Shown here piece by piece: positions 1 through 64,000 of a stretch of DNA of 64,000 bases. A model generated the notes under the pieces. The model ran no database searches, was not told where the DNA came from, and worked only from the letters and a program-made list of their open reading frames with translations. Each line of letters opens with the position of its first letter. Position 1 is the stretch's first letter. The stretch comes from an uncultured Planctomycetota bacterium (GTDB taxonomy: Bacteria; Planctomycetota; Phycisphaerae; Phycisphaerales; UBA5793), in NCBI GenBank assembly GCA_900696685.1, contig CAADHA010000084.1:1-64000 (forward strand), read 5' to 3'. The position numbers and the translations under genes were made by a program.

Positions 1-27
1 GTCCAAAGATGACACGGAGGTCACGAG

Positions 28-1353
28 ATGATAATCGAGTTGCGGCCGCTGGCCGCGGTTAAACCGTATGAGAAGAACCCTCGCATCAATGATGCGGCGG
101 TGGACGCCGTCGCCGAGTCGATTCGGCGCTTCGGGTTTCGCCAACCGATTGTCGTCGATGGCGACGGCGTCATCGTCTGCGGGCATACGCGCTACCGCGC
201 GGCAATGAAGCTCGGCATGACCGAGGTGCCGGTCCACGTCGCCACAGACCTGACGCCGGAGCAGATTCGCGCGTACCGCATCGCGGACAACAAGACCGCC
301 GAGCTGGCGGAATGGAACCTCGAGCTGCTGCCGATCGAGTTGGCCGAGCTAAAGGATGCCGGCATCGACTGGTCCCTGCTGGGGTTCGACGCCGACGAGC
401 TGGCGATGCTGCTCGATCCCGGCGTGAAGCAGGGGCTAACCGACCCGGACGACGTGCCCGAGCCGCCGGACGAGGCGGTAACGCAGCCGGGCGACCTCTG
501 GGTGCTGGGCGATCATCGGTTGCTGTGCGGAGACTCCAGCAGCGCCGCCGACGTGGACCTGTTACTCGACGGCGCGTCAATCCATCTGGTGAATACCGAC
601 CCGCCGTACAACGTGCGGGTCGAGCCGCGCAGCAACAACGCCATCGCCGCCGGGCTGAGTTCATTTGAGTCCGGCGCAGCGATGCGCGGCCATCACCAGG
701 CGTTTGACCACGCTCGAAATCCCAGCGCCAAGCCCACGCACGCCAAGCTGCGTCCCAAGGACCGCCCGCTGGCCAACGACTTTGTGAGCGATGCCGAGTT
801 CGACCGACTGCTACACGCCTGGTTCGGGAACATCGCCCGCGCGCTCGCGCCGGGACGAGGATTCTACATCTGGGGCGGCTACGCCAACTGCGGCAACTAC
901 CCGCCCGTACTCAAGGCCTGCGAACTGTACTTCTCGCAGGCGATCATCTGGGTCAAGGAGCATCCGGTCCTGACGCGCAAGGACTTCATGGGCAACCACG
1001 AGTGGTGCTTCTACGGATGGCGCGAGGGCGCGGCCCACGTCTTCCTTGGCCCGACCAACGCTGTGGACGTCTGGCCGATCAAGAAGATCAACCCGCAGTC
1101 GATGGTCCATTTGACCGAGAAGCCCGTCGAGCTCGCCGTGCGGGCGATGCAGTATTCGTCGCGGGCGGGCGAAAACGTGCTGGACCTCTTCGGCGGCAGC
1201 GGTTCGACGCTGATCGCGGCTGAGCAGACGGGGCGTCGGGCGTTTTTGATGGAACTCGACCCACTGTATTGCGATGTGATTGTGGAGAGGTGGTCGAAGT
1301 TCACGGGCCGAAAGGCGGAACGGTTGCCTGCGGTTCAATCGGCTGTGTGCTGA
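28..1353 (+). CDS. ParB-like domain fused to DNA methyltransferase
   Basis: Predicted site-specific DNA methyltransferase (N4-cytosine or N6-adenine) of the prophage. Residues 1-110 resemble the ParB/sulfiredoxin fold seen in phage methylases (VDGDGVIVCGHTRYRAA at 43-59). Residues about 150-441 are the methylase: catalytic DPPY at 191-194 comes before the SAM-binding FGGSGS near 388, the beta-class order. The start is set by GGAGG seven bases upstream of ATG. The 441 aa length is normal for this fusion, which is common beside terminase genes. It probably protects phage DNA from host restriction. Its stop codon directly abuts the stop of the convergent Fic gene with no intervening base. Target sequence cannot be read from the protein. 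Confidence 0.9.
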   Translation: MIIELRPLAAVKPYEKNPRINDAAVDAVAESIRRFGFRQPIVVDGDGVIVCGHTRYRAAMKLGMTEVPVHVATDLTPEQIRAYRIADNKTAELAEWNLELLPIELAELKDAGIDWSLLGFDADELAMLLDPGVKQGLTDPDDVPEPPDEAVTQPGDLWVLGDHRLLCGDSSSAADVDLLLDGASIHLVNTDPPYNVRVEPRSNNAIAAGLSSFESGAAMRGHHQAFDHARNPSAKPTHAKLRPKDRPLANDFVSDAEFDRLLHAWFGNIARALAPGRGFYIWGGYANCGNYPPVLKACELYFSQAIIWVKEHPVLTRKDFMGNHEWCFYGWREGAAHVFLGPTNAVDVWPIKKINPQSMVHLTEKPVELAVRAMQYSSRAGENVLDLFGGSGSTLIAAEQTGRRAFLMELDPLYCDVIVERWSKFTGRKAERLPAVQSAVC

Positions 1354-2511
1354 TCAGGATTCATCGCCGGTCAGGGTCTGGAGGAATTTGTGATAGGCGA
1401 AGACACGATCCCGCGCCTTCCCGCTGATCTCGCGGAGGATGCCGACCTCGACGGCGACATCCACGGCCTTCCGCGCAGTGGGCGCGGTAATCTTCAGCAA
1501 CTGGGCTACTCGCGCCGTGGTCACGACGGGATGGTCCGGAAGCACATCAAGAAGTTGGATCGCAGCGACCGTTGCGCGTTTGTTCGATGCCAATCGTCGC
1601 CGGTCCCTGCCGAGCAGTTCGAACAGACCGCCGGCGACATTGACGCCATCGTCAGCGGCTTCACGGACGCAGCGGAGGTAGAAAGCCGTCCATCCTTCCC
1701 AATCGCCATTGGATCGGACTGCGGCCAGGCGGGCGTAGTAATCACTTTGATGCCGCTTGAATGCCAGGCTGAGATACAGCAGCGGGCTGGGCATGAGTTC
1801 CCAATGTTCCAAAAGCAGCGCGATCAACAATCGCCCGATGCGCCCATTGCCGTCGAGGAACGGATGGATCGTCTCGAATTGGACGTGCGCCAGTCCAGCC
1901 TTGATGAGTGGAGGCAACGGATCGTCGCTGTGAAGCCAGCGTTCGAACTGCGACATCACCTTGCCTACCTGCTCGGGTGGAGGCGGAATGAACCTGGCAT
2001 TTCCGGGGCGCGTGCCGCCAATCCAGTTCTGTGTGCGCCGAATCTCGCCGGGAGCCTTGTCCGCGCCGCGCACGCCCTTCATGAGGCGGCGATGGCTCTC
2101 GCACAAAAGGCGAGTACTCAACGGAAGTCCCTTTGGCTTTGCCACCTCGCCACGCGCGTAGTTGATCGCATCTACATAGTTGCAAACCGCTTCTACGTCG
2201 TGCGGCCTCTTGGCTTGCTTGGTCGCTTCGAACGTTACCACTTCCCGAAGCGTCGCTTGCGTCCCTTCGATCTGAGACGAGATCACCGCCTCCTTGCGCA
2301 CGAATCCGTACAGAAACCAGTTAGTGCTGGGGACCATGCGACCGGCCACCTCCAAGCGCGCCAAGCCGGTCAGCGCCTGGGCATGAAGGCGCTCGATCTC
2401 TCCGGTCACGTGCAAGGCTGGGCTTCGGGGAGGCAGCGGATGCGGCACAAAGGCGTTAACTGCCTCGCCAGCGGTTGTGGTCGTGTGATAGGTGCCGGTT
2501 ATGCGGCGCAT
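1354..2511 (-). CDS. Fic family protein (AMPylase-like), class II
   Basis: Predicted Fic-domain nucleotidyltransferase that would transfer AMP from ATP to a target protein hydroxyl. The active-site motif HPFLDGNGRIGR is complete at residues 216-227. An inhibitory helix motif of the (S/T)xxxE(G/N) type is visible at 78-83 (SSQIEG), so this is an auto-inhibited class II enzyme with the glutamate on the same chain. The N-terminus (FVPHPLPP at 21-28) matches the usual Fic N-terminal domain, and the C-terminus (about 300-385) looks like a winged helix. It runs against the phage late genes and has its own upstream operator-like repeats. Role unproven: stress regulation or cargo toxin. Confidence 0.9.
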   Translation of the reverse strand: MRRITGTYHTTTTAGEAVNAFVPHPLPPRSPALHVTGEIERLHAQALTGLARLEVAGRMVPSTNWFLYGFVRKEAVISSQIEGTQATLREVVTFEATKQAKRPHDVEAVCNYVDAINYARGEVAKPKGLPLSTRLLCESHRRLMKGVRGADKAPGEIRRTQNWIGGTRPGNARFIPPPPEQVGKVMSQFERWLHSDDPLPPLIKAGLAHVQFETIHPFLDGNGRIGRLLIALLLEHWELMPSPLLYLSLAFKRHQSDYYARLAAVRSNGDWEGWTAFYLRCVREAADDGVNVAGGLFELLGRDRRRLASNKRATVAAIQLLDVLPDHPVVTTARVAQLLKITAPTARKAVDVAVEVGILREISGKARDRVFAYHKFLQTLTGDES

Positions 2512-2544
2512 TGCAATGAAACGCTCCTTTCTGAGAGGTCTAGT

Positions 2545-2597
2545 CTAAGAAAAGATCGTTTCTTAGTCCAGTCAACTGCGCAACGGTCGTTTCTTAC
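2545..2597 (-). promoter_or_regulatory. candidate operator/promoter upstream of the Fic gene
   Basis: A perfect 8-bp inverted repeat, CTAAGAAA (2545-2552) and TTTCTTAG (2559-2566) with a 6-base spacer, lies 34 bp upstream of the Fic start. A direct copy of its right half, GGTCGTTTCTTAC at 2585-2597, sits 31 bp away, about three helical turns. A TTGACT hexamer on the minus strand (2570-2575) falls between them, but no convincing -10 box was found. The winged-helix tail of the Fic protein could bind here. That is inference. Confidence 0.4.
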
Positions 2598-2670
2598 CGG
2601 CCCGGCGGACTTCCTGCCGGAACAACGCCCCGGTCGGTGCCGAGGCGTTGGAGAACTGATCGAAATGTCG

Positions 2671-3429
2671 TCAGCCGACGAACTCAAACTGCCCACGGTC
2701 GACCTTGCGGAAGCGGGCGTCGCGTCCCTTGTCGCGGGCCTCGCGCATCATGGCGGCGTAGAGCGTGGCGTGCGGCGTCTTACCACCGGGGCTCTTCCAA
2801 AGGTTCTGGTCGGCCATCGCGGCGATCAGTTCCTGGGCATGCATGGGCTTGCCGGCCTTCTTCAAGACCGTTGCGGCGGCGTCGAGGGCGCTGACACGTT
2901 TGGGCTTCTGCTCGGCCGTCGCCTTCACCTTGAGCGTCGCGACCTTCTTGTCGCGCTTGGCCTTCGTCGCCACGGGATGGGCTTTGGACTGCTTCTTGTT
3001 GGACTTCTTCTTGGACATGACGTTCTCCTGTTCTGGGGTTTCCTGTTCCTCAGCCGGGCGACACGCGTCGCCCGCCGTTTCAATCACTTCGCTTGGCTGT
3101 TCTTCGCTGCAATGCCGCTCCCAGCATTTCTGGCACATGGGGCGCTCGAGGTAGGTCATGACGGGTGTGCCCCGACAGCGCGTCGTCGCGCAGCGGTCTG
3201 GGTCGAGCTCCGGCTCGGCCACCTCGGCCTGCTCGACGGGCGGCCGAGCAGCAGCTTTCACCTCACGCCGCAGGCGCTGGGCGCTCTTGATCCGCACCTT
3301 GCGATGGGTGATGACGTTGGTTGCCTCCCACCCGCCGTACGGGCTCTCGGCCACGATCCGCACCTGCGCGAGCTGGCCGCTGACCTTGGCGGTGTAGATG
3401 CCGCCGATCTTCACGTCGCTCTTCTTCAT
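2671..3429 (-). CDS. HARE-HTH domain protein with central zinc-ribbon
   Basis: 252 aa. The last 75 residues (ALDAAATVLKKAGKPMHAQE onward to GQFEFVG) match the HARE-HTH winged helix found in chromatin and restriction-associated proteins, a predicted DNA-binding or recruiting module. The N-terminal 60 residues form a small beta-rich unit (VKIGGIYTAKVSGQLAQVRI). The middle holds a CATTRC...CQKCWERHC cysteine cluster likely to bind zinc, then a lysine-rich linker. AAGGAG lies 10 bases upstream of ATG. It is the last gene of a leftward run of small genes (4461 to 2671) each with a strong Shine-Dalgarno, probably one early phage transcript. Exact role unknown. Confidence 0.7.
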   Translation of the reverse strand: MKKSDVKIGGIYTAKVSGQLAQVRIVAESPYGGWEATNVITHRKVRIKSAQRLRREVKAAARPPVEQAEVAEPELDPDRCATTRCRGTPVMTYLERPMCQKCWERHCSEEQPSEVIETAGDACRPAEEQETPEQENVMSKKKSNKKQSKAHPVATKAKRDKKVATLKVKATAEQKPKRVSALDAAATVLKKAGKPMHAQELIAAMADQNLWKSPGGKTPHATLYAAMMREARDKGRDARFRKVDRGQFEFVG

Positions 3430-3462
3430 GCTCGTTGTCTCCTTTCGTCAGGTGGTCACGTT

Positions 3463-3708
3463 TCAGATGCCGATCTCGCTAGCCAGGCGAGCCTGCGCAT
3501 CCCATCCGCCGATTGCGTCGGCCAGCAGTTCGCCGAACCACTGCGCCCCCTGTTTGGCCTCCCATCCTTCGTCGCTCTCGTACTTCTCGCGGCCGGCCTC
3601 GCGCACGCAGGCCGCCACCAGCGCCGTGGTATGCGGCGACAGGCATTCCTGAATGGCCTCGAGCAGCTGCATCCCCTCGGCCGAGTAGTTGGGCTGATTC
3701 GTATTCAT
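3463..3708 (-). CDS. hypothetical phage protein, 81 aa
   Basis: Small acidic, mostly helical protein (MNTNQPNYSAEGMQLLEAIQ start). No family recognised. GAGAGGAG lies 7-8 bases upstream of the ATG, which supports translation. It is second last in the leftward small-gene run, 33 bp upstream of the HARE-HTH gene. The tryptophan- and glutamate-rich middle (DEGWEAKQGAQWFGELLADA) suggests a compact helical fold. Genes like this in phage early regions are often host-takeover or anti-defence factors, but nothing in the sequence shows that here. Confidence 0.6.
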   Translation of the reverse strand: MNTNQPNYSAEGMQLLEAIQECLSPHTTALVAACVREAGREKYESDEGWEAKQGAQWFGELLADAIGGWDAQARLASEIGI

Positions 3709-3765
3709 GGCTGCTCTCCTCTCGATAAAGGGTCCTGCCGCATCCTCGCGACGCGGCGCTATCGC

Positions 3766-3987
3766 TCAGTTCACCGGCACGGTCATGATCCGATGGCTGC
3801 CGTCCGGCATCTCGTGGTCATGCAGGTACGCGAACTCGACGCCGGCCTCTTCCAGACGGGCGACATCCTCCTGCGCTGCGACCTTGGGGCCGTCGAGCAG
3901 AATCGCGATGTCCTTGCCGCTGGCCTCGGTCCACTGAATGGCCTCGTGGGCCGTCTCGAATTCGATTGCGTGGTATTCAATGGTCAT
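3766..3987 (-). CDS. hypothetical phage protein, 73 aa (paralogue of next gene)
   Basis: Short protein beginning MTIEYHAIEFETAHEAIQW and ending MTVPVN. It shares the pattern MTI-x3-A-x-EF-x-T-x2-EA with the product of the upstream gene at 4012-4233, and the bases before both starts are nearly the same (gagagcaacgacc and gaggagcagcgacc). This suggests a tandem duplication. Alternating beta-alpha periodicity suggests a small alpha/beta fold. Function not recognised. Confidence 0.6.
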   Translation of the reverse strand: MTIEYHAIEFETAHEAIQWTEASGKDIAILLDGPKVAAQEDVARLEEAGVEFAYLHDHEMPDGSHRIMTVPVN

Positions 3988-4011
3988 GGTCGTTGCTCTC
4001 TTGGCGGCGGC

Positions 4012-4233
4012 CTAACGGCCGACCGCGATGGTTCGAATCCCGCCGCGCTGCCGTCGGCCGATGAACCGCGCGGTTTCCGGTCCGCCGGCTCGGTCGATGC
4101 GCTGGCAATCGCGGGCGCTGATCGCCAGATACCGCCCGCCGGGCATGCTCAACGCGGCACCACCCCGCTGGCTGGCGTAGGCCTCCGCCTCTTCGTAGGT
4201 CTTGAACTCCCTGGCTCTGCATTTGATGGTCAT
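4012..4233 (-). CDS. hypothetical phage protein, 73 aa (paralogue of preceding gene)
   Basis: Starts MTIKCRAREFKTYEEAEAYA and matches the N-terminal pattern of the 3766-3987 product. Its second half is more basic (ARFIGRRQRGGIRTIAVGR), so RNA or DNA contact is possible. GAGGAG sits 8 bases upstream of ATG. It belongs to the leftward small-gene run. No known family was recognised. Confidence 0.6.
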   Translation of the reverse strand: MTIKCRAREFKTYEEAEAYASQRGGAALSMPGGRYLAISARDCQRIDRAGGPETARFIGRRQRGGIRTIAVGR

Positions 4234-4251
4234 GGTCGCTGCTCCTCTCGT

Positions 4252-4461
4252 TCAGTCGTTGTTGGGCAGAACGATGTCCGCGACATCCCAGATCTCGCGG
4301 CCGTCGCTGGTCAGGACGACGTAGGACATCGCCTTCGTGCGGCTGCGGTTCTGCGTGCAGATTTCGACAACCCGCCCCGGTTCACCGTCGAGCGTGGATA
4401 CGACCAGCGTCCCCGCCGCCAGGTTTCGCAGGTCGTTGGTTACGTCGTTCGTTCGCGTCAT
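4252..4461 (-). CDS. hypothetical phage protein, 69 aa
   Basis: The frame is open upstream to 4614, but the ATG at 4459-4461 is preceded by AGGAG at ideal spacing, so the 69-residue form beginning MTRTNDVTNDLRNLAAGTLV is preferred. The protein looks beta-rich and SH3/KOW-like in periodicity (TLVVSTLDGEPGRVVEI, MSYVVLTSDGREIWDVADIV), similar in style to the N-terminal module of the HARE-HTH protein downstream. It is the first gene of the leftward small-gene run. Function unknown. Confidence 0.55.
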   Translation of the reverse strand: MTRTNDVTNDLRNLAAGTLVVSTLDGEPGRVVEICTQNRSRTKAMSYVVLTSDGREIWDVADIVLPNND

Positions 4462-4667
4462 TTCGTTCTCCTTCGCATTCGGTACGCCCATCGCGTACAC
4501 CCACATGAGGGCAAGTTCCGCGAACGGGATCAAGCGAATCTGGCCGCAATTCCGGTCGGAATTCGCAGATTCTTTTCCATGTACCGACGCGAGATTTGGC
4601 CATGTCAGGCACACGGACTGCCTGTGTGGGCGGCCCGGCTGCCCGCAGGCGTAGGGAGGGCAGCATG

Positions 4668-4973
4668 ATGGCAGGAGATGTCCTTACCCAACCTAACAAG
4701 CCATTGACATGCGACGGACGCTCTGCGTTCCAGCCGCAGGCTGGCGGGCATGGCCCGCAGTCGCATGTCAATGGCAAGCCGACCCTGAATCCCACGGCGC
4801 TGCCCGTGGCCGACGCGGCCCGATTGCTCAACGCCGCGGGCGGGACGCGCGTGACGGCCGAGATGATCCAGGCGGACGTCGACGCCGGCGCGCCGACGAA
4901 TGCGGACGGCAGCATCAACCTTGTCGCATACGCAGCGTGGCTTGTGAAGGAGAAGTCTTGCCGTGATGGCTAA
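4668..4973 (+). CDS. small protein with terminase-type N-terminal domain
   Basis: About 101 aa. Two adjacent ATGs (4665 and 4668) follow GGGAGGG; 4668 has the better spacing. The C-terminal half (LPVADAARLLNAAGG ... INLVAYAAWLVKE) has the same spacing of hydrophobic residues and the same ending as the first 60 residues of the large terminase encoded at 6038 (QLVQLLNSTPMG ... IDLLRYVAWLVAE). It may be a stand-alone DNA-recognition or small-terminase-like module. The two genes would be neighbours but for the leftward membrane-protein gene inserted between them. Function is inferred from position and similarity only. Confidence 0.6.
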   Translation: MAGDVLTQPNKPLTCDGRSAFQPQAGGHGPQSHVNGKPTLNPTALPVADAARLLNAAGGTRVTAEMIQADVDAGAPTNADGSINLVAYAAWLVKEKSCRDG

Positions 4974-5100
4974 TTCACACCGATCGAGAGCGATAGGTTA
5001 CGTAACTTCTCCAGCAGAAGTCCGACGCATAGCGCATCCGAAACACGTGCTGGAGCTTTTGAACACGATTGAGTTACTGTTGGGCAGTAGTTCCGTGCGG

Positions 5101-5904
5101 TCAGCCACGAGCATCGGCCTCGGCTACTTCCTCTTCGATGGCGTGAAGCTGAGTGTCTCGCTGATCTCTCCACAGGAACATGACGACTTCTCCAGCGATG
5201 ATCGCCGAAGCGCACCAGACGTAGCCAGCAACGAGCAGCATCGGTTGGTTGAGCCACCGGCCCATCACGAAGGCGACAATGGCAATCGCGAAACTGATCA
5301 CCAGCAAGATCTGGCGCTGTTGGCATCGGTTCATAAACCGATGGTCACCAACTTGACAGGCCCAATACCACCTGATGACTGCCAGCGCGTCGCGCAGCCG
5401 CTTATGACGGGGATCGGATGCGCAAATCTGCTCGGTCTCAGTGACGGCACGCATCACGTTTCTTCGGATTTGATCAAAGCCAACGATACTAATAAGAAAC
5501 AGCGCGGCTCCCAAACAAGCGAACTCGACCGGCCGGAACGAACTCGCGGGCAGAAGTGTCAGGACAACGGCCACGCCGAAGACCTGGATAGCTTGGCGTG
5601 CGCCAGTTGGGAAGATGGCGCGCCTACTTCGAACCCATTTATTCAGGACATGCAGGTCCTGCTCGACAAAATGTACCCAGGCTCCTACGAGCAAAACCGA
5701 TGCTGTCAACGCTGCATACGCTGCGTAATCGACTGTACTCTTCACAGGCGGCAATTCGAACAGTCCCAGGTATTCCTTGGCCACGACGACTGTGGCGACT
5801 GCCCCCATCGTCGCATACCCCCAGCGAATCAGTTTTCCAACGGGTTTACTTGGGGATTTACCGGACAAATGAAAATAGTCGTCATTGTCAGGGTTGTCCC
5901 TCAT
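5101..5904 (-). CDS. six-helix membrane protein, prophage cargo (moron-like)
   Basis: 267 aa, unknown family. Six predicted membrane helices at about 28-49, 60-80, 104-122, 124-143, 197-218 and 222-245, with a soluble, charged loop at 144-196 and a short acidic tail (HAIEEEVAEADARG). It lies opposite to its neighbours between the small terminase-like gene and the large terminase, and has its own sigma-70-type promoter (5959-5987). That is the classic layout of a phage moron, expressed in the lysogen. Superinfection exclusion or another envelope function is plausible but not shown. A rightward frame over the same stretch is antisense shadow. No clear Shine-Dalgarno precedes the ATG. Confidence 0.7.
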   Translation of the reverse strand: MRDNPDNDDYFHLSGKSPSKPVGKLIRWGYATMGAVATVVVAKEYLGLFELPPVKSTVDYAAYAALTASVLLVGAWVHFVEQDLHVLNKWVRSRRAIFPTGARQAIQVFGVAVVLTLLPASSFRPVEFACLGAALFLISIVGFDQIRRNVMRAVTETEQICASDPRHKRLRDALAVIRWYWACQVGDHRFMNRCQQRQILLVISFAIAIVAFVMGRWLNQPMLLVAGYVWCASAIIAGEVVMFLWRDQRDTQLHAIEEEVAEADARG

Positions 5905-5958
5905 CGCGCGTCACCGCAAACCGTTAAGGGCAGATCACTCGCGTCGAAAGCTATGTGC

Positions 5959-5987
5959 AGTATACGCTGTGTGCGCCGAGTGTTCAA
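5959..5987 (-). promoter_or_regulatory. sigma-70-type promoter of the membrane-protein cargo gene
   Basis: Reading the minus strand: TTGAAC (5987-5982), a 17-base spacer, then TATACT (5964-5959). Both hexamers are near consensus and spacing is optimal. Transcription would start near 5952, about 48 bases upstream of the ATG at 5904. An independent promoter inside the late operon supports cargo status. Confidence 0.65.
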
Positions 5988-6037
5988 GCCTCGATGGTTC
6001 TACTGGGCCAACCTATTTGATGGCGAGGGGTCCGGCC

Positions 6038-8314
6038 ATGGCGATTGATCCCCGTCGTCTGCGGCCGACGCAGCTCGTGCAGTTGCTCAACAGCACGCCG
6101 ATGGGCGAGGTCATCGGCGAGCGGCAACTGCATCGCCATCGCACGCGTGCTGGTCTGCGCATCACGTCGACCGCTGACCCCCGAAACATTGATCTGCTGC
6201 GCTACGTGGCCTGGCTCGTCGCCGAGCGCCACAAGCCCAAGCCGGAGCCTGAGGGCCTGACCGGCTACGACGCTCACAAGGAGCGGGCCCGGCAGCGGAA
6301 CATCGAGCTGTCGCTGTCCGGGCGCGACATCGGCGAAATGCCGGCCGTCGTGAATGCCGAGCGGAAGACGCGCGCGGCGCGGGACTTTCGCTTCTTCTGC
6401 GAACAGTACTTCCCCCAGGTCTTCCACCTGCCGTGGTCGCCGGACCATCTGAAGGTCGTCGCCAAGATCGAGCAGGCCGTGCTCGAGGGCGGACTCTTTG
6501 CGATGGCCATGCCGCGTGGCAGCGGCAAGACGTCGCTGTGCGAGACGGCCTGCCTATGGGCGCTGCTGTACGGGCACCGCGAGTTCGTGGCGTTGATCGG
6601 CAGCGACGAGGAGCACGCTGCGAACATGCTGGAGTCAATCAAAGCGGAACTGGAGAACAACGAGCTGCTGCTGGAGGACTTCCCCGAGGTCGTGTTCCCG
6701 ATCCGGGCGCTCGAGGGGATTCACCAGCGCGCCGGTGGGCAGCTCTACCAGGGCAAGCAGACGCACATCGGCTGGACGGCGCGGGAGATCGTGCTGCCGA
6801 CAATGCCGGACAGCAGGGCCAGCGGCGCGATCATTCGGGTCGCCGGCATCACGGGACGCATTCGCGGCATGAAGCACAAACGCGTCGATGGTTCCAGCAT
6901 CCGCCCGTCGCTCGTCCTGATCGACGACCCGCAAACCGATGAATCAGCGAGGTCGCCTTCGCAGTGCGTCACGCGCGAGCGCATCCTCGCCGGCGCGATC
7001 CTCGGCCTGGCCGGGCCCGGGCGCAAGATCGCCGGGTTGATGACGCTGACCGTGGTGCGCCCGGATGACCTGGCTGACCGCATCCTCGACCGCGATATGC
7101 ACCCGCAGTGGCAAGGCGAGCGGACGAAGATGGTCTATGCGTTCCCGACCAACGAGGCGCTGTGGGCGCGGTACGCCGAGCTGTGGCGCGAGGGCATGCG
7201 CGCCGACCGCGGGATCGCGGATGCGACGGAGTTCTACCGCGTCAACCGCGAGGCGATGGACGAAGGCGCGAACGTCGCCTGGCCCCAGCGCCACCATCCC
7301 GACGAGCTATCGGCGATTCAGCACGCCGTAAACCTGAAACTGGATCGCGGAGAGGCGGCGTTCTGGGCGGAATACCAGAACGAGCCTCTGCCGGAGGAGC
7401 AGGTCGATGACGACTTGCTGACCGCCGACCAGATCGCCGCGAAGGTCAATGGGCTGAAACGAGGCGAAGTTCCGCTCGGCGCGACAGCGCTGACCATGTT
7501 CATCGACGTACAGGGCAAGGCCCTTTTCTGGCTCGTGGCCGCGTGGGAGGACGACTTCACCGGATACGTCATCGACTACGGCACGGAGCCGGAGCAGAAG
7601 GAGCAGTACTTCACGCTGCGCGACATCCGCCGCACGCTGGCCAGCACCACGTCACGCGCCGGGCTGGAGGGCGCGATCTACGCTGGCCTCGAACGGCTGA
7701 CCGACGCGACGCTCGGCCGCGAGTGGCGGCGAGATGATGGCGCAATGGTGCGGATCGACCGCTGCCTGATCGACGCCAACTGGGGCAGTTCGTCGGACGT
7801 CGTGTACCAGTTCTCGCGGCAGTCGAAATACGCCAGCATCGTGATGCCGAGCCACGGGAGATATGTCGGCGCATCGTCGATTCCGTTCTCGGAATACCGG
7901 CGCAAGCGCGGCGACCGCGTCGGCCTGAACTGGCGCATCCCAGTCGCCACCGGCAAGCGCGCCACGCGGCATGTCGTCTTCGACACGAACTACTGGAAGT
8001 CGTTCGCGCATGCGCGCATGGCCGTCCCGATGGGTGACCCCGGCTGTCTGTCGCTGTACGGCCGCAAACCCGAATCGCATCGCCTCATTGCCGAGCACCT
8101 GACCAGCGAATACCGGGTGAAGACGGAAGGGCGCGGGCGCACCGTTGACGAGTGGAAGTTGCGCGTCGAGGGTTTGGACAACCACTGGCTCGACTGCGTC
8201 GTCGGAAGCGCGGTCGCGGCATCGATCCAAGGCGCGGTCCTGTTCGGCACCGACGCGCGGCCTGCGACGCGGCCGCGAATCAAATTGTCTTCCTTGCAGG
8301 GGGTGCGGAGATGA
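6038..8314 (+). CDS. phage terminase large subunit
   Basis: ATP-driven DNA-packaging motor and headful/site nuclease. Walker A PRGSGKTS is at about 159-166. Walker B (LVLIDDPQTDE) starts near 292. An RNase-H-like nuclease domain follows from about 485 (MFIDVQGKALFW, then DANWGSSSDVVYQF). 758 aa, longer than usual because of an N-terminal 70-residue module shared with the small protein at 4668. ATG 6038 is preceded by GAGGGG; an in-frame ATG 18 bases earlier is less well placed. The stop overlaps the next start (ATGA at 8311-8314), so translation is probably coupled. Confidence 0.93.
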   Translation: MAIDPRRLRPTQLVQLLNSTPMGEVIGERQLHRHRTRAGLRITSTADPRNIDLLRYVAWLVAERHKPKPEPEGLTGYDAHKERARQRNIELSLSGRDIGEMPAVVNAERKTRAARDFRFFCEQYFPQVFHLPWSPDHLKVVAKIEQAVLEGGLFAMAMPRGSGKTSLCETACLWALLYGHREFVALIGSDEEHAANMLESIKAELENNELLLEDFPEVVFPIRALEGIHQRAGGQLYQGKQTHIGWTAREIVLPTMPDSRASGAIIRVAGITGRIRGMKHKRVDGSSIRPSLVLIDDPQTDESARSPSQCVTRERILAGAILGLAGPGRKIAGLMTLTVVRPDDLADRILDRDMHPQWQGERTKMVYAFPTNEALWARYAELWREGMRADRGIADATEFYRVNREAMDEGANVAWPQRHHPDELSAIQHAVNLKLDRGEAAFWAEYQNEPLPEEQVDDDLLTADQIAAKVNGLKRGEVPLGATALTMFIDVQGKALFWLVAAWEDDFTGYVIDYGTEPEQKEQYFTLRDIRRTLASTTSRAGLEGAIYAGLERLTDATLGREWRRDDGAMVRIDRCLIDANWGSSSDVVYQFSRQSKYASIVMPSHGRYVGASSIPFSEYRRKRGDRVGLNWRIPVATGKRATRHVVFDTNYWKSFAHARMAVPMGDPGCLSLYGRKPESHRLIAEHLTSEYRVKTEGRGRTVDEWKLRVEGLDNHWLDCVVGSAVAASIQGAVLFGTDARPATRPRIKLSSLQGVRR

Positions 8315-8496
8315 ATAAGCCGTTGCAACCGCCACAAAAAGAGTCCGCCGAGCAGCGCGGGCTGCACTGCCCAAAATGCGGCTGTGGCCATTTTCGGGTG
8401 ATTTACACGCGCCAAGCCTGGGGCAACACGCTTCGCCGGCGGCGAGAGTGCCGGCACTGCGGTTATCGGATCACTACTACCGAACGGGCGCAGTAA
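8311..8496 (+). CDS. zinc-ribbon protein, NrdR/Ogr-like, 61 aa
   Basis: Begins at an ATG overlapping the terminase stop (ATGA), so the longer upstream frame is discarded. Contains two CxxC pairs, CPKCGCGHFRVIYTRQ and CRHCGYR, separated by an arginine-rich strand (NTLRRRRECRHCG). This matches the N-terminal zinc ribbon of NrdR and of small phage transcription activators. Such ribbons bind DNA or RNA. It may be a late-gene regulator or packaging accessory. Followed directly by the AbiE promoter. Confidence 0.7.
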   Translation: MNKPLQPPQKESAEQRGLHCPKCGCGHFRVIYTRQAWGNTLRRRRECRHCGYRITTTERAQ

Positions 8497-8512
8497 GTCG
8501 AGTTTCGACGGT

Positions 8513-8560
8513 TGTGTAAATGTCTTGACTTTTGTTCATAATAGTCGATACTATTACACA
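8513..8560 (+). promoter_or_regulatory. abiE promoter with two nested inverted repeats
   Basis: TTGACT (8525-8530), 18-base spacer, TACTAT (8549-8554), then the abiEi ATG at 8560, so the transcript should be leaderless or nearly so. Two inverted repeats overlap it: TAATAGT/ACTATTA around CGAT covering the -10 box, and TGTGTAA (8513-8519) / TTACACA (8554-8560) flanking the whole promoter. AbiEi-type antitoxins are known to repress their own promoters by binding inverted repeats, so these are the expected operators. Confidence 0.65.
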
Positions 8561-9168
8561 TGGCTCCTAGGAATCCTACGACCGAAAAAATCCTTCGCCT
8601 AGCCCGCCAGAAGGGCATCCTGCGGGTACGCGACCTGATCGAAGTGGATATCCATCCCGAATACCTCCGCCGCCTTTGCGCCGCGGGAGTCCTCCAACGG
8701 TCCGGACGGGGGGTCTACCTCCTCGTCGAGGGTGACTATTCCGAAAACGTAAGTCTCGTCGAAGCCGCTAGACGGGTTCCTCATGGCGTTATCTGTCTGC
8801 TATCCGCGCTGCGCATCCACGAGATCGGCACGCAGAATCCTCACGAGGTCTGGATGATGATCGACCAACGAGCGGCGCTTCCAAGGATCGACTATCCCCC
8901 CATGCGATTCTTCCGCGCCTCCGGCAAAGCGTTTACGTCTGGCGTCGAAATCCGCCGAATGGATCGGGCCAACGTGGCCCTCTATGGCGTCGCGAAAACG
9001 ATTGCCGATTGTTTCCGATATCGCAACAAGATTGGCTTCGACGTGGCGCTGGAGGCACTCCGAGATTGCCTGCGGTACAAACGCGCAACCATCGACGACA
9101 TTTGGAAGTACGCCCGCATCTGTCGTGTCGAACAAGTCATGCGGCCGTATCTGGAGGCGATGGTGTGA
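8560..9168 (+). CDS. abiEi: type IV TA antitoxin, AbiEi family
   Basis: 202 aa. N-terminal winged helix (TTEKILRLARQKGILRVRDL ... YLRRLCAAGVLQRSGRGVY) followed by the AbiEi C-terminal domain (VCLLSALRIHEIGTQNPHE-like segment and ALYGVAKTIADCFRYRNKIG). The family neutralises the AbiEii nucleotidyltransferase and represses the operon. The ATG lies five bases after the -10 box. No Shine-Dalgarno exists, consistent with leaderless initiation. Its last codons overlap a GTG (9165) that looks like the original toxin start. The frame is intact. Confidence 0.88.
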   Translation: MAPRNPTTEKILRLARQKGILRVRDLIEVDIHPEYLRRLCAAGVLQRSGRGVYLLVEGDYSENVSLVEAARRVPHGVICLLSALRIHEIGTQNPHEVWMMIDQRAALPRIDYPPMRFFRASGKAFTSGVEIRRMDRANVALYGVAKTIADCFRYRNKIGFDVALEALRDCLRYKRATIDDIWKYARICRVEQVMRPYLEAMV

Positions 9169-9213
9169 GCCGCCCCAACGAAAGACCCTCTCGCCCAGTC
9201 GGTCAAGCAACGA

Positions 9214-10104
9214 TTGATGAATCGCTGTCGGCAGCGCGGCGAGGACTTCAATGTGCTCCTGACGCGCTACGCCATCGAGAGACTTCTGTATCGACTCACA
9301 CGAACTCCGCACGCGTCGCAATTCACGCTGAAGGGAGCCATGTTGTTCGCCATGTGGATGGACAAGCCGCATCGGCCGACACTCGACGTCGACCTGCTCA
9401 GCTCAGGCGAGCCGAGCATGAGCGAATTGCGGAAGATCTTCCAGGAGGTTTGCGAGGTCGTTGTTGAACCCGATGGGATGCGTTTCGATGACGGGTCGTT
9501 GCGGGTCGACGCGATCCGTGAAGACAATATCCACCAGGGCCTGCGCGTCCATGTCACGGGCTACCTCGGATCGGCAAGGATTCCGGTGCAGGTTGATGTC
9601 GGGTTCGGGGACGTCATCACGCCGGGGCCGGCCGAAGCGACGTTTGGGCCCGTGCTGGACCTTCCCCCACCGGTGATGGCTACCTATCCGCCAGAGACGG
9701 TGATTGCCGAGAAGCTCGAAGCAATGGTGGTGCTGGGCCTGGCGAACAGCAGGATGAAGGACTTTTTCGACATCTATTCCCTCAGTCGAACGATGAGCTT
9801 TGAAGGCGAGATCCTTTCCCAAGCCGTGCAGGCGACGTTTCGCAGAAGACGCACAGCAATCCCAGAGACGCACCCGCCGGGGCTGTCGCGCGATCTTACT
9901 TCAGATCCCGCCAAGCGGGCTCAGTGGTCAGCGTTCGTCAAACGAATCGATGCGAATCAACGTCCGGCCGACTTCGTCGAAGTCGTGGACGCCATAACTC
10001 GTTTCGTCGGTCCCATCCTCATGGCCGCGACTAGCGACGCGCATTTCTCCAAGGTGTGGCGACCCCAAGGGCCTTGGCGGGACCGGTCATCCGAAGCGCA
10101 CTAA
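9214..10104 (+). CDS. abiEii: type IV TA toxin, AbiEii nucleotidyltransferase; 5' end probably frameshifted
   Basis: Predicted nucleotidyltransferase toxin of the AbiEii/MenT type. KGAMLFAMWMDKPHRPTLDVDLL holds the polymerase-beta-like G(S/A) and D-x-D elements. A helical C-terminal region with KRAQWSAFVKR near its end follows. The open frame can only start at TTG 9214 or ATG 9217. However, the family-typical N-terminus is readable before it in the same frame (DPLAQSVKQRL, from 9184), and a coupled GTG at 9165 overlaps the antitoxin stop. Joining them needs removal of one A in the AAA at 9181-9183, giving MSRPNE-DPLAQSV. This points to a +1 indel that truncates the toxin by about 17 residues, or a sequence error. 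Confidence 0.8.
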   Translation: MMNRCRQRGEDFNVLLTRYAIERLLYRLTRTPHASQFTLKGAMLFAMWMDKPHRPTLDVDLLSSGEPSMSELRKIFQEVCEVVVEPDGMRFDDGSLRVDAIREDNIHQGLRVHVTGYLGSARIPVQVDVGFGDVITPGPAEATFGPVLDLPPPVMATYPPETVIAEKLEAMVVLGLANSRMKDFFDIYSLSRTMSFEGEILSQAVQATFRRRRTAIPETHPPGLSRDLTSDPAKRAQWSAFVKRIDANQRPADFVEVVDAITRFVGPILMAATSDAHFSKVWRPQGPWRDRSSEAH

Positions 10105-10211
10105 TCATACCACGACACAACGCGAGCGCTCCCGGTCTATATGCGTAACGATTATTGCAAAGTGAGCTATTAGGCCATCCAGTCACAAGCGCTCCTGTCG
10201 GTACAGGGTGG

Positions 10212-10463
10212 ATGAACGGCGTCTCTCGACACGCCCAGGACAGCGTGCCTGCCTGTGCGTCGCACGCAGACAGGCTTCCGCCGCTGCGGGACCACCGCAA
10301 GCTCGCGCTCGAGCTGCGCCTAGTGGTCTGGATGGATCGGGACGACGCGGTTCAAGAGGCCTGGCTGGCGCACCTGGAGGGCCGCAATGCGGCGCGGGCG
10401 GTGAACACGTTTGCCCGGCGCGAGCGACGTCACCGCCAACGAATGGTGCCCATCCTGAACTGA
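10212..10463 (+). CDS. small phage protein with sigma region-2-like segment
   Basis: 83 aa if started at ATG 10212; the start is uncertain and the frame opens from 10155. The helix RDDAVQEAWLAHLEGRNAARAVNTFARRERRHRQR (about 45-80) resembles the core-binding helix of sigma-70 region 2 but lacks the rest of a sigma factor. It lies between the AbiE pair and the portal. It could be a truncated regulator or a head-completion adaptor. Weak Shine-Dalgarno (GGTGG immediately before ATG). Confidence 0.45.
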   Translation: MNGVSRHAQDSVPACASHADRLPPLRDHRKLALELRLVVWMDRDDAVQEAWLAHLEGRNAARAVNTFARRERRHRQRMVPILN

Positions 10464-10476
10464 TTCGAGTGTTTTG

Positions 10477-10677
10477 ATGCCCGACGACCCAATCATCGTC
10501 GACGCCATCCGGGAAAACGCCGCCGGGCCAAAGCGCGCCCAAGGCGATTCGGGCAGCGTGGAGCAGCACTCGCTGACCGAGCAGATCGAGGCGGATCGGT
10601 ATCTGTCCTCGAAGGAGGCGGCGAAGAAGGGGCTGGGCGTGCGGATGACGAAGGTGGTACCGCCCGGGGCGGCTTAA
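10477..10677 (+). CDS. small phage protein upstream of portal
   Basis: 66 aa (MPDDPIIVDAIRENAAGPKR start). The helical middle (SVEQHSLTEQIEADRYLSSK) and position just before the lambda-type portal, separated by two bases, suggest a head-tail joining (gpW-like) protein. A TTG three bases upstream could also initiate. Assignment rests on synteny. Confidence 0.5.
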   Translation: MPDDPIIVDAIRENAAGPKRAQGDSGSVEQHSLTEQIEADRYLSSKEAAKKGLGVRMTKVVPPGAA

Positions 10678-10679
10678 AC

Positions 10680-12170
10680 GTGCTGAACTGGCTGCGACAA
10701 CTCGGATCGCGGAAGGCCGGCGGAGCCCATGCGCCGCGCGGCCGCGTCCTCATGGTCAGTGGAAAGTACGACGCCGCGCAGACGACGCACGAGAACCGCC
10801 GGCATTGGGCCAACGCCGATCACTTGTCGGCCAATGCGGCGGTCGGCGCGGACGTCCGCCGCATCCTGCGCAGCCGGGCCCGCTACGAAGTCGCCAACAA
10901 CAGCTACGCCAAAGGCATCGTCCTGACGCTGGCGAATTACGTCGTCGGCACCGGCCCGCGGCTACAGATGCTGACCAGCGATCCCGAGGCCAACCGAGTC
11001 ATCGAGAAGGAATTCTCCCGCTGGGCCAAGGCCGTCGGCCTACCGCACAAGCTGCGGACCCTGCGGATCGCGCAGTGCGAGACCGGCGAGGTCTTCGCCC
11101 TGCTGGCGACGAACCCGCTCGTCGATGCGCCAGTGCAGCTCGATATTCGGCCGATCGAGGCTGATCAGGTCTGCACGCCGTGGCCGGTGCCGCGCGACGA
11201 CATGAAGGTCGTCGACGGCATCATCTTTGACGAGTTCGGCAACCCCGTCGCGTACTACGTGCTGCGGCAGCATCCCGGCGACAATGCCGCGTGGAAGGCC
11301 GGCGGCGTCGAGTTCGACATCATGCCGGCCGAGTCGGTCATTCATCTGTTCCGCGCCGAGCGCCCGGGCCAGAGTCGCGGCATCCCGGAGATCACGCCGG
11401 CGCTGCCGCTCTTCGCCATGCTGCGGCGTTACACGCTGGCGGTGGTGGGTGCAGCAGAAATGGCGGCGCTGCCATCGGGCGTCATCTACACCGACGCCGC
11501 GGCGGATGCCGAGGCCTCGCAGGTCGAGCCGATGGACCAGGTGGAGATGGATCGGGGCACTTGGATGACCATGCCCTTCGGTTGGAAGATCGGCCAGATC
11601 AAGGCCGAGCAGCCGACGACGGTCTACGGCGACTTCAAGCACGAGGTGATCAACGAGATCGCCCGGTGTTTGAACATGCCTTTCAACATCGCGGCCGGGA
11701 ATTCCTCGGGCTACAACTACGCCTCGGGCCGCCTGGATCATCAGGCCTTCTTCAAGGCCATCCGCATCGATCAGGCCTATCTCGCCGACGTGGTTCTCGA
11801 CCGCATTCTGAAGGCGTGGCTCAACGAGGCCGTGCTGATCGAGGGCTATCTACCGCAGTCGGTCCGCATACTCGACGCCGAGTTTCCACACCAGTGGTTC
11901 TGGGATGGGCTGGAGCACGTCGACCCGCAGAAGGAAGCCAATGCCCAGGCCACGCGGCTTTCAAACAACACCACGACGCTGGCCGCCGAGTTCGCCAAGG
12001 CCGGTCTCGATTGGGAATCGGAATTGCGCCAGCGGGCCCGTGAAATCGCGCTGATGCGCGAGTTGGGATTGACGGCGCAGCAGGCAGCGCCGGCCGCACC
12101 GACGGATGACAAGAACGACACGGAGGATGACGACGATGTCACGGAAGACGCAGTCGCCCAGGCGACCTGA
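10680..12170 (+). CDS. phage portal protein, lambda gpB family
   Basis: Forms the dodecameric channel at the capsid vertex through which DNA enters and to which the tail is joined. 496 aa, normal for the family. Recognisable segments: NADHLSANAAVGADVRRILR, ARYEVANNSYAKGIVLTLAN, GVEFDIMPAESVIHLFRAER and GNSSGYNYASGRLDHQAFFK. The acidic tail (DDKNDTEDDDDVTEDA) may contact terminase or scaffold. The start codon is GTG. Its 3' end overlaps the 5' end of the protease-capsid gene by 35 bases, indicating coupled translation. Confidence 0.93.
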   Translation: MLNWLRQLGSRKAGGAHAPRGRVLMVSGKYDAAQTTHENRRHWANADHLSANAAVGADVRRILRSRARYEVANNSYAKGIVLTLANYVVGTGPRLQMLTSDPEANRVIEKEFSRWAKAVGLPHKLRTLRIAQCETGEVFALLATNPLVDAPVQLDIRPIEADQVCTPWPVPRDDMKVVDGIIFDEFGNPVAYYVLRQHPGDNAAWKAGGVEFDIMPAESVIHLFRAERPGQSRGIPEITPALPLFAMLRRYTLAVVGAAEMAALPSGVIYTDAAADAEASQVEPMDQVEMDRGTWMTMPFGWKIGQIKAEQPTTVYGDFKHEVINEIARCLNMPFNIAAGNSSGYNYASGRLDHQAFFKAIRIDQAYLADVVLDRILKAWLNEAVLIEGYLPQSVRILDAEFPHQWFWDGLEHVDPQKEANAQATRLSNNTTTLAAEFAKAGLDWESELRQRAREIALMRELGLTAQQAAPAAPTDDKNDTEDDDDVTEDAVAQAT

Positions 12171-14193
12171 GGATGAGCACGTGCCGGACCGCATCGTGCT
12201 GCGCTGCACGCCGGGCAACATCTCGCTGGTGGCGCTGGCCGCCGAGGGCGACGACCAGGCCATTCCGCGTTTCAGCATGATTGCCTATACCGGCGAGCCC
12301 ATGCGGGTGGAGGGCTGGCGCTTCCCGGTGGTGGTTGATCTGGAAGGCCTGTCGATCCCGTCGCAGCGCCGGCCGGTCCGCTTCGGCCACAGCTTGTATC
12401 AAGGCGTCGGGCACACCGAGCGCATCGCCGTCGAGGCGGGACGGCTGATCGCCGAAGGGTTTGTCAGCCGCGACACCGCCGCGGCCCGCGAGGTCGTCGC
12501 CAGCGGCAGGCGCGGGTTCCCCTGGCAGGCCTCGATCGGAGCCCAGGTCACGCAGGTCGAGTTCGTGCGGAACGGCAAGAGCGTCACCGTCAACGGCAAG
12601 ACGTTCGAAGGCCCGCTCTACGTCGCCCGGCGGACGGTGCTGGGCGAGATCAGCTTCGTCGACCTCGGCGCAGACACGAACACCGCCGCGACCATCGCGG
12701 CGGCGGAACAGGCTGGAGGCTGCAGGCTGGAGTCTGGAGGCTGTAGCGAAGTCATGGAGGAGAGCGTCATGGAAGACGATCACAAGAACGCAGAGACTAC
12801 GAACACCGAACCGGAGGCAGTGGAAACGGAAGTCCCAGTGACCGGCACGGAGGCCGGCGCCTCCAGCCCGCAGTCTCCGGTCTCCAGCCTCCGGGCGCAG
12901 GCGCTCGCCGAGACGAAGCGGATCACCGCCATCCGGCGCATCTGCGCCGGCAAGTTCCCGGACATTGAAGAGAAGGCCATCGCCGAGGGCTGGACGGAGG
13001 AAAAGACAGAACTCGAGAAGCTCCGCGCCTCGCGCCCGAAGGCCCCGGCCATCCATGCGGTGGAGAATGCGATGGGCGGCCAGGTCCTCGAGGCGGCCTG
13101 CATGCTCACCGCGAAGCTGGCCCAGGTCGACGAGCTGTACGACGAGAAGACGCTCGAAGCGGCGTCGAAACGCTTCCGCGGCGGCATCGGGTTGCAGGAA
13201 CTCCTGCTGGAGGCCGCGTGGGCCAATGGGTTCACCGGCCGCAACTTCCGCGACAGCCGCGAGGTGCTGCGCTTCGCCTTCGGCCAGAACCTTCAGGCCG
13301 GCTTCTCGACCATCGACATCGGCGGCATCCTGTCCAACGTCGCCAACAAGTTCCTGCTGGAGGGCTTCTTCAGCGTCGAGCGGACATGGCGGAACATCAC
13401 CGCCGTCCGCAACGTTTCGGACTTCAAGACCGTTACTAGCTACCGCCTGATCGGCAAGGACCAGTACGAGAAGGTCGCCCCGGGCGGAGAGCTGAAGCAT
13501 GGGACACTGGGCGAGCAGAGCTATACCAACAAAGCCGACACCTATGGCCTGCTCCTGTCCATTGATCGCCGCGACATCATCAACGACGACCTCGGGGCGA
13601 TCACCACGGTGCCCCGTAAGCTCGGCCGCGGATCGGGCCTGAAGATCAACGACGTCTTCTGGTCGGTCTTCATGAACAACGCCGCCTTCTTCACGGTCGG
13701 CAATAAGAACTACATCGAGGGCGTGGATACGGCCTTGGGCATCGACGCCCTGACCCTGGGCGAGAAGACCTTCATGGAACAGGTCGATGCCGACGGCAAG
13801 CCCATCGGCATCATGCCGCAGGTCTTGCTCGTGCCGACGTCGCTGTCGGCAATGGCGACGATGCTCTTCAAGTCGCTGGAGATCCGCGACAACACGGCGA
13901 ACGCCAAATACCCGACTACTAACCCCCACGCCGGCAAGTTCCGCGCCGAGGTCAGCCGTTACCTGAGCAATGCGCAGTACACCGGCTTCTCGGACAAGGC
14001 GTGGTATCTGCTGGCGGATCCTGCCGACCTGCCGGTGATCGAGGTCGCGTTCCTGAACGGCCAGGAGTCACCCACCATCGAGACCGCCGAGGCGGACTTC
14101 CACGTGCTCGGCATCCAGATGCGCGGCTACCACGATTTCGGCGTCGCGCTTCAGGAGCCGCGCGGCGGTGTCAAGAGCAAGGGAGCCGCATAG
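12136..14193 (+). CDS. prohead protease / major capsid protein fusion
   Basis: 685 aa. Residues about 20-190 form the prohead protease part (RFGHSLYQGVGHTERIAVEA; GFPWQASIGAQ). Residues about 330-685 are the major capsid protein (GFSTIDIGGILSNVANKFLL; SIDRRDIINDDLGAI; the C-terminus ends MRGYHDFGVALQEPRGG). Both domains together are a known fused family in which the protein is matured by self-cleavage. ATG 12136 is preceded by GGAGG at nine bases. The linker (about residues 192-254) is encoded by an inverted heptad-repeat element. The stop codon TAG is the first triplet of another such element (14191). Confidence 0.88.
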   Translation: MSRKTQSPRRPEDEHVPDRIVLRCTPGNISLVALAAEGDDQAIPRFSMIAYTGEPMRVEGWRFPVVVDLEGLSIPSQRRPVRFGHSLYQGVGHTERIAVEAGRLIAEGFVSRDTAAAREVVASGRRGFPWQASIGAQVTQVEFVRNGKSVTVNGKTFEGPLYVARRTVLGEISFVDLGADTNTAATIAAAEQAGGCRLESGGCSEVMEESVMEDDHKNAETTNTEPEAVETEVPVTGTEAGASSPQSPVSSLRAQALAETKRITAIRRICAGKFPDIEEKAIAEGWTEEKTELEKLRASRPKAPAIHAVENAMGGQVLEAACMLTAKLAQVDELYDEKTLEAASKRFRGGIGLQELLLEAAWANGFTGRNFRDSREVLRFAFGQNLQAGFSTIDIGGILSNVANKFLLEGFFSVERTWRNITAVRNVSDFKTVTSYRLIGKDQYEKVAPGGELKHGTLGEQSYTNKADTYGLLLSIDRRDIINDDLGAITTVPRKLGRGSGLKINDVFWSVFMNNAAFFTVGNKNYIEGVDTALGIDALTLGEKTFMEQVDADGKPIGIMPQVLLVPTSLSAMATMLFKSLEIRDNTANAKYPTTNPHAGKFRAEVSRYLSNAQYTGFSDKAWYLLADPADLPVIEVAFLNGQESPTIETAEADFHVLGIQMRGYHDFGVALQEPRGGVKSKGAA
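12711..12895. repeat. inverted heptad-repeat element inside the capsid-fusion linker
   Basis: Left side: five heptads GGCTGGA, GGCTGCA, GGCTGGA, GTCTGGA, GGCTGTA (12711-12745). Right side: CTCCAGC, CCGCAGT, CTCCGGT, CTCCAGC, CTCCGGG (12861-12895), the reverse complement of the same pattern. The 115-base centre encodes a glutamate/threonine-rich linker. The whole unit is read in frame between protease and capsid domains. Confidence 0.75.
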
Positions 14194-14621
14194 GCGGTAG
14201 GCGGTAGGCCATAGGCTGTAGGTGGTCAGGTTCACTCGCGAAGCGAGCGTATCAATGCTCCGAGCACCTTCGATGTTTCGACGCACTGGGCATGGAGCGG
14301 GTCATACTCCCGCTTCGACACGTAGTTCAGTCTGTGAGCCACCGAAATCTGATACTCGACCTCGCGGGCTGAACCGAAGGCCATGTCGAGGAACCTTACA
14401 TAGTCCGACTTCGAGTGGCGAGCGCAGCCCTCGACGATGTTGGACGCCGTTGAGAGGACTGCGCGGCGGAGTTGAGCGGTAAGCCCGAAGAGTTCTTCCT
14501 TCGGAAAGCCTCGGGTAACGCGATACACGGAGAGAACCAAGGCATCGGCCAGTTCGAACGCGCGTAACTTCGTGTGATCTCGCATGGCTGCTACAGCCTA
14601 CGGGCTATGGCCTACAGCCTC
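14191..14621. mobile_element. heptad-bounded element carrying a four-helix-bundle gene
   Basis: Left end: TAGGCGG, TAGGCGG, TAGGCCA, TAGGCTG, TAGGTGG (14191-14225). Right end: CAGCCTA, CGGGCTA, TGGCCTA, CAGCCTC (14594-14621, preceded by a partial copy), which is the inverted pattern. Between them the minus-strand S23-type ORF fills nearly all the space: its stop is 6 bases from the left heptads and its ATG is 1 base from the partial right copy. The element sits exactly between the capsid stop codon and the Shine-Dalgarno of the next late gene, so it is an insertion into the late operon. Confidence 0.65.
14232..14585 (-). CDS. four-helix-bundle protein, S23/IVP family (TIGR02436-like)
   Basis: 117 aa, matching the family pattern along its whole length: LRAFELADALVLSVYRVTRG, FPKEELFGLTAQLRRA, STASNIVEGCARHSKSDYVR, FLDMAFGSAREVEYQISVAH, RLNYVS. 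The family was first seen in intervening sequences of 23S rRNA genes, and the DGR protein Avd shares the fold. Members form pentamers with a basic channel and are thought to bind nucleic acid. Here it opposes the late operon, has no Shine-Dalgarno or promoter of its own, and is bracketed by inverted heptads. It is probably the resident gene of a small mobile element rather than a phage structural gene. Confidence 0.85.
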   Translation of the reverse strand: MRDHTKLRAFELADALVLSVYRVTRGFPKEELFGLTAQLRRAVLSTASNIVEGCARHSKSDYVRFLDMAFGSAREVEYQISVAHRLNYVSKREYDPLHAQCVETSKVLGALIRSLRE

Positions 14622-14636
14622 AAGGAGTAACGAACG

Positions 14637-14972
14637 ATGGCACAGGCAACTTTTGTGCAGGAAGGCAACGCGATTGACTACACACCCGGTGCGGCCGTGG
14701 CGGCGGGTGACGTCATCGTGATCGGCGAACTCGTGGGCGTGGTCAAGACCCCCATCGCGGCCAACGCCCTCGGCGCGCTGGCGGTCCGGGGTGTCTTCGA
14801 CTTCGCCAAGGCGACAGGCGTCGGCACGGCGATCACTGCCGGGGCTAACTGCTACTGGGATGACACCAACAACGTGGCCACGACCACGGCCGCCGGCAAC
14901 AAGCTAATTGGCAAATGCATCCAGGCCGCGGTCGACGCGGATGCGACCGTCCGCGTGCGGATGTTGCAGTGA
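14637..14972 (+). CDS. capsid cement/decoration protein, DUF2190 family
   Basis: 111 aa. The start MAQATFVQEGNAIDYTPGAA and the following VIVIGELVGVVKTPIAANA, LAVRGVFDFAK and IGKCIQAAVDADATVRVRML segments match the DUF2190 pattern of small beta-barrel proteins that stabilise the capsid lattice. AAGGAG lies 8 bases before ATG, right after the inserted heptad element. Its position directly after the capsid gene is as expected. Confidence 0.85.
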   Translation: MAQATFVQEGNAIDYTPGAAVAAGDVIVIGELVGVVKTPIAANALGALAVRGVFDFAKATGVGTAITAGANCYWDDTNNVATTTAAGNKLIGKCIQAAVDADATVRVRMLQ

Positions 14973-15001
14973 GCGAAGTCCGCTACGGCGGATCTGCGAC
15001 T

Positions 15002-15029
15002 TGAGGCGTGAGACCTGAGGCTTGAGGCG
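15002..15029 (+). repeat. single-sided heptad repeat overlapping a ribosome-binding site
   Basis: Four heptads TGAGGCG, TGAGACC, TGAGGCT, TGAGGCG immediately before the ATG at 15032. The last copy supplies the only Shine-Dalgarno-like GAGG for that gene. No inverted partner is seen nearby. Confidence 0.6.
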
Positions 15030-15031
15030 TT

Positions 15032-15412
15032 ATGACGGACGTGCTCGAACGAGGATCGGCGTGGCTGGAGGACCAGCGGAATCGCCGCATGACGCGGATG
15101 GTAACCTACCAGCGCGGCGGCGAATCCGTGGAACTGGCGGCCACGATCGGACGCACGGAGTTCGAGCAGGCGGACGACTTCGGCGCGATCCACAAGATCG
15201 AGTCGCGGGACTACCTGGTGCTCACGTCCGACCTGGTGCTCGCCGGCTTGCAGACGCTGCCCAAGGCGGGAGACCAAATCCGCGAGACCGACGGCGCGAG
15301 GACCTTCGTGTACGAGGTCATGGCCCCGGGCAATGAACCCCCGTATCGCTACAGCGACCCCTTTCGCCGGACACTGCGGATACACACGAAGCACGTAGCA
15401 ACGGAAGGATGA
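15032..15412 (+). CDS. head-tail joining protein (putative)
   Basis: 126 aa. The beta-rich middle (TYQRGGESVELAATIGRTEF; DYLVLTSDLVLAGLQTLPKAGD) and C-terminus (YRYSDPFRRTLRIHTKHVA) resemble phage head-closure/joining proteins located between capsid cement and tail genes. No sequence motif proves it. The Shine-Dalgarno lies inside the heptad repeat at 15002-15029. One base separates its stop from the next ATG. Confidence 0.55.
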   Translation: MTDVLERGSAWLEDQRNRRMTRMVTYQRGGESVELAATIGRTEFEQADDFGAIHKIESRDYLVLTSDLVLAGLQTLPKAGDQIRETDGARTFVYEVMAPGNEPPYRYSDPFRRTLRIHTKHVATEG

Positions 15413-15413
15413 G

Positions 15414-16094
15414 ATGGCGACGGACATCTTCAACACGCCGGGAACCACGCCGTGGGTATCGCCCATCACCGGCACGGTCCGCGTCCGCTGCTGGGGGGCC
15501 GGCGCCGGCGGCGGCGTGCATTCCTCCGGCGAAGGGGGCGGCGGAGGCGGGTCCTACGCGGAGGGCGATTTTCCGGTCGTTGAGAAGCAGACCTATGACG
15601 TCGTCATCGGCGCTGGAGGCACGCCTGGCATCGCTGGCGGCGACAGCTACATCGACGATGGTGCCATCATCTACGCGCCAGGCGGTCAGCCGGGTCAGAC
15701 CGGCGGTAGCGCAGGAGGTTTTGGCGGGTTCGAAGGGTTAGGCGAATTGATCTTCTCCGGGGGCTTCGGCGGCAACGGCGCCGCTGGGTTTGGCTTTCGC
15801 GCCGGCGGCGGCGGTGGAGCGGGGGCCGGCCCAACAGGCAGTGGTTCGAACGGCGGCAACGCGGCCTTTGATGCTCCCGGCGCAGGCGGAATAGGTCCTA
15901 GCGGAAATGGCGGCAACGGAGGCGGGGCCGCGAACAACGGACAGAACGGCACAGCGCCCGGCGGCGGTGGTGGAGGCGGCGGGAACTCCGGCGGCAACGC
16001 CGGCGCGGGGGCAAGTGGACGAGTGGAGATCGAGTATTCGCTCAGCACCATCCGCGCGGGCACGCGGGCGGCGCTCACACGGGCAGGAGCATAG
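15414..16094 (+). CDS. glycine-rich virion protein
   Basis: 226 aa. Residues about 1-85 form an ordered beta domain (VSPITGTVRVRCWGAGAGGG; DVVIGAGGTPGIAGGDSYID). Residues 90-200 are dominated by glycine runs with alanine and asparagine, a pattern shared by phage adhesin tips and glycine-rich domains of tail fibres built from polyglycine-II helices. The C-terminus (GRVEIEYSLSTIRAGTRAAL) returns to ordinary composition. Its position between head and tail genes is unusual for a fibre tip, so a decoration role is also possible. Confidence 0.55.
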   Translation: MATDIFNTPGTTPWVSPITGTVRVRCWGAGAGGGVHSSGEGGGGGGSYAEGDFPVVEKQTYDVVIGAGGTPGIAGGDSYIDDGAIIYAPGGQPGQTGGSAGGFGGFEGLGELIFSGGFGGNGAAGFGFRAGGGGGAGAGPTGSGSNGGNAAFDAPGAGGIGPSGNGGNGGGAANNGQNGTAPGGGGGGGGNSGGNAGAGASGRVEIEYSLSTIRAGTRAALTRAGA

Positions 16095-16097
16095 GTG

Positions 16098-16463
16098 ATG
16101 TGGCGACGACCGGCTAACACGAGACGATGGCAGGCGACGGTCGGTCCAATCACCGACGGTAATCCGATATCGCTGGCGCCCAAGGACAGTGAGGGGAACG
16201 CGTTTAATGCCGCGGGGCGCACGTTCGAGATCACGTCACTCGTCCTTCAGAACGGGAACCAGGACACGAATGTCGAAGTCGACATCCTCTCCCGCGGCGC
16301 TGCCGACACGGTGATCGGAAAGTGTTACGCCCAGTCCGGGGGTAGCGGGATTGCTCCGATGATCGAACCCGGACTGTGCACACGGATCGGCGAGTTGCCC
16401 GGCCTCGTCGTGGTCGGTGGGAATGCGAGCGTTGTTGGCTTTGCAACAGGGTTCACATGGTGA
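16098..16463 (+). CDS. hypothetical phage protein, about 121 aa
   Basis: Begins at ATG 16098; a GTG at 16095 is also possible. The protein is predicted beta-rich (FEITSLVLQNGNQDTNVEVD; IEPGLCTRIGELPGLVVVGG), compatible with a jelly-roll decoration or receptor-binding fold, but no family was recognised. The stop overlaps the start of the following small membrane protein. Confidence 0.5.
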   Translation: MWRRPANTRRWQATVGPITDGNPISLAPKDSEGNAFNAAGRTFEITSLVLQNGNQDTNVEVDILSRGAADTVIGKCYAQSGGSGIAPMIEPGLCTRIGELPGLVVVGGNASVVGFATGFTW

Positions 16464-16627
16464 CCAACGAAAACGACAACGGATGGCCGGAGTACAAGAA
16501 GGCTGTGCTCTGGCGACTGGACGACATGGAGAAGCGCATCAGCGCCATCGACCGCAAGCTCTGGGGCGTCATGGCCGGCGTGGTCTTTGTGGGTCTTAAG
16601 GCGGTCTTTGATCTCATCGTGAAGTGA
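16457..16627 (+). CDS. small coiled-coil plus single-TM protein, holin/XhlA-like
   Basis: 56 aa. A charged amphipathic helix (WPEYKKAVLWRLDDMEKRIS) is followed by one membrane helix (LWGVMAGVVFVGLKAVFDLI). This is the shape of XhlA-type membrane anchors and of some short phage structural accessories. The ATG at 16457 overlaps the upstream stop, so the upstream extension of the frame is discarded. It could take part in lysis, but no endolysin is nearby. Confidence 0.55.
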   Translation: MVTNENDNGWPEYKKAVLWRLDDMEKRISAIDRKLWGVMAGVVFVGLKAVFDLIVK

Positions 16628-16630
16628 CGC

Positions 16631-17053
16631 ATGAGCACGATTCTCGACATCGCCGATGCCGTGACCGCCAGCCTGAATGGCGGGCCGTTCGACCCGATTC
16701 TGGGCGCAGAGCGACGCTATCAGCCGACCTTCGAACTGCCGGACCTGGCGGACTTGAAGGTCAGCGTCGTGCCCAAGTCGGTGGAGGTCACCAACGCCAC
16801 GCGGGAAAGCGGCTACTTTGACTGCGCCATCGACATCGGCGTGCAGAAGAAGATCGCGGATGAGGCGGAGATCGACGCACTGGTGAACCTGGTCGAGCAG
16901 ATCGCCGACCACCTGCGGCAGAAGCGGTTGGACAGTTTTCCGGATGCAGCGTTCGTCTCCATCGCCAACGAGCCGGTCTTCGCCCCGGAGCACCTGGACC
17001 AGCAGCGGGTCTTCACCAGCGTGCTGACGGTCACGTACCGGGTGCGGAGATGA
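16631..17053 (+). CDS. tail completion/terminator-like protein
   Basis: 140 aa. Position directly before the tail tube gene and the layout of strands and helices (FELPDLADLKVSVVPKSVEV; AIDIGVQKKIADEAEIDALV; RVFTSVLTVTYRVRR at the end) fit the gpU/tail-terminator group that caps the tail tube and joins it to the head. Sequence identity to a named family cannot be judged here. Confidence 0.55.
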   Translation: MSTILDIADAVTASLNGGPFDPILGAERRYQPTFELPDLADLKVSVVPKSVEVTNATRESGYFDCAIDIGVQKKIADEAEIDALVNLVEQIADHLRQKRLDSFPDAAFVSIANEPVFAPEHLDQQRVFTSVLTVTYRVRR

Positions 17054-17112
17054 GCGGAGATGGTGTTCCGGTCGGCGGATTGAAGGAAGATCAATTGAAG
17101 GAGTGGTAAGCA

Positions 17113-17544
17113 ATGGCATTCAAGCTCGGCATGGAGGCCCGGCTCAACTACAAGGTCGGCGGGCAAGGGGGCGCCGGCGGCTGGCTCGCGCTGAACAACA
17201 CCAAGGATGTGACGCTGTCGCTGGAGACCGGCGAAGCGGACGTGACCACGCGAGCCAACAACGGCTGGCGGGCGACGGTCGCCACGCTGAAGGAAGCGAC
17301 CGTCGAATTCGAGATGGTCTGGGATACCGGCGATGCCGGATTTACCGCCATCAAGGACGCCTTTCTGGGCAACGACATCATCGGACTCCAGGTCCTGGAT
17401 GCCCCGTCGGGCGAGGGGCTCCAGGCCGACTTCATGATCACCGGCTTCTCGCGGAACGAGGCGCTAGAAGAGGCGCTGACGGTGAGTGTGACGGCCAAAG
17501 TGACCTATTCGGCCACGCCGCCGAGCTGGGTCCCGGCAACGTGA
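17113..17544 (+). CDS. phage tail tube protein
   Basis: 143 aa. The pattern ALNNTKDVTLSLETGEADVT, TRANNGWRATVATLKEATVE, FEMVWDT and a final VSVTAKVTYSATPP matches tail tube proteins of siphoviruses, which stack as hexameric rings around the DNA channel. With a long tape-measure gene and no sheath gene in view, a siphovirus-like long non-contractile tail is indicated. Confidence 0.85.
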   Translation: MAFKLGMEARLNYKVGGQGGAGGWLALNNTKDVTLSLETGEADVTTRANNGWRATVATLKEATVEFEMVWDTGDAGFTAIKDAFLGNDIIGLQVLDAPSGEGLQADFMITGFSRNEALEEALTVSVTAKVTYSATPPSWVPAT

Positions 17545-17562
17545 TGAGAGAGGGACAGAGTC

Positions 17563-18003
17563 GTGAAGTGCTTTACTGATAACGCGGGTCGTTCGTGGAC
17601 CATTGCCATTAACGTCGACGCGATCAAGCGCGTCCGCGGGCTGCTCGACGTGGACCTGCTGGAGATCGTCGAGGGCAAGCTGATCGAAAAGCTGATCCGC
17701 GACCCCGTGCTGCTGTGCGACGTGGTCTACGCGGTCTGCAAACCGGAGGCGGATGCCAAGGGCGTCAGCGACGAGGACTTCGGCCGGGCGATGGCCGGCG
17801 ATGCTATCGAGCACGCAACCAAGACCCTGCTGGAGGAACTCGTGGATTTTTCCCCGAACCCGAGGGAGCGGGCGATCCTCGGGAAGGTGCTGGAAAAGGC
17901 CCAGGCGGTGATGGAGAAGGCCCGCGATGTCGTGGAGGCCAGACTGGCCAACGGCGAGATCGAGAAGGCCGTCGAGCGGTCGCTCGCGAGTGTTGGGGCC
18001 TGA
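17563..18003 (+). CDS. tail assembly chaperone, first frame (gpG-like)
   Basis: 146 aa, helical, lying between tail tube and tape measure as in lambda G. The sequence KCFTDNAGRSWTIAINVDAI and SDEDFGRAMAGDAIEHATKT is typical of this group. The 3' end reads gtt ggg gcc tga, and the next frame (-1) continues as the second chaperone. The product would guide tail-tube polymerisation around the tape measure. Confidence 0.7.
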   Translation: MKCFTDNAGRSWTIAINVDAIKRVRGLLDVDLLEIVEGKLIEKLIRDPVLLCDVVYAVCKPEADAKGVSDEDFGRAMAGDAIEHATKTLLEELVDFSPNPRERAILGKVLEKAQAVMEKARDVVEARLANGEIEKAVERSLASVGA

Positions 18004-18290
18004 TCTGGCGATGCGCCGGCATCGTCGGCGTCGATCCCGGCCGGTTCACACTCGCGGAACTGATCCGCATGGCCGAGGGCCGGTCGCGAGATGAATGGTC
18101 GCGGATGTCGTCGCTGCTGGCGTTGATCGCCACCGCCCACCGCGACCCGAAGAAGACGCGGGCCTTCAAGCCCGGCGACTTCGACCCGTTCGCCAAACCC
18201 ACGCGGCCGATCAAGGTCGGTGTGGAAGTGCTGAAGGAAGTGTTCATAGACCAGAGGCTGGAGGCTGGAGCCTGGAGGGCTCAAAGCTGA
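18000..18290 (+). CDS. tail assembly chaperone, second frame (gpT-like)
   Basis: The segment IWRCAGIVGVDPGRFTLAEL, IRMAEGRSRDEWSRMSSLLA, LIATAHRDPKK and FKPGDFDPF is a recognisable phage module that follows the first chaperone. It has no ATG/GTG/TTG start. Either CTG at 18000 (overlapping the upstream TGA) initiates, or it is made only as a -1 frameshift extension near the GGGG run at 17994-17997. The C-terminal RLEAGAWRAQS is encoded by an inserted heptad element, so the native end was probably near FIDQ. Confidence 0.65.
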   Translation: MIWRCAGIVGVDPGRFTLAELIRMAEGRSRDEWSRMSSLLALIATAHRDPKKTRAFKPGDFDPFAKPTRPIKVGVEVLKEVFIDQRLEAGAWRAQS

Positions 18291-18344
18291 GAACAACGGC
18301 GCGACGTCAGCGCCTACAGCCTCCAGCCTACAGCCTGAGGCCTG
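18254..18344. repeat. inverted heptad-repeat element, 91 bp
   Basis: Left: GAGGCTG, GAGGCTG, GAGCCTG, GAGGGCT (18254-18281). Right: CAGCCTC, CAGCCTA, CAGCCTG, AGGCCTG (18317-18344, plus a partial copy from 18310). A 28-base centre separates them. Transcribed, it would fold into a long imperfect hairpin. It forms the end of the upstream chaperone gene. Confidence 0.7.
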
Positions 18345-18361
18345 CACACGGAGGTGTTGCA

Positions 18362-18811
18362 ATGTTGTCACGGAAGACCATCGTCTGTCACAGTCTGCTC
18401 GCCATGATCGGCGCGTGCGTCGCCGGCTGCGCGAGCCTGAATGCCAAGCCGCCCATCGAGGAGTTCGCCAACAAGCTGGCCGACCAGGCGATCATCCCCG
18501 CGGTCAAACAAGGCCTGTCGCAGGGCGTCGAGCAGCTCACCATTCAGGCCGGGGCCCAGGGGATCAACCCGACTTATGTGGTGAACTTCGCCGGCAAGTG
18601 GGTGGTGGGCATCGAGGGCCGGACGTCGGTCGGTGTCGAGGGCATTGCCGGACAGCTTCAGGTGTCCAGCGCTGGCGGAGAAGGTGAGCCGCGAGCTGGC
18701 GCAGCGGCGAATGAGCAGAGCCCCTACGCGCGGGACGCCGCTCCGCCGCCGCAACCGGCGAACCGCGAGGAACAACCGACAGCGACGGCACCCGGCGGGG
18801 CGCAGCCTTGA
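18362..18811 (+). CDS. prophage lipoprotein A
   Basis: 149 aa. Signal peptide with lipobox at the N-terminus: SLLAMIGACVAGCASLNAKP, cysteine at about 21. The mature part (EEFANKLADQAIIPAVKQGL; GINPTYVVNFAGKWVVGIEG) is followed by a proline/glutamine-rich disordered tail. GGAGG lies 7-8 bases before ATG. It overlaps a second lipoprotein gene by four bases (TTGA). A pair of overlapping lipoprotein genes in a tail region is unusual; outer-membrane spanin or host-surface modification are possible roles. Confidence 0.65.
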   Translation: MLSRKTIVCHSLLAMIGACVAGCASLNAKPPIEEFANKLADQAIIPAVKQGLSQGVEQLTIQAGAQGINPTYVVNFAGKWVVGIEGRTSVGVEGIAGQLQVSSAGGEGEPRAGAAANEQSPYARDAAPPPQPANREEQPTATAPGGAQP

Positions 18812-19245
18812 CCCGCGCGCGTCATGTCATCATCGCCGGATGCTGCGCGCTTGCCGTCACCGGCTGCGCCGCCACGACCGCCCGGCAGTCGATGTCCGGG
18901 CCGGGTCCGCCCGCGCCCGCGCGAGCCTCACAGCCCGCGCTGACGCCGAGCGCCGGCGAAGCGCATACGACGGCGCAGGGCAGTCAGCAGTCCGGTCAGG
19001 GGAATCTCACCGGACAGGTCGATGCCAGCGGCTGGAAGGGCATCGAGTACTCCAGCGCCGTGCCGGTCGGCCAGGTGATCCTGATGGGCCTGATATTGTG
19101 GCTCAGCCACCGCCGCGAGATGGCCCGGATCAAGCAGAACGGAAGACATGGCTGTTGGGCTGTTGGACTGTTGGGCTGTTCGGAAAGCGCCAAGGCCGCA
19201 GTCCCTAATAGTCCAACAGCCCAAAAGTCCAACAGTCTTCGATGA
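18808..19245 (+). CDS. prophage lipoprotein B with C-terminal TM segment
   Basis: 145 aa. Starts with TTG overlapping the previous stop. The lipobox (ALAVTGCAATTARQS) puts the lipidated cysteine near residue 20. A low-complexity proline/alanine/glutamine stretch follows, then one hydrophobic helix (VPVGQVILMGLILWLSHRRE) and a basic end. Everything after RIKQNGRHG is encoded by an inserted octad-repeat element (GCWAVGLLGC and SPTAQKSNSLR), so the original C-terminus is lost. A lipid anchor plus a membrane helix would suit a spanin-like bridge, but this is speculative. Confidence 0.6.
   Translation: MTRARHVIIAGCCALAVTGCAATTARQSMSGPGPPAPARASQPALTPSAGEAHTTAQGSQQSGQGNLTGQVDASGWKGIEYSSAVPVGQVILMGLILWLSHRREMARIKQNGRHGCWAVGLLGCSESAKAAVPNSPTAQKSNSLR
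19150..19240. repeat. inverted octad-repeat element, 91 bp
   Basis: Left: GGCTGTTG, GGCTGTTG, GACTGTTG, GGCTGTTC (19150-19181). Right: TAGTCCAA, CAGCCCAA, AAGTCCAA, CAGTCTTC (19209-19240), the inverse pattern. The centre is 27 bases. Same architecture and same total length as the element at 18254-18344, but the unit is eight bases. Confidence 0.7.
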
Positions 19246-19682
19246 TCGACATGCGCATCAAGAGCCTGTTCTTCGACCGCAAGGCCGTTCTCGACGCCGT
19301 TGACAAGGCCAAGCGGGCCGTGCTGTCGAAGGCCGGGGCGTTCATCCGCACGGTCGCCCGGACCAGCATCCGCAAGCGCAAGGGCCCCGCGCCACCGGGA
19401 TCGCTGCCGCACTCGCACGTCGGGCTGCTGCGCAACTTCATCCTTTTCGGATACGACCGGGCCAGCGACTCGGTCGTGTTCGGTCCGGTCAAGCTGAACA
19501 AGCCGACCGAGGCACCTCGCGTGTTGGAGCATGGCGGCACGACCACCGTCACGAAGTTCTCGCGCGGCCGGCTCCGCAAGCGCCGCGTTCGAATCAAGGC
19601 AAGGCCCTTCATGGGGCCGGCCCTCGAGAAGGAGCGCCCGAAGCTGCCGAAGCTGTGGGCCGGAAGCGTGCGGGGAGGGTAG
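19242..19682 (+). CDS. HK97 gp10-like head-tail/tail completion protein
   Basis: 146 aa. The pattern MIDMRIKSLFFDRKAVLDAV, KAGAFIRTVARTSIRKRKGP and a basic C-terminus (RLRKRRVRIKARPFMGPALE) fits the HK97-gp10 group (RPFMGPALE is the characteristic ending). These proteins act in head-tail connection or tail completion. The start overlaps the end of lipoprotein B (ATGA), directly after the octad element. Confidence 0.7.
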   Translation: MIDMRIKSLFFDRKAVLDAVDKAKRAVLSKAGAFIRTVARTSIRKRKGPAPPGSLPHSHVGLLRNFILFGYDRASDSVVFGPVKLNKPTEAPRVLEHGGTTTVTKFSRGRLRKRRVRIKARPFMGPALEKERPKLPKLWAGSVRGG

Positions 19683-19686
19683 GTGA

Positions 19687-21678
19687 GTGGCCAACACGCA
19701 GGGCATCCGCGCCGGTCGGGCGTTCATCGAACTCGGCGTGAGCGACAAGCTCACCAAGGGCCTGCGCGCTGCGCAGAAGCGGCTCGAAGCCTTCGGCGCG
19801 GGCCTGCGTTCCATCGGCACGCGCATGACCGCCCTCGGCGTGGGCATCCTCGCGCCTCTGGCCGCCAGCGCGAAGACGTTCGCCAGCATGGGTGACAGTC
19901 TGGACGAGATGTCCGCGCGCACAGGCGTCAGCGTCGAGGCCCTGTCGGAACTGGCATTGGCGGCCGAACTCTCCGGTGCGGACCTGGAGACGCTGGAGGT
20001 CGGCATCCGCAAGATGCAGAAGGCCATCACCGAGGCCGCCGGCGGATCGAAGAGCGCCATCGACGCCTTGGCGCAGCTCGGCCTGAACGTGCAGGACTTG
20101 GTCAAACTCTCGCCCGAGCAGCAATTCAAACTGATCGCCGACCGGATCAGCAAGATCGAAGACCCCACTCGCAAGGCGGCATTGGCGATGGAGATCTTCG
20201 GTAAGTCGGGCACGCGCCTACTGCCCATGATCCAGGATGGCGCGAAGGGACTGGAGGCATTCCAGGAGCAGGCCCGACGCCTGGGCCTGACCATCTCGAC
20301 GCAGACCGCCAAGGATGCGGCGCTTCTGGCCGACAGCTTGGACATCCTCTGGCGCGTCCTGAAGCAAGGCGTCTTCATCATCGGCTCGGCGCTGGCCGGG
20401 ACCGTGCGCGATCTGGCCAATGCCGTCACGCGGACGGTCGTCACGATTACAGACTGGATCAAGAAGAACCGCGAGCTGGTGGTCTGGGTCGCCAAGATCG
20501 CTGCCGTCGTCGCCGTCGCCGGCGTGACGCTGCTCGCGCTGGGCTACCTCGTCTCCGGCATAGCGGCGGCTTTCGGCACGCTGGCGACCATCGCGGCGGG
20601 CGTCGGTACTGCGCTGGGCGTCGTCGCCTCTGTGCTCGGCGCGATGCTCTCGCCCATCGGACTGGTCATTTCGGCGGCCGTTGCCTTGGGCGGCACGCTG
20701 CTGGTGGCCAGCGGCGCCGGGGCGGAGGCCTTGGCCTGGCTGGGCGAGCAATTCAAGTGGCTGCGGGACACAGTATACAAGGTAACTGGCGGGATCGCCG
20801 ACGCCCTGGCCGCCGGCGACATCGGACTGGCCGCTCAAATCCTGTGGCTCTCACTGAAGGCCGCCTGGGAAAAGGGCACGCTCCAGCTGCGCAAGATCTG
20901 GGAGCGGACGACGCAGTTCTTCGTCGGCCTGTTCTACGACACCCTCGCCGGCACGCTCACCATCGCCGAGTCCATCTGGCATGAGCTCCAGGTCGCCTGG
21001 ATTGAGACCACCAGTTTCATGTCCAGGGGTTGGGAGCGCTTCACGTCATTCCTCTCCGAGACCTAGCTGACCATCGCCAACCTCCTGACCAAGACCTGGA
21101 ACCGGCTGCGCGGCCTCTTCGACAGCAGCTTCGACGCGGCGGCCGCCAATCTGGCGGCTGATCAAGCTCTAATCGACAAGCTCGGCGAGAACGACCGTGC
21201 GACAGCGAAGGCACTCGCCGACCTTGAAGCCAAGCGCGTCGCCTCGCGCGAGCGCGAAGCGCAGATTCATGCCCAGACTGAAGAGGAGATCGCCAAAGCC
21301 CACGCCGAATCACTGGACGAGAGCGGAGCGGCCAGCCAGCAGCGGATCGATGCGGCCCAGGCGGAATTGGATCAGGCGAGCGCCGAATTGGCCAAATCCA
21401 TCGAGCAGGCCAAGAAGCGCCGCGAGGAGGCAGACAAGGCCGGCGGGCCGCCGCGCAGCAAGTCCCGCGATCCGCTCGCCGATCTGGAGGATCTCCTGTC
21501 GAACATCGGCGCTGGCATCGCGCGGACCAGTGTCACCGGCACGTTCAACGTGGCGACCCTCGGCGGCCTGGCCGACGCCGACGCATCGAAGCGCACTGCC
21601 ACGGGCGTCGAGAAAATCGCCACGCACATGGTCACGCTGATCAAGGAGACGCGGAAGGGCCGCGTGATATTCGGTTAA
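19687..21678 (+). CDS. tail tape measure protein, interrupted by an in-frame amber codon
   Basis: Starts at GTG 19687 after GGAGGG. Residues 1-459 (to 21066) are the tape measure: conserved DSLDEMSARTGVSVEALSEL and ALAMEIFGKSGTRLLPMIQ near the N-terminus, then hydrophobic helices at about 260-345 (VVAVAGVTLLALGYLVSGIA and others). The codon at 21064-21066 is TAG. The same frame then stays open for 203 more codons to TAA at 21676, encoding a coiled-coil (DKLGENDRATAKALADLEAK; AQAELDQASAELAKSIEQAK) and a typical tape-measure C-terminus (GTFNVATLGGL). A CAG-to-TAG change, read-through, or a sequence error are the options. The intact length would be 664 aa. Confidence 0.85.
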
Positions 21679-21680
21679 TC

Positions 21681-22565
21681 ATGGCCACGGTCAGTGAAGC
21701 CTATCGCGCCGAGACGGGTTCCGACGGCGCCTCGCCAACGGTCGACGTGAGCTACTTCATCTTCGACGCGGCCACGCTCCAGGCGGCGATGAATGCTCTC
21801 TATTTTGCTACGCCTGCGGCCTTCGACGTCTACGGCGACCTCAGCCTGGTCCTGCCCAAGGCCGGTATCAGCGTGGAACGGGCGGAGAACGACCTGTGGA
21901 ACGGCGTGGTCAACTACGCAATCCAGGCGTCGCAGCCCATCGCCCCGCCGGAGGGCGCACCCGAGTACGCCGGCGACGCCAACGGCGGCACGCACCGGGT
22001 CCTGCGCGGCATCGCCACGATCAATCGTTATCCCAATGCGGTTTCGCAGCCGGGATTGGTGGAGGCCCCCGATCAGCACGGATTCATCGGCGTTACCAAG
22101 GATGGCATCGAGGGGGTCGATCTGATCATCCCCGGCTTCAATTGGACCGAGACGCACTACCTGTCCAAGGCCGTGGCCACATGGACGTATCTGCGAACGG
22201 TCTCCGAGATGCGCGGCACGGTGAATAGCGCGGTCTTCCGGGGATTCGCCGCCGGCGAGGTCCTGCTGGCCGACGTCTCCTGGACCATCCGGGGCTCGGG
22301 CGACGTACAGGTGAACTTCGCGTTCGTGCGGATTCCGAACAAGACCAACTTTGCCCTCGACTACATCACAGGGATTAACAAGAAGGGCCATGAATACCTG
22401 TGGACTTTCTGGCAGGACAAGGTGGAGACGGGCACCGTGCAGGGCGAACCCAGCCCGGTGGAGATCGGCGTAGTCCGCGAGCCGCGCGGGGTCTATGTCG
22501 AGAAGGTCTACGAGGAGGCGGACTTCTCCCTGCTATCGATTGGAACAGGAGCGCCGACATTCTGA
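21681..22565 (+). CDS. distal tail-region structural protein
   Basis: 294 aa, immediately after the tape measure (2 bases), where siphoviruses encode distal tail proteins. Predicted beta-rich with no membrane segment or signal peptide. Segments such as VDVSYFIFDAATLQAAMNAL, GGTHRVLRGIATINRYPNAV and KGHEYLWTFWQDKVETGTVQ do not match a family I can name. The stop and next start overlap (TGATG). Confidence 0.6.
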   Translation: MATVSEAYRAETGSDGASPTVDVSYFIFDAATLQAAMNALYFATPAAFDVYGDLSLVLPKAGISVERAENDLWNGVVNYAIQASQPIAPPEGAPEYAGDANGGTHRVLRGIATINRYPNAVSQPGLVEAPDQHGFIGVTKDGIEGVDLIIPGFNWTETHYLSKAVATWTYLRTVSEMRGTVNSAVFRGFAAGEVLLADVSWTIRGSGDVQVNFAFVRIPNKTNFALDYITGINKKGHEYLWTFWQDKVETGTVQGEPSPVEIGVVREPRGVYVEKVYEEADFSLLSIGTGAPTF

Positions 22566-23416
22566 TGGCCAAGAAGGTGCGGACTGTCATGCGCGGGCAG
22601 GCCTTCACGCCGACGGCGGGCGAGTGGAACGCCATCGCCGAGGCGACGAACGCCTATCATGCCCGGCGGCGCGGGGATGGCTCGCAGGAGACGCTCCCGC
22701 CCGGCGTCGTCCTGGTCCGCAACGACAGCGGACAGCACCTGCCGCGCTACGCCGTCGTCGGCATCTCCGACGCCTTGGTCCAGCCGCATCACTCCTATGA
22801 GCAGTTTACCGAGCGCGTCGCGTTCAAAGTCGTCGAGCCGACCGAGGAGCATATCGGCGGGCGGTTCGTCGTCTTGGCCGAGCCACTAGCACCGGACGCG
22901 GTCGGCCGCGCGGTCCTCGCTGGCCAGACGCCGGTGCTCGTACAGATGATCGACGAAGCCCACACCTTTGCCGAGGTCGAACCCGGCACCACGAGCAATC
23001 TGGTCAGCGCGCAATCCGGATCCGTCATGCTCCTGACCATCCAGCCCGCCGACAAGCGCGACACGCCCGACATGGCCTGGTGCATCATGCGACTGGGCGG
23101 CGGCGGTGGGGGCGCGGCCATTCTCGCCGTTTGCGTCAGCATCACCATCGACCCGCTCAGTTTCAGCACAACGTGTGTTTGCAAACGAATGACCGGCCTA
23201 CCGGAGGCCTACGAGACCGGCGAGGAGTTGATCGCCTGGGCAGGGACGCGCGCACTCGTCCGCCCCGGCTGGAAGATACTGCTCATGCCCATCGAGTCCA
23301 TCGCGGATGACCCCGACGTGAAATACGTCGCCCTCCCGTTGATCCCGGCGCTGGTCCGTCCGCTCTCGGCGGAGGAGTGCAACGTCGAAATCGCCCAACC
23401 CTGCGAGGGCTTGTAG
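22565..23416 (+). CDS. hypothetical virion protein, 283 aa
   Basis: Start chosen at ATG 22565, which overlaps the upstream stop; the frame itself opens earlier. N-terminal helix (FTPTAGEWNAIAEATNAYHA) followed by beta-rich segments (GVVLVRNDSGQHLPRYAVVG). A GGGGGG hinge near 180 (MRLGGGGGGAAILAV) separates two halves. Cysteines cluster after the hinge (CVSI...TTCVCKRM...ECNVEIAQPC). Likely a tail-tip component by position; no known family recognised. Confidence 0.55.
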   Translation: MAKKVRTVMRGQAFTPTAGEWNAIAEATNAYHARRRGDGSQETLPPGVVLVRNDSGQHLPRYAVVGISDALVQPHHSYEQFTERVAFKVVEPTEEHIGGRFVVLAEPLAPDAVGRAVLAGQTPVLVQMIDEAHTFAEVEPGTTSNLVSAQSGSVMLLTIQPADKRDTPDMAWCIMRLGGGGGGAAILAVCVSITIDPLSFSTTCVCKRMTGLPEAYETGEELIAWAGTRALVRPGWKILLMPIESIADDPDVKYVALPLIPALVRPLSAEECNVEIAQPCEGL

Positions 23417-23418
23417 AG

Positions 23419-25983
23419 ATGGCCTGGGCCCCGTACCAGAACTTCGACATCCGCATGCCGCTGGGGGCGCACGCCGTCGCGCCCTACTCCGTCGTGCCCT
23501 TGGCGATGGCCATCGCCGCCGGGGCCGTCGATGGAAGCGGCACGCCGGTCCTCGCCGGACGATTCCGGCGCTATTTTCCGGGTAACTACACCGGCGCAGT
23601 CTGCGGCTTCATCAACGAACCCGATTTCGGCAACCAGATCGGTCAATGGGTGGAGAAGGAAGGCATCCTGCGCCCGGGCCTCTTTGTCCGCGCGCCGCGT
23701 TGCAACCAGTCGGGCTGCGATGGCTGTCAGGGTAACGAGGGGCTACTGCACGACGTGGCCCATGTGATCGAGACCATCCAGCAGCCGGAGAATCATCGAC
23801 CGGAACACTGCGCAATTCCGGAGCAATATGGAGGATTCCTGCTTGGCCTATTCGGTGAGAGCGGGCAGTTGCCGTCGGGGATTGTCGATGCCGCCTACCG
23901 CACGATGGCTGCGGCCGATGATGCTCATTGCTGGGTGGTCATCGAGGGCGCACCCGGGGACATCACACAAATCAATTCAGTTCCTGCCGGGTATATGCAA
24001 ATCGGATTTGATGAAATCGCTTCACCGACGTTGCGTCTTTATCACCATGATTCGTACTGCCGCTTCCGCCTGGACATTCCGTCGGGCTCGACCATCCTCG
24101 ACGCTCGGCTGGTTCTGACCATGTGGTTTCAGCAGATTTCCGACGTGAAGGTCAACGTCAAGCTGCTCGACCGTGACAGCATGAATCCTTTCAGCGCGAC
24201 GGTTGATCACCCCGACAATCCGATTATCAGCAATCCCAACGGTGCGGGGCGCGTCACAGGGATCGGTCCGTTTGAGTTTGTGCTGCCCGCGCATTCACCT
24301 CCGCATGGTGATGGATATCGAATCGTGCTCGACCGCCTCGCAGCGCTCGTTCAGGCCTTCATCGACCGCCCCGGCTATGACCCGGTCGACGGAGGATACA
24401 TGGGAATCGAGCTGGAGTCCGACCGTGCGTTCAATATCGTGGACTTCCCGGCCATCGGCATAATCCAACGCATCGGTGTCTATGAATATGCTGGCATTAG
24501 CTATCCCAGCTTCCTGATTCGACCCGCGCTCTTCGTCCGCTACGCCGAGCCGGGGGTCGCAGTGGAGTATGACGAGGATGGTGCGCCAATCATGCCCAAA
24601 ATCGACATTGAAGTGACGCCGCAGATTGTCGTTAATACGAACACACGAGTATTCTGCGCCTCCCCCGGGGACTTCACCGTCAATCCTGATTGGGACGTCT
24701 TCAGCGCCTCCGACGACCCCGCCGCCGCCGGGAGCTTCAAGTACTTCGTGCTGACGCCCGTGCCGCCGATCGAATCCTGGTGGTCGCAGGAGACGCATGG
24801 CGATCCGCCGTATGACGACACCGCCGACGACCAATTCCCCTTGAACGATTGCGAGACCTACGGCATCCCCGCCGCGGCGGTTGATCCGCTGGGCGAACCC
24901 ATTACGACCATCGCCTCCGGGCCGTGGCATATCGAGCCAGGCCTGCGGGCCATTGTCGGCGTGTCCGAACAACCTGCGCGAGCTGGAATTGTGAAGGCCT
25001 ACATCGGCGGCAATGGCGACTCGCTGCCGATGGTGGAGAACGTCTGGCGGGTCTATCACGGCCGCTCGCGGGCGACGCGGCACAAGTATCCCGGCTCACT
25101 GGCGGATGCTATCCACACGGGAACGAGCCAGGGCGGCGGACCCAATACCATCGTGCTCGATGCCGCCGCGTCGATGGAGGATGGCTATTACGACGACATG
25201 CTGGTCCGCACAACGGGCGGCACCGGCGCGAATCAATGGTCGAAGATCGTCGACTACGACGGTGCTACGCGGACGGCGACGATCGAGGGGACCTGGGCAG
25301 TGACGCCCGACGCCACGACCACCTTCACCGTCATCCCCGACAAGGGCTGGTACGTCGAATACACCGGCTATGTTAAGGCGTGGTTCGCTGTCGATTCGCA
25401 CTGGCTTCAGATCGCCTCGGGCCGGCCCTGGTGCTTCCAGGATGGCGCGCCCGGCGATCCCTACCAGTGCATCTATCACTGGAACTGCTGGTACCAGGGC
25501 CGCATCGACGCCAAGTGGCGCGGAGACACCGACGACCCGGAGTTCGCCGCCTGGATCGCGGCGCACGACGCCGGGTTTGGTGCGACGTTCGAGCCGGGAA
25601 CGGCGCATTGCCACGACCCGCTGGCGGGCCTCTGCCTGCCGGAAGATTCTCCACCGGACGGCAAGGCGATGGGCGATCAACTCTGGCCGCCGGCGGCAAA
25701 CCAGGACGGCGACAGCTTCGGCGCGCCGCCCGGCATCGTCGAAACGCCGCCTTGTCGGACGCTGCATGGCGAGTATTCGTGGGCCTACCTGCCTGAGCTG
25801 GGCAGCAACCACCCGACCACGCCGATCGCGGGCCCGGTCGTGCCGCAGTTGCCGGAGTCGGGCCTTTGGCACGAGGCCAAGACAGTTAAGAAAACGTCGC
25901 CCGACGGGGCGACGACGGAGACGGTGTACGGATGGGCGGACCTGAGATTCGTGAGCAACCTGCCGACGCTGAGCGGCGCATGA
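23419..25983 (+). CDS. large tail/virion protein with DNRLRE-like beta domain
   Basis: 854 aa, starting at ATG 23419 two bases after the upstream stop. The middle (about 205-320: YCRFRLDIPSGSTILDARLV then LTMWFQQISDVKVNVKLLDR) resembles the DNRLRE-type beta-sandwich found in surface and carbohydrate-binding proteins. A cysteine- and tryptophan-rich region (CFQDGAPGDPYQCIYHWNCW) lies near 680, and the last 60 residues are proline-rich. Probably a receptor-facing tail protein or host-surface adhesin carried by the virion. The exact function is not determinable. Confidence 0.6.
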   Translation: MAWAPYQNFDIRMPLGAHAVAPYSVVPLAMAIAAGAVDGSGTPVLAGRFRRYFPGNYTGAVCGFINEPDFGNQIGQWVEKEGILRPGLFVRAPRCNQSGCDGCQGNEGLLHDVAHVIETIQQPENHRPEHCAIPEQYGGFLLGLFGESGQLPSGIVDAAYRTMAAADDAHCWVVIEGAPGDITQINSVPAGYMQIGFDEIASPTLRLYHHDSYCRFRLDIPSGSTILDARLVLTMWFQQISDVKVNVKLLDRDSMNPFSATVDHPDNPIISNPNGAGRVTGIGPFEFVLPAHSPPHGDGYRIVLDRLAALVQAFIDRPGYDPVDGGYMGIELESDRAFNIVDFPAIGIIQRIGVYEYAGISYPSFLIRPALFVRYAEPGVAVEYDEDGAPIMPKIDIEVTPQIVVNTNTRVFCASPGDFTVNPDWDVFSASDDPAAAGSFKYFVLTPVPPIESWWSQETHGDPPYDDTADDQFPLNDCETYGIPAAAVDPLGEPITTIASGPWHIEPGLRAIVGVSEQPARAGIVKAYIGGNGDSLPMVENVWRVYHGRSRATRHKYPGSLADAIHTGTSQGGGPNTIVLDAAASMEDGYYDDMLVRTTGGTGANQWSKIVDYDGATRTATIEGTWAVTPDATTTFTVIPDKGWYVEYTGYVKAWFAVDSHWLQIASGRPWCFQDGAPGDPYQCIYHWNCWYQGRIDAKWRGDTDDPEFAAWIAAHDAGFGATFEPGTAHCHDPLAGLCLPEDSPPDGKAMGDQLWPPAANQDGDSFGAPPGIVETPPCRTLHGEYSWAYLPELGSNHPTTPIAGPVVPQLPESGLWHEAKTVKKTSPDGATTETVYGWADLRFVSNLPTLSGA

Positions 25984-26432
25984 GGCAAATGAAAACAGAG
26001 GATTTGGGTGATTCGTCGGTGAACGACGACGGTGTTCGGATGAGCGAAACAGAAATCGGTAAACAACTTGCAGACGCCGAGAAACGCCTGACTCGCCGCG
26101 ACGTCTGCCTCGCGTGCGATCAATGCATCAAGCGCCCGGCGATGCCGCTGGCCTGCGCCCTGATCGTGAATCCAGATCGCGACTTCCAGCCCTGCGCCGC
26201 CAAGCTGGCCCGGATGCAGGCCTATGCCCAAGCCCGATGCCCGCATCCTGACCCCGCCCAACAGACCAAATGGTCCGCCGCGGATTTGAATTTCCTCGGC
26301 CAACCCGTCCACGCGAGTACGTCGGTGCCCGCACAATCACACGTGCAACCACCCGCTCGTCAGCGAATTCTTCGCGGAACCCAGCCCATCGGAACGACAC
26401 CTATCTACACTGATCGCGCCAAAAGAAAGTGA
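25980..26432 (+). CDS. small cysteine-motif protein ending the late operon
   Basis: 150 aa, starts at an ATG overlapping the upstream stop (ATGA). A short helical part (EIGKQLADAEKRLTRRDVCL) is followed by CLACDQCIKRPAMPLACAL and a later cysteine, possibly a small metal-binding knot. The rest is proline/glutamine-rich. No family recognised. It is the last rightward prophage gene visible; 90 bp later the strand changes. Confidence 0.5.
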   Translation: MRQMKTEDLGDSSVNDDGVRMSETEIGKQLADAEKRLTRRDVCLACDQCIKRPAMPLACALIVNPDRDFQPCAAKLARMQAYAQARCPHPDPAQQTKWSAADLNFLGQPVHASTSVPAQSHVQPPARQRILRGTQPIGTTPIYTDRAKRK

Positions 26433-26521
26433 TAGTGAACTTCCCCTCGATATGTGGAAACGTATTCGATCGTCTCAGTACGCAGCAATGCCGTTCCCCA
26501 CACCGCAGATGTATTCCTGGA

Positions 26522-26842
26522 TCATCTCCAACCCGAAGTATACGTGCCGCTTCCTGCGCGACGGCAAGTTGCCGTTCTGTCCGTCCCGAACGCACCCCAG
26601 TCCGGCCGCCCCTCCTCGTCGATGGCCGCTCGCACGCCTCGCGGCTCATGCCGCCGTGGCAACGCCAGGATCGGCCCCCATTCCGCAAGGAACACCTGCC
26701 GCTCAAGCTCCGCCGGGTCGGCCAGTTCGTCGTCGTCGAGTCCCGGCACGCTGCCGTAACGGTTCCGCCGCTCCTCGTGCAACAGTGCCGACACCGGCAC
26801 CCCTTCGACATCCTCTTCATCGATTTCGTATTCGCTTCTCAT
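26522..26842 (-). CDS. hypothetical acidic protein, 106 aa
   Basis: The frame is open to 26908, but ATG 26842 is preceded by GGAGG at seven to eight bases, so the protein starts MRSEYEIDEEDVEGVPVSAL. Strongly acidic first half (SVPGLDDDELADPAELERQV), basic end. It runs leftward, convergent with the last late gene. Function unknown; an acidic DNA-mimic-like composition could suit an anti-defence role but there is no direct evidence. Confidence 0.55.
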   Translation of the reverse strand: MRSEYEIDEEDVEGVPVSALLHEERRNRYGSVPGLDDDELADPAELERQVFLAEWGPILALPRRHEPRGVRAAIDEEGRPDWGAFGTDRTATCRRAGSGTYTSGWR

Positions 26843-26908
26843 GGTCTGTGCCTCCGGTGCAACCGCTTGTGACGGTTCGCCCGGTATGGAGCGAACCGAT
26901 AGCGACAT

Positions 26909-27217
26909 TCACGGCGAAGGCCCTTCAAGCGGACCCTTCGATAAACCTTGAGGCGCAGCCGACCCGCCGAAGCGAAAGAGCGCCGCGTCACAAACCTGAC
27001 ACCGGCGGACGGCGAGCATGATTGCCGGCGACGCCACCAGCACGAACATCGCAACGATCACCGTGATCGCCGTTCCGGTCAGGTACTCCTCGCGGATGCG
27101 CTGAGCCTTTGCAATGACGCCGGACCGTTCAAGCCAGCCGGCGAGTGCCACCAGGTTGGCCACAAGCAACACGAAACCGATCACCGAGGCGACGCGGGCG
27201 GACCGGTCCGGCCCCAC
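26909..27217 (-). CDS. small two-TM protein abutting the CRISPR array
   Basis: About 102 aa if started at GTG 27217, only two bases from the terminal CRISPR repeat. Two membrane helices: VASVIGFVLLVANLVALAGW and LTGTAITVIVAMFVLVASPA, then a CQVC pair and a glycine/proline tail. The frame continues without stop through several CRISPR repeats, so the native 5' end may have been replaced when the array came to lie here. No clear Shine-Dalgarno. Transcription from the array could run into it. Confidence 0.4.
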   Translation of the reverse strand: MGPDRSARVASVIGFVLLVANLVALAGWLERSGVIAKAQRIREEYLTGTAITVIVAMFVLVASPAIMLAVRRCQVCDAALFRFGGSAAPQGLSKGPLEGPSP

Positions 27218-27219
27218 AC

Positions 27220-29599
27220 GCTTCAATGGGACCGCGGCTCGCGAGCCGCGGATGCGAGGCCGAGGCCGCGCTGTGCCTCCAGGCATAAGCGGCTTCAATG
27301 GGACCGCGGCTCGCGAGCCGCGGATGCTTTTGAGGGCGAATCGCTCCGCGTCACGATCCAGGAACTTCAATGGGACCGCGGCTCGCGAGCCGCGGATGCA
27401 TGGATTCAATGTCATCGCCCGCCGTGCTGATCGTACTTCAATGGGACCGCGGCTCGCGAGCCGCGGATGCTTTCCGGCCGCGGGGCTTGCGTCGCGCGCA
27501 TAGAACTTCAATGGGACCGCGGCTCGCGAGCCGCGGATGCAAAAAATTGACGCGAAGCCCCCCCGCCGTACCATGACTTCAATGGGACCGCGGCTCGCGA
27601 GCCGCGGATGCAACGCGGGCGATGTTATATCCTGCGCGCCGCAGACACTTCAATGGGACCGCGGCTCGCGAGCCGCGGATGCGCGGCGCTTCGGGCGCCG
27701 CCGGAGTGTGAAATCAAACTTCAATGGGACCGCGGCTCGCGAGCCGCGGATGCGCGGGCCGCGGAGTCGCGGGTCGGCGGCGGGGCTGATACTTCAATGG
27801 GACCGCGGCTCGCGAGCCGCGGATGCATGATCGTCGGCTGGGTCCTCGCGCCGCATGCCGAACTTCAATGGGACCGCGGCTCGCGAGCCGCGGATGCGGC
27901 GCGCGCGCTGTCACCGCCGCCGCCGCCAAAACACTTCAATGGGACCGCGGCTCGCGAGCCGCGGATGCTTCGCCGCGGGAGGCAATAAAAAACGAATTAT
28001 TTAACTTCAATGGGACCGCGGCTCGCGAGCCGCGGATGCGCGAGCTGCGGGTCCTCGCCAATCGGGCGCTTGACACTTCAATGGGACCGCGGCTCGCGAG
28101 CCGCGGATGCGGCTCGCTCATGGTCTTCCAACCCTGCCGCATCTACTTCAATGGGACCGCGGCTCGCGAGCCGCGGATGCGTAGATTTTGAGCGCGGGCC
28201 CATCAGCGGAAAAATCACTTCAATGGGACCGCGGCTCGCGAGCCGCGGATGCGAGATGGAACCAGCGGCGAACCGGCGCCGTCAAGAACTTCAATGGGAC
28301 CGCGGCTCGCGAGCCGCGGATGCGTTGCCGCAAACCACAAACCGCACGCCGTACTGTGACTTCAATGGGACCGCGGCTCGCGAGCCGCGGATGCGCGGAC
28401 TGTGGGGTAGATTGATGGGTTTTATTGAACTTCAATGGGACCGCGGCTCGCGAGCCGCGGATGCTGGGGGACGATGGGGACGATAAAAAGGCAAAACACT
28501 TCAATGGGACCGCGGCTCGCGAGCCGCGGATGCGGTCCTCGATGACTGCGTATTCGGAGACCCTCTCAACTTCAATGGGACCGCGGCTCGCGAGCCGCGG
28601 ATGCTACGATGCCGTACATCTCCCCGTACTCTGTTTTATACTTCAATGGGACCGCGGCTCGCGAGCCGCGGATGCTCGCACCGCCGGGAACAACAACCGC
28701 CGGAAACTACACTTCAATGGGACCGCGGCTCGCGAGCCGCGGATGCGACAAGCTCCGCGTGCGATACGACCCGGAGCGCTGGACTTCAATGGGACCGCGG
28801 CTCGCGAGCCGCGGATGCGAAGGCGCTCATCGCCTCGATCGGCGTCTTGCCGAAACTTCAATGGGACCGCGGCTCGCGAGCCGCGGATGCCTCGTCGCAC
28901 GAACCACCAGCTCGTCGGCCTTGATCCACTTCAATGGGACCGCGGCTCGCGAGCCGCGGATGCTCCTCAGCCCCCTCGAGCGAGACCGCGCGAACCAACT
29001 TCAATGGGACCGCGGCTCGCGAGCCGCGGATGCTCAGCAATGAAGAACTCCGCGAGGCCCATCGCGAACTTCAATGGGACCGCGGCTCGCGAGCCGCGGA
29101 TGCACCGATCGGCTGGAGCGCGTCGAGCAGCAGGTGATACTTCAATGGGACCGCGGCTCGCGAGCCGCGGATGCCGCGCAGGATGGATGGGCGATCGATC
29201 GTCCTTGAAACTTCAATGGGACCGCGGCTCGCGAGCCGCGGATGCGCATCGAAGCCCAGGCGATCAGTGTGGCCCACTGCACTTCAATGGGACCGCGGCT
29301 CGCGAGCCGCGGATGCCGCAGTTGCAGCCCCACTCGCGGTTGGCGCGATTACTTCAATGGGACCGCGGCTCGCGAGCCGCGGATGCATCATGATTACACT
29401 CCGTTGCAATCCACAATTAAACTTCAATGGGACCGCGGCTCGCGAGCCGCGGATGCGCGTAGAGCCGAACCCAGTCCGGCCGCTCGCAGATGACTTCAAT
29501 GGGACCGCGGCTCGCGAGCCGCGGATGCGGTGGAACGCGACGGCCACGTCCGTAGCGAATGGCACTTCAATGGGACCGCGGCTCGCGAGCCGCGGATGC
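27220..29599 (-). CRISPR. type I-G CRISPR array, 34 repeats and 33 spacers
   Basis: The 36-bp repeat reads on the plus strand ACTTCAATGGGA, then the perfect 20-nt palindrome CCGCGGCTCGCGAGCCGCGG, then ATGC. Repeats start at 27220, 27292, 27364, 27435 and so on, the last at 29564. Spacers are 33-37 bp, mostly 35. Only the two leftmost repeats differ (first base G instead of A), which marks the left as the old, trailer end. The transcript should therefore be the minus strand, giving repeat 3' ends of ATTGAAGT and a leader on the right beside csb2. All other repeats are identical, which suggests active or recent adaptation. Confidence 0.97.
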
Positions 29600-29815
29600 T
29601 GCCGCTACCGTAAACCGTGCTGGATAAGCTGGTTGCGATAGTGATTGCGAGCGAGAGGGAGTTACATGGTCGGGCGAGCGTGGTTTACACCGCGAGTGTG
29701 GCACAAGTCTTGAATTGCCAAAGAGCTGCGACACGCGAGCGTGCCCGGCACCCCCCTGCACCACCGTCGCACTCGCTGCGATATTAGCAGGTAATGCCGT
29801 TGACATGGAAATCCT
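29600..29815 (-). promoter_or_regulatory. probable CRISPR leader
   Basis: 216 bp between the end of csb2 and the first repeat in transcript order. It contains no plausible gene and is less GC-rich than its surroundings near 29,600-29,720. Position downstream of the cas operon on the same strand, plus degeneration of repeats only at the opposite end, make it the leader. No strong sigma-70 promoter was identified. Confidence 0.6.
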
Positions 29816-31585
29816 CTATTCCTCTGTATCACGATGGAATGGCCAGAAAAGCCCCATACCAAAGTGACTCGACGAGCCTAACAGAAGCGGCCCTTGAACT
29901 TCAAGGTCAAATTTGATGTGAAAGGATCCTGCAAGGCGATGACCACCGTCGTCGCCAGGCTTGCGACGGAAGCGCTTAAACTGGATCGGACGCAAAGCCA
30001 ATGCGGACCCCGGAAGGTTGATGCGGAATGCGCCGTGTTGATCTGTTTGCGGCGATATATCCACCTGATCTGCCGAGAGTTTACCGCGAAGGTCTTCGCG
30101 TTGATCGATCAATCGCTCGATCTCGCCGCGGAGATTCTCGACGAGCCAGCCTTGAGAATTGGAAAACACGCGGCGACGAAGCGGGTGCCCAGACTCGCGC
30201 GCGGTGGCCAGTTCCTCATCGGTACGAATGCTCCAGAAACGCGCGTCGTCGCGGCGCCCGCCGCGCTCCCGTGGATGTCGCGTGGCAAGATAAGGCGTGA
30301 TGGATATCCACTCGCGTGACGGCCGCAAAGGACCAGGATGATAGTCACGGAGCGTGCCCATGCCGAGTAGCAACATTCGCAGCGGATGTCTCGCTTCGGC
30401 ATCCCGGCCCGAGTTCAACTTGGACAGTCTGTCGAGCGCGCGACACTCATCGGGTCCGAACCCGTCACGGGCGAAGACCGTGAGGTGATCGAGACGGCCG
30501 TCGCCATCTTCGTCGGTGGGCAGATAGTAGGCGTGGGTGTGGCCGGAGAGCGGGTTACCATGCCCGTCTTTGCCGGAGAGGATGGCAGAGCGGCCGCGAA
30601 CGCCGTTCCGCTGGGTTAAGCGGCCGTGAATGCTCATCAGCGCGCGGCGGGCGGCTTCGGCGACTGGGAGAGTCTCCGTCACCAGCGGCAGGACGGTTGA
30701 GTCGAGAGCGTAGCGGGCAACCTGAATGCACCGGGGTGTGCTGCGTCCGCGCGGGCTGAAGCCCGCGGCTCGCTCACGCTTAGGTTCAATCTTGAAGCAG
30801 TCGCGCGGGCGGGCGTATTGGACCCAGCGCGAGCCGGGCGGGTCGGACCAGTGCTCCTTGTGCAGTTGAAGCGTCTCCATGCAGAGGTTCCAGGCGGGGT
30901 CGTAGAGTGTGGTTCGCTGGTTGCTCGTCTGTCTCTTCCGGCCACGGCCGGTCGTTTCAGTGACGGTGGCAACATGGTCCTCGGCGAACGCGGACTTTGC
31001 GTCGGCGCAGAGCAGGCGGACGATCTCGTGGTCGTCTGGGACGTCGCGGCTGTTGAGCGGTGTGACGTGGCACCCCTCGGTCGTCGAGCCCGGCAAGATA
31101 TCGGAGAAACCGCTCCCTGACGGTCGCAGCTCTGATTCGAGCAGCTCCGCCGCGCACCAGGACTCCGATCGACCGAGCGTGTTGAGGTTTGCCAGGATGC
31201 GGCTAAGCGTTTGGCGCTGCGTGTCGTCAAGCGAAGCGTTCGGCCAGCGGACCAGCAGCGCCGCCTCGCGCGAGACGGCGACAAAAGTGTCAAACACCAA
31301 CGTGCGATCATCCGGGCCTTTTTTGAACCACGGCATGTAGTGGCGCGTGTGGCCGGTGGAGGCCGGGGGCAGTACGAACTCGGGCGCCTCGGCCGCGAGA
31401 GTTTCGAGGATTGGCTTCACATCCGACTCCGGCACGTCCGGCTGCGTGCGTTTCCAGGTCGCGATCAGCGCGCGCAGAATCCGCCACGGCGAAGGCGGCC
31501 ACTCGACCGCGCCCTCGTTGACGTGCCGACCCCACGGCGTGGCGTGGTAGCGGCCGGCGAGGAATCGGAGCGAAATGGCGATCAT
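29816..31585 (-). CDS. csb2: type I-G Cascade subunit Csb2 (Cas5-Cas6 fusion)
   Basis: 589 aa, GSU0054 family. The N-terminus is diagnostic: LRFLAGRYHATPWGRHVNEG then AVEWPPSPWRILRALIATWK. In type I-G this protein combines the Cas5 backbone role (binding the crRNA 5' handle) and Cas6-like crRNA processing. The Cas6-like part is the C-terminal half, with a basic, glycine-rich end (KRFRRKPGDDGGHRLAGSFH). Start overlaps the csb1 stop by four bases (ATGA), so the effector genes are translationally coupled. It is the last gene before the leader and array. Confidence 0.93.
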   Translation of the reverse strand: MIAISLRFLAGRYHATPWGRHVNEGAVEWPPSPWRILRALIATWKRTQPDVPESDVKPILETLAAEAPEFVLPPASTGHTRHYMPWFKKGPDDRTLVFDTFVAVSREAALLVRWPNASLDDTQRQTLSRILANLNTLGRSESWCAAELLESELRPSGSGFSDILPGSTTEGCHVTPLNSRDVPDDHEIVRLLCADAKSAFAEDHVATVTETTGRGRKRQTSNQRTTLYDPAWNLCMETLQLHKEHWSDPPGSRWVQYARPRDCFKIEPKRERAAGFSPRGRSTPRCIQVARYALDSTVLPLVTETLPVAEAARRALMSIHGRLTQRNGVRGRSAILSGKDGHGNPLSGHTHAYYLPTDEDGDGRLDHLTVFARDGFGPDECRALDRLSKLNSGRDAEARHPLRMLLLGMGTLRDYHPGPLRPSREWISITPYLATRHPRERGGRRDDARFWSIRTDEELATARESGHPLRRRVFSNSQGWLVENLRGEIERLIDQREDLRGKLSADQVDISPQTDQHGAFRINLPGSALALRPIQFKRFRRKPGDDGGHRLAGSFHIKFDLEVQGPLLLGSSSHFGMGLFWPFHRDTEE

Positions 31586-32670
31586 TGATCGTCGCCTTCC
31601 TCATCACCGTCGGCGCTGTCGTCGGCGTTCTCGTCCGCGTCTCCCTTACCCTTCCCGCCTTTGCCGCCCTTCTTCTTGCTCGGCTTCCACTCGACCTCGG
31701 TGATGGGCGGATCGGCGAAATGCGACTTGCACGCGCCGATCAGGTGCTTGCACTCGTTGAGCAGCACGTCCTCGGCGGGGACCGTCCACCCGTCTAGCCG
31801 CATGACGTCCAGATCGCCGTCGAGTTCCAGGTCGCACGCGGTGCGCAGGCGCAGACCGGTGGAAAGGAACCGGCGAATCTTGAACAGCGACAGCGCGATC
31901 AGGAGCTTCGTGGCATCGTCGCCCAGACCGTAACCGCGGAGCAGTGCGAGATCGATATTAAAGTATGCCTTGATCGACTTGGCGACGAACTCGGTGCGAT
32001 GGAAGGGGACGTTGCCTTCGCCACTCTTAAGGTCGGGCTGAACAATGTTGTTCTTGACGCCGCCGCTCTCCACTACGTCGACGTCGCAGGCCTCGATGAA
32101 GCCAGACAGAGCCCGCGTCACACGCAATCGTCCTCCGATCTCTTCGAGAAAACACCCGTGAATGAGACTGTTGGGATCGTACTTGAGCAACCCCGCGCGG
32201 AACTTCTTCCAATCGACGCGACCATCGTTCTGATAGCCGATCTCTGCGGCAAACTCCTTGTTGAATGCATTCTTGGTGAGTTCCCGCTTGCCGTCAGTCT
32301 TTGAGACGCGCCGCGCTTCCTTCATCACGTACTCGGAGTTAATCCGATGCGCCTCCAGAATCGAATTGCTCAGGTGTCCGTTGTTCGCGTCCGTGATTTT
32401 GATATATGGTAGGCCGCGCAGTTCAGCGATCAGATCCTCTGCTGCGGCGTCCCAGCACGCCAGTTCCATGCGGTTGGCCACGGATTGGGCGGATTCGACC
32501 AGCAGCATTTCGGTGCCGTCCGGAAGCGTGTAGCGGGCCGGGCCGAGGTCGGCGAAGCCGGTGGACTGGAAGCGGCAGCCCTGGAGCGGCTTGAGCTTGG
32601 CTTCCATCAGCAACCGCGGGGTGTCCTTGAGCTTCTCGTAGTCGATGCCTGATGTTTTCGTTTCGCTCAT
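31582..32670 (-). CDS. csb1: type I-G Cascade backbone Csb1 (Cas7)
   Basis: 362 aa, GSU0053 family. Start at ATG 32670 with GGAAGGAG at seven bases; the frame extends further upstream without support. Family segments: DTPRLLMEAKLKPLQGCRFQ, STGFADLGPARYTLPDGTEM, LVESAQSVANRMELACWD, and RTEFVAKSIKAYFNIDLALL. Multiple copies are expected to coat the crRNA. The C-terminal 45 residues are a lysine/glycine then acidic tail (KKKGGKGGKGKGDADENADD), which is unusual and probably disordered. Overlaps both neighbours by four bases. Confidence 0.93.
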   Translation of the reverse strand: MSETKTSGIDYEKLKDTPRLLMEAKLKPLQGCRFQSTGFADLGPARYTLPDGTEMLLVESAQSVANRMELACWDAAAEDLIAELRGLPYIKITDANNGHLSNSILEAHRINSEYVMKEARRVSKTDGKRELTKNAFNKEFAAEIGYQNDGRVDWKKFRAGLLKYDPNSLIHGCFLEEIGGRLRVTRALSGFIEACDVDVVESGGVKNNIVQPDLKSGEGNVPFHRTEFVAKSIKAYFNIDLALLRGYGLGDDATKLLIALSLFKIRRFLSTGLRLRTACDLELDGDLDVMRLDGWTVPAEDVLLNECKHLIGACKSHFADPPITEVEWKPSKKKGGKGGKGKGDADENADDSADGDEEGDDQ

Positions 32671-34976
32671 TCGGATTCTCCTTCCGCCGAGACGGCGAGT
32701 GCTCCGACTGCCGCGGACTCGCCGCGACAGACGAGTTGGACCAGATGGTTCACGGATTTCGATGAGATGGGGATGAGCAACGCGGCCGCGAGGCGCTGGG
32801 CGCGGCGCGAGTCCATTGCCCCCTCGGACCAATTGTCGTCTCGCATCACGCCGGTGGGCAATGGGCCCGGCATCGGCGCCAATCCGGACACCCGGAGTCG
32901 CTGGGCGGCAATGCGGCACGCCTCGCCGACGCGCCCGGCGCGGAGCAAAGGCAGGATGCGCGGCTCGGGACGGATGGTCAGCCCGTTTTCCATGCGGCCG
33001 CCCTCAAGCCGGCGGGCAAGTCGCCACTTGACAGCTTCTCTCTCCCGCTCGGGTACGAGCGGTCGTGGCAGGAACACGAGTTTCAGGAGGGCGTATTCGC
33101 GCGGTAGCGGGTTGGGATCGGCTCGCTGATTGTCGCGGCTCTGCTTCATGCCGGCATGGGCGGGATGCCGGCGCCGGGGGTCGATCAGCATCAGGCCCCA
33201 GATCAATTGCTCGATGCGTTCGTCGTCGAGAACGGCGTTGATGAACGCGGCGATCGCATCGAGCGGTGCGGCATCGCGGGAGGCGAGCGGCAGACGTTCG
33301 CAGCCGGCGCGGGCGCCGTCCATCACGCGTCGCGCGAGGACGCTGACCAGATTGGTGGCCAAATCCGCAGCTTGCCAGACGACCGAACGGTCCTTCTCCG
33401 CCCACGCCCGATAGCGCTTCCTCCAATCCGCGGTTTCGAGATTGGTCCTTAGTGGACCGATCCGGCCCTCGGCATCCTGGACGTCGGCGATCCCCCGCGC
33501 GACGGTGAACTCATCCGTGCCGTCGCTGGCGGCGTCGAACCAGGCCGACGACAAGCCAACGAGCGGATTGAGTCTCTTTTCCTCGCGGAACCGCTCGGCG
33601 CTGGCCAGCTCACGCTCGGCTGCCCCCAGCGCGATGATGATCCGCTGGAAGAAGGTCTGGCCGCCGTACTTGCAGAAATCGAAGATCGCTGAGTCGATGC
33701 GGCGAAGGGCTGAACCAAACCGCGGCGGCGAGTTCTTGTCGCCGGCGGCCCGACGAAATCGCTCAAGCCACGGATCGACCTCCCGGAGAAGATCGACGCC
33801 GCTGCGCTCGACGACCTCAAACCGTCCCAGAGGCGCGGCCAGGAATGCTTTACCGCTGCGCTTAAGGAACCCGAGCCGGTTGAATCCTGTGATGCCGCGG
33901 TCAACGCCGAGCCCCGCCACAGCGCGGGCAAAGTCGGCGCCGTCCCGTGCCGCACGGCCGGAGATGTCTGCCCGACCCTCGCCGAACAATTGCCGGAGTT
34001 CGCTAGCGTTTGTCGGGCGGGTCCAGAGCGGCAACCACAGCTCGCCTCGTGACTCCGCTTCATCCTTGGAAGCAGGCGAATCGAATCCGGCGGCGACAGT
34101 GCGGACCATGAACGGGAACGTGGCTCGCGACGAGTCCGGGAGGCCGAACCGTCGCACGGCGGCTCCTGCAAGCATCAGCGCGCCTTCAAGCATAAACACG
34201 AAGTCCCACGGATTGTCGCTCGAATCGCCTTCCATGCCCTGCGTGGCGTTTGGTCCGCCTGCGCGACCGGGCGCAAACTGGCCAACGCTGGCCGAGTTGA
34301 GCTTTGTTGGTGATGCAAATAATGCTTGGGCGAGCCATGCCCGCGATTGGTCGCTCGGCTGCTCATCCTTGTGCAAGCCGAGGGAGACGATCCGCTGCAT
34401 GAAGTTCTGTGTGAAATCGAGACGCCCGTCGTTGCCGCCTGTGCCGAGCAGAGGGGCAAACCGCTGGCCGTCCTGCTGAACAACCATCGCGGCGTCAATC
34501 CACGCGATCACGTCATCGGGCAGTTCGCGGCGGTAGCGACGGATCAGACGATCCTTGTCGTCGTCCTTCGGCTTATCGCCGACATTCTCCTCCCTGAGGG
34601 TTGCTTGCACGCTCGGGATCACCGTCTTGTAGAGGTCGGCGCGAGTCGATGTGCTCCCGGCCAACTCTTCTACCGCTTTCTTGTTGTCCTTCTCGAAGAA
34701 TCCAGACCCCCCGGCCCATGGTGCCACGATCGGTGTCGGCTTGTATTTCTCCAGGAAGAACCTCACCAGCGCGTCGCGCTTCGCTTGGTCTGTCCCCGCG
34801 TCCCGAAACAGCTTCGGCGACCACAGCCAAAATACATCGTTTCTCCACCACCCCCGGGCCTCGGCATCCACTTGTTCGCTCACTAGGCGCAGGATGCCCA
34901 GGGCCTTCAGGTACGCCATCAGCGGTTCGGGGGTGCAGCCCGGCAGTTCAAGGTCGAAGCGCGGCGTTTCAGCCAT
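32667..34976 (-). CDS. csx17: type I-G large subunit Csx17 (Cas8)
   Basis: 769 aa. Start at ATG 34976 after GGAGGGAG; the 32-residue upstream extension of the frame overlaps cas3 and is rejected. Typical Csx17 N-terminus: LELPGCTPEPLMAYLKALGI, then LRLVSEQVDAEARGWW. Other family stretches are GRLDFTQNFMQRIVSLGL and GITGFNRLGFLKRSGKAFLA. In type I-G this is the large subunit that recognises the PAM and recruits Cas3. It overlaps cas3 by eight bases and csb1 by four. Confidence 0.93.
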   Translation of the reverse strand: MAETPRFDLELPGCTPEPLMAYLKALGILRLVSEQVDAEARGWWRNDVFWLWSPKLFRDAGTDQAKRDALVRFFLEKYKPTPIVAPWAGGSGFFEKDNKKAVEELAGSTSTRADLYKTVIPSVQATLREENVGDKPKDDDKDRLIRRYRRELPDDVIAWIDAAMVVQQDGQRFAPLLGTGGNDGRLDFTQNFMQRIVSLGLHKDEQPSDQSRAWLAQALFASPTKLNSASVGQFAPGRAGGPNATQGMEGDSSDNPWDFVFMLEGALMLAGAAVRRFGLPDSSRATFPFMVRTVAAGFDSPASKDEAESRGELWLPLWTRPTNASELRQLFGEGRADISGRAARDGADFARAVAGLGVDRGITGFNRLGFLKRSGKAFLAAPLGRFEVVERSGVDLLREVDPWLERFRRAAGDKNSPPRFGSALRRIDSAIFDFCKYGGQTFFQRIIIALGAAERELASAERFREEKRLNPLVGLSSAWFDAASDGTDEFTVARGIADVQDAEGRIGPLRTNLETADWRKRYRAWAEKDRSVVWQAADLATNLVSVLARRVMDGARAGCERLPLASRDAAPLDAIAAFINAVLDDERIEQLIWGLMLIDPRRRHPAHAGMKQSRDNQRADPNPLPREYALLKLVFLPRPLVPEREREAVKWRLARRLEGGRMENGLTIRPEPRILPLLRAGRVGEACRIAAQRLRVSGLAPMPGPLPTGVMRDDNWSEGAMDSRRAQRLAAALLIPISSKSVNHLVQLVCRGESAAVGALAVSAEGESE

Positions 34977-37692
34977 TGGCTCCCTCCTTCCCGGACGCAC
35001 CCGCGGACGACGAGATCGGCCCGGCGGCAGCCTGCTCCGCTGTCGCCGGCCGATCGGCCGCGATGCTGGCACGCATGTCCGCCGCGCGGAGGATCGCCTC
35101 CAGGTACGCCAGGCGGAATGGGCCCAGCGTATCGCGCAGGCGGATCATGCGCTCGGCCCACGACGGCTGACCCGCGAACGGCGGCTGCTCGCACAGGCCC
35201 ATTTCCATCGGTTCCAGCGAAAAGGTCACGGCCGGTGCAGTGACGCCGTCGCCCAGGTCGGTCACGGGGAGCATGTCGCCGTCCCACACGCCGCGGGCGA
35301 AGCGCTTCTGCGGCGCTCGATTGCCGTTACCGTCGCGCGGACGAAGCTCATTCGGGAGCGAGCGGATCGACAAGCGCACTTTGCCATGATGGGCGGCTAC
35401 GAGATATGCCACGAGGTTCAAATCTTCATCGGTCAGCAGCTTGAGGTGATCGTGTGGTCGCTGAAGCACCGCCAGCGCTGAGGCCAACTCATGCCGGAAG
35501 TGCCGGCGTTTGTAGCGCTTCCACTGACCTACTGCCTTGGCCCAGGCCATTTCTGCATCAGGGACATCGTCGGGTAATGCGGCCCGAAACACCTCATGGG
35601 CCTTGCCCCAGTCGTGCCAGCGTGCAGAGAGCCGTAACATCTCTGTCTCGGCGAGTTCCAGCACTGCAAGTATGGACTCAAGCTCCGTGCATACTTCGTT
35701 CGTGTGCTGAGCGATGGTTTGCCACACACCGACGCGAGAGAGAATATCAGCATCTGCTCCATCGAGAGTTTTCCGTTCTGAAGTGGGAAGCTCTATAGGT
35801 GTGACATGCCCCCCATTCGCTGGAGTCCATCCGATCTTCGCGGAGTATCCACCGGCGTCAGCATGAACCAAGTACACCTGGCCCGGCACAATCTTCGCCG
35901 CGTCAGCTTTCTCCCACGATTCGTCGAGGAAGTTCCATCGCCAGACTTGGCCTCTGTGCTGCTTCGTGAATTCGCGGAAGTCGGCGACCGGTGACGGGCA
36001 GAGTTCTTGTCGGCACGGCGCCGGTTCACTCACCGGAGGTGCTTCGTGGCCCTTGGGTCGATTCCATGCGCGCCAGAACACGCGCACATCTGAATCTTCA
36101 ATCTCGCGGACGAAGCGGTCGATGTCGATGTCGTTGCCGGCTAGGTCCGGCGTTGTGTCGAACAGGTCGATCAGGTCTCGCTGGCGAATGACGTGCGTAT
36201 GCTCGTACGGAAACAGCGCCGCCTGGTCTTCATCGCTTAACTTCTCTCTATGCGCTGCCAGAGAGCCGAGGCCGACGTCGTTCAGCTTCGCCAACTGTGC
36301 CGCGGCGCCGCGAAGATCGTTGAGCCCGTACGGAAGGCGCAGCTTCTCCGCGTCCTGATCCTTCACAGGCAGATCGATCCACTTCACGCAGGCATGCTCG
36401 TTCTGCTCGCCGCGCCGATTGCACCGCCCGAATCGCTGTACCAGCGACGCCCACGGCGCCAGTTCAGTGAACAACGTGGTCGCATCGACATCGACGCCCG
36501 CCTCAATCACCTGCGTGCTGACAACAATTGTTCCCTTCCCTGAAGGTTCGGCGAGCGCAGCCTCGACCGCCGTGGCGCGGTCTGTCGGCCTGAATCGGGA
36601 GTGCAGCAAGACGTACTCGGGCTGGTCATCGGATGACGCGCCCGCCGATTCCTGCGGCGCAGCTTTCTTCCGGCTCGTGCCTCTGGTCTTGCCAGCATTC
36701 GCCAGGTTCATCAACGCGTCGAACAGCTCACATGCCCGCCGCACGGAGTTCACAACCACGATCGTCCGCGTGCCGGGCCGATGTGCGTCCACAATCTCCT
36801 TCGCCAGGCCCTCAGCGTAACCTATTGCCGACTCGGCTTTCTTGAGCGGCTTCGACGCGTTCCAGCGCTGCTTAACTTGCTCGTCCTTGTGATCCTCAGC
36901 GATCAACGAGAGTTGCGCCAGACCGTCCACGCGATCCTTGAAGTCTACGGTCTCGAGCCAGTTCGGGTGCATCGTCGCGGACATCCACACGCTGTGGCAT
37001 CCGTGGCCGTTCATCGCTTGGGGTGATTCAATGGTAGGTAGACACCGACGAAACGCCTCCAACTGCGCCGTCGTTGCCAAGCCGCTGCCCATGAGCTGGA
37101 TTTCATCGAATACCCACAGGCAGTCAGTGTGCAGCAGACCGAACTGCATCGGCCAGCGCGAGCGACTCGCCGCGTAGCCACGATTGAGCGCCCGCGACAA
37201 GAGCATGTCCTGCGTGCCGATGATGATCGCTTCGCGCTCCGGGTGGGTGTCCCAATCGTCCTCCTCCTCGCCGCCCATAAGCACGTACACCGCGACTTTG
37301 TCGGGTTCGAAAGCGCTCGACGCGTACGTCGCAACGCGGTGGTTCAGCGTCGCTGACTCGCCAGCGCTCGGCGGCAGATCGAACGTCACATCACCGCCCA
37401 AGCGGCCCAGGTTGTGCAGCCATCGAATGGCGTTGTCCCGCGTCTGCTCCACGAGAACCCGCATGGGTAGGCAGTACACCAGCCGGCGCGGCGTCTGGCG
37501 GCGAACCTCATCGCCCGCCCCGAACCGGCGCCACAGCCAGCCGAGTATGGCCATTGCTGTCTTGCCCAATCCGGTGGGCACGGTCACGAGTGACTGTAGC
37601 TTGTCTTTGAACTCGCATTGAAACGGAAACGGCGCAGCCCCACTTGTCGCGCTCTTGAAGAAATCTCTGAATGACTGTTCGGCGCGGCCCAC
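34969..37692 (-). CDS. cas3: Cas3 helicase-nuclease, type I-G (HD domain at C-terminus)
   Basis: 907 aa. Helicase first: Walker A VPTGLGKTA at about 38-46, DEIQ box near 196 (WVFDEIQLMGSGL), STQVIEAGVDVDAT and motif VI QRFGRCNRRG near 419. The HD nuclease comes last, with HDWGKAH at about 694-700. This order is the reverse of standard Cas3 and is characteristic of type I-G/I-U. It unwinds and degrades the target strand after Cascade binding. Start codon is GTG, with GGGAGAG six bases upstream. A 115-bp gap separates it from cas2. Confidence 0.95.
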   Translation of the reverse strand: MGRAEQSFRDFFKSATSGAAPFPFQCEFKDKLQSLVTVPTGLGKTAMAILGWLWRRFGAGDEVRRQTPRRLVYCLPMRVLVEQTRDNAIRWLHNLGRLGGDVTFDLPPSAGESATLNHRVATYASSAFEPDKVAVYVLMGGEEEDDWDTHPEREAIIIGTQDMLLSRALNRGYAASRSRWPMQFGLLHTDCLWVFDEIQLMGSGLATTAQLEAFRRCLPTIESPQAMNGHGCHSVWMSATMHPNWLETVDFKDRVDGLAQLSLIAEDHKDEQVKQRWNASKPLKKAESAIGYAEGLAKEIVDAHRPGTRTIVVVNSVRRACELFDALMNLANAGKTRGTSRKKAAPQESAGASSDDQPEYVLLHSRFRPTDRATAVEAALAEPSGKGTIVVSTQVIEAGVDVDATTLFTELAPWASLVQRFGRCNRRGEQNEHACVKWIDLPVKDQDAEKLRLPYGLNDLRGAAAQLAKLNDVGLGSLAAHREKLSDEDQAALFPYEHTHVIRQRDLIDLFDTTPDLAGNDIDIDRFVREIEDSDVRVFWRAWNRPKGHEAPPVSEPAPCRQELCPSPVADFREFTKQHRGQVWRWNFLDESWEKADAAKIVPGQVYLVHADAGGYSAKIGWTPANGGHVTPIELPTSERKTLDGADADILSRVGVWQTIAQHTNEVCTELESILAVLELAETEMLRLSARWHDWGKAHEVFRAALPDDVPDAEMAWAKAVGQWKRYKRRHFRHELASALAVLQRPHDHLKLLTDEDLNLVAYLVAAHHGKVRLSIRSLPNELRPRDGNGNRAPQKRFARGVWDGDMLPVTDLGDGVTAPAVTFSLEPMEMGLCEQPPFAGQPSWAERMIRLRDTLGPFRLAYLEAILRAADMRASIAADRPATAEQAAAGPISSSAGASGKEGANG

Positions 37693-37807
37693 GCTTCTCT
37701 CCCGGAAGTCTCCGGAACGTGATGAATCGCTCGGAAGCGATAGTCTAACGTGGCCTAACGATCCGCAAAAGAGTTTCGAGAAACCTGTGAAATCAGGAAT
37801 AGAGCGG

Positions 37808-38098
37808 TCAAATGACCACGACTCCGCACTCTTGTTCCGGCAGCGACGAGCCTAGAACCGTTGCCGACTCGCGGGCGGTCTCCTCATTGGCGCCTAAGTC
37901 CACGATTAACACCTGATCCACCTTGAGGTTGACGACCTCACGGAGTGCATTCTCCAATCGGACGCGATCGATGGGCTTGAGCGTGCAGTAGAAAACCGAG
38001 TATTGCCACGCTTCGCCGTAGGCCTTCATCAGCTTGTGCGTTCGGCGGAGGCGCTTAGGGTCGCGGATGTCGTAGCAGACGAGATAGCAGCGGCGCAT
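37808..38098 (-). CDS. cas2: CRISPR adaptation protein Cas2
   Basis: 96 aa. Start at MRRCYLVCYDIRDPKRLRRT (ATG 38098, AGGAG upstream); the 12-residue upstream extension is rejected. The ferredoxin-like fold with catalytic-position aspartate in YDIRD and the pattern YGEAWQYSVFYCTLKPIDRV are typical. Works with the Cas4-Cas1 fusion in spacer acquisition. The stop is followed by 115 bp before cas3. Confidence 0.95.
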   Translation of the reverse strand: MRRCYLVCYDIRDPKRLRRTHKLMKAYGEAWQYSVFYCTLKPIDRVRLENALREVVNLKVDQVLIVDLGANEETARESATVLGSSLPEQECGVVVI

Positions 38099-38141
38099 CT
38101 TGAAGGCTCCTTGCCGGCGAAACGCCGGCACCACCTGACCT

Positions 38142-39983
38142 TCATCGAGTCGTTAGGAAGGCCAGGGTCGGCACCTCGCCGAGCAGCCAGGCGGCGATCA
38201 GCCGCGCGTGCAGCATGATCATCCGGCGGTAGCTCAGGCGGTACTCGAAGACCGGATGCGTCACCTCCGTGTCCATCCGCCGGCCGTAGGCTGAGAAGAA
38301 CGCTTTGCGGCCGGCATCGGTCAGTGCACAGCCCGCGTCGGTGTTGAGGAAGTGCCCCTCGACGAGTTCCGCACGATTGAACCCCGATACGGCGACCGAA
38401 TCTGCGATCAGCGGTCGGAACGGTTCCATCAAGTCCAATGCCATCGCCGGGCGGCCGGGGCGCGTGGCGTGAAGCGCCGCAAGCGTTGGTTCCAGACTCG
38501 CCAATCGGCAGGCCGCGGTGCACTCGTGCGTGAGCATCGAGTATGCGAACGACAGGACGGCGTTGATCGGATCGGGCGGCGGCCGCCGCTGACGACCGTT
38601 TGCGTCGAACCGGGCGGCGATCTCCTTCACGCCCTCCTTGAACATCCCCGCGAAATGTCGGAAGTAGATGGCAGCCGCGTTGCCTTCATGGCCGCGAAGC
38701 TCGTCCAACGTGGCGGCGCGTTCGGCGGAAGCGACGCAATCCTGAAGGTCGGCCGCTGCCCGTGACGGCAGGCCGGAGTGGTTTCGCATCAGGAGCGTGC
38801 GCTGATTGGCGATCTTCGCTACGGTGACGGCGCGGGCGAGTTCCAGCGATTTTTCTGGTCGATCCAGCACCCGGACCTGCGCAGCGCGGACGGCGGCGCT
38901 GGTTGGGCCCAACGGGTCCATTATGGCGGTCAGTCTGCCAGCGGCCGTGAGGAAGGCGACTGGCACCTCCTGCTCCGCGAAGATAGCCAGCGCCTGCGTG
39001 GAGATCTGCACGCCGCCCACGACCGCAAGCGACTCAACGTTTGCGAGCGGTAGTTCCTTGACCACGTCGCCGTCCTTGTCGGTGATCCGCACGGACTGGC
39101 CACGCACACCGACGCGGACGCCCTGGCGTTGGAGCACGACGTGGATGCCGTCATCACGCGGGGGCCAGAGTTTGCGGGGCGTGAGCTGTTCATCGACCGG
39201 CTGGCCGGCCACGGTCATCGCTGTGAATCGCTGGTGGTTGACCTCGTCGGGCAGGCAGATCGGTTGAAGCGAGCAACGCGGGCAGCGCGGATCGTTGACC
39301 AGCGGCGGCGGCCGCGGCCCGACTGCGTCGCGCTTAGCGGCTTCGAGTTCGGCCAGCGCATCGCTTCGCAGAACGTCATCGACCGACACGCGCAGCCGAA
39401 GTCGCTCCGCCGAATAATACAAGTACGCTTCAGGTACGATGTACCCGGCCTCCTCCAGGAGCAGCACCTGGAGGCCGAGTTGCACCCGATCCGTCGGCCA
39501 GGGCTCAGGGCCAAGGAGCAGAGGCAGTTGTTCCATTAACTCGTCGACAGCCCCGGCGACTTGGCTGCCGCCGCTTCGGCACGGCCGCCCCTTGCGGTAT
39601 TCGACCGGAACCGCGACGTTACCATTGATCTCGGCGAGGTCGAGCGTCGCGGTCAGTCCCAGCCGCCGGCTCGTGAGCGCCAAACTCCGAACAGAGCGTG
39701 GACGGTTGGAGTCGCTGTCGCTTTCTTCCAGTTTCTCGATTGTCTCGCGCTCCCTTGGGCGTTCCCGTGCGGCTGGTTCTGCGGACGCGGCGCTTGGCCG
39801 GTCGACGCGCCGATGGATCCCCTTGCCTTGTTCGGTATCGGCACTGGGCGCAAAGATACCTTCCACCGTCATGTAATAGAAGAGCCGAGGACAATAGGCG
39901 TGCTCGGCGACCCCGCGAGCTGGCCAAAGTTCCTGATCCACTAAGGGTTCATCGGTCCAGGCCGTCGAGTTGGTAACCTCCAT
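38142..39983 (-). CDS. cas4-cas1: Cas4-Cas1 fusion, CRISPR spacer integrase
   Basis: 613 aa. Cas4 part (about 1-270): first iron-sulfur cysteine in EHAYCPRLFYYM, nuclease PVEYRKGRP, then CPRCSLQPIC supplying the other three cysteines. Cas1 part (about 270-613): HEGNAAAIYFRHF with the catalytic glutamate, NAVLSFAYSMLTHECTAACR, and LHATRPGRPAMALDLMEPFR with the catalytic His and Asp. The fusion couples PAM-aware prespacer trimming to integration and is typical of type I-G loci such as that of Geobacter sulfurreducens. First gene of the cas operon. No clear Shine-Dalgarno at ATG 39983. Confidence 0.95.
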   Translation of the reverse strand: MEVTNSTAWTDEPLVDQELWPARGVAEHAYCPRLFYYMTVEGIFAPSADTEQGKGIHRRVDRPSAASAEPAARERPRERETIEKLEESDSDSNRPRSVRSLALTSRRLGLTATLDLAEINGNVAVPVEYRKGRPCRSGGSQVAGAVDELMEQLPLLLGPEPWPTDRVQLGLQVLLLEEAGYIVPEAYLYYSAERLRLRVSVDDVLRSDALAELEAAKRDAVGPRPPPLVNDPRCPRCSLQPICLPDEVNHQRFTAMTVAGQPVDEQLTPRKLWPPRDDGIHVVLQRQGVRVGVRGQSVRITDKDGDVVKELPLANVESLAVVGGVQISTQALAIFAEQEVPVAFLTAAGRLTAIMDPLGPTSAAVRAAQVRVLDRPEKSLELARAVTVAKIANQRTLLMRNHSGLPSRAAADLQDCVASAERAATLDELRGHEGNAAAIYFRHFAGMFKEGVKEIAARFDANGRQRRPPPDPINAVLSFAYSMLTHECTAACRLASLEPTLAALHATRPGRPAMALDLMEPFRPLIADSVAVSGFNRAELVEGHFLNTDAGCALTDAGRKAFFSAYGRRMDTEVTHPVFEYRLSYRRMIMLHARLIAAWLLGEVPTLAFLTTR

Positions 39984-40399
39984 GCTGGAATCTGCGATTG
40001 CCAGCGAACATCATCGGTCTGACGTTGTTAACGCCATCGATTTGGGACTACGAATGTGACCGAGCATCCGTTTCAACACTGGTACGACAAAACGCTTCGG
40101 CAAGTCAGGCACCATCAGCGGATGGTTAACGGGTTCGAGTGTTCCGACCATAATTACCGGAGTTTTTCATGTAAATTAGGCGTCAATAGAGGAACCCGTT
40201 TCGGACGGATTCGGCAGGCAATTATCGGACATCGCTTCACCGATGTGGGGGGGCTTGACTTGAACCGAACATTAACCTAATCTCGTCCCTGATCCGCCCG
40301 TCGGCGGATGCCAGCCGTAAGGTCGCCGAGCCTGGTCAAGGAATTGCGCGTCAGCGGACGACGCGGCTCGGTGTCTGTTTTGTCTCGGAGGAGACGAAG
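39984..40399. other. divergent intergenic region between cas operon and unknown module
   Basis: 416 bp without a plausible gene. It must hold the cas operon promoter (leftward, not clearly identifiable) and holds a good rightward promoter at 40255-40283. The stretch 40,130-40,200 is visibly richer in A/T than the surroundings. Confidence 0.6.
40255..40309 (+). promoter_or_regulatory. promoter and start-site hairpin for the two-gene module
   Basis: TTGACT (40255-40260), 17-base spacer, TAATCT (40278-40283). Directly after, ATCCGCC / GGCGGAT (40292-40298 and 40303-40309) forms a 7-bp inverted repeat with a CGTC loop at the predicted transcription start, a likely operator or 5' mRNA hairpin. 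The gene begins at 40400 with GGAGGAG upstream. Confidence 0.6.
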
Positions 40400-41566
40400 A
40401 TGGCGCGGCAATATTCTGCAAAGACTTTTCTGCGAAACGTACCCAACACTCTGCTCGAAGAATACTTCAAGCGGCGAGGAATCGACCTCGGATTCCGTTG
40501 GAGCCACCTGCACGAGACCGATGTTGATCCCGTCTTCCTGGCCCTCGAAAAACTGCCTGACCAAACTCGCGGCGAGATCGACACCGACTTCCGGATGATC
40601 AACGATCTGTGCAGCGCCGCCGGCGTACTCAGCATTCTCGATCATGCGACGCTTTGGCAGCAGGACCTTGGGGATCGCTTCGCTTCGATGAAGAACGCCT
40701 ACGAGCGGGCATTCTGGACATTTCTGAACGAGCCGCATCATTTCCGAGTCGCGGGCAACTTTCACGAGATGGATCGTCGAGGCGGGTGGCACCGACGCGC
40801 AGTCGGTCAAGCGATTGAACCGCTAACCGACGCGGACACCCGAAATGCCCTACAGGACCGCCTGCGCCTGATCTATCGTCGTCAAGGTCGGGGCAAGTAC
40901 TGCCACGTGGATTATTACTTTCGTCACTTTCCCGACCGCCATTGTTTCTTCGCGTACCCCGAGGATCACGCAGACACCGACCTTGGATTTGACGAGAAGG
41001 GACGGCTGCAGCAACGCGCCCGACGATCGGCCTTTGAAATCATCTTTGTGTATCGCCCGGACGAGGGCATGCTGGAACTTCATGCGCGCGGTAAGAGGAA
41101 AGAGATCATGCAGCTCGAGACGGCGTTTTGCGAGGTCGTTCTTGGCTTGGATGAGTTGCCCAGCGATGGCTACATCCCATTCGACATGCGAATCCTGAAG
41201 GACCCCACCTTCTCATTCCCAACGGAGGCGGAGGATCGAGTTGCCACGGTTGATATTCGGCAGCTGCGTTTTGACGTGGTTGGGGTTTCTAACGAGCGGA
41301 TTACGTTCTCGGTTTCTCCTCGCGGAAGTGAGCCAGGGGCCCTTCATCAACTCATCGATCGGTCAATTCACAAGAGCAAATTGCCACTAGACGAATTGAC
41401 GGTCTCTCAGGCCAGGATTCGATTCACCTTCGAGCCGGTGAACGGAGAACGCCCAAAAACGCTGACATTCGAAGTGTCTCATCCGGACCGTTGCTCGCTG
41501 CGAGATGACCCACATGACCAGATCGCCAAGAAGTACCTAAGGCGGTGGGGGATTGCACATGGATGA
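40400..41566 (+). CDS. uncharacterised protein, first gene of two-gene module
   Basis: 388 aa, soluble, no signal or membrane segment. Good Shine-Dalgarno (GGAGGAG). N-terminus LRNVPNTLLEEYFKRRGIDL; conserved-looking aromatic region RLIYRRQGRGKYCHVDYYFR, then HCFFAYPEDHADTDLGFDE and SAFEIIFVYRPDEGMLELHA; the C-terminus is beta-rich. I do not recognise the family. The product overlaps the next gene (8 bp), so the two are coupled. Its place between a CRISPR-Cas operon and the island end suggests defence or mobile-element cargo, which is inference from context only. Confidence 0.7.
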   Translation: MARQYSAKTFLRNVPNTLLEEYFKRRGIDLGFRWSHLHETDVDPVFLALEKLPDQTRGEIDTDFRMINDLCSAAGVLSILDHATLWQQDLGDRFASMKNAYERAFWTFLNEPHHFRVAGNFHEMDRRGGWHRRAVGQAIEPLTDADTRNALQDRLRLIYRRQGRGKYCHVDYYFRHFPDRHCFFAYPEDHADTDLGFDEKGRLQQRARRSAFEIIFVYRPDEGMLELHARGKRKEIMQLETAFCEVVLGLDELPSDGYIPFDMRILKDPTFSFPTEAEDRVATVDIRQLRFDVVGVSNERITFSVSPRGSEPGALHQLIDRSIHKSKLPLDELTVSQARIRFTFEPVNGERPKTLTFEVSHPDRCSLRDDPHDQIAKKYLRRWGIAHG

Positions 41567-42467
41567 GATTCTTCGGGACGTGATCTGTCGGCTGGAGCTC
41601 AAGACCGGCCCAATCTTCAGGGCGGATGAGGTCGCCCGTTGGCCGAAAGGCACGTTGGAGCGGCTTGTCCAAGCGGGGCTTCTCCGTGAAGGACCGCGCG
41701 CCCGCTGCATCGCCTACGACGGTTGCGATGAGGGCTGCATCGTCGAGCCGGAGATGATCGAAGGACCGGGTGGAATATCTCGCTTCGCTTTCTGGTGCTC
41801 GAGGGAAGAATGCGGCGGGATGATCCTTCTCGAACCAGCGTGCCTGCGGACGTGGGAAGTATGCATCGATTGGATCATGCAGGCGCTCGTAACCGATCTG
41901 CATCTATCGGGTGCCACCACCGTAGTGACCCCCGGCAGAATCTGGTTTCTCGGGGCCTGGCCCACAGGTGGAGGTCTTCTCGACGTGTTCCTGGTTCGCG
42001 GCCTCACGTGGACCGATGCCGCGACGGTATTGAATGATGCGGAAAGGCTGAAAACGTCCACCGCGCCGGTCATTCTCGCTCCCCGGCGACCGGCCCCCGA
42101 CGCCGAGACAAGAGAAGCTCGCTCGCCACCGCTTTCGCTGATGGAGATGGTCAATTGGGATGCGGGCGAGGAGAAACTGGACCTCTCTCACCTCGTCCGG
42201 CCGCTGACGGCGCTTCGACCACCAGTTCCACAAACAGCGTGGCTTACCGTCAGTCATGCAGCGAGCTTGCTCCTAAATGACCTGCCGTTTCTGGATGTGA
42301 AGAAGGCGATGGCCCGCGTCTCCAAGGCGGCCGATGCCAGCAAGTTCGTGACCAACGGCAAGCAGAGGGCTGCGCGCCGAATCGATCGCGTCAGCTTCGA
42401 CGCTTGGCGCCTCAAGCAGCGAGACAAAGACCTCGATGCGGAGGACAAGCAGGTGCTACAAAAATAG
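41559..42467 (+). CDS. uncharacterised protein with wHTH and zinc-ribbon-like motif, second gene of module
   Basis: 302 aa. Residues about 15-45 look like a winged helix (PIFRADEVARWPKGTLERLV, QAGLLREG). A cysteine cluster follows (CIAYDGCDEGCI ... FWCSREECGG), likely zinc-binding. A hydrophobic middle (WIMQALVTDLHLSGATTVVT) precedes a second DNA-binding-like region at the C-terminus (VSHAASLLLNDLPFLDVKKA, NGKQRAARRIDRVSFDAWRL). The upstream frame opens at 41553 but ATG 41559 is better. Overlap with the first gene argues for a joint complex. Possibly a sensor or regulator that partners the first protein. Family not recognised. Confidence 0.7.
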   Translation: MDEILRDVICRLELKTGPIFRADEVARWPKGTLERLVQAGLLREGPRARCIAYDGCDEGCIVEPEMIEGPGGISRFAFWCSREECGGMILLEPACLRTWEVCIDWIMQALVTDLHLSGATTVVTPGRIWFLGAWPTGGGLLDVFLVRGLTWTDAATVLNDAERLKTSTAPVILAPRRPAPDAETREARSPPLSLMEMVNWDAGEEKLDLSHLVRPLTALRPPVPQTAWLTVSHAASLLLNDLPFLDVKKAMARVSKAADASKFVTNGKQRAARRIDRVSFDAWRLKQRDKDLDAEDKQVLQK

Positions 42468-42493
42468 CGCCGGAGGCCCAAAACAGCGCGGTC

Positions 42494-42515
42494 TTGCGCG
42501 GTCACGACCGCGCAA
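42494..42515. repeat. 10-bp-arm palindrome near island end
   Basis: TTGCGCGGTC (42494-42503), AC, GACCGCGCAA (42506-42515). A further GCGCGGTC copy lies just upstream (42486-42493), giving a direct plus inverted arrangement. It could be a terminator-type hairpin for the two-gene module (no T-tract follows) or a recombinase/excisionase binding site beside the attachment site. Confidence 0.5.
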
Positions 42516-42621
42516 AGGCCAGAAAACGCGCGCAAAAGGCCGCAATCCACAAAGGACTTGCAAATTGCAGACGGCGTTTGTATCGTCGTTTACGAGTTTC
42601 AGGTGGACCTTTGGTCGGAAT

Positions 42622-42661
42622 GGCATGCAAGAGGTCGAGGGTTCGACTCCCTTCGGCTCCA
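42622..42661 (+). pseudogene. 3' half of a tRNA-Ala gene, probable attachment site of the island
   Basis: From the anticodon loop onward the sequence reads as a tRNA: loop GGCAT, anticodon stem GCAAG, variable AGGTC, T-stem GAGGG, T-loop TTCGACT, CCCTT, acceptor CGGCTCC, discriminator A. T70 in the acceptor would give the G3-U70 pair that identifies tRNA-Ala. The bases before the loop (GTCGGAAT) cannot pair with GCAAG, and no 5' half exists within 100 bp. Integration into tRNA 3' ends leaves exactly such a fragment at one end of an island. CCA is not encoded. Confidence 0.65.
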
Positions 42662-42811
42662 GTTTGCGTCAGAAACTCTTTTCACTCACGTCTTGCACAG
42701 CCAAGACGAACGGGCGGCTTCATGTCGACTCGACGTGCGACCTCTCTGAGGGTTACGCCAAGCAGAACGCGGGCCAGGGCAATTAATTACGGCAGTTCTG
42801 GTCTATACAGT

Positions 42812-43486
42812 CTAGCGGGTGGATGATCGATTCCATTGCATCGCATCGGTGAGTGGTTTCTTTACCAGGTCCGGCACGCGGCAATTTTCGGCGGGATAAC
42901 CGACGGGGATGAGCAGGTAGGGCTTTTCATTCTCCGGGCGACGGCAGATGTCGCGCAGGAAATTCATCGGGCTGGGCGTGTGTGTAAGCGTGGCGAGACC
43001 GAGCTGGTGACACGCCATGAGAAAAAAGCCGGCGGCCAGGCCGGCGCTCTCGATCGGGTAGTAGTTCTTCACGCGGCGGCTGTCGATTTCCTCCCAGTCA
43101 ATACGAAAAATGACAACGAGCCAAGGGGCGACTTCGAGGAAGGGCTTTTTCCATGTGGTGCCGATGGGTTCAAGGGCGTCGAGCCATTCGCGGGGCATGC
43201 GATGGTCGTAGCTCTCCTTTTCTTCATGCTCGGCGGCGATACGGATTTCGCGCTTGATCGTGAGATCGTCGATGGCGACGAAGCGCCACGGCTTGCGATT
43301 CGCGCCGGATGGCGCACTGTGAGCGATGGCGATGGCCTGTTCGATGAGATCGCGCGGAACGGGCTTCGGCGAAAAGTCGCGGCAGCTTCGCCGCTGCTCC
43401 ATCTCGACCAGCAACTCACGGGCGCGGTGCACCTGCCACGTGGGATCGCGCGGTGTGAGGGTGTATGGAACGAGCTTGGGCGGCAA
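42812..43486 (-). CDS. nitroreductase family protein
   Basis: 224 aa FMN-dependent oxidoreductase. FMN-binding segments: RRSCRDFSPKPVPRDLIEQA near 30-50, SAPSGANRKPWRFVAIDD at about 58-75, and GLAAGFFLMACHQLGLATLT at about 150-170. The PSGANRKPW motif is typical of the iodotyrosine-deiodinase-like branch. The substrate is not predictable. The start appears to be TTG 43486, 11 bp from the inverted heptad element at 43498. It is the first chromosomal gene after the island end. Confidence 0.85.
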   Translation of the reverse strand: MPPKLVPYTLTPRDPTWQVHRARELLVEMEQRRSCRDFSPKPVPRDLIEQAIAIAHSAPSGANRKPWRFVAIDDLTIKREIRIAAEHEEKESYDHRMPREWLDALEPIGTTWKKPFLEVAPWLVVIFRIDWEEIDSRRVKNYYPIESAGLAAGFFLMACHQLGLATLTHTPSPMNFLRDICRRPENEKPYLLIPVGYPAENCRVPDLVKKPLTDAMQWNRSSTR

Positions 43487-43497
43487 GAGTAACCCTT

Positions 43498-43600
43498 GAA
43501 TGACGAATCACGAACTACAGAAGGGCAACGACCACAGGACCTGTGACCGTTGTACGGGCCCTCCCTCTTTCGTCATTAGTAATTCGACTTTCGACGTTTC
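43498..43600. repeat. inverted heptad-repeat element in the chromosome
   Basis: Left: GAATGAC, GAATCAC, GAACTAC (43498-43518). Right: GTCATTA, GTAATTC, GACTTTC, then GACGTTTC (43572-43600), the inverted pattern. The 53-base centre holds its own imperfect palindrome (CAACGACCACAGG / CCTGTGACCGTTG). It lies between the selenoprotein gene and the nitroreductase gene, ending at the selenoprotein stop codon. Confidence 0.65.
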
Positions 43601-43825
43601 TTACGCTTTCGGCTTGATCTGGTTGATCACCTCGTAGGGTTCGGGAAAGCGGCCTTCCTTGTGCTTGCTGAAGATCATTTTGCCGTCCACGACGACATCG
43701 AAGATACCGCCGCGGCCCTCGATCATCTGGGGCTTGACGCCGATCTCCTCCTCGATGAGCTCCGCCAAACTGGCGGCCTTGGGGAGGTAGTTTCACTGTA
43801 CGCAGTAGGTGATGGAAATCTTCAT
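43601..43825 (-). CDS. SelW/Rdx-family selenoprotein (Sec encoded by in-frame TGA)
   Basis: 74 aa including selenocysteine, read from ATG 43825 with GGAGG nine bases upstream. The sequence starts MKISITYCVQ, then TGA (43795-43793) as residue 11, then NYLPKAASLAELIEEEIG, a GRGGIFDVVVDGKMIFSKHK strand and GRFPEPYEVINQIKPKA to TAA. This is the complete thioredoxin-like Rdx fold with the redox motif CVQU in place of CxxC. A stem-loop 17 bases after the TGA serves as candidate SECIS. The function is probably a thiol/selenol redox reaction. The alternative, a Cys-to-stop pseudogene, is less likely because the rest is perfectly conserved. Confidence 0.8.
43762..43795 (-). promoter_or_regulatory. candidate bacterial SECIS element after the Sec codon
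   Basis: On the minus strand: TGA at 43795-43793, 16 bases, then CCGCCA GTT TGGCGG (43776-43762), a perfect 6-bp stem with a G-T-containing loop. The loop begins 22 bases after the TGA, similar to the spacing in known bacterial SECIS hairpins that recruit SelB. Confidence 0.6.
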
Positions 43826-43956
43826 CGTAACAGTCCTCCGACTCAGTTGGTTTCTCTTATTCTATCTCACAGCGCACGAATCGCCAAGTTTCACACCATC
43901 CGAGCCCGGAGCGCGAGCAACGGGTGGGACGCAGGGACCAGAGTAGGGAAATTGAG

Positions 43957-43993
43957 TTGCGGATTGGGGAACACTTCGAATGCGGAACGGGGT
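43957..43993. repeat. degenerate single-sided heptad repeat
   Basis: TTGCGGA, TTGGGGA, a 9-base interruption, ATGCGGA, ACGGGGT. Lies in the 219-bp gap between the selenoprotein gene and the end of pyrG. Weaker than the other copies. Confidence 0.35.
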
Positions 43994-44044
43994 AGGCCGA
44001 ATGAGCTTGGCGGTACTGGGCACCCGATTTAGAGAAGCGACGCG

Positions 44045-45796
44045 TCAGATTTCAACCGCGATGTCTGCCACTTGTGCGGGCTTTCTGCGTGCGACAGCCG
44101 CCTTGACGAGGCCAAGGAAGAAGGGATCGGGCCGCAGGGGGCGGCTGGTAAGCTCGGGGTGGGCCTGGGTGGCGATGAAGCAGGGGTGAACATCCTGCGG
44201 AAGTTCGAGAACCTGCATGATGGGGAAGTCGGGGGCCTTGCCTGAAAAGACGAGTCCGCCGGCTTCGAGCTTGTCGATGTAGCGAGGATCTACCTCGTAA
44301 CGATGGCGGAATCGCAGGCGAACTTCCGGTGCGCCGTTGAAGAGGCGCGAGGCGAGGGTGCCGCTTTTGAGCACCACGTCGTGGCCACCGAGGCGCATGT
44401 TGCCGCCGAGGCCTTCGATCTGCTTCTGCTCCGGGAGGATGTCGATGACCGGGTGCTTGCACTCGGCGCTGAATTCCGTCGAGCCGGCGCCGTCGAGGCC
44501 ACAGACGTTGCGGGCGAACTCGATGACGGCAAGCTGGAAGCCGTAGCAGAGGCCGAGGTAGGGCAGGCCGGTGGTGCGGGCATGGCGGATGCAGGATATT
44601 TTTCCTTCGACGCCGCGTGCACCGAAGCCGCCGGGGACGATGAGGCCGTCGAGATGGGCCAGACGATCGGCGACGTCTTCGAGGGGGATGTCGCTGACTT
44701 CGATCCAGTTGATTTCGACGGCCGCGCCGCAGCGTGCGCCGGAATGTTCGAGGGCTTTGATAACGGAGGCGTAGCTGTCGCGCACGCTCGTGTACTTGCC
44801 GGCGATGCCGATCGTGACGCGGGCGTCCACCTTTCGCAGCCGAGTGAGGTAGTCGTTCCACAGGGCGCGGGCTTTATCCTCGGCTTCGACGTGGACACGC
44901 TCCTGTATGCCGAGTATGTCCACCACGGCCTTGTCGAGGCCGGCCTCGCGGATCATCTCGGGGATGACATAGATGGATTCGCGGTCGTGCATGGAGAAGA
45001 CGCGGTTGAAGGGAACGCTGGAATAAAGGGCGATCTTCTCGCGGACCTTGTTTGAGACGGGCTGGATGGCGCGGCAGGCGATGATGTTCGGTTGAATGCC
45101 GCTCTGGAGAAGCTGCTTGATGCCGAGCTGGGCGGCTTTGGATTTCTGTTCGCCGAGGGCCGGTGGCTGGAGGACGTAGGTGAGAGCGACGAAACAGGTG
45201 CTGCCTTGGCCTTCCTCGAAGGCGAGCTGTCGCAGGGCCTCGATGTAGTAGGCGTTTTCCACGTCACCGACGGTGCCGCCGATCTCGATGAAAACCACGT
45301 CGGCATCGCTGGAGACTGCGAGCTGGCGGAGCTTGCTTTTTACTTCGCCGGTGACGTGGGGAATCATCTGCACATCGCGGCCGAGGTAGTTGCCGCGGCG
45401 TTCCTTCTCCAGCACGGCGGAGAATATCTGTCCGCTGGTGGAGAAGTTCATGCGGGTCATGTTCTGGTCGAGCATGCGCTCGTAGGTGCCGAGGTCCATG
45501 TCGCATTCCATTCCGTCGTCGAGGACGAATACTTCGCCATGGCGGAATGGGTTAAGCGTGCCCGAATCGAGATTCAGATAGCCCTCGAGCTTGATGGGTG
45601 CGACGGTGAGGCCCTTGTCCTTGAGGACGCGTGCGAGACTGCTGGCGAAGATGCCTTTGCCGAGGCCGGACATGACCGTGCCGAAGACGCCGACGTATTT
45701 TGTTTTTCCCGGCTTGTAACCGGGCGGCATCGGCGTATAGAACTCGGTCTCATCGGAAACGGCTGCCAGGGACGTGAGGGCATCTTGCGGGTTCAT
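44045..45796 (-). CDS. pyrG: CTP synthase
   Basis: Converts UTP to CTP using ATP and glutamine, the last step of pyrimidine nucleotide synthesis. 583 aa from ATG 45796 (GGAG upstream); the frame's longer upstream extension is rejected. Synthase part: KYVGVFGTVMSGLGKGIFAS and ECDMDLGTYERMLDQNMTR. Glutaminase part: GLPYLGLCYGFQLAVIEFAR with the catalytic Cys, and a C-terminal QAHPELTSRP with the catalytic His-Glu. About 40 residues longer than the E. coli enzyme, at the N-terminus (MNPQDALTSLAAVSDETEF). Diverges from the hydrolase gene. Confidence 0.96.
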   Translation of the reverse strand: MNPQDALTSLAAVSDETEFYTPMPPGYKPGKTKYVGVFGTVMSGLGKGIFASSLARVLKDKGLTVAPIKLEGYLNLDSGTLNPFRHGEVFVLDDGMECDMDLGTYERMLDQNMTRMNFSTSGQIFSAVLEKERRGNYLGRDVQMIPHVTGEVKSKLRQLAVSSDADVVFIEIGGTVGDVENAYYIEALRQLAFEEGQGSTCFVALTYVLQPPALGEQKSKAAQLGIKQLLQSGIQPNIIACRAIQPVSNKVREKIALYSSVPFNRVFSMHDRESIYVIPEMIREAGLDKAVVDILGIQERVHVEAEDKARALWNDYLTRLRKVDARVTIGIAGKYTSVRDSYASVIKALEHSGARCGAAVEINWIEVSDIPLEDVADRLAHLDGLIVPGGFGARGVEGKISCIRHARTTGLPYLGLCYGFQLAVIEFARNVCGLDGAGSTEFSAECKHPVIDILPEQKQIEGLGGNMRLGGHDVVLKSGTLASRLFNGAPEVRLRFRHRYEVDPRYIDKLEAGGLVFSGKAPDFPIMQVLELPQDVHPCFIATQAHPELTSRPLRPDPFFLGLVKAAVARRKPAQVADIAVEI

Positions 45797-46058
45797 GATC
45801 TGCTCCGATCCAGACGGCGACGTGAGGCGGGAGATCGAGCCGGATGAGCGATGGCGAACCGGCAACATCCCGACGCAGGCATTTGTAGATTGTAATCGGG
45901 CTGTCAAGCTCCGGCGAATCGCTGCGAAGTTATGTCGGCGGGGTTTATGGGGCGAGGGTGTGAAATCGGAGTTGCGGGACCGTTTTGCACGGGAGGGCCG
46001 CTGCGAGCCCGTCATTCGCAGCGGTCTTTTCCGACGACTGAAAGCAAGTGAGGGCGCC

Positions 46059-47435
46059 ATGTCGCAGGATCGACGAATTCTAACTCGCGCATGTCTCGCA
46101 TCCGTCGTGCTGGTCATCCTGGCGGCGATGCCGGGGATTGGATCGGACGAGACGCCCCGTAAAAAGCTCATCGAGAAGGCACGACGTTTCGTGAAGCAGC
46201 TTGCATCGGGGGACGTGGATCAGGCCGTATCGCAGTTCGACGCGAAGATGTCGGAGGTGCTGCCGCCGGACAACCTGCGGGCGCTCTGGCGGAATCTGGA
46301 GTCTCAGGCGGGCTCGTTCAAGTCCATGGGAGAGGCGCGGGTCAGTCGTGCAGGCGGATTCGACACCGTGTATCTGGACATGGCTTTTGAGCAGCACGCG
46401 TTGCGGTTCAAGATCGTCTTCGACAAGTCCGAACGGATCAGCGGCTTCTGGGTGGAGCCGGCGGCTTCGACCACGGGCCCATCTGCGGCGCCAGCCGCGT
46501 ACAAGCCGCCTTCATATGACAAGCCGGATCGATACAGCGAGGAACGCGTGAGCTTCGGGGAGGATCCGTGGATTGCCAAAGGCATCCTTACGCTGCCAAA
46601 TGGAGTGGAGCGCGCGCCGGCCGTGGTACTGGTGCATGGATCGGGACCGCACGATGAGGATGAGACGATTGGCGTGAACAAGCCGTTTCGAGACCTGGCG
46701 ACAGGGCTGTCATCGAACGGCATTGCGGTGCTTCGTTATCAGAAGCGCACGCACGCCTATCAACTTCGATTGGCGGCGGAAGGGCGGATCAGTGTTCGTG
46801 AGGAGGTCGTTGATGATGCGCTGGCGGCCCTGAAGTTTGTGCGGGCGCATCCGCGCGTTGATCCAGCGCGGGTCTTTGTGGTTGGGCACAGTCTGGGCGC
46901 CACGCTTGGGCCGCAGATTGCCCATGAGGACGGCAAGGTGGCCGGGGCCGTGCTCCTGGCGGGTACGGCGCGGGACCTGACGGATGTGCTGCTCGATCAG
47001 CTTGGTTACATCGCCTCGCTGCCGCTGCCGAACCAGGCGCAGAATCAGAAGATGTACGATGAGACGCTGGCGACGTTGATGAAGGTGCGCAACGGAGAGC
47101 TGGGGGACGACGCGACGGTGCTGAATGTGCCGGTGACGTACTGGAAGGAACTGAGTACGGCTGCGGAGCGCTCGCTGGAAATCGCGCGGGGCCTGTCGTG
47201 CCGGCTGCTGATTGTGAATGGCGGGCGGGACTACCAGGTGACGAAGAAGGATTACGATCTTTATCGTCGCGAGCTTGCAGCGCGGTCGAATGTCAGCTTC
47301 AAGTGGTTCAAGAACTGTAACCATCTTTTCTTTGCGGGCGAATCCATGAGCACGCCGCAGGAGTATGAGAAAGCAGGGCACGTGGATGAGGCGGTCATCA
47401 AGTATCTGGTGAAATGGATCACCAGGTCGAAATGA
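46059..47435 (+). CDS. exported alpha/beta hydrolase with DUF3887-like N-terminal domain
   Basis: 458 aa from ATG 46059; an upstream extension of the frame is rejected. Signal peptide (RACLASVVLVILAAMPGIGS). Residues about 35-130 form a DUF3887-like domain (KKLIEKARRFVKQLASGDVD). The hydrolase follows: oxyanion strand VVLVHGSGPHDEDET, nucleophile elbow VVGHSLGA, and the C-terminal catalytic His in NCNHLF. Probably a periplasmic esterase or peptidase of the dienelactone-hydrolase type. The 3' end is 12 bp from the convergent adenine deaminase gene. Confidence 0.85.
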   Translation: MSQDRRILTRACLASVVLVILAAMPGIGSDETPRKKLIEKARRFVKQLASGDVDQAVSQFDAKMSEVLPPDNLRALWRNLESQAGSFKSMGEARVSRAGGFDTVYLDMAFEQHALRFKIVFDKSERISGFWVEPAASTTGPSAAPAAYKPPSYDKPDRYSEERVSFGEDPWIAKGILTLPNGVERAPAVVLVHGSGPHDEDETIGVNKPFRDLATGLSSNGIAVLRYQKRTHAYQLRLAAEGRISVREEVVDDALAALKFVRAHPRVDPARVFVVGHSLGATLGPQIAHEDGKVAGAVLLAGTARDLTDVLLDQLGYIASLPLPNQAQNQKMYDETLATLMKVRNGELGDDATVLNVPVTYWKELSTAAERSLEIARGLSCRLLIVNGGRDYQVTKKDYDLYRRELAARSNVSFKWFKNCNHLFFAGESMSTPQEYEKAGHVDEAVIKYLVKWITRSK

Positions 47436-47447
47436 TGGGGGCGGGCA

Positions 47448-49199
47448 TCAGCTGCTGATCAGCGGGATCACCTTGAATTGTTCCACGTCGATCAGGCCCT
47501 GATTGGTCAGCTTCAGTTTGCCGATCACGGACAGACTCAGGAACGAGAGGGCCATGAAGGGCTGCTCCAGCGGACAGCCGAGATTGCGTGCGGCCTGACA
47601 CAGGGCGCGAAGTTTATCGGCGACGGCCTCGGCAGGTTCGTCGCTGACGAGACCGGCGATCGGAAGGGGAACCTCTGCCACGATTTGACCATCACTTGCC
47701 ACGACGAGGCCGCCCCGAAGCTTCACCAGCCGGACCGCGGCGGCGTGCATGTCCGCGTCGGACATACCAACCACGATGATGTTGTGAGCGTCATGCGCCA
47801 CGGATGAGGCGATCGCGCCGCAGCGCAGCTTGAAGCCGTGGACGAAGCCGTGGCTGATTTCTCCGCTGGCGCGATGTCGCTCGATCACGACCATCTTGGC
47901 CAGATCGCGAAGGCGGTCGGCCACGAGGCGTCCGCGGCTGACCGTCGCTGCTTCGATGCTCCGTTCGGTGTCGATGCGGTTTTCCAGCACATGAATGACA
48001 TGGATGTTCGGCGGGTTTGCCTCGTCGGCGCCGGCCGGCGCTGGGATTTCAAAGTCGGACGGTTCGATCCAGTGGACATCCACGCTGCTGCGAAGCGGGG
48101 CGCGGCGCTCGGCCTCGTGGATCGGGGCGATGCAGCGGCCGCCTTCGGCGACGAGCTGCCCTCGATGGAATGTGTGCGTGACGCGGAAGTCCTTGAGGTT
48201 GTCGACGATGGCGAGATCGGCACGATAGCCCGGCAGCACGGCGCCGAGATGGCGGAGTCCGAAGTAGCGGGCGGTGTTGTAAGTGCCGAGCCGAATTGCA
48301 AGGATCGGATTTACACCAAGACGGATGGCTTTGCGGATGGCGAAGTCGATCTGGCCTTCCTCGAGCAAATCGCGGACGTCTTTGTCATCCGTGCAGAACA
48401 TGAAGTGTTCGGCGGTGGCGGGAGTCACGAGCGGCAGCAGCGCTTCGAGGTTACGCGTCTGAGAGCCCTCGCGGATCATGATGAAGAGCCCGCGGCGCAA
48501 TTTCTCCCGGGCTTCGTCAGCGCCGACGCATTCGTGATCGCTCATGATGCCGGCGGCGGCGTAGGCCGTGAGATCGCGGCCTGCGACGGCGGGGGCATGG
48601 CCGTCGACGACGCCGTGAGCGACCATGGCGATTTTGTCGAGCACGTCCGGCTTCGCGGCGATCACGCCGGGGTAGTTCATCATCTCGGCAAGGCCGAGGA
48701 CCCAGGGGTTGGTGAGGAAGGGTTCGAGGTCTTCGGCGCCGAGTTCCGCGCCGGCGGATTCGAGCGGGCTGGCCGGCACACAGGAACTGAGCATGACGTA
48801 GACATCAATCGGAGCGTATTTCGCACTTCGCAGAACGAAGGAGATGCCTTCGGTGCCCATGACGTTTGCGAATTCGTGCGGGTCGGCGACGACGGCGGTC
48901 GTGCCGTGAGCCGCGACGACGCGGGCGAACTCCGGTACGGCGAGCATGGATGACTCGATGTGCACGTGAGCGTCAATCAGACCGGGGCAGACGTATTGAC
49001 CCTTGAGGTCGATCGAATGTGCCGCGGAATAGTCGCCGATTCCGACGATCCGGTCGCCGTAGATTGCGAGGTGGCCCTCCTGGATTTCGTGGGAAACGAC
49101 GTTGACGATGCGGGCATTGGTGAGGAGCAGATCGGCTGTTCGTCGGCCGGCAGCGACGTCGAGGAGGTCTTTGAGTGGTTTTATCGGCGGGTGCGGCAC
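47448..49199 (-). CDS. ade: adenine deaminase
   Basis: Converts adenine to hypoxanthine and ammonia in purine salvage. 583 aa, full length for the family. N-terminal beta domain with ADLLLTNARIVNVVSHEIQE, metal-binding DAHVHIESS near 77-85, FVLRSAKYAPIDVYVMLSSC, AGIMSDHECVG, and the C-terminal GGLVVASDGQIVAEVPLPIA. The amidohydrolase core with Fe or Mn centre is intact. Stands alone between the hydrolase and the ribosomal operon. Confidence 0.95.
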   Translation of the reverse strand: MPHPPIKPLKDLLDVAAGRRTADLLLTNARIVNVVSHEIQEGHLAIYGDRIVGIGDYSAAHSIDLKGQYVCPGLIDAHVHIESSMLAVPEFARVVAAHGTTAVVADPHEFANVMGTEGISFVLRSAKYAPIDVYVMLSSCVPASPLESAGAELGAEDLEPFLTNPWVLGLAEMMNYPGVIAAKPDVLDKIAMVAHGVVDGHAPAVAGRDLTAYAAAGIMSDHECVGADEAREKLRRGLFIMIREGSQTRNLEALLPLVTPATAEHFMFCTDDKDVRDLLEEGQIDFAIRKAIRLGVNPILAIRLGTYNTARYFGLRHLGAVLPGYRADLAIVDNLKDFRVTHTFHRGQLVAEGGRCIAPIHEAERRAPLRSSVDVHWIEPSDFEIPAPAGADEANPPNIHVIHVLENRIDTERSIEAATVSRGRLVADRLRDLAKMVVIERHRASGEISHGFVHGFKLRCGAIASSVAHDAHNIIVVGMSDADMHAAAVRLVKLRGGLVVASDGQIVAEVPLPIAGLVSDEPAEAVADKLRALCQAARNLGCPLEQPFMALSFLSLSVIGKLKLTNQGLIDVEQFKVIPLISS

Positions 49200-49292
49200 G
49201 ATGCCAACTCCAAGTGATATCTGTAGTTATAGCATAACCTTCACTGCGGGGCCAGGGATCAGGGGCCTAAGTCCCGGGATACAGGTCGGGTG

Positions 49293-49320
49293 TTGAAGGA
49301 AGCTGCTTTTCTGTTATGAT
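49293..49320 (+). promoter_or_regulatory. probable promoter of the rpsP-trmD-rplS operon
   Basis: TTGAAG (49293-49298), 16-base spacer, TATGAT (49315-49320), about 107 bases before the rpsP start. The 234-bp gap upstream of rpsP has no gene. Confidence 0.45.
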
Positions 49321-49433
49321 TTGTGATTCTCCGTCGCTTTCCGAGACGGGTTCGCCATCCGGTGATGCAGGGGCATCGGCGGGGATGGCTTCGTCGTCGG
49401 TACTATTAGGCAATACTGGAAGTTGAGGCATAC

Positions 49434-49688
49434 ATGGCGGTTACGTTGAGACTGGTGCGGCTGGGTCGTCGCAATCGGCCGTTCTATCGGTTGAGGGCTT
49501 CGGATTCGCGTTCAGCGGCGACAGGTCGGTTCATCGAGGAACTGGGCTTCGTCGATCCGTTGGAGAAGGATCCATCCAAGCAGGTCGTGCTGAAGCGCGA
49601 GCGCGTGGAGTACTGGCTCGGTCAGGGCGCGCAGACTTCCGACACGGTTCGGACTCTCCTGAAGAAGCAGGGCGTCGCGAAGAAGTAG
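49434..49688 (+). CDS. rpsP: 30S ribosomal protein S16
   Basis: 84 aa. Textbook S16 N-terminus: AVTLRLVRLGRRNRPFYRLR followed by ASDSRSAATGRFIEELGFVD; YWLGQGAQTSDTVRTLLKK near the C-terminus. Component of the small-subunit body. Head gene of the operon; trmD follows after 51 bp, without the rimM gene found between them in E. coli. Confidence 0.97.
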   Translation: MAVTLRLVRLGRRNRPFYRLRASDSRSAATGRFIEELGFVDPLEKDPSKQVVLKRERVEYWLGQGAQTSDTVRTLLKKQGVAKK

Positions 49689-49739
49689 TTGCAGAATCGC
49701 TCGTTGGATGGCACCCGCCGCGACGGGTGACGAAGCGTC

Positions 49740-50474
49740 ATGCGGATCGACGTGCTCACGCTGTTTCCCGAGGCGTGCGAACCGTTTTTTGGCGCGAGCA
49801 TGCTGGGTCGTGCCCGACAGGCGGGTCTGGTGGCGATCGCCTGTCACAACATTCGGGACTACTCGAAGGATCCGCATCGCAAAGTCGATGATCGACCCTT
49901 CGGCGGCGGCGCCGGCATGGTGATGATGTGCCAGCCGGTGATCGACGCGGTGGAAGCAGTGGAACAGATGGCGCCGATGGCGGCGGAGCGTGTGCTCCTA
50001 TCGCCGCAGGGCGAGCGCCTGACGCAGCGGATCGTGGAGCAACTGGCGGCATGTCCCCGGTTGCTCATGATTGCCGGGCATTACGAAGGATTCGACGAAC
50101 GGATTCGTCAGCTCTTGTCGCCGCGTGAGCTTTCCGTCGGCGACTATGTGCTTTCCGGAGGAGAAGCAGCGGCCATGGTGGTCGTGGATGCCGTCGTCCG
50201 GCTTTTGCCGGGCGTTCTGGGGCACGACGAGGCCACCGTGGAAGAATCCTTCAACGTGCGGCCCGACGGCGCCCTGGAGGGCGAGGCGCCTGTGTTCCTG
50301 GAGTATCCGCATTACACGCGGCCCCGGGAATATCGAGGGTTGGGCGTGCCGGAGGTCCTGCTTTGCGGTGACCATGCAAAGATTCGGGCGTGGCGGCTGG
50401 CCCAGGCCCGGGAACGAACAGAAAAGCGCCGGCCGGACCTTCTGCGACGCGCTGCGGAGGGGTTCGGCGAATAG
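49740..50474 (+). CDS. trmD: tRNA (guanine-N1)-methyltransferase
   Basis: 244 aa. Methylates G37 of tRNAs that read CNN codons, preventing frameshifts. The SPOUT trefoil-knot motifs are all present: MRIDVLTLFPEACEPFFGAS, DDRPFGGGAGMVMMCQPV, LLMIAGHYEGFDERIRQL, and SVGDYVLSGGEAAAMVVVDA. The C-terminal part (LEYPHYTRPREYRGLGVPEV) is typical. Standard operon position between rpsP and rplS. Confidence 0.97.
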   Translation: MRIDVLTLFPEACEPFFGASMLGRARQAGLVAIACHNIRDYSKDPHRKVDDRPFGGGAGMVMMCQPVIDAVEAVEQMAPMAAERVLLSPQGERLTQRIVEQLAACPRLLMIAGHYEGFDERIRQLLSPRELSVGDYVLSGGEAAAMVVVDAVVRLLPGVLGHDEATVEESFNVRPDGALEGEAPVFLEYPHYTRPREYRGLGVPEVLLCGDHAKIRAWRLAQARERTEKRRPDLLRRAAEGFGE

Positions 50475-50527
50475 GAACGAAGAACCGACTTGAGAATCGC
50501 CGACATTGAAGTTTTGGAGATCGTACG

Positions 50528-50974
50528 ATGCGTAACAAATTCATCGAAGCAGTGGATCAGGGGCAGCTCAAGAAGGAGCCCCCGAAATTCGAGATCGGCG
50601 ACACGGTATCGGTGGGCGTTCGCATCGTCGAAGGCAACAAGGAACGCGTCCAACCGTTTGTCGGCGTGGTCATCGGTCGTAAGGGACGCGGCCTGAATGA
50701 GACTTTTACCGTTCGGCGCATCGTGAACAACGAAGGTGTCGAGCGAATCTTTCCGGTCCAGTCGCCGCGGATCGCCGGGGTCGAGGTCATTCGCCACGGC
50801 AAGGTTCGGCGCAGCAAGCTCTACTACCTGCGCGATCGGGTCGGCAAGGCCCGCAAGCTTCGCGAGCGCGTTTCCGGCGGTTCCTCCAGTGAGGAATCCG
50901 CACCGTCGGAGGGCGCCCCACGTGCCACCCGTTCAGCATCGAAGCGGGATGCCGAAGTCGCGGTTCCGGTGTAA
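50528..50974 (+). CDS. rplS: 50S ribosomal protein L19
   Basis: 148 aa; the first 115 residues are L19: KFEIGDTVSVGVRIVEGNKE, RVQPFVGVVIGRKGRGLNET, FTVRRIVNNEGVERIFPVQS and KLYYLRDRVGKARKLRERV. The extra 30 residues (GGSSSEESAPSEGAPRATRS onward) are a disordered serine/alanine tail seen in several phyla. Located at the 30S-50S interface of the ribosome. Confidence 0.97.
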   Translation: MRNKFIEAVDQGQLKKEPPKFEIGDTVSVGVRIVEGNKERVQPFVGVVIGRKGRGLNETFTVRRIVNNEGVERIFPVQSPRIAGVEVIRHGKVRRSKLYYLRDRVGKARKLRERVSGGSSSEESAPSEGAPRATRSASKRDAEVAVPV

Positions 50975-51004
50975 CGTCGGCGCAGGCGTCGCGGACTTTC
51001 AAGC

Positions 51005-51382
51005 ATGAGCAACGACGGCAAGCTGCTCGGCGCCGCGGGGGAAGAGGCGGCCGAGAGGTTTCTGCGCGCACGGGGGTATCGCATTCTTGCTCGCAATTTC
51101 TCCACGCCGCTGGGAGAGCTTGATCTTGTCTGCTTCCACGAGGGCACGGTTGTCTTTGTTGAAGTCAAGGCCCGCGCGACGGATGCCGCGGCAGATCCCG
51201 AAGCGAACATCAATTCCGCGAAGCAGCGACGATTGTATCGCGCCGCCCGTGCCTGGCTGGCGGCAAACCGGTACCCGGAGTGTGCCTACCGGTTTGATGC
51301 CGTGAGCATTGTGCTGCCCGAATCCGGCGAGCCACGGATCCGGCATATCATTGAGGCCTTCGTCCCGGAAGGGGCGATCTAG
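51005..51382 (+). CDS. yraN: YraN family endonuclease-like protein (UPF0102)
   Basis: 125 aa. Matches the family: GAAGEEAAERFLRARGYRIL, ARNFSTPLGELDLVCFHEG, TVVFVEVKARATDA. The ED...EVK residues form a PD-(D/E)xK-type active site with a Holliday-junction-resolvase-like fold. Biological role is not settled. Located as usual near rplS, 30 bp downstream. Confidence 0.92.
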   Translation: MSNDGKLLGAAGEEAAERFLRARGYRILARNFSTPLGELDLVCFHEGTVVFVEVKARATDAAADPEANINSAKQRRLYRAARAWLAANRYPECAYRFDAVSIVLPESGEPRIRHIIEAFVPEGAI

Positions 51383-51406
51383 TCTGTTTCATCGCGCGGG
51401 TCTGCC

Positions 51407-52180
51407 ATGCTGATTGATTCACATTGCCATCTGACATCCGGCGAACTGATCCCGCGGATCGACGACGTACTGGCCCGGGCACACTCGGCCGGTGTGACCG
51501 AGTTCGTCACGATCGCTACCGATCTGGAGGATGCCCGCCGCGCGCTGGAGCTGGCTGCGCGCTGCGAGGGTATTCATGTTGTCTGCGGCATTCATCCGCA
51601 CGAGTCCGGCAAGGCGTGCGATGGCTGGGACGCCGCGCTGGACGAGTTGGTGCGACGGGAGGACGTTTATGCCGTGGGCGAAATGGGGCTGGACTATCAC
51701 TACGACTTCTCGGATCACGCGACACAACAGCGGGTCTTTCGGCGGCAGGTCGAGCTGGCGGCAGAAGTCGGGAAGCCGATCGTCATCCATTGCCGCGAGG
51801 CCCATGAACAGGTGCTCAAATTGCTGGCGGATTGTCCCCGACCACCGAATGTGGTATTCCATTGCTTTACGGGGAGTGAAGCGGAAGCCCGTCAGATTCT
51901 GGACCGGGGGTACTGGATATCGCTGACCGGCGTGGTGACCTTCAAGCGCGCCGACGAACTCCGCGAGGTGGCCCGACAAGTCACGGAGGATCGGCTGATG
52001 CTCGAGACGGATTCGCCCTACCTTTCTCCGGAGCCGGTGCGGAATGTGCGGCCGAACGAGCCCTCGCATCTGGTGCACACGGCAGCGTGCGTGGCTCGGG
52101 CGCGCGGCATATCGCTTGCCGAGCTGTCGGCACGCACGACGGAAAACACACGGCGGTTCTTTAATCTTCCTCGGCGGTAG
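51407..52180 (+). CDS. tatD: TatD family metal-dependent deoxyribonuclease
   Basis: 257 aa. TIM-barrel nuclease with metal ligands in LIDSHCHL (residues 2-9), EMGLDYHYDFSDHATQQRVF, KPIVIHCREAHEQVLKLL, VFHCFTGSEAEA and LMLETDSPYLSPEPVRN. Likely a 3'-5' exonuclease in DNA repair or turnover. 24 bp after yraN and 3 bp before the ROK gene, so one transcript is likely. Confidence 0.95.
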   Translation: MLIDSHCHLTSGELIPRIDDVLARAHSAGVTEFVTIATDLEDARRALELAARCEGIHVVCGIHPHESGKACDGWDAALDELVRREDVYAVGEMGLDYHYDFSDHATQQRVFRRQVELAAEVGKPIVIHCREAHEQVLKLLADCPRPPNVVFHCFTGSEAEARQILDRGYWISLTGVVTFKRADELREVARQVTEDRLMLETDSPYLSPEPVRNVRPNEPSHLVHTAACVARARGISLAELSARTTENTRRFFNLPRR

Positions 52181-52183
52181 TTC

Positions 52184-53155
52184 ATGAGTGACCAGACTCA
52201 GAAGGTGGCGATCGGTCTGGACATCGGCGGTACCGCGCTGAAAGCCGGTCTGGTGACGTCGGACGGAGTCGTGATCACGACGTCATCTCTTGAGACGCAG
52301 GCCACCGCCGGTGTCGAACACGTTCTGCAACGGATCATCGGGCTGATACAGGAATTGGCAGCGCAGGCACAGGGTGACGGCCGATCGGTCGAGGCCGTTG
52401 GCGTCGGCGTACCGGGCACGCTGAGCCGTTCCTGCGGCATGGTCATCGCGCCGCCGAACCTGCCGGGCTGGAGAAACGTGCCAATCGTCAAGCGTTTGTC
52501 GGAAGCGACGGGTTTTCGCATCACGCTGGACAACGACGCCAACAACGCAGCGCTCGGGGAGTTTCGCTGCGGAGCCGGCCGCGGCGTCAAGAATCTGGTG
52601 ATGCTGACACTGGGCACGGGCATCGGCGGCGGCATGATCTTCAACGGCCGCTTGTGGCGCGGAGCTTATGAAAACGCGGGCGAGATCGGTCACACGATCA
52701 TCTACGTCGGCGGGCGCACGTGTGGATGCGGACAACAGGGTTGCCTGGAGGCCTACGCGTCGGCCACGGCAACGGTGGCTCGTGCGGCGGAGCGTATCGA
52801 GTCCGGCGAGGCATCCACGCTGCGAGAGTTGCTGGAACGCGGCGACGCGCTGACGACCAAGCGGATCGTGGAACACGCCGCTGCGGGTGACATCCTGGCA
52901 CAGGAAGTCTGGGAAGAAACCTGTCGATATCTTGCGGTCGGGTGCATCAACATACAGCACATCGTCAATGCGGAGCGGATCGTGCTGGCCGGTGGGATGA
53001 GTGCCGCCGGCGAGGCGCTGCGCCGCCCCGTGGTGGAGGCGATCGAGCGGTTGGGTTCCCGAATGCTCGGCGACCCGCCGGAGATTCGCATCGCGGAACT
53101 GGGCAACGATGCCGGTTTCATCGGTTCGGGCCTGAGCGTGTTCGAGCCGGTTTGA
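52184..53155 (+). CDS. ROK family sugar kinase (glucokinase-like)
   Basis: 323 aa. ATP-binding VAIGLDIGGTALKAGLV at the N-terminus, substrate motif LDNDANNAALGEF, LTLGTGIGGGMIFNGRLWRG, GEIGHTIIYVGGRTCG, and the ROK zinc motif CGCGQQGCLEAYAS. Probably phosphorylates glucose or a related hexose. ROK transcriptional repressors are excluded because there is no N-terminal winged helix. Confidence 0.92.
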   Translation: MSDQTQKVAIGLDIGGTALKAGLVTSDGVVITTSSLETQATAGVEHVLQRIIGLIQELAAQAQGDGRSVEAVGVGVPGTLSRSCGMVIAPPNLPGWRNVPIVKRLSEATGFRITLDNDANNAALGEFRCGAGRGVKNLVMLTLGTGIGGGMIFNGRLWRGAYENAGEIGHTIIYVGGRTCGCGQQGCLEAYASATATVARAAERIESGEASTLRELLERGDALTTKRIVEHAAAGDILAQEVWEETCRYLAVGCINIQHIVNAERIVLAGGMSAAGEALRRPVVEAIERLGSRMLGDPPEIRIAELGNDAGFIGSGLSVFEPV

Positions 53156-53271
53156 TTGGAGTATGATCGTGGCGGGAGCACGGCCTCGGCAGAAGTGCCG
53201 CAGTCGTTATCCTGCGACCTGCTGGCGGCGTGAAGACCCGTCGTTACCCGCAAAAACCGGGAGGCCAGATC

Positions 53272-53727
53272 GTGACTGATACCGCACCGCTTCCGCCGAG
53301 CAAAGTCCTGGTGGTGGACGATAACCTGCAAAACCTGGAACTTCTCGAAGCGTATCTGGAGGAGTTACCGGGAGTCACGACGTTGCGCGCGACCAACGGC
53401 ATGCAGGCCCTGGAGCGGGTGGCCGTCGACAAGCCGGACCTGATTCTTCTGGACATCATGATGCCGAAGATGAGCGGCTTTGAAGTATGCAAGAAGATCA
53501 AATCCGACCCGGCGACGAAAGACATCCCGATCATCATGGTCACGGCGCTGCACGAAGTCGGGGATGTGGAGCGCGGCGTCGAAGTCGGTACGAATGACTT
53601 TCTGACAAAGCCCGTGAACCGGATGGATCTGCTGTCGCGTGTGCGGAGCTTGTTGCGCGTACGACATGCGGGGGCGTCGCCGGACGCACTGGATGACCCC
53701 GCCATGCCCGGCGGCGCGCTTTCCTGA
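53272..53727 (+). CDS. stand-alone response-regulator receiver protein
   Basis: 151 aa from GTG 53272 (GGGAGG seven bases upstream); the frame extends upstream to 53230. REC domain: KVLVVDDNLQNLELLEAYLE, phosphoacceptor Asp in DLILLDIMMPKMSGFEVCKK, IPIIMVTALHEVGDVERGVE, and the KP pair in NDFLTKPVNRMDLLSRV. No output domain; a 30-residue tail follows. Likely a phosphorelay or protein-interaction switch. The partner kinase is not in the window. Confidence 0.9.
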   Translation: MTDTAPLPPSKVLVVDDNLQNLELLEAYLEELPGVTTLRATNGMQALERVAVDKPDLILLDIMMPKMSGFEVCKKIKSDPATKDIPIIMVTALHEVGDVERGVEVGTNDFLTKPVNRMDLLSRVRSLLRVRHAGASPDALDDPAMPGGALS

Positions 53728-53750
53728 TTGATTCGTCTTGTCCGTAGCGG

Positions 53751-56408
53751 ATGGGTCAGGCCATGAGTCGAAAGCCGGGCCGGAAAAGGGCGGTCGGTGA
53801 GGCCTATCGCCTGTCGGATACGCATGCACGCCTTGTCAGCGTGCTGGACAGCGGGCTGACGATCCTGGTGCAGCGCAGTGAGCTGATTCCGATCGTCGCG
53901 GTTCGGCTGTATGTCCGCGCCGGCAGCGCGCTGGAGGGGCGCTGGGCGGGCAGCGGCATTACGCACCTGCTGGAACACGTCGTCACCGGCGGCGATACCC
54001 GGGCCCGTGGCGCCGAGGAGATCATGGCCTTCGGCGACTCGATCGGCGGGTTAAACAACGCCTACACATCGGTCGATCACATGTGTTACCACGCGACGGT
54101 CGAAGCCGGCCGACTGAGGGCGGCGCTGGACCTGATCGCGGACTGGGTGGTGCGACCGGCGCTGTCGGAATCAGTCTTTGATCGCGAGCTGGGGGTCGTG
54201 CAGCGCGAATGGGAGAGCGACCGGGACGATCCGGAGACACAGCTCGACGAGATGCTCTGCGACATCATCTACCGGCAGCATCCGATGAGTCATCCGGTGA
54301 TCGGTCGTGCCGATGCGCTGGCGCGACTCACCTATCCGGACCTGCTCGAATATCATCGCGTGACGCATACGCCCTCGAACTGCGTGCTGGTGTTGGCCGG
54401 TCATCTGGACCCGGACGCCGCGTTGCGTGAGGCGCTCCGGGCCTTTGAGGGTTTCGAAGGGCCGACGGCGCCGCCTGCCGCACTGCTGGATCCTTCGCCG
54501 ATCCGTTCTCCGCTACGTGCCGTTCGGATCATGGGAGTGGAGTCCGCATCGCTGGCCCTTGCATGGCCGACGCTCCGCGAAGGTTCCGCCGATGACGCGC
54601 CGCTCGATCTGCTCAACTCCGTCATGACCGAAGGCGACGTCGCCCGGCTGGTGAAACGGCTGCGCTGGGATCGCGGGATGGTCTACGATCTTTCCGGTGC
54701 GCACGAGAGCTTCTGGCACAGCCCCGGCATCTGGCGCGTGTCCGCACAGCTCGATTCACGGCGCATCGATGAGGTCGAACGGGCGATCGTCGAGTCTCTG
54801 ACCGCGACGGAGAAGCTGGCGATCACGGAGGGGGAACTCGAACGTGCTCGCCGGCAGAATGTCGTCGGGATTCTTTCGGCGCGACAGACGGCGGACGGTC
54901 TGGCATCGCAACTGGGTCTGGACTTTCTGGCATTCGGCACGGCGGACTACAGTGACCATTACCTTCGGGCGATCGAGGCCGTCACCGCGACAGACTTGCA
55001 GCGCGTGGCATCGCATTACTTATCGCCGGAAGGTTATGCCATCGCGACGGTCCTGCCGCGTCGCAGACCGAGACATCGGCCGGGACCTGCCGCGCAACCG
55101 GCAGAAGCGGCGACCGGCCGATTCGAACTGGAGAACGGGCTGCGCTGTGTCTGGCGGCAGATGACAGGCAGCGGTTTCGCGGCCGTGGGGGCATCTTTCT
55201 GCGGCGGGCTCAGCGCAGAAGATGAGTCAACGAATGGCATTTACCATCTTCTCTCGGAAGTGATTCCGCGCGGCACCGTCCATCGCTCCGCGGATGAACT
55301 GATCAGCGCCTTTGAGCAGCGCGGAAGCTCCCTTCGATGCGGCAGCGGGCTGGACTCCATCGGGCTGGAGTTCGTCGCGCTCGCTGATGACCTGGAGCCA
55401 CTGCTGGAATTGATGGCCGAAGCGGCGGCAGAGCCCGCCCTGTCTTCAGAGCAGATCGAGCATGTCCGACCGGCGATTCTTGATGCTGTCAGTCGTATCG
55501 ATGATGCGTGGGATTCTCAACTGAACCGGCTGGCGCGAAGGTGCTTTTTCTCGAAGAGTCCGTATCGGCTGCAATCGCTCGGGACGGCAGAGAATCTCCA
55601 GCGATTTACGTCGGACGACCTGCGACGGGTGCATCGGTCTACGTTTCACGGTGGTGGCGTGATTTCGGTTGCGGGGGAGTTTGATTCCGGCAAGTTGCAG
55701 GAACTGGTCGCGAAACACTTTGGACGTCTCCCGAAAAATGGGTCGGATCGCAATTCCGTGGGCGCAAGCAATCGTGTCGCGGAGCCGGTTCCAAGTGAGG
55801 ATCGACTTTTTGTTCGACATACGCCGGAAGAGCGGCACGTCGCGGCGATGTTCGTCGGCTTTCCGGGTTGCAGCGTTCTGGATCGAGATCATCGCGCGCC
55901 GCTGGCGCTGCTTGGCACGGCGCTTTCGGGTTATGCGCTTTCTGGCGGCCGCCTTTTTGCGGCGCTGCGAGGCGGTGATCGCGACCTGGCGTATGAAGTT
56001 TCCGGCGCGCATCTGTCCGGTCGACTGCCTGGGTACTTCGCCGTGGTGCTGGCCTGTGAACCGGATCGGATTACCGAGGTGTATGGCGTGGTGCGCCACG
56101 AGATCGGCCAGCTGGTCGCCGGATGCATGGGCGAGGAGGAGCTGGACCGTGCGCGGACGATGATCCTGACGGCCGAGCTGGAACAGTTGCAGGCGCCGCT
56201 CGACTATGTCCGACGTGATGGATTTGATGAATTGTGCGGCCCGGGCGTGGGTGATGGGACGGCTTTTCTGGAGGAAGTCTGTCGTACACCTCGCGACGTG
56301 GTTTGCGAGGCGGCGCATCGCTTTTTAACGCACGCCACCGTCGTGGTGGTCACGCCCCGGCCCGATGCCGTTCAGATCGGACTCACGCCGGTTACCATCG
56401 ACTTCTGA
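53751..56408 (+). CDS. M16 family zinc metallopeptidase (two-domain)
   Basis: 885 aa. N-terminal catalytic half holds the inverted zinc motif HLLEH (GSGITHLLEHVVTGGDTRAR, about residues 65-85) and the downstream glutamate in VVQREWESDRDDPETQLDEM. The C-terminal half repeats the fold but has HLLSE instead of HxxEH, so it is the usual inactive partner. No signal peptide is visible. Probably degrades oligopeptides in a closed chamber. ATG 53763 is an equally possible start. Confidence 0.9.
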   Translation: MGQAMSRKPGRKRAVGEAYRLSDTHARLVSVLDSGLTILVQRSELIPIVAVRLYVRAGSALEGRWAGSGITHLLEHVVTGGDTRARGAEEIMAFGDSIGGLNNAYTSVDHMCYHATVEAGRLRAALDLIADWVVRPALSESVFDRELGVVQREWESDRDDPETQLDEMLCDIIYRQHPMSHPVIGRADALARLTYPDLLEYHRVTHTPSNCVLVLAGHLDPDAALREALRAFEGFEGPTAPPAALLDPSPIRSPLRAVRIMGVESASLALAWPTLREGSADDAPLDLLNSVMTEGDVARLVKRLRWDRGMVYDLSGAHESFWHSPGIWRVSAQLDSRRIDEVERAIVESLTATEKLAITEGELERARRQNVVGILSARQTADGLASQLGLDFLAFGTADYSDHYLRAIEAVTATDLQRVASHYLSPEGYAIATVLPRRRPRHRPGPAAQPAEAATGRFELENGLRCVWRQMTGSGFAAVGASFCGGLSAEDESTNGIYHLLSEVIPRGTVHRSADELISAFEQRGSSLRCGSGLDSIGLEFVALADDLEPLLELMAEAAAEPALSSEQIEHVRPAILDAVSRIDDAWDSQLNRLARRCFFSKSPYRLQSLGTAENLQRFTSDDLRRVHRSTFHGGGVISVAGEFDSGKLQELVAKHFGRLPKNGSDRNSVGASNRVAEPVPSEDRLFVRHTPEERHVAAMFVGFPGCSVLDRDHRAPLALLGTALSGYALSGGRLFAALRGGDRDLAYEVSGAHLSGRLPGYFAVVLACEPDRITEVYGVVRHEIGQLVAGCMGEEELDRARTMILTAELEQLQAPLDYVRRDGFDELCGPGVGDGTAFLEEVCRTPRDVVCEAAHRFLTHATVVVVTPRPDAVQIGLTPVTIDF

Positions 56409-56459
56409 ACGCGTCCCCGAACGGCCGATGATTCCACTGGGGCCGGGGGCTGGTGCGGC

Positions 56460-57500
56460 ATGGACCTGTCAATGTTCATGAATCGGACATCTTCCGTCGA
56501 GACGACTGTCGGACTCGCGTCGAGCGAAGAGACCGTCGCAAGCCGCTCCGATGCATGCGCCTCGTCCAGTCGGCACATCGTGAACGCCCTGACGATCGAT
56601 CTGGAAGACTGGCCCATCGCGGTGCTTGGTCCGCAGCACGAAATCTCCGGTCGAGTTGTGGAGAATACGCGGCGGCTGCTTCAACTGTTGAGCTGGCATC
56701 ATGTCCGGGCGACGTTCTTCGTGCTGACACGCGTGGCCCTGCGGTTCCCGGAACTGGTCCAGGAGGTTCACGCGGCTGGGCACGAGATTGCATCGCACGG
56801 GCACGGTCACGAACTGCTGACGACCATCAGCCCGCGTCGGTTTGAGCAGGATGTCCGTACGAGCATCGAGGTCCTGACGCAACTTACCGGTCAGAGGCCG
56901 TTGGGCTATCGCGCGCCGGCGTTTTCGATCGTTCCGTCGACACGCTGGGCGGGTCCGATTCTTGCTGACCTGGGCTTCCGCTACAGTTCGAGCATCTTCC
57001 CGATCCGACATCCGCGTTATGGGATTCCTGATGCGCCGAATGCGATTCATCGCTGGGCGAATTGCGATCTGATCGAGTGTCCGGTCGCCACGGTTCGAGC
57101 GCTAGGGCGGAACTGGCCCGTGGCGGGCGGCGGTTACTTCCGGCTCCTGCCAGGCATGCTGGCGCGCGGGGCGCTTCGCTGGGTGCATCGACAGGGACGG
57201 CCCGCGGTGGTCTATCTTCATCCTTACGAGCTGGACGTCGGCGGAGTTTCGTTTCATAAGGATGAAGGTCTGTCCGTGTCGCTGCGAAGGCACCTGACAC
57301 AGGCGCTCTTCCGCGGGCGCATGGAGCACCGCATCCATCGATTGCTGGAGTGTTTCACGTTTACCACGCTGGAGGATCTGCTGCGCCGCAATCGCATTCA
57401 GGCAGGGGCGGATCGCATGTCGCATCCAGAGCAAGCCAGCGCAGGGCAGCACCGCGGAGCGGCCGGGGCGGTCGTCAGAGCATCTCTTCCCCGCTCTTGA
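56460..57500 (+). CDS. polysaccharide deacetylase, XrtA-associated type
   Basis: 346 aa. NodB-like domain: NALTIDLEDWPIAVLG carries the catalytic Asp pair, RATFFVLTRVALRFPELVQE, HEIASHGHGHELLTTISPRR with the metal-binding His-x3-His, and GYRAPAFSIVPSTRWAGPIL. The C-terminal segment (GGGYFRLLPGMLARGALRW, VVYLHPYELD) is typical of DUF3473-containing deacetylases linked to exopolysaccharide/exosortase systems. The N-terminal 40 residues are low-complexity and the true start may be internal. Its 3' end overlaps the convergent ilvE by 26 bp. Confidence 0.88.
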   Translation: MDLSMFMNRTSSVETTVGLASSEETVASRSDACASSSRHIVNALTIDLEDWPIAVLGPQHEISGRVVENTRRLLQLLSWHHVRATFFVLTRVALRFPELVQEVHAAGHEIASHGHGHELLTTISPRRFEQDVRTSIEVLTQLTGQRPLGYRAPAFSIVPSTRWAGPILADLGFRYSSSIFPIRHPRYGIPDAPNAIHRWANCDLIECPVATVRALGRNWPVAGGGYFRLLPGMLARGALRWVHRQGRPAVVYLHPYELDVGGVSFHKDEGLSVSLRRHLTQALFRGRMEHRIHRLLECFTFTTLEDLLRRNRIQAGADRMSHPEQASAGQHRGAAGAVVRASLPRS

Positions 57501-58371
57501 TGTGAGCACGGAAGTCGGCAATGAGCTGCCGGGTGAAGGGGCCGGGCTTGCCATCGCCGACGGGGCGATTATCGATATCGATAATCGGGCAGACCTCGGC
57601 GCCGGTACCGGTGATGAACATCTCATCAGCGTAGTAAAGGTCGATTCGCGTCAAGGTTGTTTCTTCGGCGGGGATGCCGCGCTTCTGGGCCATCTTGAGC
57701 ACCAGGCGGCGTGTAACGCCGTTCAGCAAACCACAGTGCGTCGCCGGGGTGCGGAGACGGCCGCCCTGGACGATAAAAAGATTGTCGCCGGAGCATTCCG
57801 CGACATAGCCCTCGTGGTTGAGCATGACGGCTTCGAGACAGCCGGCGTCGATGGCCTCGATCTTAGCGAGGATGTTGTTGAGATAGTTCAAGCTCTTGAG
57901 CTGCGGAGAGAGTGCATTCGGGTGATTCCGAATAGTGGATGCCGTGACAATTTTCATGCCCGTTTCATACATCTCCGGGCCGTACATCTGGATCTTGTCG
58001 CAGATGATGAAAACGTTTGGCGCCACGCAGCGAAACGGATGAATCCCGAGCGTGCCCGGTCCGCGGGCGGCGACGAGACGGATGTACCCGTCGACGGTGT
58101 TGTTGGCGCGGATGCAGTCGTTCATTGCGTCGACGATCTGGTCCATCGTCCAGGGAATTTCGAGTCGGATGGCCTGGAGGCCGAGCGCGAAACGCTCCAT
58201 GTGGGCTCGGCACTCGAAGATGCGGCCGCCATAGACGCGGATGCCTTCGAAGATGCCGTCGCCGTAGAGCAGTCCGTGCGAGAAGACGCTGATTTTGGCT
58301 TCGGCCGTGGGCACGAGCTTGCCATCGAGCCAGATCTTCAGATTGGGGTTCGGCGCATAGTCCTGGGCCAT
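57475..58371 (-). CDS. ilvE: branched-chain amino acid aminotransferase
   Basis: 298 aa from ATG 58371 (GAGG upstream); the 29-residue upstream extension is rejected. Class IV PLP enzyme: SVFSHGLLYGDGIFEGIRVY, YIRLVAARGPGTLGIHP, catalytic lysine in LSPQLKSLNYLNNILAKIEA, EAVMLNHEGYVAECSGDNLF, and ADEMFITGTGAEVCPIIDID. It makes Val, Leu and Ile from 2-oxo acids. Convergent with the deacetylase. Confidence 0.95.
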   Translation of the reverse strand: MAQDYAPNPNLKIWLDGKLVPTAEAKISVFSHGLLYGDGIFEGIRVYGGRIFECRAHMERFALGLQAIRLEIPWTMDQIVDAMNDCIRANNTVDGYIRLVAARGPGTLGIHPFRCVAPNVFIICDKIQMYGPEMYETGMKIVTASTIRNHPNALSPQLKSLNYLNNILAKIEAIDAGCLEAVMLNHEGYVAECSGDNLFIVQGGRLRTPATHCGLLNGVTRRLVLKMAQKRGIPAEETTLTRIDLYYADEMFITGTGAEVCPIIDIDNRPVGDGKPGPFTRQLIADFRAHIKSGEEML

Positions 58372-58510
58372 GGGTCGTTCCTCAAACTCGGTAGCCACGT
58401 GAGCAACGCTCCGAGCACTGCTTCGCAGATTCTCCGGGGTTCGGGCGATTGTCGTCATGGCGAAGCCCTCCAGTGTAGATGCGTGGAAAATTCCAGGGCA
58501 CGCGATAGCG

Positions 58511-58524
58511 GGGGCCGGAGCCCC
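58511..58524. terminator. GC hairpin between the ABC operon and ilvE
   Basis: GGGGC / GCCCC with a four-base loop; on the minus strand the loop is TCCG closed by C-G, a stable UNCG-type tetraloop. It follows the end of the LolD-like gene (58570) in transcription direction. No T-tract follows, so termination is uncertain. Confidence 0.35.
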
Positions 58525-58569
58525 TGCACCGTCACACTATAGGTCAGGCCGCACGTCGAAACAACCGCA

Positions 58570-59412
58570 TCATTTTACACGACCATCCACCAGTTGCACA
58601 ACCACATCGGTTTCCGCTGCCAGATCGCGGTCGTGGGTTACGATGACGATGGTCTGACCTGCCCCATTAAGGTCCTTGAGGAGATCGAAAATCTCCCGGC
58701 CGGTTCTGGCATCGAGGTTGCCGGTCGGTTCATCGGCGAACAGCACGCGCGGTTCATTCATCAGTGCGCGGGCAATGGCCACTCGCTGGCGCTCGCCGCC
58801 GGACAGTTCGTTGGGTCGATGGTCCAGGCGGTCCTGCAGGCCGACGCGCTGGAGAAGTGCCCTCGCGCGGTGCTCAATCTTCGCGCGCTGCGCTAGCCAG
58901 CCGGCCATGGAATGACCGACCATCGCGGGCAGGAGGACATTCTCCAGAACATCGAACTCCGGCAGCAGGTGGTAGAACTGGAAGACGAAGCCGAAGGCCT
59001 CGTTGAGCAACTGGTTGCGCCGCGGTTCGAGTGTCTGCGTATTTCCGATGGATGGACTACGCGGGCCGGGTCGGCGAGCGACGTCCTGCGCGGACCTGCC
59101 GGACAGGTCGGGCGATTTTTCCTGCCATCGGCGGCTGAAGGGTTCGCCGGCGTCGCAGTTTCGGCCGCGCGGGATTTTTCGAATCGCCTCGGGCTCAAAA
59201 AGCGGCTGATTTTCGAAATGGACCTGTCCGCGCTGAGGGACATCAAGGCCGGAGAGCACGTGCAGGAGCGTGCTCTTTCCACTGCCGCTGTTTCCGATGA
59301 TAGAGACGAACTGCCCGCGCGGAATGGTCAGATCAATGCCGCGCAGGACGTGCAGTTCCGTCCTGCCGAGAGAGTAGCTCTTGTGGATGTTTTCGCAACG
59401 AAGAATGCTCAT
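58570..59412 (-). CDS. ABC transporter ATPase, LolD/MacB type, with in-frame insertion
   Basis: 280 aa; usual members have 225-235. Walker [10 protein letters not shown] at 40-48, Q-loop in [20 protein letters not shown], signature [16 protein letters not shown], Walker [16 protein letters not shown]-loop THD. Between the first beta lobe (LFEPEAIRK) and the Q-loop lie about 50 extra residues (about 80-131) rich in Arg, Pro and Ser ([38 protein letters not shown]) that no family member normally has. It powers the permease encoded upstream at 62120-59466, 53 bp away. Likely substrate is outer-membrane lipoproteins or another envelope component. Confidence 0.9.
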
Positions 59413-59465
59413 CTCAGCACGCGCGAATGATCGGCTGTAAGTTGCAATCGGGCTTTGAATATCGA

Positions 59466-62120
59466 CTATTCATAACGCAGTGTCTCCACGGGCCAGGTGC
59501 GACCGGCGCGAAGGGCCGGAAAGGCGGCGCCGATGATCGACGCGATGATCGACAAGATGCTGATCCAGATCACTTCCGACCATTTCCAGACGTCCGGAAT
59601 CTTGTCGAAGGAATACGTCTCCGGACTCCAGACGCGCCAGTCGGGGTTGAGCTTGGCGAGCCAGTCCTGGATGTCGTTGATGTGCTCGACGAAGGTCGTG
59701 CCGAGCAGGGCGCCGAGGATGCAGCCGACCAGGCCGATGGCACCGCCGTAGGCGAGGAAGACTGCGGCGACGCCTTCGGCGCTGCCGCCGACGCTCTTGA
59801 TGATTCCGATGTCGCGGGTCTTCTCCTGCACGATCATGTAGAAGATGCAGAGAATCAGGAAGATGGCGACGATGCTGATGACTCCGAACATGATGAGGAC
59901 GAGGAACTTTTCCTTCTCGATGGCAGCAATGTAACTGGCCTGCATCTCTTCCCAGGTACTGATGTCCACAAGTCTGAGCATTTCGTACTCAAACGGATCC
60001 GACGGCGTTTCGGCAACCAGCTTTTCCCATTCGTTGTAGATGCGCTGCTTCTGCAGGGCAAGGATGCGGCGGTCGTTGCCCAGGTCGTCGCGGACCTTGA
60101 TCTGAATCTGTGTGCATCGCGCGCCAGTCATGCCGCTGCCATCCGCGCGCTCCTGGGACTCCATGGACAGAAGCTGCTGGAGATAATCAAAATCGACGTA
60201 GACATTCATCGTGTCGATTTCGTGAATTCCGGTCCGTGAGTCGTCCACGTAGCGAAGCGTCGGCTGAGGCGGCGACTCCGTGCTGATCTCGCCGCCGCGG
60301 GTCATCGGCAGCACAGACAAACGGCATAGCTCGCCGCGCGGATAGAATTCGCTTCGCCGGTAGTCCCCCGACGGCAAACGGCGAAAGATGATGCTTCTGC
60401 CGACGATGATGCCGGGGTACTCCTTACCGGTGTAGCCGGGCTGCTCTTCCGGCCCACGGAAGATACCTGGTCCGGGAAACAGGTCTCCCGGCTCGCGGTA
60501 GTACTGCCGCGTCTCCTCCTCGCGCTGTGGTGAAGGGAGACTTTCAAGGTACTTCTGAAAGTTCGCTTCGAGTTCCTCCGGCAGAACGGCCAGACCTTGC
60601 GAATTGAAGCCGTAGACGGGCTGTTGCTGCGGACCGAGATGGGTGTGGCCGAAACGGCGCTGGTAGAACAAGTCTTCACCGAACTTGTTGACCCGGACGT
60701 ATTCATCGAGCCGGATTCCAAGGACGGTGACCGGTGCGGTTTTCTTGTTTCTCGGAAACTGCAGGATACCGTAGGTGCGGACGATCGGGGTGGCCTGAAC
60801 GACAATCGGCGAGCCGTTCTCGTCCGTGAGGCGGCAGATGCGGTCGATGAATTCCTGGTAGAGCGGAAACCCTTGAAGACTGCCGTCCATCACGAGGTCG
60901 CCGAGCAGGCCGTGGGCCCTGTTGCGGATGCTGTCCACGAAACCGCCCATGACGCTGATGACAATGATCATCATGGCGACGCAGAGTGTGACGGCGCCGA
61001 CGGAGAAGAAGGCGATTCGTTTTCGCTGTAGCAATCGCGACGCGAGAAAGGCGACGTAGTACTTCGGCCATCCCAGGAGCGGCGCCGTCCGCCAGGCCAG
61101 GAACCAGCCGCCAGCCAGCAGGGCGATGAGAATCATCCAGAGTCCGGCATTGAAGAGGTACCACTCCGGACGAATCCAGAGGTCGTAGTCGATTCCCAGC
61201 CAGTGGGCGGGGCTGAGCGCGGCGAAGACGAAAGGTATCTCCGTCGGCATGAACCAGAAGCCGTAATACAGGGTTAACGGTTCCCAGGTGACGAGGTGAT
61301 AGATGGCCCCTGCGCAGAGACCCAGTCGAAGCAGCAGCCCGCAGAACCGCGCCGGCAGATTCGGGAGCACGCGGAACATGCCCGGCCAGCGAATCAGCAG
61401 CATCCATGCAAAGACGAGCGGGCCCAGCAGGAGGGCACTGTGGTCTGCACCGTCTTCGGAGACCTGGGCCGGCACGAAGTACCACGGCATGCCGGCGAGC
61501 TGTCTGCGCAGCGGCTCGTTTCGCATCCAGCGGAAGAGGTTTTCATCGTCCTGCAGGAAGCTCAGGATCGCATCCCACTGGGGGTGAACTCTTTCCTTGT
61601 GCCGTGTCAGATCGTCCATCAGGCGGTTGCGGCGCGATTGTGCATCCGGTGGCAGATCGCGCAGGGCACGGGCGCGCTCGATCCCGTCGACGTAGATGTC
61701 CTGTCCGCGGACCGGTCGCCCGACCCAGCTTGCGCCGACGGCGGCATTCAAACAGGTGACCGTGGTCCAGAGAGCGATCAGGAGCCAGACGCCGCCGATC
61801 AGCAGCGAGGCCCATCGTGAGCGCGTGCCGGCCTGCCAGCGGCCGAGCCAGGTCAGCCCGGACAGGATGAGCCGGACCATCCAGAGGAGCATGTGTGCGG
61901 CCGTGAAGAGCGGGGCGAGGAGCAGGACAGGTAGTGCGAATACAGCCATCTGTCCGCGCGAAAGGGCGATCGGTCTGCGCAGGAGCGGCGAGAGCGAGGC
62001 CTCGATGACAATGTAGAACGCGCCGCCCAGGAGGTTGGAAAAGGCGAGAAAGAGCGCATATGCCGGCAGTGTGATCGGTGCAAAGAGCGTGAAGAGAATC
62101 GTAGCCGTTCGAGATCGCAC
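59466..62120 (-). CDS. ABC permease, LolC/LolE/FtsX type with long N-terminal membrane region
   Basis: 884 aa, more than twice the length of LolC/E. The C-terminal 500 residues are the MacB/FtsX arrangement: one helix (KRIAFFSVGAVTLCVAMMII), a large periplasmic domain, then three helices (FLVLIMFGVISIVAIFLILC, GVAAVFLAYGGAIGLVGCIL, VIWISILSIIASIIGAAFPA). The N-terminal 370 residues add about seven further hydrophobic helices (for example MAVFALPVLLLAPLFTAAHM and MILIALLAGGWFLAWRTAPL) of no known family. Pairs with the LolD-like ATPase and lies 2 bp downstream of lysS. Probably moves lipoproteins out of the inner membrane. Confidence 0.85.
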   Translation of the reverse strand: MRSRTATILFTLFAPITLPAYALFLAFSNLLGGAFYIVIEASLSPLLRRPIALSRGQMAVFALPVLLLAPLFTAAHMLLWMVRLILSGLTWLGRWQAGTRSRWASLLIGGVWLLIALWTTVTCLNAAVGASWVGRPVRGQDIYVDGIERARALRDLPPDAQSRRNRLMDDLTRHKERVHPQWDAILSFLQDDENLFRWMRNEPLRRQLAGMPWYFVPAQVSEDGADHSALLLGPLVFAWMLLIRWPGMFRVLPNLPARFCGLLLRLGLCAGAIYHLVTWEPLTLYYGFWFMPTEIPFVFAALSPAHWLGIDYDLWIRPEWYLFNAGLWMILIALLAGGWFLAWRTAPLLGWPKYYVAFLASRLLQRKRIAFFSVGAVTLCVAMMIIVISVMGGFVDSIRNRAHGLLGDLVMDGSLQGFPLYQEFIDRICRLTDENGSPIVVQATPIVRTYGILQFPRNKKTAPVTVLGIRLDEYVRVNKFGEDLFYQRRFGHTHLGPQQQPVYGFNSQGLAVLPEELEANFQKYLESLPSPQREEETRQYYREPGDLFPGPGIFRGPEEQPGYTGKEYPGIIVGRSIIFRRLPSGDYRRSEFYPRGELCRLSVLPMTRGGEISTESPPQPTLRYVDDSRTGIHEIDTMNVYVDFDYLQQLLSMESQERADGSGMTGARCTQIQIKVRDDLGNDRRILALQKQRIYNEWEKLVAETPSDPFEYEMLRLVDISTWEEMQASYIAAIEKEKFLVLIMFGVISIVAIFLILCIFYMIVQEKTRDIGIIKSVGGSAEGVAAVFLAYGGAIGLVGCILGALLGTTFVEHINDIQDWLAKLNPDWRVWSPETYSFDKIPDVWKWSEVIWISILSIIASIIGAAFPALRAGRTWPVETLRYE

Positions 62121-62122
62121 GC

Positions 62123-63655
62123 CTATTCCTTATTGGATGTGGAAGGGCCTGCGCCACCCCCGGTCTTCCCGAGCGGGCGCTGCAACGGAAAGAGGATTAC
62201 GTCGCGGATGCTCGGTGAGTTGGTCATCAGCATCACCAGCCGGTCGATTCCCACGCCGAGACCGCCGGCCGGGGGCATGCCGTATTCGAGCGCTTTGAGA
62301 AAGTCTTCGTCCATGATGCGCATGGTCTCGTCGCCCTCGCCGGCGAGTTGCGAGCTGAAGGTTTCGCGCTGAATGGCCGGGTCGTTCAGTTCGGTGTAGG
62401 CGTTACCGCATTCCATGCAGGCCACGAAGGCCTCGAATCGCAGTGCCAGATCGGGGGCATCCTTTTTGCGCCTGGTCAGCGGGCAGAGCACTGCAGGGTA
62501 TTCGATGACGAACGTCGGCTGGATCAGCTTGTCCTCAACCGTGGCCTCGAAGATCTTGTTTGCCACGAGCACCGGGTCCTCTGCCTCGACATGGGCGCGG
62601 GCCCCGGCCGGCGCCTCTCTGACCAGACCGAGTTGGCGTGCTTTGCGCAGGACGGCGTCGGTGTCCCGCCAGTCGATGCCGGCGTGTTCCTGAAGCAGTT
62701 CGCTGTACGTCTTGCGTGGCCAGGGCGGTGTGAAATCCAGCTCGTAATCGCGAAACCGTCGCTTGAAGCCACCGCCGACCGCCTCGATGGAATGTACGAA
62801 GATGCCTTCGACGTGGTTCATCATATCGGACAGGTCGCCGTAGGCCTGGTAACACTCCATCATGGTGAACTCGGGGTTGTGCTTCGTGCTGATGCCCTCG
62901 TTGCGGAAGTTGCGGTTGATCTCGAAGACCCGCTCCATCCCGCCGACGAGCAGCCGCTTGAGATGCAGCTCGGGACTGATCCGCAGATACAGGTCCATGT
63001 CCAGCGTGTTGTGGTGGGTCATGAAGGGCCGCGCCGCCGCGCCGCCGTAGACCGATTGAAGCATGGGCGTCTCAACTTCCATAAAGCCCTGTCCCGCGAA
63101 ATAGCGGCGCACGGCATCCACGATGCGGCTGCGGGCACGGAAGGTCTGCATCACTTCGGGATTGGCGAACAGATCGACGTAACGCTCTCGATAGCGAAGG
63201 TCGACGTCGGTCAGGCCGTGCCACTTTTCCGGCGGGGTGCGCAGGGCCTTGCAGAGCGGAGTGATGGTCTCCGCCCAGACGGTGACCTCGTTCGTCTTGG
63301 TGCGGCCCAGCAGACCATCTGCACCGATGAGGTCGCCCAGATCAAGCAGTTCGAGCACCTGCCAGCCGGCGTCGCCGACCTTGGCCCGCGAGATTCCGAT
63401 CTGCAGATCGCCGGTCCAGTCGCGGATCGTCAGGAAGGCCAGCTTGCCCATCACGCGGCGGAGCATGACGCGACCGGCGGCCCGGACCTGTGCGGACTCG
63501 TCCGTCTGGCCGGCCTCCAGACTCAGCCGCTCGGCAAACGAGCGGATGTCGGCATTGGACCGGACATCGGTAAAGCGCTGGCCGTAGGGGTCATATCCCA
63601 GCGCGGCGAGTTGCAGAAGCTTTCTCTGGCGATCTTCGAAGTACTGATCTGTCAT
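62123..63655 (-). CDS. lysS: lysyl-tRNA synthetase, class II
   Basis: 510 aa from ATG 63655 (MTDQYFEDRQRKLLQLAALG); the frame extends to 63916 without support. OB-fold anticodon domain at about 50-140 (AGRVMLRRVMGKLAFLTIRD). Class II motifs: motif 1 FMEVETPMLQSVYGGAAARP, motif 2 RVFEINRNFRNEGISTKHNP then EFTMMECYQAYGDLSDMM, motif 3 GLGVGIDRLVMLMTNSPSIR. Full length and intact. It heads the leftward group with the Lol-like exporter, 2 bp apart. Confidence 0.96.
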   Translation of the reverse strand: MTDQYFEDRQRKLLQLAALGYDPYGQRFTDVRSNADIRSFAERLSLEAGQTDESAQVRAAGRVMLRRVMGKLAFLTIRDWTGDLQIGISRAKVGDAGWQVLELLDLGDLIGADGLLGRTKTNEVTVWAETITPLCKALRTPPEKWHGLTDVDLRYRERYVDLFANPEVMQTFRARSRIVDAVRRYFAGQGFMEVETPMLQSVYGGAAARPFMTHHNTLDMDLYLRISPELHLKRLLVGGMERVFEINRNFRNEGISTKHNPEFTMMECYQAYGDLSDMMNHVEGIFVHSIEAVGGGFKRRFRDYELDFTPPWPRKTYSELLQEHAGIDWRDTDAVLRKARQLGLVREAPAGARAHVEAEDPVLVANKIFEATVEDKLIQPTFVIEYPAVLCPLTRRKKDAPDLALRFEAFVACMECGNAYTELNDPAIQRETFSSQLAGEGDETMRIMDEDFLKALEYGMPPAGGLGVGIDRLVMLMTNSPSIRDVILFPLQRPLGKTGGGAGPSTSNKE

Positions 63656-63881
63656 CGCTTTGCACGTTCTGCTCGGGCCGTGGTGAGTCTTCGGGTGGCA
63701 TTCCCGTTTCGATGGTGAGGATGCTAATTGTTCGGGCGCTTTGCGGCAACCATTCGACCGCGAGGAGTACGCTCCAAACCGTCGATATTCTGATGACAGC
63801 CGAGTTCGAGCCGAGTACACTGGCTGATACTGACCTTGGGCGACCAAGCATCGTAACCAATCTTCATCAGAGGAACGGGCC

Positions 63882-64000
63882 ATGAGCGATCCACTGCGAC
63901 GCAACGAATACCGCATGACGGAAACAAGTGCCTTCGACGCGCGGGCCGGCGAGTACGGCGCACCAGTCGCCGTCGCCGTGGACCGCGGGGCCTTCGTCGT
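63882..64000 (+). CDS. unknown gene, 5' end only (cut by window edge)
   Basis: ATG 63882 with AGAGGA nine bases upstream. The 39 visible residues start MSDPLRRNEYRMTETSAF and continue GAPVAVAVDRGAFVV. Diverges from lysS; the 226-bp gap between them should hold both promoters. Too short to assign. Confidence 0.5.
   Translation, partial: MSDPLRRNEYRMTETSAFDARAGEYGAPVAVAVDRGAFV

Follow-up and report, generated by a model that had tools for sequence, protein, structure and literature searches.

Near position 43,800 of the window (the whole 64,000-nucleotide stretch of DNA analysed here), a short minus-strand reading frame is interrupted by a TGA at its eleventh codon, raising the question as to whether the codon ends the protein, marks a broken gene, or specifies selenocysteine, as the initial annotation had proposed. 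Comparison with related genomes supports that proposal through the protein family, the invariance of the TGA, covariation in a hairpin behind it and the accompanying machinery, and we find that the segment 43825..43601 (minus strand) almost certainly encodes a bacterial SelW-like selenoprotein in which UGA is selenocysteine at codon 11. The features involved are as follows.

43601..43825, minus strand: predicted SelW-like (Rdx family) selenoprotein gene, 74 residues, CVQU (frame and profile matches)
43793..43795, minus strand: in-frame TGA, codon 11, predicted Sec11 (sequence and conservation in relatives)
43835..43839, minus strand: ribosome-binding site GGAGG, 9 nt upstream of the ATG (sequence)
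43762..43776, minus strand: bSECIS apical hairpin CCGCCA-GUU-UGGCGG, 6 bp, 3-nt loop, G first (folding, covariation, absence in Cys homologues)
42812..43486, minus strand: nitroreductase-family gene, downstream neighbour (profile matches)
44045..45799, minus strand: CTP synthase (pyrG), upstream neighbour (profile matches)

The reading frame and its surroundings

The frame opens with an ATG at 43825-43823 and closes with a TAA ending at 43601, and reading through the TGA gives a product of 74 residues (MKISITYCVQUNYLPKAASLAELIEEEIGVKPQMIEGRGGIFDVVVDGKMIFSKHKEGRFPEPYEVINQIKPKA) with the redox motif CVQU at residues 8-11, near the N-terminus. The Pfam Rdx profile (PF10262) spans residues 2-71, across the TGA, at 69.3 bits (cut-off 22.6), and TIGR02174 (CXXU_selWTH) also matches across it at 62.6 bits (cut-off 34.2). 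The initial annotation had obtained this C-V-Q-U protein by the same read-through and had suggested aligning it to the Rdx family; its coordinates are exact, and both whole-protein matches lie above the curated cut-offs. The GGAGG ahead of the ATG and the six base-pair hairpin that it had described can be read directly in the sequence. It had also anticipated that ORF callers would miss the gene or report a fragment, and indeed under the standard code the SelW frame yields just a fragment of 55 codons that begins with an internal TTG (43601-43768), listed together with other-frame and antisense ORFs at the locus. The gene is therefore a clean case of shortening by standard ORF calling.

Both neighbours were considered as operon partners and rejected, since neither is kept beyond close relatives: the nitroreductase-family gene adjoins SelW in the relative G196 too, but not in G136, and pyrG is not a conserved neighbour of SelW among the relatives compared.

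Conservation of the TGA and of the hairpin

Among 397 genomes of the class, 88 contain Rdx matches, 95 in all, and 94 of these have exactly one TGA, located at the U of CxxU, and never Cys. The sole match lacking a TGA (L118, G325:C676:11408-11575) is a divergent paralogue with neither CxxC nor CxxU (YRRVPDFEQ), in a genome that also carries a normal Sec copy of SelW. The motif codon is likewise TGA, and never Cys, in 80 of 80 named public relatives, which span the Planctomycetota, Deltaproteobacteria, Acidobacteria, Chloroflexi, Calditrichota, Gammaproteobacteria, Bacillaceae, Poribacteria and others; the two sets partly overlap (for example, L145 is L083). Six peptides were used for the public search, just one of them covering the codon, and because Cys was written there the search did not select for TGA. 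These counts refute the scenario raised in the initial annotation, in which relatives have TGC or TGT and this strain alone has TGA. No phage homologues were found.

The hairpin starts at the 17th base after the TGA and its loop follows 22 intervening bases. Published limits for bSECIS elements specify a loop of 3-9 nt, a stem of 4-16 bp, a G in the first two loop bases, a distance of 16-37 nt from the UGA and an MFE <= -7.5 (PMC13188914), and with a 3-nt loop, 6 bp, G first, 22 nt and -9.9 kcal/mol the hairpin falls within all of them, which answers the SECIS check that the initial annotation had suggested. The first loop base (the 23rd after the TGA) is G in 157 of 157 distinct sequences. 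Folding z-scores of single sequences are uninformative (-0.4 to -1.2), and we have therefore used covariation across relatives, numbering stem pairs by their offsets from the T of the TGA. Pair 20-32, which joins two third codon positions, is formed in 156 of the 157 sequences (111 expected) as CG, UA, GU, GC, AU or UG, and pair 23-29, also between two third positions, in 156 of 157 (127 expected) as CG, GC, UG or UA. Because shuffle tests do not fully correct for relatedness, we also ranked these against other pairs and examined a reduced set; the two pairs rank first and second among 91 third-position pairs, and do so again in 25 sequences with less than 70% identity, while in the class set by itself 20-32 alone stands out. 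Compared with synonymous resampling, folding is stronger over the hairpin (mean z of -0.9) and not downstream of it (+0.1). In addition, where the loop codon encodes Ser it is AGT in 115 of 115 sequences, never AGC or TCN, and in eight Cys (TGC) homologues just one to four of the six stem pairs form. The hairpin is thus constrained at the RNA level, and the third-position covariation is a compact demonstration of a coding sequence doubling as a SECIS element.

Selenocysteine machinery and alternative readings

A search for tRNA genes found none in the window, and the selenocysteine machinery was therefore sought in the whole bin with which the window is filed (G000). There, selD, selB, selA and selC (tRNA-Sec) form one run (G000:C48:30682-35380); ARAGORN and Rfam concur on the tRNA-Sec, with anticodon UCA, and selD itself has one in-frame TGA. 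This bin also contains a second, diverged SelW copy with the motif CGMU, also with a TGA, at C75:16165-16374.

The window contig has, however, very probably been mis-binned and comes from a PLA6-type organism, because positions 28881-64000 (35 kb) are 99.8-100% identical to G130:C9, which is CAADGE010000009.1 from the planctomycete MAG PLA6, and because G000 holds a second copy each of pyrG (C133) and trmD (C56). G130 and G000 are of the same class but of different families. The second trmD of G000 scores 61% against the window trmD, as does that of G107, a relative in the genus of G000; no second copy of pyrG or trmD was seen in G130. The closest relative is G196, from the genus of G130, with 82% DNA identity over pyrG. 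With mis-binning probable, co-occurrence with the G000 sel cluster would not count by itself, but G130 has its own full machinery, with selA, selB, selD and a tRNA-Sec (UCA) all found, so that the selenoprotein reading holds whichever bin owns the contig. ARAGORN found no tRNA-Sec around the G130 selA, the gene being on another contig, and the G130 selD carries a TGA within CAGUAGK. The initial annotation had made its reading depend on selA, selB, selC and selD, and these are present in both G000 and G130. Across the 397 genomes, selA matches occur in 84 of the 88 with SelW and in 68 of the 309 without it (Fisher p 3e-38); the four with SelW and no selA match are G239, which is 98% complete, and G272, G337 and G385, at 83-88%.

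The PLA6 contig terminates inside a CRISPR array. In the window the array has at least 23 repeats with a period of ~71, and a Cas4-Cas1 fusion and Cas2 are encoded ~8 kb away (28000-29599 and 37808-39983).

A TGA does break the frame, and Cys forms of Rdx are known in Proteobacteria and Actinomycetota, so the locus could be viewed as a CxxC gene damaged by a nonsense mutation or a sequencing error. But the same TGA recurs in essentially all relatives, from many phyla and independent genomes; changes among them beyond the TGA fall mostly at third codon positions, a pattern of purifying selection, and are accompanied by the covarying hairpin, leaving a pseudogene with a negligible probability. 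The hairpin might itself be a by-product of conserved amino acids (AAxLA), with no RNA element, since the stem lies partly in conserved codons and pairs 19-33, 22-30 and 24-28 are constrained by the protein. That the compensatory changes involve two pairs of synonymous third positions, that the loop Ser is always AGT and that pairing is gone in Cys homologues make this extremely improbable.

Readthrough alone would also produce the long frame, and UGA could be read as Cys or Trp through a reassigned code or general readthrough. The TGA occupies the Cys/Sec active-site position, though, and tRNA-Sec(UCA), selA, selB and selD are present together with a hairpin that fits the bSECIS model, and we consider such decoding very unlikely, although Cys may occasionally be inserted at the UGA under selenium starvation. 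In the favored selenoprotein reading, SelB with Sec-tRNA-Sec would bind the hairpin directly 3′ of the UGA and selenocysteine would be inserted at codon 11, to give a small protein with a CxxU redox centre and, as predicted from its sequence resemblance to SelW-like proteins of solved structure (best E 1.5e-10), a thioredoxin fold. By analogy with the function proposed for SelW, it may act in thiol/selenol redox reactions.

Relation to known SelW-like proteins

SelW-like proteins were the most abundant selenoprotein family in ocean metagenomes. Bacterial examples go back to at least 2006, when SelW-like was listed among bacterial selenoproteins and its Cys homologues were noted to be few or absent in Sec-using organisms (PMC1794560). 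In Epsilonproteobacteria, SelW genes that annotation had overlooked entirely have been described, as has a SECIS hairpin of 5/6 bp that covaries and keeps an invariant G in its loop (PMC4607533). Selenoproteins and Sec machinery are also on record for other planctomycetes (PMC4807772). The window gene has in common with bacterial SelW-like selenoproteins (PMC1794560; PMC2398784; NCBIfam TIGR02174 and NF041051) the Rdx family, CxxU, length, the bSECIS hairpin after the UGA and the paucity of Cys homologues in Sec-using bacteria; nothing essential differs, and the gene is a planctomycete member, although its score against the Campylobacter equivalog NF041051 (86.5 bits) is below the 88-bit cut-off. 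Eukaryotic selenoprotein W (2npb) also belongs to the Rdx family and has CxxU, but its sequence is only remotely similar (E 0.013). In eukaryotes the SECIS is located in the 3′ UTR, whereas that of the window gene is within the coding sequence. Cys-containing Rdx proteins such as Atu0228 (2fa8) belong to the same sequence family but have CxxC, and the eight Cys-containing homologues that we read have no hairpin after the motif codon. The window gene is a genuine, easily overlooked and ordinary member of this well-known family; it strengthens the case that SelW-like is a common selenoprotein in this planctomycete class, and current understanding is unchanged by it.

One Gammaproteobacteria MAG (L193:1501-1719, JAQWMX010000022.1) carries a SelW relative with TGA at both motif positions, giving UxxU (MKISITYUTQUNYEP...). 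A hairpin is at the usual place, and with a single MAG the UxxU may be a sequencing error. A tentative suggestion, which we regard as doubtful, is that Sec is essentially obligate throughout this Rdx subfamily, with UGA never swapped for Cys across the sampled phyla, unlike in most bacterial selenoprotein families, and that in at least one member (L193) a second Sec has been gained, giving a double-Sec UxxU centre. We also note that UGA-containing SelW is found in many Bacillaceae, including Fictibacillus, Neobacillus, Peribacillus and Evansella (L208-L213, L217-L223).
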